Positions 1 to 20,246 of a stretch of 20,246 bases of DNA are shown here, in pieces. Position 1 is the first letter of the stretch; every line of letters begins with the position of its first letter. The position numbers and the translations under genes are program-made. The DNA is from a virus, in the IMG/VR virus record IMGVR_UViG_3300029914_000159, positions 1 to 20,246 of that record; one strand, written 5' to 3'. The notes under the pieces are model-generated. The model searched no databases, had not been told where the DNA came from, and saw nothing but the letters and a program-made list of their open reading frames with translations.

Positions 1-872
1 CTAGCTGAGGTTCCTGCGTTATTCGCGGAAACCAGCGCGGACGCGGCGGATACCGCAGCGTTGTTCGCAGAGGTTCCTGCGTTGTTTGCGGATACAAGAG
101 CGGCTGCGGCGGATACCGCAGCGTTGTTCGCAGAGGTTCCTGCGTTATTCGCGGAAACCAGCGCGGACGCGGCGGACGAAGCAGCGCTCCCGGCGTTCGC
201 TGAAATGACCGTGGCGTCGATCATCTTTAACAGGTACCCACCTGAAACGTCAGCGGCGACAGAGGTTCCTGAAATGTAAGAAGGTTGAGCGGTAACGTAG
301 TAGAGAGACAGGGTGGCGGGGTCTTGAACTGTATCGGCGTAGTAGTAGGTAGCACCAGTTGTCCAGTTGCCCCGCCATTTCCCAAACTGTGTTATCGCGA
401 CAGGATCACCACTGGCATCGAAGCCTAAAAGCATTCCTGCGCGAGAGGCCAACGTTGGAAGAACGTTTGTCGCGGAGCCCGTGTCCGCGATAGGAAATTG
501 TATGGAACGATTCGATTGATCCTGCAACTGCTGCGAGATCATGGTCAGCTTGTCGAACGCGCTGGTGACATCGGCGCCTGTCCATCTCGCGTTGTCCACG
601 AAGTTGTCGACCTGCGTCAGCGGCTCCACTCTGTAAATAAGAACCTGAATACCGCTCGCAGGGGCTACCACAAAGGTAACAGTCACTGCGGAAGTGGTCA
701 CGTCGCCGGATACCGTATAGTCGGTTCCGTAGGTGCAGTTGTAAGTTCCTGCGGTTCCTGTTAAGGACGCTTGAACGTCTGTGAAATCAATTACCGGAAA
801 ATTAGTGCTGAACGCAACCGTTACGCCGTTTCCGATATATGAAGTCTTTATGGATGTGTTGGTTACGCTCAT
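1..872 (-). CDS. Tail fibre protein, N-terminal 290 residues (runs off the left edge)
   Basis: This is the virion-proximal part of a host-recognition fibre; the receptor-binding end lies outside the window. Translation from ATG at 872 stays open to base 1. Residues 1-125 follow the T7 gp17-type N-terminal pattern that anchors the fibre to the tail: YIGNGVTVAFSTNFPV, then GTDYTV, then a VTFVVAPASG strand, YRVEPLTQ, and a helix DKLTMISQQLQDQSNRS ending in FP. About residues 163-215 hold a small aromatic module (KWRGNW, YYYADTV, LYYVTAQ). From about residue 225 the chain is Ala/Ser/Asn-rich and repeats every 21 residues, as in fibre shafts. AAGGAA lies about 9 nt before the ATG. The gene starts 37 nt after the 563-aa internal protein ends and is the last visible member of the leftward structural block. 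The family is fairly sure; the receptor specificity is unknown. Confidence 0.85.
   Translation of the reverse strand, partial: MSVTNTSIKTSYIGNGVTVAFSTNFPVIDFTDVQASLTGTAGTYNCTYGTDYTVSGDVTTSAVTVTFVVAPASGIQVLIYRVEPLTQVDNFVDNARWTGADVTSAFDKLTMISQQLQDQSNRSIQFPIADTGSATNVLPTLASRAGMLLGFDASGDPVAITQFGKWRGNWTTGATYYYADTVQDPATLSLYYVTAQPSYISGTSVAADVSGGYLLKMIDATVISANAGSAASSAASALVSANNAGTSANNAAVSAAAALVSANNAGTSANNAAVSAASALVSANNAGTSA
7..195 (-). repeat. 63-bp tandem repeat inside the tail fibre gene
   Basis: The motif GAGGTTCCTGCGTT begins at 7, 70 and 133, giving a period of exactly 63 bp, or 21 residues. The units encode variants of NNAGTSANNAAVSAAAALVS. The first two units are nearly identical at DNA level; the third decays after about 175. 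Twenty-one residues equal three heptads, which suits a trimeric coiled or helical shaft. The array probably continues past the left edge. Confidence 0.85.
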
Positions 873-909
873 GAACTTATTTCCTTACTAGCTTGTTGTG
901 CCTCTTGTG

Positions 910-2601
910 TCAACGCTGGTTGCTCCTAGTATCGGGGACGTGGAGCTTGCCCGTCTCGTCTGCATTCTCCGCGTTATTTTTGATGAAATCTTTAACGGCC
1001 TTGTAGCGACTGGCCACCTCATCGGCTTCGATGCCATGAGTGTCCAGCCAGTCTGTGAACTTGCTATGCGCTTTTGACTGCTTCTTCGCGCTGACGATGT
1101 ACGCCGCTTTATCTAAGTCGCTCTCGAAATGAGGTATCGTAGCACCGTACCTAGGGCTGGATTTAGAAAGTTCCTTGGGTAGCTTGGGCTCCGTATAACT
1201 GCTTTGCGGCTGCTGGTGGACAGGTTCAGGTGCAGCGGCTTTTTCTGTCTCCGTAGGTGTCTCGTCAGCTACCTCTTTCGCAGCCGTACCACTGGGGCTC
1301 CCCGCTTCGGCTGATTGTGTCAATGCAGAGCCTACCGTTTCGCCCGCAGCTTTGCCCATGTAGGTAACAAGGCAATTCTCAAGATTCTTGGAGGCTGCTA
1401 CAGCTACTTTACTTTTTTCTTCCAGCTCGTTAACCGCTTTGAGACGCTCAGGGTCTACGCGCGATTTGATCGCCTCGTTGCCTTCGAGCATCTTCTGGGT
1501 CTTTTCTGGCACAGGCGTCACGGGGTCAGCTACGATCTGAGCCGCTTTGCTCAGAGATTCGGCTGCTGGCTTGTCCATACCGAGTGGAAGCTCCTGCTGA
1601 CGGAGCTGCTTATCCTCCACCTGCTTGGCCTCATTTTGCGCTTCAACCGATTCGGGGCCGATCTCCGCTTTCGCTTGATTGACCGAAGACGCCAGCTCTT
1701 GATCTGTTAGCGGGCGCCCGTTATCGGCTTCAAATTTGGCTGCAGCGGCTTTTGGGTCGGCGGCTAGGATTGCTTTTATTTCTCCCTCGGGTGCGCCTTT
1801 GATAGCGTTCACCTCTGCCTCATATACGTTTCGTTTCGTATCCACGGATACGTCGCCCGTTAGGTAGCGAGCTATCCCGCCAATCGCTTCCCCGGCTACG
1901 TGCGCCCCAGCCATGGTAAGACCCCCATATAAAATGTTTCGGGCGTTGTCTCCAAAGGTCATATCCTGGCCCCGGATCGAATCATCCATGTAATCCAGGG
2001 GGGACATGAAGGCACTTATAGACGCGCCTGTCAGAAAGGCATCTGCTGTCTTGCCTACGAATGAAGAAGAGAGGACCATCGAAAGAGCTTTCCCCGCGCC
2101 TTCCATACCAACCTTGGCGAGGGCGTACTCTCCTGCTTTTCCGACGATACCTACAGGAAGTAAGCTGAAAACTAAACCTTGGGGTGTTAGCAATCCGCCC
2201 GCCAAGCCCGCGATAAAATCCGTCGTGTTATTTACGATACCACTGGGCTGGTGGCTCAGAAGACGCGCTCGCATGTCCATGTCTCGCGTGTATTCGCTTA
2301 AAACGCTGGCGGTGTTTTCCGATATGGTTTGCCCCGGCTTCAACTCAAAAGAGGTATCAGGGGATACACCGTGGACAGCGAAACGAGCTTCAAATTCGTC
2401 GGAATCGACTTGGCGGTCGCCTTTGTTCTTAAATGCTAGTGCTGTCTCTAAAAAAGGACGCCACGACTCAGCTGCCGCTTGAGCGAAAGAAGTCTCTGCC
2501 CCTTCTAACAAACCGGGAACATGCCCGGAGGCCGCCGTCATCGTATCTACGGGTGCTTCCGACACCTGAGCCGCAACTATTCCGAGGGGGTCGTTACTCA
2601 C
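910..2601 (-). CDS. Putative internal virion (DNA-ejection) protein, 563 aa
   Basis: No exact family is recognised, but position and composition fit an inner-capsid protein expelled into the host envelope during infection. Residues 129-200 are Gly/Ala-rich and hydrophobic (DFIAGLAGGLLTPQGLVFSL, then SFVGKTADAFLTGASISAFM), and a second hydrophobic stretch lies near 222-247 (NILYGGLTMAGAHVAGEAIG). Both look like membrane-interacting helices. Residues 250-420 are charged and helical; 430-500 are low-complexity, rich in Thr, Glu, Pro and Ala; the last 60 residues are charged and helical. The start is GTG at 2601, inside a GTGA overlap with the stop of the 904-aa gene, which implies translational coupling; a weak AAGG lies upstream. 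An ATG exists at codon 21. It sits between the other internal proteins and the tail fibre, where T7 carries gp16. No lytic transglycosylase motif is visible. Confidence 0.6.
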   Translation of the reverse strand: MSNDPLGIVAAQVSEAPVDTMTAASGHVPGLLEGAETSFAQAAAESWRPFLETALAFKNKGDRQVDSDEFEARFAVHGVSPDTSFELKPGQTISENTASVLSEYTRDMDMRARLLSHQPSGIVNNTTDFIAGLAGGLLTPQGLVFSLLPVGIVGKAGEYALAKVGMEGAGKALSMVLSSSFVGKTADAFLTGASISAFMSPLDYMDDSIRGQDMTFGDNARNILYGGLTMAGAHVAGEAIGGIARYLTGDVSVDTKRNVYEAEVNAIKGAPEGEIKAILAADPKAAAAKFEADNGRPLTDQELASSVNQAKAEIGPESVEAQNEAKQVEDKQLRQQELPLGMDKPAAESLSKAAQIVADPVTPVPEKTQKMLEGNEAIKSRVDPERLKAVNELEEKSKVAVAASKNLENCLVTYMGKAAGETVGSALTQSAEAGSPSGTAAKEVADETPTETEKAAAPEPVHQQPQSSYTEPKLPKELSKSSPRYGATIPHFESDLDKAAYIVSAKKQSKAHSKFTDWLDTHGIEADEVASRYKAVKDFIKNNAENADETGKLHVPDTRSNQR

Positions 2602-5312
2602 GATCCGCCTTTTGGCCCTAGATTCGTAACGGTGCCAGATACGGGTATACCTTTATCAAACCCTCCGGGCTTATACAAATCAACGCGGTCGTCTTTTAAT
2701 TTTTGGGATGTTCTATCATGAAATCTAACATAGGACACCTTCCCGTCGCTGTGTTCTATCTTTAAGACGTCGTTCGGCTTGGCATTAAGTTTTTTCTCTG
2801 ACGAAGGGGACAACGCCGCGGATACACCGTCCTGCAAGTGCATGCTTTCCGAAAGACCTATGCCTTTTTTAGTGTTGGAATCAGGGGTTGAATCTCCGGG
2901 ATATCCGTACTGAGTTACCTTCATTGGAATCGAAACCGGTTTTCCCGAAGGTACGACCTGACTCGTAGCTTGAGGCGCAATAGGGGGGCTCTGGTACTGT
3001 GGCGGTATCGCGTTCTTGGGTATCAGCTCGTCCAGATGCGACGATGACCAGAACTCTCCGGGAGTAGAAATAGAACGCTTCTGTGCTTCCAACACGCTTT
3101 TTAGTGCGGCTAAATTAAATTGCAGTGTCCGCCCATCTTGCAGCTTTACCGGAGCCATGTGACCCCCTAGGTCTTTGAGAAAGGTAAGTGACTTTGTCCG
3201 GTCATCGTAGGCCCACACATGAGGCGTATTGAAGCCCCATAGCCAGCCGGATTTAAGTTCGCCTAGAGGCGTGTAATCTGCGGGGGTCGTGCCCCCCATA
3301 AACGTGTTATTATCCCGCGATTTTACCATGTCGTGCAGCAAGTTATCCGCATCGCCGATATGCTGCTTGATCTCGGCTTCATCTTTAAACACACCTGTCG
3401 GGAACAACGTCATCTTTCCACCCTGCGTGACCGGAACGTATGCGTGCCCGAAGGACTCCTGCACCACCGTATTGACCGCATCCCGGTTCGATAATCCATT
3501 ATGGCTATGCTGCAAATCAAGTGCGGCATTTGATAACGTCTCTTCCCATTCGGTCGGAGTCATACCGCCCGGAACCTTCCCGATGGTATCCTGGGTTACA
3601 ATAGCTGAATAGAGTGGGTTCTTTTGGACGAGCGCGCCCATCGTGTGAATGTCTTTGGGCGCGTACTTCACTTTGTTTTCGCTGTTCGCCAGCCGGTCGT
3701 AAAAGTCTTTGTTATCCGGGTTCAGGCGGAGCAAGTTCACCGCGCCCGACACTTGGCCATGCCCGTTTCCCATGACCTCGCCGATAAGCTGATTTCCCGT
3801 CGCTTTGTCGGGATTTCCCATCGCTTCGCGTATGAAATCCCCTTTGGCCTGATCCGTGCGAAGACCCGCGCGTATGTTATCCGCTACGTCTTTAGGCAGG
3901 AGCATCTCACTCCCAACCGGAACGCCAACAGCATTCTGGGCGGCGGATGACTTTTCTTTGTAAAGCGTGAGAAGGCCATATTTATCCCCGCGCTCTTGCG
4001 GGTTGCTCGACGGGGCTGACATCCATTTAGTAAGCGCGTCGTTTATATCAGGATTCTTATTAGCATATCCTGCGGGGTCTGCCGTCTTAGAGCCTGTAGG
4101 AGCTAACATCCTCTTGGCATCACCAAGCTGTTTATCCATGCTAGCCCACAAATGCACCGAATCGCGGTCATTGAATTCAGCCTTTATCTCGTTCACCTTT
4201 TGCACTTGCTGCTCAAAAGGAAGGTTACGAATACCCGCCATGGCGGTTGAAACAATTCCTGTCTGGTAGTACTGATCTATGGCTTCGAGCGCAGAATTGC
4301 TTGCCTTCCCGGAATCGGCCATCTCCGATAGTTCCTGCTTCCGATAGTCCTGTATTTTCAGCAAGCCTTGAACCAAGTCAGGACGAGGCCCAACGCCGGG
4401 GTCTTCCATATGCGCCTGCGCCCTCGCGAGATTCGCAAATGCGGCCCCCCACTCCTTCGGGGAATGCGATGTGCCGTTAGACTCATCGTCTTTGAAAGCG
4501 TCTAATTTCTGCCTTGCTACGGACACCCCAACGCGGCTGTCAACTTCCCCCTGATTCCAGAGAAGATTAACAGTATGTTGTTCTTGAACCGGATCAAGTT
4601 GCACGCCGAGGCCACCTTTGGAGATAACCGTTGCTGCGGGGATCGGGCCTATCTGTTTAGCTAAACCTGCTAGGCCGCCCTGAACGGCTGCGGATATAGC
4701 CTGACTTACTATCCGCGGAGCATCGGGAACCAGAGAGGTCATTCCCGGCACATTCTGCATCGCCTTTACGGTTTTTATTTGTTCGTGCATGTTCGCCACC
4801 GGGTCGCCGCCCTGAGACACGAGCGCACCTGTTAGAGCATCCGTAAAATCGCGTCGATTCTTTTTTAAATTGTACTGGGCCTCAATGTTAATCCCACGAT
4901 TAACCGCACGCGCGCGAAGGCCGAATGTATATTCAAGGAACATGTTTTGCGCCAAACCATCGAAGCCGCCTTTAGCTGCTTCCTCCGCGTTCTTTTCCCA
5001 GCGAGCGTCAAACTCTGCTGTATTAACAGGCGTACCATTGGCCTCGGCTTGACCGAGTTCCTGATGCATGGCGATGTTGTACTTGCTCGCCTGGTTCATG
5101 GCCCAAAGCTTGGCCTGAGCAGATTCGTATTCCTCGCCTGCATGGACTGCACTACCAACACCCCTCTGAAGCCCCGAGAAGTCTACCCCGATGTTATCCA
5201 TGTGGGGCGCAGTGTTGGTATTATATCCGTGGATAACGTCAGGAGCCGAAACGTTGATAGCGTTCGGATTCTCTGTCTCTTGCACGTCCAAAGCTGGTAC
5301 TGGTGTTCTCAT
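2598..5312 (-). CDS. Large internal virion protein with C-terminal 3D/double-psi-barrel-like domain, 904 aa
   Basis: This is likely an inner-core or ejection protein, placed like T7 gp15 after a gp14-like gene. Residues 1-770 are mostly helical and charged, without recognised motifs. From residue 799 the chain resembles a 3D / RlpA-type double-psi beta-barrel: QYGYPGDSTPDSNT, GIG, AALSP, a KPNDVLKI turn, SDGK, FHDRT and RVDLY. Asp residues near 807, 811, 866 and 878 fall where this family keeps its acidic residues. In MltA-like enzymes such barrels act in peptidoglycan lytic transglycosylation, so the inference is a cell-wall-opening activity carried in the virion. ATG at 5312 follows the previous stop by one base (TAA-T-ATG) and the end overlaps the next gene by 4 bp. 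Role as a virion protein: fairly likely. Barrel: motif-based. Enzyme activity: inferred. Confidence 0.65.
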   Translation of the reverse strand: MRTPVPALDVQETENPNAINVSAPDVIHGYNTNTAPHMDNIGVDFSGLQRGVGSAVHAGEEYESAQAKLWAMNQASKYNIAMHQELGQAEANGTPVNTAEFDARWEKNAEEAAKGGFDGLAQNMFLEYTFGLRARAVNRGINIEAQYNLKKNRRDFTDALTGALVSQGGDPVANMHEQIKTVKAMQNVPGMTSLVPDAPRIVSQAISAAVQGGLAGLAKQIGPIPAATVISKGGLGVQLDPVQEQHTVNLLWNQGEVDSRVGVSVARQKLDAFKDDESNGTSHSPKEWGAAFANLARAQAHMEDPGVGPRPDLVQGLLKIQDYRKQELSEMADSGKASNSALEAIDQYYQTGIVSTAMAGIRNLPFEQQVQKVNEIKAEFNDRDSVHLWASMDKQLGDAKRMLAPTGSKTADPAGYANKNPDINDALTKWMSAPSSNPQERGDKYGLLTLYKEKSSAAQNAVGVPVGSEMLLPKDVADNIRAGLRTDQAKGDFIREAMGNPDKATGNQLIGEVMGNGHGQVSGAVNLLRLNPDNKDFYDRLANSENKVKYAPKDIHTMGALVQKNPLYSAIVTQDTIGKVPGGMTPTEWEETLSNAALDLQHSHNGLSNRDAVNTVVQESFGHAYVPVTQGGKMTLFPTGVFKDEAEIKQHIGDADNLLHDMVKSRDNNTFMGGTTPADYTPLGELKSGWLWGFNTPHVWAYDDRTKSLTFLKDLGGHMAPVKLQDGRTLQFNLAALKSVLEAQKRSISTPGEFWSSSHLDELIPKNAIPPQYQSPPIAPQATSQVVPSGKPVSIPMKVTQYGYPGDSTPDSNTKKGIGLSESMHLQDGVSAALSPSSEKKLNAKPNDVLKIEHSDGKVSYVRFHDRTSQKLKDDRVDLYKPGGFDKGIPVSGTVTNLGPKGGS

Positions 5313-5313
5313 A

Positions 5314-5883
5314 TTATGCGCCCATGGCCCCGCCGATTATTTCACCGAGGCCAGCGGCCATCTTAAGGCCTCCGCCCACCTCGTTAAAGAAGTTCGTTTC
5401 CTTGTCCACATTCGCCTTATACTGGTCCATCACAGATTCATTTTGGTAATACGTCTGTTTCACTAAGTCGTTGTAGCTAGATGTATTCGCATTGGTCTGA
5501 TTTTGCCAGACAGAAAGTTGGGTGCGGTAGTTCTCCTGAAGCCGGGAACGCTCCTGGTTCATGGTCGAGCTGTAAATAGCATCTGCTGTTGAGCCTGAAA
5601 CCTGTCCACCGCCCGCGCCTGCGTTATTGACGGCGGTGGCTTGGGCGGCGCGGATACCTTCCTCCATCGCGCCTTCTTTGGACGCGCCCTGCGTGGCGAT
5701 CATGTTCTTCTGAGCGGAGTACTGCATCTCCGTCTGCTGCCGCTCCCATGCCGCGATCTGTGCGTTATTCGCAGCCACTTCCGAATTGTAAATGTCCGCT
5801 TTGACATTACTGCCCTGCATGGCTTGGATAATAGACAGTCCGCCGCCTATCATATCCCCCACGCCGCTGGCAATCATTGTCAT
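5314..5883 (-). CDS. Internal virion protein, T7 gp14-like, 189 aa
   Basis: The length is close to that of T7 gp14 (about 196 aa), and the layout is typical of that family. A hydrophobic Gly-rich N-terminus (MIASGVGDMIGGGLSIIQAM) is followed by a long Gln/Asn/Ala-rich helical segment with WERQQTEMQYSAQKNM, and a Gly-rich C-terminus (GGGLKMAAGLGEIIGGAMGA). In T7, gp14 is ejected first and helps form the channel in the outer membrane. The gene lies directly after the gp12-like tail gene, as expected. GGAG lies 11 nt upstream of ATG 5883, and the junction with the previous gene is TAA-T-ATG. There is a second in-frame ATG two codons in. The assignment rests on position, size and composition rather than a diagnostic motif. 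Confidence 0.7.
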   Translation of the reverse strand: MTMIASGVGDMIGGGLSIIQAMQGSNVKADIYNSEVAANNAQIAAWERQQTEMQYSAQKNMIATQGASKEGAMEEGIRAAQATAVNNAGAGGGQVSGSTADAIYSSTMNQERSRLQENYRTQLSVWQNQTNANTSSYNDLVKQTYYQNESVMDQYKANVDKETNFFNEVGGGLKMAAGLGEIIGGAMGA

Positions 5884-5884
5884 A

Positions 5885-8380
5885 TTAGTCTTTCTCCAAC
5901 AAACTTATATCCCTCACCACTCCAAGAACTTGAAGAGGGTAGGGTTGGGTCTGCTGCACTAATATATCAGCATACGTCCCGATATTCTGCAAGACTTTGC
6001 AGCGGATATCCCCGTTGAAGTACGTTGGGGCCGCGCCAATTACATCCGTGTTGGCCTGCTGTGTGTAGAGCGACACAGCGATACCATTCTGTGCCACACC
6101 ATACGAAAATCCCACAGTGTCCGCCACGCGGAGATAGACGTTTGCCACCGTCTTTTTCTTCGCCTGGGTATTTCCACTTTGAGCTTCTATATCGACCGGA
6201 AGAGTCCGAAGGGTAGAAACGTACGGGATGCCCGCCACGCATGCCGTGCCTGCATCCTGAGTTGTGAAACTACCATTACTCGCCACGGTTACGGGAGGCT
6301 GAACGCTTCCGTCAACGATAGCAGTTATGGTGTTCCCGGCTAAGTGCTGAGCGCCTGTCCAAAGAGTCGCAGCGGTTCCGGACGCCCCTGATATACCACA
6401 CTGCACGAACCATTGGTTCGGATCATTGCTGGAAGTCGTAGCGTGAAATACATCCTGATAAACCTCGATGCACCGGGTTGCTGTTCCGTTCAGCGTTCTG
6501 TTCACCGATACCCACACAGCGTCATTGCCAGAGGTAAACTGGTCGGGCAGCACCGCGACGGACTCGCAAACACCACCCGCGAAAGTGTGCCTGTGAAAAC
6601 CATTCACCTTCTGCGATTTCTCATAGGCGAACCCGACAAGTGTGCCGTCTTCGCAGACAAACCACAGAGTAGGGTAGGGCTCGCTTTGATAGTCCATGAG
6701 GACAGCCCCACCGTGCTGTCTAAAGATATGTTCCGGGACGAGAGTTAGCTCGGTCGGCTCAAAGTTATCAATCAGATACTGATAGTTGTACTCGTAAAGC
6801 TTGTTGCCGCTTCGGGAAACCGCCAGGAAGCTGAACATGATCAACTTGGCGGGGATATTATTGCACCCGATCTCGGAGGCCGAAGGAGATATGTCAATGT
6901 TGGAAGGCGCAAGGGATTTAGTGGTGTTCGTTCCGGGGCGTAGCTGAAATACCCCGCCGCTCGTGCCGATGAGTAGCCGGGTCTGCGGAACCATCCACTC
7001 AATAGCGTTAACCTGCACCGCGTTCAGAGTCTCGTTGATCGAGTTCGTATCAAGCACGTTCAATCCGATATCTGTAGGCGCAAAATTATTAAAGTCATTT
7101 GAGCACGAACCCCAAATGGTTTGTGGCTGGGAAGGCGTTCCGGCGAGGTACAACCGATTCAGGTAAAAAGCCGCACAAGTTGGATACCCGGTGGAAGAAC
7201 CCCATGCGCCCATGCGCCACCGGATTGTGCCGCTCGTTGTAGAATCCGGTAGCTGCGTGGAGTAGTTCGTCTGGATAAAATGAGCCGTGCATGACGACCC
7301 TGAGTTAACAGCGTCAATCTGGAGCACACCAAATTGCCCGTGAAGAAATTTCCACCAAAGATTACCGTCCGTGGCTGTCCCCGTGGTATGTACTGGTGCG
7401 CGGGTTCCTGCTTGTTTCCCTACGTAGTCCCAGTACACACCTCCATCGTTCCCCGTTCCAGACGTGTACGTGGGGGGGTTTGGGCCACTGGTACCTGCTG
7501 TTGTGCTAATGTAGACATTCTGGCCCCACACGCAGTAGTAACCTGTTGGGTAAGCTACACCCCTTTGCCACTGAGCCGTATCGTGCTGGCGCGTAAGCGA
7601 CCCATCCGGGGTCGGGTATGTAGACCCTGTTATACACTTATAGACGCCCCCGGCATTCACCACCAAACCATTATTCTCGTAAGGAACCGTGGACGTCCAG
7701 GTGTCGTAGGAAGAGGATATCGATTCCTCCATTCTTATGATCCGACCCACATCCAAAGCTTGAAAAGCGGTTCCGAAATTAGCCGTTACGGTTATCGCCG
7801 TTCCGGTGGTCGCACTCGCTGTAAATGTTTTACTTAAGTCTGAGTTCACGTCCGTATACGGGCCGTCCACCGTGGCGAGCACGGAGTATGACCAAGATAC
7901 GGCGGTTCCCGAAAGCACCGTTCGCGCCAACGTGGCGGGCGGATAATTCTGGTGAGTGATATAAAGATAGGACGCGTCCTGAACAAACTTTAAAGCGTTC
8001 AAGTCAGCGACTTGGTACGGGGTAACAACCTCAAGAGCCGAACCCGATACCTGCACCTGCCCCGCTGAAGTGTAGAAGCGAATGTAGCCAGCGCCAAACT
8101 CCAGGCAGTAGGCGTCGTTGGTGCTGTAAATGAATTTCTGAAGCCTTATTTGCGCCCCATTCTTTGACGCGCCGTAGAACTCGGTGCCATTGTCATTGAT
8201 GAGAGCGCCTTGCGGAGTAGCGATAAAGTTTTCCAGTTCCGCACAGGCAGAGGCGTAAGGGCCGAAGTCCTGACGTGCCAGTACCAGAGGGGAAATCTCC
8301 CCTGAGGTGAAAGCATGCTGCATGACGCTCCGGGGCTCAACCGGCCCGGATGTCGGGGCCCGCATGGTGGGGAAAGGCAT
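5885..8380 (-). CDS. Tail tubular protein B-like (gp12-like tail nozzle), 831 aa
   Basis: The N-terminal signature is characteristic: QHAFTSGEISPLVLARQDF at residues 21-39, then SACAELENFIATPQGALIND, matching the widespread form GEISP.L..R.D...Y...L...NF...PQGG. This family forms the nozzle at the tip of the short tail, below the gp11-like ring. The rest is beta-rich with many Thr/Ser/Gly turns and ends KVLQNIGTYADILVQQTQPY, where such proteins typically give a 'periodic' barrel strand. The gene follows tail tubular A with no gap: TAA and ATG abut at 8380/8381. The start is uncertain. ATG 8380 lacks a clear ribosome site, whereas the in-frame ATG at codon 20 is preceded by CCGGAG and would begin just before the conserved motif. 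T7 gp12 is about 794 aa, so the size fits. Confidence 0.82.
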   Translation of the reverse strand: MPFPTMRAPTSGPVEPRSVMQHAFTSGEISPLVLARQDFGPYASACAELENFIATPQGALINDNGTEFYGASKNGAQIRLQKFIYSTNDAYCLEFGAGYIRFYTSAGQVQVSGSALEVVTPYQVADLNALKFVQDASYLYITHQNYPPATLARTVLSGTAVSWSYSVLATVDGPYTDVNSDLSKTFTASATTGTAITVTANFGTAFQALDVGRIIRMEESISSSYDTWTSTVPYENNGLVVNAGGVYKCITGSTYPTPDGSLTRQHDTAQWQRGVAYPTGYYCVWGQNVYISTTAGTSGPNPPTYTSGTGNDGGVYWDYVGKQAGTRAPVHTTGTATDGNLWWKFLHGQFGVLQIDAVNSGSSCTAHFIQTNYSTQLPDSTTSGTIRWRMGAWGSSTGYPTCAAFYLNRLYLAGTPSQPQTIWGSCSNDFNNFAPTDIGLNVLDTNSINETLNAVQVNAIEWMVPQTRLLIGTSGGVFQLRPGTNTTKSLAPSNIDISPSASEIGCNNIPAKLIMFSFLAVSRSGNKLYEYNYQYLIDNFEPTELTLVPEHIFRQHGGAVLMDYQSEPYPTLWFVCEDGTLVGFAYEKSQKVNGFHRHTFAGGVCESVAVLPDQFTSGNDAVWVSVNRTLNGTATRCIEVYQDVFHATTSSNDPNQWFVQCGISGASGTAATLWTGAQHLAGNTITAIVDGSVQPPVTVASNGSFTTQDAGTACVAGIPYVSTLRTLPVDIEAQSGNTQAKKKTVANVYLRVADTVGFSYGVAQNGIAVSLYTQQANTDVIGAAPTYFNGDIRCKVLQNIGTYADILVQQTQPYPLQVLGVVRDISLLEKD

Positions 8381-8983
8381 TTACCAACCCCTCCGTGCAA
8401 TGTCATAATAATCCGCGACAGCCGAAGTATCCTTATCCTGAGCGTTCTCCGCGCGTGCGGTATCAATGGTCTTGGCGAACTGCTCGTAAAGGAACTTCTG
8501 TGATTCGTCATTCTGTAAAAGGAGCTTCGATATGTCGTAAGCCAGATACGCAGCGATGGAGGAAGCGCATCCCTCGTCAAGCTGATTGGGGTCGGAGTAC
8601 CGAGCGGTATACCTGAGATAGCATACCGACACATTATACATTAAAATCTTATTGTTCTCAAAAGCGTATTGAGGCCGGCGACCGAAGGGAACATCCTGGC
8701 CCTCAGGATCATCTGAAACATCCTGCGCCTTCAGAAAGTCCGCAGGAATTGAAAATTGTTGTGTGTAGTAGAACGCAGGAGCTTGAGCATCAGGGGCAAG
8801 CGCAACCCTCTGTGTCACGCAGTTCCAAGGGTGGATTCGGAGAACGAAATCGACGCAAAAAGGGTATCGAGCACGAACTGCTACGGCCTCTGCTGTCGTA
8901 GCCGTATCCTTGAAGGACGTTATGAGCCCCGCGCCTAGCTTTGCCAGTGCGGCATTTGCAATGTCTACCTCTGTTCTCGCCAT
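8381..8983 (-). CDS. Tail tubular protein A (gp11-like), 200 aa
   Basis: This protein forms the ring that joins the portal to the nozzle. The diagnostic pattern is present: IANAALAKLGAGLITSF at residues 8-24, a helix with YPFCVDFVLR, HPWN at 51-54, ALAPDAQAPAFYYTQQFSIP (about 61-80), then DFLKAQDV. A C-terminal helix pair (SSIAAYLAYDISKLLL, then EQFAKTIDTARAEN) is also typical. T7 gp11 is 196 aa. ATG 8983 is preceded by AAAGGTC. The gene is followed immediately by the gp12-like gene. A terminator-like hairpin upstream separates it from the capsid genes, so it may need read-through or its own promoter; I saw no consensus promoter there. Confidence 0.92.
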   Translation of the reverse strand: MARTEVDIANAALAKLGAGLITSFKDTATTAEAVAVRARYPFCVDFVLRIHPWNCVTQRVALAPDAQAPAFYYTQQFSIPADFLKAQDVSDDPEGQDVPFGRRPQYAFENNKILMYNVSVCYLRYTARYSDPNQLDEGCASSIAAYLAYDISKLLLQNDESQKFLYEQFAKTIDTARAENAQDKDTSAVADYYDIARRGW

Positions 8984-8989
8984 ATGTGA

Positions 8990-9028
8990 CCTTTATAAAA
9001 GACGGGCGACCCTGTAAAGAATCGCCCG
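8990..9028 (-). terminator. Terminator-like hairpin after the decoration gene
   Basis: CGGGCGA (9003-9009) and TCGCCCG (9022-9028) form a perfect 7-bp GC-rich stem with a 12-nt loop. Read on the minus strand, the stem is followed by TCTTTTAT. It lies 16 nt after the stop of the 151-aa gene and before tail tubular A, so it could lower transcription from the highly expressed capsid genes into the tail genes. The T-run is short and interrupted, so termination is probably partial. Confidence 0.55.
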
Positions 9029-9044
9029 CCCCCTATGACCGACC

Positions 9045-9500
9045 TTAAGCGATTACATCGATAAGGAAGGTGAATTTAGCAGCTGAGCCGACAAGCGCTC
9101 CGGCAAAGTTAGCGACCAGCGTAGTCGCTGAACCTAGCTGAGCACCGAAGCCTACGGGATTGGTGTAGAGTTCGGTGTTATTCGCGGCCAGTATGGTGCT
9201 GATAGGTGCGCCCGTAAAGGCGGTGCCGTTCTGCGGTGTACCGATAGCGATAGTCGCCGAGCCAGTCAAAGCCACCGTGCTGGACAGCTTGATGTTGGTA
9301 ACAATAACGTTAGCCGGAAGGGTGATCAGATTTAATGTGTCTGTTCCCAAAGGCGTGATGCTGGTGTCAAACTGAACCTGGGACACGTGCTTGATTTCCC
9401 GAATCTGAAAAGTATCGAGAATCGTGGACGTAACCGAAGACCCACTTGCCACCAACCCGTTGGCAGTCCGGGCGTAGTTGATAGTGTTATAAGTAGCCAT
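9045..9500 (-). CDS. Putative capsid decoration/cement-type protein, 151 aa
   Basis: The protein is almost wholly beta-strand-like and rich in Thr, Ala, Ile, Val and Asn, with almost no Cys or aromatic residues. Motifs include DTLNLITLPANVIVTNIKLS and TGSATIAIGTPQNG, a pattern (D..nL..lP....i......v.....gsaT..iGt) common in small virion proteins encoded next to major capsid genes. The position directly after the capsid gene, 20 nt away, is where cement or decoration proteins often lie; Bbp16 of Bordetella phage BPP-1 is the comparison I have in mind, by position, not by sequence. A strong AAGGAA sits 8 nt before ATG 9500. Alternatives are a head fibre or head-completion protein. Confidence 0.6.
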   Translation of the reverse strand: MATYNTINYARTANGLVASGSSVTSTILDTFQIREIKHVSQVQFDTSITPLGTDTLNLITLPANVIVTNIKLSSTVALTGSATIAIGTPQNGTAFTGAPISTILAANNTELYTNPVGFGAQLGSATTLVANFAGALVGSAAKFTFLIDVIA

Positions 9501-9520
9501 ATATTTATTTCCTTTTTTGG

Positions 9521-10468
9521 TTATGCCGACATATCAAACGGAATCGATACGACGCGCTCTTCAAACATGCGCACGCAATCAAAATCAGCATACGACTGAA
9601 TCTGATACACTTCGCCGACTTTATTCGGGAGAAGGTCGATACGAGCAGTAACGGGTTTAAGGTTGGTGAACTTGGCCGCTTGAGAGGTGAACATGACAGC
9701 GGTCGCCGTGCCTGAGTTAGACCCTGCATTGATAGTAGGGATAAGCTCGGTACGAATGAACGTGACACCCAAAGCCCGCTGCACGGGGTGGGAATCAATA
9801 TCGGTCAGCCACTTATTGTCGCTGTAGAAGATATTGGTAACTTGCTGGTCACGCTTGAGTTGGTTAAGACCCCAAGTATTGATAGCGACAATAACCTCGT
9901 CGCCGGGAAGCACTGCTTCCTGAGAATTGAGGAGATTGAGGCCGTACTTGATCTTGCCAACCGTCATGCCGGTGTTGCCCGCTACGGAAGTACCAGTTGT
10001 GACGCCAGATTCCATGTAGCCAATAGGGACGACCTGCGAAGAAGGCAGCGCAACCGAAGCGGTTGTAGTGCCGTAGTCGCTGGTGGACAGTGCTGTTCCA
10101 AGCAATGCGGAGATGGTGATAATGTCCTTTTGACGTTCCATCGCGTACATAGCAGAACGAACAAAGTCGCCTGTTGGGTTGATGTTGGCACGGATGGTAT
10201 CTGCGTCATCCAATGCGGTTCCCCAGTATACGCGCTTGGGAGCGACGATACGCCTTGAGAACTGAGGATCACTATTCACAATATCCATATTGCGAGAGGT
10301 AGCGATCTGGGGCTGAGCAAAAGCTGCTAAGCGGGTGTAGAATTTACGAACGCCTGCCATTTTGTCTTCTTGGAGAAAACGGGTCAGGCGAGCTTCCATC
10401 TGCTGCGAAGCCAAGTTAATGTACGTTTCGTACTGTTGGATATCCGCGGCATCAAATGTAGCTGCCAT
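9521..10468 (-). CDS. Major capsid protein, 315 aa
   Basis: Identified by the signature of one HK97-fold coat family: a long N-terminal helix, then RRIVAPKRVYWGTALDDAD, IRANINPTGDFVRSAMYAME and KDIITISALLGTA (residues 72-125), matching the common form ..dDvD..R..idPts.yv..a..a..R..Dd.ii.al.G.a. Later segments, GDEVIVAINTWGLNQL and ADFDCVRMFEERVVSIPFD, fit the beta-rich axial domain and C-terminus. The position after the scaffold and before a decoration-type gene supports it. ATG 10468 has the ribosome site AAAGGA with the GG about 9 nt upstream. Its 5' flank is unlike any other gene here: a promoter and a structured leader precede it, and part of the ribosome site can pair with a distant arm. 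Confidence 0.88.
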   Translation of the reverse strand: MAATFDAADIQQYETYINLASQQMEARLTRFLQEDKMAGVRKFYTRLAAFAQPQIATSRNMDIVNSDPQFSRRIVAPKRVYWGTALDDADTIRANINPTGDFVRSAMYAMERQKDIITISALLGTALSTSDYGTTTASVALPSSQVVPIGYMESGVTTGTSVAGNTGMTVGKIKYGLNLLNSQEAVLPGDEVIVAINTWGLNQLKRDQQVTNIFYSDNKWLTDIDSHPVQRALGVTFIRTELIPTINAGSNSGTATAVMFTSQAAKFTNLKPVTARIDLLPNKVGEVYQIQSYADFDCVRMFEERVVSIPFDMSA

Positions 10469-10470
10469 AT

Positions 10471-10680
10471 AAAGGTTCCTTTGGTTGTGGTTCTAAAACA
10501 ATTCCAGAGAATTAGCGGCTCTCTGAATTAACCGATCCGCCCTTTTCGTTCTTCAGGTTATCGCTTTCGCGGCCTGAATAACTACGAAGACTTCAACCAG
10601 ATACGTCTGGCTGCCACCGGGAACCTTTACATCCCGCCACGGGTCGCGGCTTTCGCCGGATTATCACGTTGCGGGATGTA
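10471..10680 (-). ncRNA. Structured RNA leader upstream of the major capsid gene
   Basis: The gap between scaffold and capsid holds nested complementarity when read on the minus strand. P0: TACATCCCGC (10680-10671) with GCGGGATGTA (10637-10628), 10 perfect pairs, enclosing CGGC-GAAA-GCCG (10658-10647). P1: AAAGGTTCC (10628-10620) with GGAACCTTT (10479-10471), 9 perfect pairs, abutting P0 so the helices could stack. Inside P1: CCAGA-CGTA-TCTGG (10610-10597); TTCAGG (10578-10573) with CCTGAA (10557-10552), enclosing CGC-GAAA-GCG; and an AT-rich hairpin at 10529-10500. Two loops are GNRA tetraloops. The 3' arm of P1 overlaps the capsid ribosome site AAAGGA, so pairing could regulate translation; a processing or stability role is also possible. 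It matches no RNA family that I recognise. Pairings were found by eye and not by energy calculation. Confidence 0.55.
10495..10529 (-). terminator. Possible weak terminator or attenuator hairpin before the capsid gene
   Basis: On the minus strand AATTCAGAGA pairs with TCTCTGGAATT (10 pairs, one bulged G, 9-nt loop) and is followed by GTTTTAG. It resembles an intrinsic terminator, but the stem is AT-rich and the T-run is four bases. It lies between the capsid promoter and the capsid start codon, where a strong terminator would make no sense, so an attenuator or an mRNA-stabilising hairpin is more plausible. Confidence 0.3.
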
Positions 10681-10705
10681 TATACCGTATCAGACTGATT
10701 GTCAA
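10677..10705 (-). promoter_or_regulatory. Sigma70-type promoter for the capsid transcript
   Basis: On the minus strand a perfect -35 TTGACA (10705-10700) is followed after 17 nt by TATACA (10682-10677); TATATA at 10684-10679, with 15-nt spacing, is a second choice. The -35 overlaps the scaffold stop codon. Transcription would begin near 10670 and run into the capsid gene. The -10 region overlaps the left arm of the 10-bp inverted repeat, so short transcripts would lack that arm while read-through transcripts would carry it. Confidence 0.6.
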
Positions 10706-11610
10706 CTCTTTGGATACGCGGCTTGAAAGAGCTCATGCATTTTCTTCTCGGCAGCAGCATTACCGGGATGTCGGGGATTCATCAGAGCTTTAACGGTTTC
10801 CGGGTCAGCCTTCATACGCTCGATCTCGGACTTGGCCGCCGCAGCCGACTCCAGGAAATTACCCCCGCCCAATTGCGGTACGCCCGTGATGATCTGGTGA
10901 TCCCGGAGAGTCGCCCCGGCCTTCACCATCAAGTCGATGAATGTGGGATCTTGGGTAAGGCCTTTTTCCTTGGCCCAAGCGATTGTTTTTTCGCCCCCGA
11001 GTTTTTGCAGGACACGATCGCCGCCGTCTAGCGCATTCTTCCAATCGTCTCCATAGCTTCGTTGAAGTTCGGTCAAGGCAGCTTGCCGGGCCTGTTCAGC
11101 CTTCGCATGCCCTTCAGAGGCTACGCCGACACCTTTGAGCTGCCATGCAGCATAACCGTCACGAACAGCCTTGGCTTGCGCCGAGGTAAGGCCCGCTTTG
11201 TGCATGATCTGTGCGACAACCTTATCGCCCTCCTCGTTGTACTGGCCATGTAGTTCTTTAGGGATGGTATCCTTATTGAACCCATACTTGTCCGGGGTTT
11301 CGGGACGTCCTAGCTTACCATAGAGATCGCTCCATTCTTTTTCCGTCCACGCGTCATTCGGTTTAGGGAGGTGCGCTCCCCGAAATGCTTCTAACTCCAG
11401 GTACGATTTGCTCAACGCATTAACATCGCCGAACTTAGCTAGCGAAGCGTTCGTTTTGAGATCCGCTGGGAGGGATTCTCTCCATGTTCCAGCGGTTAAG
11501 CCCGTCATTACTGTTTCTGTCGTGGTAGCGGGCGCGCCTGCTCCGGTGGTAATCGGGGCTGCCCCACCAAGGGCTGCGCCTGCTTCTTGTGCTGCAATTG
11601 CTTCAGTCAT
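10702..11610 (-). CDS. Capsid scaffolding/assembly protein, 302 aa
   Basis: The N-terminal 30 residues are a Gly/Ala/Thr-rich linker. Residues 40-110 match the podoviral scaffold pattern: WRESLPADLKTNASLAKFGD, NALSKSYLELE, then LPKPNDAWTEKEWSDLYGKL and GRPETPDKYGF. The middle is a long charged helix (KAEQARQAALTELQRSYGDD) and the C-terminus is short and basic (EKKMHELFQAAYPKS), as in many scaffolds that bind coat protein through a C-terminal helix. It acts inside the procapsid and leaves before DNA is packaged. ATG 11610 has AAGGA 9 nt upstream and overlaps the end of the Bbp19-like gene by 8 bp. The order portal, small protein, scaffold, coat is conserved in related phages. Confidence 0.85.
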   Translation of the reverse strand: MTEAIAAQEAGAALGGAAPITTGAGAPATTTETVMTGLTAGTWRESLPADLKTNASLAKFGDVNALSKSYLELEAFRGAHLPKPNDAWTEKEWSDLYGKLGRPETPDKYGFNKDTIPKELHGQYNEEGDKVVAQIMHKAGLTSAQAKAVRDGYAAWQLKGVGVASEGHAKAEQARQAALTELQRSYGDDWKNALDGGDRVLQKLGGEKTIAWAKEKGLTQDPTFIDLMVKAGATLRDHQIITGVPQLGGGNFLESAAAAKSEIERMKADPETVKALMNPRHPGNAAAEKKMHELFQAAYPKS

Positions 11611-11896
11611 ATAGGTTTTCCTTCTTTTGCTCTTCCATCTCCTGAATGAGACTTGTTATCTCATTGGAGAAATCGTTTGAATCGTAAACCGTATGCAGTA
11701 TCTGCAGTATGAAGGCCCTTTGGCCCTCCATAAAGCTGCGCTTCTCGTCGGTGTCGGTCATTTTAGGCACTGAATAGTGTACCTTCAACCAGTCGCGAAT
11801 AAGTGCCTTACCGTCCTCGGAGGTAAAGACCCGGTTATAAATACGTTTAATATCGCGCTTCTTCTGAAGACGCTCGATCTGCTTTTCTTGAGTCAT
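11603..11896 (-). CDS. Bbp19-like small phage protein, 97 aa
   Basis: This small charged helical protein lies between portal and scaffold. The core IYNRVFTSEDGKALIRDWL followed by FMEGQRAFILQILHTV recalls the Bbp19-like domain known from Bordetella phage BPP-1, with its F.s.dG...L..L and eG.R.....i. pattern. The C-terminal 25 residues are acidic (EITSLIQEMEEQKKENLYD). Its function is not established; the position suggests a role in portal or procapsid assembly. The ATG overlaps the portal stop by one base (TAATG), and its own stop overlaps the scaffold start by 8 bp, so all three are probably translationally coupled. The family call comes from pattern memory. Confidence 0.65.
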   Translation of the reverse strand: MTQEKQIERLQKKRDIKRIYNRVFTSEDGKALIRDWLKVHYSVPKMTDTDEKRSFMEGQRAFILQILHTVYDSNDFSNEITSLIQEMEEQKKENLYD

Positions 11897-13536
11897 TACT
11901 GTTGTCCCATCAAGCCTTTAAACGTGTCGGGGGAAGCTTGCGCGGCCTGCGCGACGTTCTTCATACCCTGAGTGGCGTTCATGGCCTGCTCCGCTTGCTG
12001 TTGCTGGGCTTGCTGTTGCGCCCGCTGTTGCTGTAATACTTTCACCATTTGAGGGGAACGAATCGCTTTAACGGATACGTCCATGCCGTCCGCCGTGTCG
12101 CGTACCAGGCGATCTGTGTCGATGTAATCCATAAGTCCGGGGAACTGCTGTGTCAAAGGTATGAACTCCTTCAGGAATTCCATGGTGTTCTCCGACTTTC
12201 GAGCGTGTTGGGCTCGCGCGGTCGGACTCATGTACTTAACAAAAACGTTGCGCCCGTTCAATGCCCGTGGCTTCTTTGGTAATTTACCCTGCTTCTCCAA
12301 GAACCTGAAAGTTCTGCGAATCAGCGGCGATAGAACCTCGCCCTCTAACCGAGCGGTGACGGGGGTTAGCATGCGAAGCTTGTCGTCCCTGTCCGATTGA
12401 ACCTCCACGGTGGTAACGCGCTCGCGGTTCCCGTAGTCGTTGCCGACGAACAAGTCGTTATAAAACGCCTTGTCGATGCCCTCCTTCAGAAATCTGAAGT
12501 ACTCTTCGGTGATCTTAATATCCCCGCCCAAGTCCATGCTGCGTGGAGGATTGCTCCCCGGCGCGATGGCGTGGGCTTTAAGGGGCTCTAAAACAGGTTT
12601 GATCAGCACGCCGTCGTTTTCGTAGACGAAGGGCGGTAAGCCACGAAGCTGCGCGCTCTGCATGTAGGTGCGGATAGCTGTATTTAGTAACCGGATATTC
12701 TGAAGCGAGTCGCGTCCGGGGCAGTTACCGTAAACATCATCCGTCATTTTTGTCCAACGGAAGACAAGGAAGGGAAAAAAATCATACGCTCCCTGTGAGA
12801 GCATCGTCTGGGTTTCCATGTGGATGTAGACGCTCTTAAACCGGAGCGGTCCTGTAGGAGAAACAGGGTAAACAAAGTGGAGAATATCGGTACGCTCTTC
12901 GGTCTGAGAGCCTTTGTAGGGAATCGCGGCATAGGCTTTTCCGAACTTAATCAGACACTGCCGATTCGTAAGTTGAAATTTACGACCTAGCACATCCACC
13001 ATTCCCTTGTCATTTTCGGCGATCGAGCACTCGGAAAGAGGCATGGGGCGAAGCGCGAAAGTCTTGTTATCATCCAGCAACGAGATGATAGCCGTTCCGA
13101 GTGCCGCGCCTTCGCGGTACAGCTCGGGCATACTGAAATTGAAACCCACTTCGGGGTCGGAGTACATGTTGAAGATGGCGTCTGCGCAAGCCTCAAAATA
13201 GGCCATGACGTCGTACTGCATATCAACGTCATCGACGCCGCAGTGGAGAGCAAACCACCGGGATGACGGGTTCGTTATGTAGGAATGCAACCCACTGACA
13301 AGAGTGTTAAGCGCCCATATAGGCGCGTCGTAGTATATCCGCTCTTTGCGGTTATACGGAATCATAATCCTACGCGTAAAGTCTTTGGCGTTCGGGATTA
13401 CCAACTCCCGTATCTCCTGCCACAGGGGTTCCCATATCTTACGATGGGCATTGATTTCATCGTACCATTTTATGATCTTATACGCCTCGTCCTTACTCCC
13501 TGAGCCTTCTGCCAATCCTGTTATGTCTACACTCAT
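11896..13536 (-). CDS. Portal / head-to-tail connector protein (T7 gp8-like), 546 aa
   Basis: This protein forms the dodecameric ring through which DNA enters and leaves the head. The N-terminal region is typical of podoviral connectors: HRKIWEPLWQEIRELVIPNA (31-50), IYYDAPIWALNTLVSGLHS (67-85), then ITNPSSRWFAL (87-97). REGAALGTAIISLLDD (about 141-156) and later FVGNDYGNRERVTTVEVQSD with MLTPVTARLEGEVLSPLI match the stem and wing regions. T7 gp8 is 536 aa. The last 50 residues are Gln/Ala-rich, with a run built from QQ and AQ, probably a flexible or coiled tail facing the head interior. ATG 13536 follows the preceding stop by two bases; the ribosome site is the weak AGGCGG at the end of the preceding gene. 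Confidence 0.92.
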   Translation of the reverse strand: MSVDITGLAEGSGSKDEAYKIIKWYDEINAHRKIWEPLWQEIRELVIPNAKDFTRRIMIPYNRKERIYYDAPIWALNTLVSGLHSYITNPSSRWFALHCGVDDVDMQYDVMAYFEACADAIFNMYSDPEVGFNFSMPELYREGAALGTAIISLLDDNKTFALRPMPLSECSIAENDKGMVDVLGRKFQLTNRQCLIKFGKAYAAIPYKGSQTEERTDILHFVYPVSPTGPLRFKSVYIHMETQTMLSQGAYDFFPFLVFRWTKMTDDVYGNCPGRDSLQNIRLLNTAIRTYMQSAQLRGLPPFVYENDGVLIKPVLEPLKAHAIAPGSNPPRSMDLGGDIKITEEYFRFLKEGIDKAFYNDLFVGNDYGNRERVTTVEVQSDRDDKLRMLTPVTARLEGEVLSPLIRRTFRFLEKQGKLPKKPRALNGRNVFVKYMSPTARAQHARKSENTMEFLKEFIPLTQQFPGLMDYIDTDRLVRDTADGMDVSVKAIRSPQMVKVLQQQRAQQQAQQQQAEQAMNATQGMKNVAQAAQASPDTFKGLMGQQ

Positions 13537-13538
13537 GA

Positions 13539-13775
13539 TTAGCCGCCTAGTATGGATGCTTTGTTAGAAGCTGCTGTCGTATCTGTTGGGGTTTGGGATG
13601 CGAGGACGCCTTTCGCTTGCTGCGCCTTGGCGTCCGCTGCCACCGCCTGATCCCCTGCTGTTGGATTATTATTTGTAGCCGACGGAGGCGCTGCAGGCGA
13701 AGGGGTTACGGCTGGCGCCGTGGGCGTGGAGCTGCTACCAAAGCAGTAGTAATACACGGGCATTGTGTCGTACAT
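13539..13775 (-). CDS. Small Pro/Ala-rich protein, 78 aa, paralogue-like to its upstream neighbour
   Basis: The function is unknown. The N-terminus reads YYYCFGSSSTPTAPAV, followed by a Pro/Ala/Thr/Asn-rich disordered middle and an ILGG C-terminus. The same plan (aromatic-Cys-aromatic-Gly-Ser, Pro-rich linker, ILGG end) is seen in the next gene upstream, so the two may be tandem duplicates. Small proteins of this kind, with a Cys-Phe-Gly start and a Pro-rich linker, occur beside portal genes in other podoviruses, where their role is also unclear. ATG 13775 has the best ribosome site in this region (GGAGG, 5 nt away). The end codes GGC GGC TAA just before the portal ATG and so provides a weak ribosome site for it. 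Confidence 0.6.
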   Translation of the reverse strand: MYDTMPVYYYCFGSSSTPTAPAVTPSPAAPPSATNNNPTAGDQAVAADAKAQQAKGVLASQTPTDTTAASNKASILGG

Positions 13776-13785
13776 GTTAACCTCC
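13773..13785 (-). promoter_or_regulatory. Ribosome site embedded in the coding end of the 84-aa gene
   Basis: The minus-strand sequence GGAGGTTAACATG carries the last two Gly codons (GGA GGT), the TAA stop, and the ATG of the 78-aa gene. The strong Shine-Dalgarno is thus made from the conserved C-terminal GG. This settles the 13775 start and implies coupling. It also means that conservation of the ILGG ending may reflect the ribosome site as much as the peptide. Confidence 0.75.
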
Positions 13786-14031
13786 GAGGATAGTCTTGAC
13801 GCTTGTTTTATTAGCGTTAGGGACAGTTCCGCCTAAGCTCTGCCCACCTTGGGTATCCGCTACGTAGAGACGTTGCGCTGCTTGCTCTTGCGTTCCTGCG
13901 GCTGGCTGGCTGGCAGGGGTTGGCGGCGTGGCTATCGGTGCGGGCGCCTCGGGAGCTGCTTGAGGCGTAGGAGCACCCCCACTGCCAAAATAGCACCGCA
14001 TTTCAAAGTCTAAATATTTAGGTATGTTCAT
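13777..14031 (-). CDS. Small Pro/Ala-rich protein, 84 aa
   Basis: The function is unknown. MRCYFGSGGAPTPQAAPEAP (residues 11-30) is followed by a long Pro/Ala/Thr linker, then RLYVADTQGGQSLGGTVPNA and TSVKTILGG at the end. It shares the N-terminal C-[FY]-F-G-S motif, the linker and the ILGG end with the following 78-aa gene. The start at 14031 is supported by an ATGA overlap with the upstream gene, although no Shine-Dalgarno is visible; ATG at codon 11 is an alternative that would give a shorter MRCYFG start. The last codons GGA GGT form the ribosome site of the next gene. Confidence 0.55.
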   Translation of the reverse strand: MNIPKYLDFEMRCYFGSGGAPTPQAAPEAPAPIATPPTPASQPAAGTQEQAAQRLYVADTQGGQSLGGTVPNANKTSVKTILGG

Positions 14032-14435
14032 ACAAATCTAAGTATACGGTTGATCTCCATTATGACAGGTTCAGGACGATCCAAGTGCGTCCGGTTCCAT
14101 GCGATGAGCCTTATATCGCACCCGTAGGTTTTAAGCAAGCTCAATGAGTAACGTATCGCTTTGCCCATCTTACACTTGCACCCGGCGACGGACTCTACCC
14201 ACATACAGTGTCCGTCCCAGTCGATAGCATATCTATCCTTAACTCCTGTACTAACTTCCTTGACGGGCCTGCCGATGCAGTACCCTTCACCATCGGTTAT
14301 GGCCAGCCCTGACGCAATGTAGTATCCGAGATAGGTGGTAAAGGTTTCGTCTTCCCAGTCTCTCGTGCATGATATTTCTTTTCGGGTCACGTCCATCATG
14401 CGTTGCCCATCTTCCGCGCGAGCGATTCTGAACAT
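14028..14435 (-). CDS. Unknown protein, 135 aa, first gene of the leftward structural block
   Basis: I do not recognise this protein. The frame stays open much further upstream, but the extension lies antisense to the small terminase, so I place the start at the ATG at 14435 (MFRIARAEDGQRMM). The sequence has a central aromatic and acidic part (DWEDETFTTYLGYYIASGLA), an AIDWDGHCMWVESVAG strand pair, a short Cys-Lys-Cys-Lys segment, then KAIRYSLSLLKTYGCDIRLI and AWNRTH. The beta strand, then MGKAIRYSLSLL helix, then strand order recalls a GNAT acetyltransferase core, but no clean acetyl-CoA loop is visible, so this is only a suggestion. Its ATGA stop overlap couples it to the next gene. No Shine-Dalgarno is seen; the 9 bases through the ATG are identical to those of the divergent terminase gene. 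Confidence 0.5.
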   Translation of the reverse strand: MFRIARAEDGQRMMDVTRKEISCTRDWEDETFTTYLGYYIASGLAITDGEGYCIGRPVKEVSTGVKDRYAIDWDGHCMWVESVAGCKCKMGKAIRYSLSLLKTYGCDIRLIAWNRTHLDRPEPVIMEINRILRFV

Positions 14436-14475
14436 ATTGACGAAACTAACTGCACCATATAGACTTGTCAATATG
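14433..14475. promoter_or_regulatory. Divergent control region: 9-bp inverted repeat carrying both start codons
   Basis: CATATTGAC (14433-14441) and GTCAATATG (14467-14475) are a perfect inverted repeat around a 25-bp centre. The outer three bases of each arm are the start codons of the leftward 135-aa gene and the rightward small terminase. The arms also place TTGACG (plus, 14437-14442) and TTGACA (minus, 14471-14466) facing inward, but neither has a good -10 at 16-18 nt. Neither gene has a Shine-Dalgarno. It could be an operator, a phage-specific promoter pair or a translation signal. Confidence 0.5.
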
Positions 14476-14727
14476 ACTTCCACCTTGGCGAGGTACTCGC
14501 CTGATCGATTGCTGGAACTTTGGAAAACAGAATATGGCTTTGACCTCGATATGGCCCTGGGCCGACAGCTCGCGCTGATCGAAGCTAGCAAAGAGATAAA
14601 CCCGCTGGACAAAGTTGACGCTTTTATCAAGGTCAAGAACAGCGTCGAAAAGGCTAAGAGTGGGAGCAAGGATATCAAAATAGGTCAACTCGCTGTCATA
14701 GGCCGCGACTTTTCAAAGGACAAGTGA
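14473..14727 (+). CDS. terS: Terminase small subunit (putative), 84 aa
   Basis: The product would recognise phage DNA and load the large terminase during packaging. The main evidence is context: it lies directly upstream of, and overlaps by 4 bp (GTGA), the large terminase gene. Its size is close to T7 gp18 (89 aa), and the sequence is a charged helical protein (SPDRLLELWKTEYGFDLDMA, then KVDAFIKVKNSVEKAKSGSK). The frame is open from 14335, but the upstream part would overlap the divergent gene, so I use the ATG at 14473. No Shine-Dalgarno is visible before this ATG. No clear helix-turn-helix can be assigned by eye. Confidence 0.65.
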   Translation: MTSTLARYSPDRLLELWKTEYGFDLDMALGRQLALIEASKEINPLDKVDAFIKVKNSVEKAKSGSKDIKIGQLAVIGRDFSKDK

Positions 14728-16289
14728 AACTGGGAGCTATGAGAGGCGGAGACGTTGTGCGGTCTATGCCGCGCGACGTTCTATTGGAGCAAGCCCGAAC
14801 CCGCATGCTAGCTCGCTCCGAGACGCCTATAACTATAACGGATAACCCTGTCGCTGAGATCGTTAGCGGGGTATCCGACAACACTCTTGTCCTTCCCGCG
14901 CTCGGATGGCGGCCTCGGCCCTACCAACAAAAAGCATGGGACTACTTCACAAGCCCACCCAACCCGAATAAAAAAGGTATCTGCAAACTGGGCGTCATGT
15001 GCTGGAGCCGACGAACTGGAAAAGACAACTTTCTCCTCAACCTGATCGCCTACATGACCACCAAAAGGAAAGGTACGTACTGGCACGTATTTCCTGAATT
15101 AAAGCAAGGCCGTAAAGCTATTTGGGAAGGCTACACGCAGGGAACAAATGCTCATCGCAACATCGACTATATCCCTGAACAGCTACGCGAGGGTAGTAAT
15201 GCAAACGAAATGCGTATCAACCTCGCCACGGGTTCTACCTATATGTTGGTAGGCGCATCCAACCCGGATGACGCTGCCGGGTCAGGGCCTATCGGCGTAG
15301 GCTTCTCCGAGTTCGCGCTTATGGACTCCGATCAAATATGGCGTGTCGTGAAACCCATGTTAAACGCGAATGGCGGATGGGCCTGCTTCATATCCACGCC
15401 TCGAGGGCATAACCACTTCAAACAAATTTACGACTTCGCCGCTTCCGATCCTAATTACTTCGCGGAAACTCTCACGGTCGATGAGGCCGTATGGACAGAG
15501 GACGGAAAGATGAAGCGGGCCGTCGAATACGAAGCTATCGAAGAAGATCGAAAGATGGGCTTCCCGGAAGAGTGGGTTCAGCAAGAATACTGGTGTAGCT
15601 TCTCCGCTGCTGTCGAAGGTGTTATATTTTCCAAAAACATGGTGGAGGCCCGCGCCAGCGGACGGATAACGCCTTTACCTTACCAGCCTCATCTACCTGT
15701 TTTCACCTCATGGGATGTTGGTTGGCGAGATGATATGGTGTGTCTCTTTTTTCAACTCGAACCAACAGGTGGCATAAATGTCATCGACTGCGAAGCCGGA
15801 AGTTTCATGGACTTCCGACAATTCAAAAAAATTCTTTTATCCAAGCCTTATCAGTATGGACGGCACTACGGCCCCCACGATTTGCGCCAGACCCGTGCAG
15901 GCGGTTGGAGTTCGTTCCGACAAGCAATCGAAGCTGGTATCAATTTTACCATCCTACCCAAGACCGGTGTCGATGAAGGCATCCAGAGGTGCAGAGCTTT
16001 GTTTCCCCGCATCCGGTTTAGCTCCTCGAAGTGCGCGAAGCTAATCGACATGCTGGACGCCTACCGCCGGGAATACGACGAATCGAAAAAGGTCTACACC
16101 GATCCTCGGCACGACAAGTCTTCTCACTATGCGGACGCCTTTAGATATATGTGCCAGGCCGTACCGGGAAGCCTTGGCGAGTTGTCCTATTTTAACTCCC
16201 TCGGTGACGAATCCGAATCATGCGAGATAGACCGCAATGAACCCGCCCGCGATGATCAAGATTGTCTTTGGAACATACATGCGGTATAA
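14724..16289 (+). CDS. terL: Terminase large subunit (ATPase and nuclease), 521 aa
   Basis: This is the DNA-packaging motor that docks on the portal, translocates DNA and cuts it. Visible motifs: adenine/Q-type region WRPRPYQQKAWDYF (62-75); Walker A variant WSRRTGKDN (94-102); Walker B region IGVGFSEFALMD (190-201); coupling motif STPRGHNHF (224-232). The RNase H-like nuclease has acidic residues at D331 (SWDVGWRD), D386 (GPHDLRQ) and D471 (HYADAFRYM). Length and motif order are normal. The proposed start is GTG 14724 in a GTGA overlap with terS, with AAAGGA very close; ATG 14739 with GGGAG is an alternative that would shorten it by five residues. The last 25 residues are acidic and variable. 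The 901-aa gene follows after 6 nt. Confidence 0.93.
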   Translation: MKLGAMRGGDVVRSMPRDVLLEQARTRMLARSETPITITDNPVAEIVSGVSDNTLVLPALGWRPRPYQQKAWDYFTSPPNPNKKGICKLGVMCWSRRTGKDNFLLNLIAYMTTKRKGTYWHVFPELKQGRKAIWEGYTQGTNAHRNIDYIPEQLREGSNANEMRINLATGSTYMLVGASNPDDAAGSGPIGVGFSEFALMDSDQIWRVVKPMLNANGGWACFISTPRGHNHFKQIYDFAASDPNYFAETLTVDEAVWTEDGKMKRAVEYEAIEEDRKMGFPEEWVQQEYWCSFSAAVEGVIFSKNMVEARASGRITPLPYQPHLPVFTSWDVGWRDDMVCLFFQLEPTGGINVIDCEAGSFMDFRQFKKILLSKPYQYGRHYGPHDLRQTRAGGWSSFRQAIEAGINFTILPKTGVDEGIQRCRALFPRIRFSSSKCAKLIDMLDAYRREYDESKKVYTDPRHDKSSHYADAFRYMCQAVPGSLGELSYFNSLGDESESCEIDRNEPARDDQDCLWNIHAV

Positions 16290-16295
16290 GGCGGC

Positions 16296-19001
16296 ATGAC
16301 TCAAGAAGCCAAAAACTGCTTTACCAAATTCGACTCCGAGGTTGCGGGCACAAATATAGATCCCGGCCTTCAAAGTACTCTCAGGAAGAACGCTCTCCAA
16401 GCCTTCAAATCCAATGACAGGGACGCGCTGCGCTCCACAATCCAACAGGCTATCGACGAACATAATTTTGGAACCGCTACCGCGCTCCGGCATGCTCTCA
16501 ACGACGCCGAGGTTGTTCAGAACAACACGCGCAAAGCAATCAAGATACTGGACACGACCAAAGGGGAAACACCCCATTACGCTTCTGCTGCGGACGCCTT
16601 GGCTGTAGGCGATGACGGTCGATCGACTGGCGGTCAGGCGCACATAGACCTTGCGTTAACCCATGGGGCCGACAAACAGACAGGCCGTCTGATGAACTAC
16701 ATTGACGGGCTCCTCCCTTATCTGAAAGCCAATGGAAAGGCTTATGCGGAAGCCATCTCAAAGGCCAAGGGGTCTACCCGCAAGACCCCTAATCTTGATG
16801 CACTATCTTCCAAAGAGCAGGAGATTCTCAGCGGCGTAGCCAAAGAGTTCACCGCGCACGCGGACGACATTCGCAACGAAGTTAATGCCAAAGGCGGTAA
16901 TATCGGGTACGACCCGGATCAAGTTATAACTCTACACTATGACCCTTTCAAAATGGCGAACGCCTCGCTGACTTCTAACCTGGACAAGGCCGCCAACTTC
17001 TTCCGCGACCGAAGAGGCACGACAAAGGACTACGAATCTTTCCGGGACTTCATGTCCCCCCGCATCGATTGGAAAGGCATGGAGGCTGATTTTAATGCCG
17101 AGCCAGAAAGGAAAAACAATCCCAGCCGTATCGGCTCAAGCAAGGCCAAGCAGGAAGAGTTCCTGAAGGAGTTCTATGATTCGCGCATGGGAGGCGGAAG
17201 ATCCCTTGACTCCACGGGGCAGCTTGTCGCCGAGGGGGAAATGGGGGAAGTGTCACTTCGCCCGAAGACCCTGAAAGAATTTAATCCTTCGAGCGCCTAC
17301 GATCATAACTCGGTGCTCAAGTACGTATCACCTGCAGCCGTCGCGGAGATCAATGAAAGGTTTGGAGCTGGTGATATGATCACTGCTATGAATAACCAAG
17401 TCCGGGGTATGGGACGCCAATCCGCCGCTTTGGAGAATCTTGGGCATAATCCTGTTGCCAACATGACTAAAGTGCTGGACGCTTTGCAAGCTCATCAGCA
17501 AGCAGACCCAAAGTTGACGCCCGGAGACAAAGCCGCGCTGAAGCTGGAAGGCGACAACGCCCGCGCCAATATTCTGCGCACTATTGAAGACCTATCGGGC
17601 GCTGGCCCCCGCGCCAATGACACCGCCAAGCTGCGGATGGTTCGCGCCTCCATGCAGGCTTTAAACTTGGAAGTCCTCGGTAAAGTCTTGTTTCCCCATA
17701 TGAACGCTGTGGGCTCGAACTTCTTCGCCATGGGGCCGGATGGCTTCACAGGTATGCGCCGGTTCCTTCTCCCCCTCATAGAGGCCAAGAACAGCCTGAC
17801 CCACGAGGACGGTCTGGACTACACCCGTAATATGGGCATCTGCTCGCGTTCCATGTTGAGCGAGATGCATAATATAAGTGCTTTCTCTTCCGGTGGCGCT
17901 CTTAGCCCCGAGGGATGGGTCGGCGCGGCGAACCGCATATTCCTCAAAGCATCTCTCCTTACCGGTTTTTCCGATATCGGTCGTCCAGCTATCCCCAAAG
18001 CCTACTCCAATGAGTTTGCCCATTACGCGGGGAAGTCTTTTGAGGAGCTAAAACCTGGACTCCAAAATCTTCTGAACCGGTACGATATTTCCCCTGAGCA
18101 CTGGGATATCATGCGCTCCAAAGGCGCTTATGAGGACGCTCATGGCAATAAGTACCTTGACACCGACCTTCACCGCTCCGACCAATTTAAGGACGACCCC
18201 AAGGGGCGAAGGATGGCGGATCAAGCCTCCGCCCGGTTCCAGCAAATGTTTTATGACGTCTCCAACGCGGCATTCGCCACCCCTAACTACAAGACCATGC
18301 ACGATGAAGTCTGGTTCAAGCCTGACGCCAAGCACCCCATCATGTCTCTTATGTCGGGCCAGTTTCAGAGTGTCGTAGCCGCCATGGGGCACCGCGTGTC
18401 CGGGGTCGCGTGGAATCAGCGCGTCAATGGCTCTAACATGTCTTCTGTCGCGGCCATGGCTCGTTATTACGGCGGTATGGGCATGCTTGGTATGGGTATT
18501 GTCGCCTTGGAACAAATGGCCTCTGGTAAGAACTCTTTGGGTTTTATCACCGATCCCGACATGGAAGACTCCGAACGTTTAACCCACGCGGCTCAACTCG
18601 CCGCCGCGGGCTGGGATCGTTCCGGCGTCATGGGCAAGTGGTCTGCATTGTTTTTAGCCCGTAGCGCACTTAGCACGGTCATTCCGGGTATGTCCCAATA
18701 CGATGCCACCCCTCGCTTGGGTGGGGCTCTTCTGAGCCATGCGGAACGTATTGGCAAAGCTTTGGCCCACACTTTCGAGGGTAAAGACAATCGCGGCGAA
18801 TGGGCCGACGTAGGGGTTGATAACGTTCCCTTCGCCAATTTATTCTACATCCGGCCTATCATCAACTACCTCGCTCTCTACGGTCTACATGAAAGCCTCA
18901 ACCCTGGTTATCTTCAGCACATGGAGGGTCTGGCGCGTAAGCAGGGTAACCCCTACGCCTTTCCTCCCTCAGAGTACGCCGCTCAACCCTTCGGCGATTA
19001 A
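16296..19001 (+). CDS. Large putative internal virion/ejection protein, 901 aa
   Basis: No enzyme motif is seen. The first 440 residues are charged and mostly helical. Residues 450-760 resemble the helical module found near the C-terminus of very large phage ejection and polyvalent proteins: AANRIFLKASLLTGFSDIGR (544-563), a helical LKPGLQNLLNRYDISPEHW stretch (585-603), then PIMSLMSGQFQSVVAAMGHR (681-700). This is followed by a Gly/Met-rich hydrophobic helix, YYGGMGMLGMGIVALEQM (724-741), that could enter a membrane. The C-terminus has FANLFYIRPIINYL and ends in Pro-rich FPPSEYAAQPFGD. A gp16-like core or ejection role is my inference. Unlike the other internal proteins it is encoded rightward, after terL, with the ribosome site AAGGCGG overlapping the terL stop. 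The stop shares TTAA with the opposing RusA-like gene. Confidence 0.6.
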   Translation: MTQEAKNCFTKFDSEVAGTNIDPGLQSTLRKNALQAFKSNDRDALRSTIQQAIDEHNFGTATALRHALNDAEVVQNNTRKAIKILDTTKGETPHYASAADALAVGDDGRSTGGQAHIDLALTHGADKQTGRLMNYIDGLLPYLKANGKAYAEAISKAKGSTRKTPNLDALSSKEQEILSGVAKEFTAHADDIRNEVNAKGGNIGYDPDQVITLHYDPFKMANASLTSNLDKAANFFRDRRGTTKDYESFRDFMSPRIDWKGMEADFNAEPERKNNPSRIGSSKAKQEEFLKEFYDSRMGGGRSLDSTGQLVAEGEMGEVSLRPKTLKEFNPSSAYDHNSVLKYVSPAAVAEINERFGAGDMITAMNNQVRGMGRQSAALENLGHNPVANMTKVLDALQAHQQADPKLTPGDKAALKLEGDNARANILRTIEDLSGAGPRANDTAKLRMVRASMQALNLEVLGKVLFPHMNAVGSNFFAMGPDGFTGMRRFLLPLIEAKNSLTHEDGLDYTRNMGICSRSMLSEMHNISAFSSGGALSPEGWVGAANRIFLKASLLTGFSDIGRPAIPKAYSNEFAHYAGKSFEELKPGLQNLLNRYDISPEHWDIMRSKGAYEDAHGNKYLDTDLHRSDQFKDDPKGRRMADQASARFQQMFYDVSNAAFATPNYKTMHDEVWFKPDAKHPIMSLMSGQFQSVVAAMGHRVSGVAWNQRVNGSNMSSVAAMARYYGGMGMLGMGIVALEQMASGKNSLGFITDPDMEDSERLTHAAQLAAAGWDRSGVMGKWSALFLARSALSTVIPGMSQYDATPRLGGALLSHAERIGKALAHTFEGKDNRGEWADVGVDNVPFANLFYIRPIINYLALYGLHESLNPGYLQHMEGLARKQGNPYAFPPSEYAAQPFGD

Positions 19002-19414
19002 AACAGACCTGCCAACTCTTTTGTAAGACCCGTTCCCTCGACCCATATCCGCACCCCCGGCTTCGCTTTGTCGTATTCCGGTGGGTCGAATACTGGAATC
19101 AGCTTCGTGAAGTTATCGTCCGCGATCCAATCATATTGAACCATCAAGTCTTGAACAATCTGTGCTGCGTTTATGAGGTCGAATCGGCGGCGAGTGCCAC
19201 GGATGAAGGTGAAGTGCACCTTGATAGGGTCGGGCATGTGGGAACGCGATCTCCGAAACGCGGGGGCAAGTTCTTCGTAGATAGGCTCTGCGGCCTTCCT
19301 ATAGCGTCTTGTTGGCTTACTGTCAAATAGCCTTTTCATTTTTATATTGAAGTTCTTTGAATTCTTGGATGAAGGGACTTCTCCGGGTATGAAAAATTCG
19401 GGCATGCTGTACAT
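18998..19414 (-). CDS. RusA-like Holliday junction resolvase family protein, 138 aa
   Basis: RusA enzymes cut four-way junctions, which phages use to clean up replicated DNA before packaging. The N-terminus FFIPGEVPSSKNSKNF matches the family start (f.i.G.P.sKnr). The active-site segment RRRFDLINAAQIVQDLM...IADDN (76-101) aligns with RusA RRDLDN...K...DAL...DD at identical spacing from the first to the last Asp (D79 and D100). Two residues that I recall as essential in E. coli RusA are changed: the second Asp (D72) is Ile81 and Lys76 is Gln85. It may therefore be an altered or non-cleaving member. Usual family length is about 120 aa. ATG 19414 has GAGAG 5-6 nt upstream; ATG at codon 4 is an alternative. 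It converges with the 901-aa gene, with stops overlapping by 4 bp. Confidence 0.65.
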   Translation of the reverse strand: MYSMPEFFIPGEVPSSKNSKNFNIKMKRLFDSKPTRRYRKAAEPIYEELAPAFRRSRSHMPDPIKVHFTFIRGTRRRFDLINAAQIVQDLMVQYDWIADDNFTKLIPVFDPPEYDKAKPGVRIWVEGTGLTKELAGLF

Positions 19415-19498
19415 TATTCTCTCAAAAAATTTTAGGTCAATCCAAATTATTTTCCTAAAAAGCGCTTGCGACTCCCCACGCGTCCTCAGAGGGGCTCC

Positions 19499-19522
19499 AC
19501 CCCCCTAGGTACCTAGGGGGGT
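19499..19522. repeat. 24-bp perfect palindrome
   Basis: The sequence is its own reverse complement from 19499 to 19522. The centre is GGTACC, flanked by CCTAGG sites and by a C-run on the left and a G-run on the right. It has no loop and no T-tract, so it is not a standard terminator. It could extrude as a cruciform, act as a protein-binding site, or be a replication or processing signal. It lies 85 bp upstream of the RusA-like start. Confidence 0.85.
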
Positions 19523-19604
19523 TCCGCCTCATACGGTCTGTGTCCTGGGTAACTCTCATATCACGTGCCCGACCACTGGTATGCTCGCTACGCTCGTATG
19601 TCGG

Positions 19605-19727
19605 AAGCAACGGCGTTCCGCTCGCCTTGGCTCGCTTCACCTTAGAGGCTATCGCCTATCAGGGTTCACTGTGTGCTTACGCACAAGTAAAGCAACGGCG
19701 TTACGCGCAGTAGCGCTCCACCTTGGA
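19605..19727. repeat. Imperfect direct duplication with AAGCAACGGCGTT
   Basis: AAGCAACGGCGTT occurs at 19605-19617 and 19690-19702. A second shared word, CACCTT(A/G)GA, follows at 19638 and 19719. The two copies are 81-85 bp apart, so the stretch looks like a decayed tandem duplication. A small hairpin, TGTGC-TTAC-GCACA, lies between them. Confidence 0.5.
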
Positions 19728-19800
19728 CGCTCCGCGTGTATAGGGGTTCGAGCGCTAAAGCGGCTTGAAGATGTGCAGCGAGCAAATGGGCAAACCACAG

Positions 19801-20099
19801 GTTAGCATAAAGCGTTGGGGGTCAACGACTTATACTAACGGCCGTAAGTCATTGACTATCAACACTTTATACTAACCAACTTTCTGACGTAGGTATTTTG
19901 GTTAGCATAAAGCGTTGTAACCACAACGACTTATACTAACCGTACAACTGTTACCTATGAGTGGAGGGGTATTTTAGGCCTATTTTGACACTATACGGTT
20001 AGTATAAGTCGTTGTGGCTACAATAGTTTACAGAAGTTGGGGCTTCATCTTTTTTGATAGGTTAGCATAAGTCGTTGATGTCCAGTGATTTATATCTTA
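19801..20099. repeat. Array of five 39-40-bp dyads with a 17-nt half-site
   Basis: The half-site GTTAGYATAARKCGTTG occurs on the plus strand at 19801-19817, 19901-19917 (identical to the first), 19998-20014 and 20061-20077. Inverted copies, CAACGACTTATACTAAC, lie at 19823-19839 and 19924-19940 (identical), with a variant at 19860-19876. A degenerate plus half (TAAGTCATTG) ends at 19854, and degenerate inverted halves lie at 20021-20037 and 20083-20099. Each plus half faces an inverted half across 5-6 nt, making five dyads; the first two overlap at their ends. The strict half-site and constant gap point to a protein that binds as a dimer or tetramer. Possible roles are origin iterons, operators or phage-specific promoters. 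Confidence 0.8.
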
Positions 20100-20124
20100 C
20101 CTAAAACCCTACCCTAAAGGGGGA

Positions 20125-20145
20125 GCTTTTTGGGCGAAAAAAAGC
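20125..20145. repeat. Short hairpin GCTTTTT / AAAAAGC
   Basis: GCTTTTT (20125-20131) pairs with AAAAAGC (20139-20145) over a 7-nt loop. The T/A runs give it terminator-like looks on either strand, but no gene ends next to it. Confidence 0.35.
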
Positions 20146-20212
20146 CGAAAAGCCCCAAAGCGGGCCCTACCACCTGCGCTAGCGGGTTTCCCAACTTTTC
20201 CGTTTTTGTCTC

Positions 20213-20237
20213 CCCTAAACCTCCCGCCTATTTAGGG
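20213..20237. repeat. Short hairpin CCCTAAA / TTTAGGG
   Basis: CCCTAAA (20213-20219) and TTTAGGG (20231-20237) form a 7-bp stem with an 11-nt loop. A related CCCTAAA occurs at 20112-20118. There is no T-tract, so a terminator is not supported. Confidence 0.4.
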
Positions 20238-20246
20238 CGCGTCGGA

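Follow-up and report, generated by a model that had tools for sequence, protein, structure and literature searches.

A hairpin ahead of the major capsid gene, shared by hundreds of related phages including abundant ocean phages, is a probable, so far unrecognised site of control over capsid building

Results

The capsid-gene locus and its leader

The DNA analysed here (the window) is a 20,246-nt stretch, positions 1-20,246 of IMG/VR virus record IMGVR_UViG_3300029914_000159, which comes from a podovirus. Its portal-capsid-tail block lies on the minus strand, and a terminase gene and a gene for a 901-aa virion protein (phrog_684) lie on the plus strand at 14724-19001. A tail-fibre-like ORF (3-872, minus strand) runs off the end of the record and contains repeats of the type SAASALVSANNAGTSANNAAV. 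Preceding the scaffold gene is a 97-aa ORF (11603-11896) whose match to Bbp19 of Bordetella phage BPP-1 is weak (PF25181, E 1.8e-4, under the curated cut-off); gp06 of the pelagiphage HTVC010P matches the same family strongly. Between the scaffold/protease-like and capsid ORFs lies a minus-strand gap of 233 nt (10701-10469), and the following features define the locus:

9521-10468, minus strand: major capsid protein gene (phrog_3437, E 7e-39; Pfam Phage_capsid_2, E 4e-31)
10469-10701, minus strand: capsid-gene leader, a structured RNA by its fold; a gap is also present in all 166 relative loci
10477-10482, minus strand: ribosome-binding site AAAGGA of the capsid gene, read from the sequence
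10702-11610, minus strand: upstream scaffold/protease-like gene (phrog_3742, E 2e-28, the family of HTVC010P gp07)

An initial annotation of this DNA had proposed that the capsid gene is preceded by an unrecognised structured RNA, and this proposal held. The leader (10701-10469) folds at -81.2 kcal/mol against a mean of -62.1 for its shuffles (z -4.35), with none of 200 shuffles as good, and a comparison with Rfam returned no match at the gathering score and none at E<=5; in addition, one of its hairpins belongs to a family spread through a large podovirus lineage, described below. The architecture that had been drawn was likewise recovered: a 10-bp helix (P0) and a helix of about 9 bp (P1) lie end to end, P1 encloses further hairpins, and two hairpins have GAAA loops, one inside P0 and the other at 10578-10552. 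The elements of this fold are:

10671-10680, minus strand: 5' arm of helix P0, UACAUCCCGC, pairing with 10637-10628
10628-10637, minus strand: 3' arm of helix P0, GCGGGAUGUA, pairing with 10680-10671
10620-10628, minus strand: 5' arm of the closing helix P1, AAAGGUUCC, pairing with 10479-10471
10471-10479, minus strand: 3' arm of the closing helix P1, GGAACCUUU, overlapping the ribosome site
10595-10612, minus strand: hairpin AGCCAGA-CGUA-UCUGGUU within P1 in the minimum-energy fold, without the GAAAGA loop of HpC in relatives
10503-10527, minus strand: terminator-like hairpin followed by AUUGUUUUAG, from a pattern scan (one found against 1.1 in shuffles, which is the chance level)

Inverted repeats of 10 bp like P0 arose in 1.8% of leader shuffles, and perfect P1-like helices of at least 9 bp with the ribosome-site region in 0.6%; pair probabilities in P1 were 0.81-1.0, with 0.11 for the outermost pair. 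A scan found no promoter before the leader. The candidate TTGACA-17-TATACA at 10705-10677 was rejected, being imperfect and implying a start about 7 nt downstream that would remove the 5' arm of P0.

Related loci and the recurring hairpin

Scans for portal and capsid genes yielded about 230 loci, of which 166 were distinct and had a usable capsid leader; an alignment spanning several capsid families (A1) had too much diversity to serve as a search query. The gap before the capsid gene is present in 166 of 166 loci (median 225 nt, minimum 78). No close relative of the window was found, the best capsid matches being about 32% identical or less, which leaves P0 and P1 without a relative for covariation; these helices and the ribosome-site pairing are not the conserved part of the leader. 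Fold stability was also rejected as a conserved feature, since the mean z over the 166 leaders (-1.16) is barely below that of coding controls (-0.99 and -0.86). Because the leaders are not unusually stable on average, the structures themselves were inspected, and this revealed a recurring hairpin.

The shared module is an asymmetric internal loop, 5'-GRNAR-3' opposite 5'-YC-3', within a hairpin that is often GNRA-capped a few base pairs beyond it. The loop occurs in matched types, GUAG with U and AUAA or ACAA with C. Among the 166 leaders, GUAG/U was found 84 times in 52 leaders (3.5 leaders in shuffles) and AUAA/C 33 times in 26 leaders (4.3 in shuffles), whereas the mismatched combinations GUAG/C and AUAA/U remained at chance level. 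GNRA-capped copies occurred in 39 of the 166 leaders against 0.4 in shuffles. An enumeration of all 4x1 loops that used no motif returned the same types (GUAG/U, 46 against 0.75; ACAA/C, 46 against 1.0; AUAA/C, 15 against 1.25), each of them in both strand orders; other high entries were mostly the same loops in a shifted register, or had low counts. The purines at loop positions 1 and 4 thus change together with the opposite pyrimidine, in a way that G.U and A.C wobble pairs could explain.

Raw counts of this kind are inflated by relatedness, and for that reason cluster and shuffle controls were used. With one leader taken per capsid cluster (60% identity), a strict copy was found in 9 of 29 clusters, against 0.10 in shuffles and 1 on the antisense strand, and was absent in 19 of 29. 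The density of GUAG/U and AUAA/C together was 1.95 per kb on the sense strand of the gap, compared with 0.06-0.18 per kb elsewhere or antisense.

Leaders often hold two copies in a common layout, with HpA, in which the four-nucleotide strand comes first, lying about 100-140 nt before the capsid start and HpB, in which the single nucleotide comes first, about 45-90 nt before it, so that the two have opposite strand orders. Their loop types agree in 36 leaders and disagree in 4. Several leaders showed features of their own. Those of L065 and L068 contain three AUAA/C hairpins each, all in the same strand order, and in L065 the last of these has a possible further pairing, AUAAGCCUC with GAGGCUUAU, which would involve the ribosome site. 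In HTVC010P (L351; 5622-5798), the HpA hairpin encodes the 3' end of the gp08 ORF (58 aa), a product unmatched in Pfam and PHROG. The whole element is spanned by an open frame in the L118 group, and the residues of this frame change while the RNA pairs are kept.

The window hairpins

Two hairpins of the window leader were compared with this family:

10552-10578, minus strand: HpB, UUCAGG[C]CGC-GAAA-GCG[AUAA]CCUGAA, with the single C at 10572, AUAA at 10561-10558 and the GAAA loop at 10568-10565
10642-10665, minus strand: tentative HpA-like core in P0, G[AUAA]UC-CGGC-GAAA-GCCG(C)GA[C]C, with extra bulges, recognised by eye

The window HpB has a GRNAR/YC 4x1 internal loop of the matched type AUAA with C, and it lies on the sense strand of a leader that precedes a PF19821/phrog_3437 capsid gene. 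Its pair probabilities are 0.85-1.0, and a GNRA-capped copy of the motif appeared in none of 3000 shuffles of the window leader. A covariance model (R2) built from 12 HpB-type hairpins of other phages, without the window, scored it at 23.2 bits (E 4.9e-6; next best 0.02) and also found the leaders of L026, L028 and L034; the stems of the R2 alignment were selected for pairing, and its covariation is not independent evidence. The window HpB is a member of the conserved RNA module family. It begins 110 nt before the capsid start codon, farther than the usual 45-90 nt.

The second, opposite-order copy inside P0 is unproven. By eye the core resembles the HpA cores of L003, L138 and L225, and its pattern, chosen after the core had been seen, is expected 0.13 times in the window. 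It is kept as tentative because an HpA-type model (R3) gave a match that was not significant (7.7 bits, E 7.3).

Covariation and blind searches

In an alignment (A4) of 47 leaders of about 100 nt, four hairpins, HpA, HpC (loop GAAAGA), HpD and HpB, are supported, with 98.2% of cells paired against 24-45% in slid controls. Double-change cells numbered 137, compared with 48 in shuffles. Since HpA had entered into the choice of leaders and the pattern dictated the HpB stem sequence, HpC and HpD form the unbiased part of this alignment. A model of the composite element (R1) gave 34 matches in 99 sources (580 kb, both strands), all of them sense and all in a capsid leader, pelagiphages included; over 13 whole records it gave at most one match each. 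The best R1 match in the window leader was 3.9 bits (E 4.9), and the composite HpA-HpC-HpD-HpB arrangement of the A4 group was not found there. R3 ranked the capsid-leader hairpin of HTVC010P first in that genome (E 0.08), E-values of such short models being rough. MAFFT misaligned short hairpins that differed in length, and these alignments were left out of the models.

Hairpin DNA patterns containing no capsid information were then run on 2.9 million viral contigs. For the pattern GTGTCCGNRAGGGTAGCAC, this same capsid gene begins 60-69 nt downstream in 79 of 80 loci. HpA lies upstream, mostly at exactly 72 nt, in 50 of the 57 distinct ones, which carry more than 30 different stem/loop sequences; the same pattern was absent from 257 Gb of bacterial and archaeal genomes. 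A pelagiphage HpA pattern had a capsid gene 123-172 nt downstream in all 74 loci where one could be seen, six further loci having at most 154 nt of downstream sequence. The window-hairpin pattern with its inner stem left free gave 52 matches. The inner stem pairs in 14, and 13 of these lie at a capsid start (in two of them the called ORF begins before the hairpin), whereas none of the 38 non-pairing matches does.

A second site at the scaffold/protease gene start

Across 151 loci, the first 50 nt of the scaffold/protease gene contained 28 sense and 0 antisense matches, compared with 0-3 in other bins. Within the coding region the hairpin occupies about +11 to +38, and it is confined to a subset of phages, namely two clades of relatives and one further phage (HTVC010P, Lederberg, the L075 group and L135); in most relatives no copy was detectable at this site. 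The start region of the window gene at 11610, both read directly and covered by the census, has no clear copy of the motif. The whole 35-kb genome of HTVC010P contains exactly two perfect GNRA-capped copies, one at 4762-4788 in the start region of gp07 (which starts at 4751) and the other at 5759-5781 in the capsid leader. Lederberg has the same two sites and two weaker matches that are not GNRA-capped. Different peptides are encoded at the start of gp07 (QITQETVP, QITQTDVP, QTTQTTEP, QITEQPASP, QTTEVTQP), and the RNA arms compensate. G-type or A-type identity agreed between the scaffold site and the capsid leader in 24 of 24 loci, a figure that comes mainly from two clades and is confounded by relatedness.

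Accessibility of the ribosome site

The initial annotation had also placed part of the capsid ribosome site within P1. P1 does cover the GGA of AAAGGA, but the predicted accessibility of the site in the window is 0.47, against 0.48 with a shuffled leader. P1 may modulate ribosome access in the window, but it is not the feature that is conserved. Over 163 loci, accessibility was 0.374 compared with 0.430 for shuffled leaders (p 0.002), a small effect, and sequestration was rejected as a general mechanism. In L154, L167, L171 and L182, a GGGG ribosome site pairs with an upstream CCCC arm, and the flanking complementary bases differ from phage to phage; sequestration may be real in this clade.

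These observations bear on a quite improbable reading, in which the capsid ribosome site is sequestered by P1-like helices and opens under the control of the hairpins. The pairing of P1 in the window, the slightly lower accessibility over the 163 loci and the different but complementary arms of the four phages speak for such a switch. However, the effect is small and is absent in the window and in many leaders with perfect hairpins, for example those of L118 and L125.

Discussion

Together, these observations appear to define an undescribed cis-acting RNA family of HTVC010P/BPP-1-type podoviruses, and we consider the chances about even that the leader hairpin is, as its distribution suggests, a putative mRNA operator for a trans-acting factor that balances scaffold and capsid. 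Recognition in trans is suggested by a module that is used in both strand orders and in between one and three copies, and that recurs with matching type at two genes. The factor would most likely be a phage capsid-assembly protein (the scaffold/protease or the capsid protein), the simplest candidate because these loci have scaffold and capsid genes in common, although the ligand could be a host protein. Bound to the module on late mRNA, it would adjust translation of scaffold and capsid and keep their ratio. The hairpin in the scaffold gene falls within the footprint of an initiating ribosome, where binding would block initiation. In the capsid leader the hairpin precedes the ribosome site, and its effect would be on the access of ribosomes or on the fate of the mRNA; direct blocking of the ribosome is not obvious there, since the copies lie 45-140 nt before the start. 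The early suggestion that the leader might adjust how much capsid is made for a given amount of scaffold, or that it might be bound by one of these two proteins, is one that we likewise favour, because some relatives have the same hairpin at the scaffold gene start; the binding itself is put forward as a proposal. In a bolder version, which we offer tentatively, a widespread RNA code may exist in which one module, in either order, tags scaffold and capsid mRNA, and an assembly protein reads both and sets the ratio, with coevolving G-type and A-type specificities.

Comparable arrangements are known. The coat-protein operators of the RNA phages MS2, PP7 and Qbeta are small hairpins that are tied to virion genes and have an unpaired element in the stem, a few base pairs from the loop. 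They resemble the present hairpin in lying at or near a start codon, as the scaffold-gene copy does, but differ in their bulged A; here the phages are tailed DNA phages, the loop is 4x1 in either strand order, there are at least two sites and the operator role is putative. In phage P22, autoregulation of the scaffolding protein balances scaffold and capsid synthesis post-transcriptionally. The same purpose would apply here, in a different type of phage and for a regulation that is itself a proposal.

Action at the level of transcription, from the capsid gene on, by a nascent-RNA antiterminator or an attenuator, is an unlikely reading. Two structured, strand-specific hairpins precede an abundant late gene, which recalls the put RNA of phage HK022, also made of two stem-loops (PMC9378689) and, like the present element, a two-hairpin sense-strand phage RNA near an operon start; moreover, a terminator-like hairpin follows HpB in some leaders, including that of the window. 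However, put RNA is about 70 nt long, lies near early promoters and binds RNA polymerase, whereas HpA and HpB are about 72 nt apart and not adjacent, the scaffold-start copies lie inside coding sequence, and terminator-like hairpins in the window are no more frequent than chance predicts. A search of 8 kb of the HK022 early region found no motif match where one was expected and only weak, chance-level matches otherwise; this motif search gave no support for identity with put.

Somewhat less probable still is an mRNA processing or stabilising element, in which the hairpins would either flag the mRNA for nuclease cleavage or protect it, and would so determine how long the capsid message lasts. 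This message has to be abundant, and stable leader helices, to which P0 and P1 may be compared, protect 5' ends in other phages. Against this, a conserved loop, strict covariation and occurrence in either strand order are more than stability requires, the leaders have no unusual average stability, and the scaffold-site copy is inside a coding region.

The agreement of HpA and HpB types (36 against 4), and the conserved hairpins between them in the best-studied group, would also fit a device made of RNA only, in which HpA and HpB dock into one domain, possibly as a small-molecule sensor; their opposite strand order would let the two lie side by side. We regard this as the least probable reading, because L065 and L068 have three copies in the same order, the scaffold copies are single hairpins, and there is no conserved expression platform. 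The putative operator read by a trans-acting factor remains the reading that we prefer.

Among catalogued RNAs, manA, wcaG and c4 are phage-associated structured RNAs (PMC2864571; Rfam 15) and are alike in being conserved structures in phage genomes. The GUCCY-hairpin is only named in the text of PMC2864571 and is not part of this comparison. Across these leaders Rfam returned nothing at the gathering threshold, and the L118 leader, like that of the window, had nothing at E<=5; HTVC010P gave two sub-threshold matches at chance level. In a literature search mostly outside subscription journals, we found no description of the hairpin element.

The hairpin adds a conserved RNA regulatory element, putative in its function, to a very abundant lineage, the HTVC010P-type pelagiphages and their relatives, in which gene control has been little studied. 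With its strict exchange between GUAG/U and AUAA or ACAA/C and its use of both strand orders, the internal loop is also an attractive module for structure determination. The long-standing problem of how scaffold and capsid protein are kept in balance in tailed phages would gain from the hairpin a concrete site that can be mutated.
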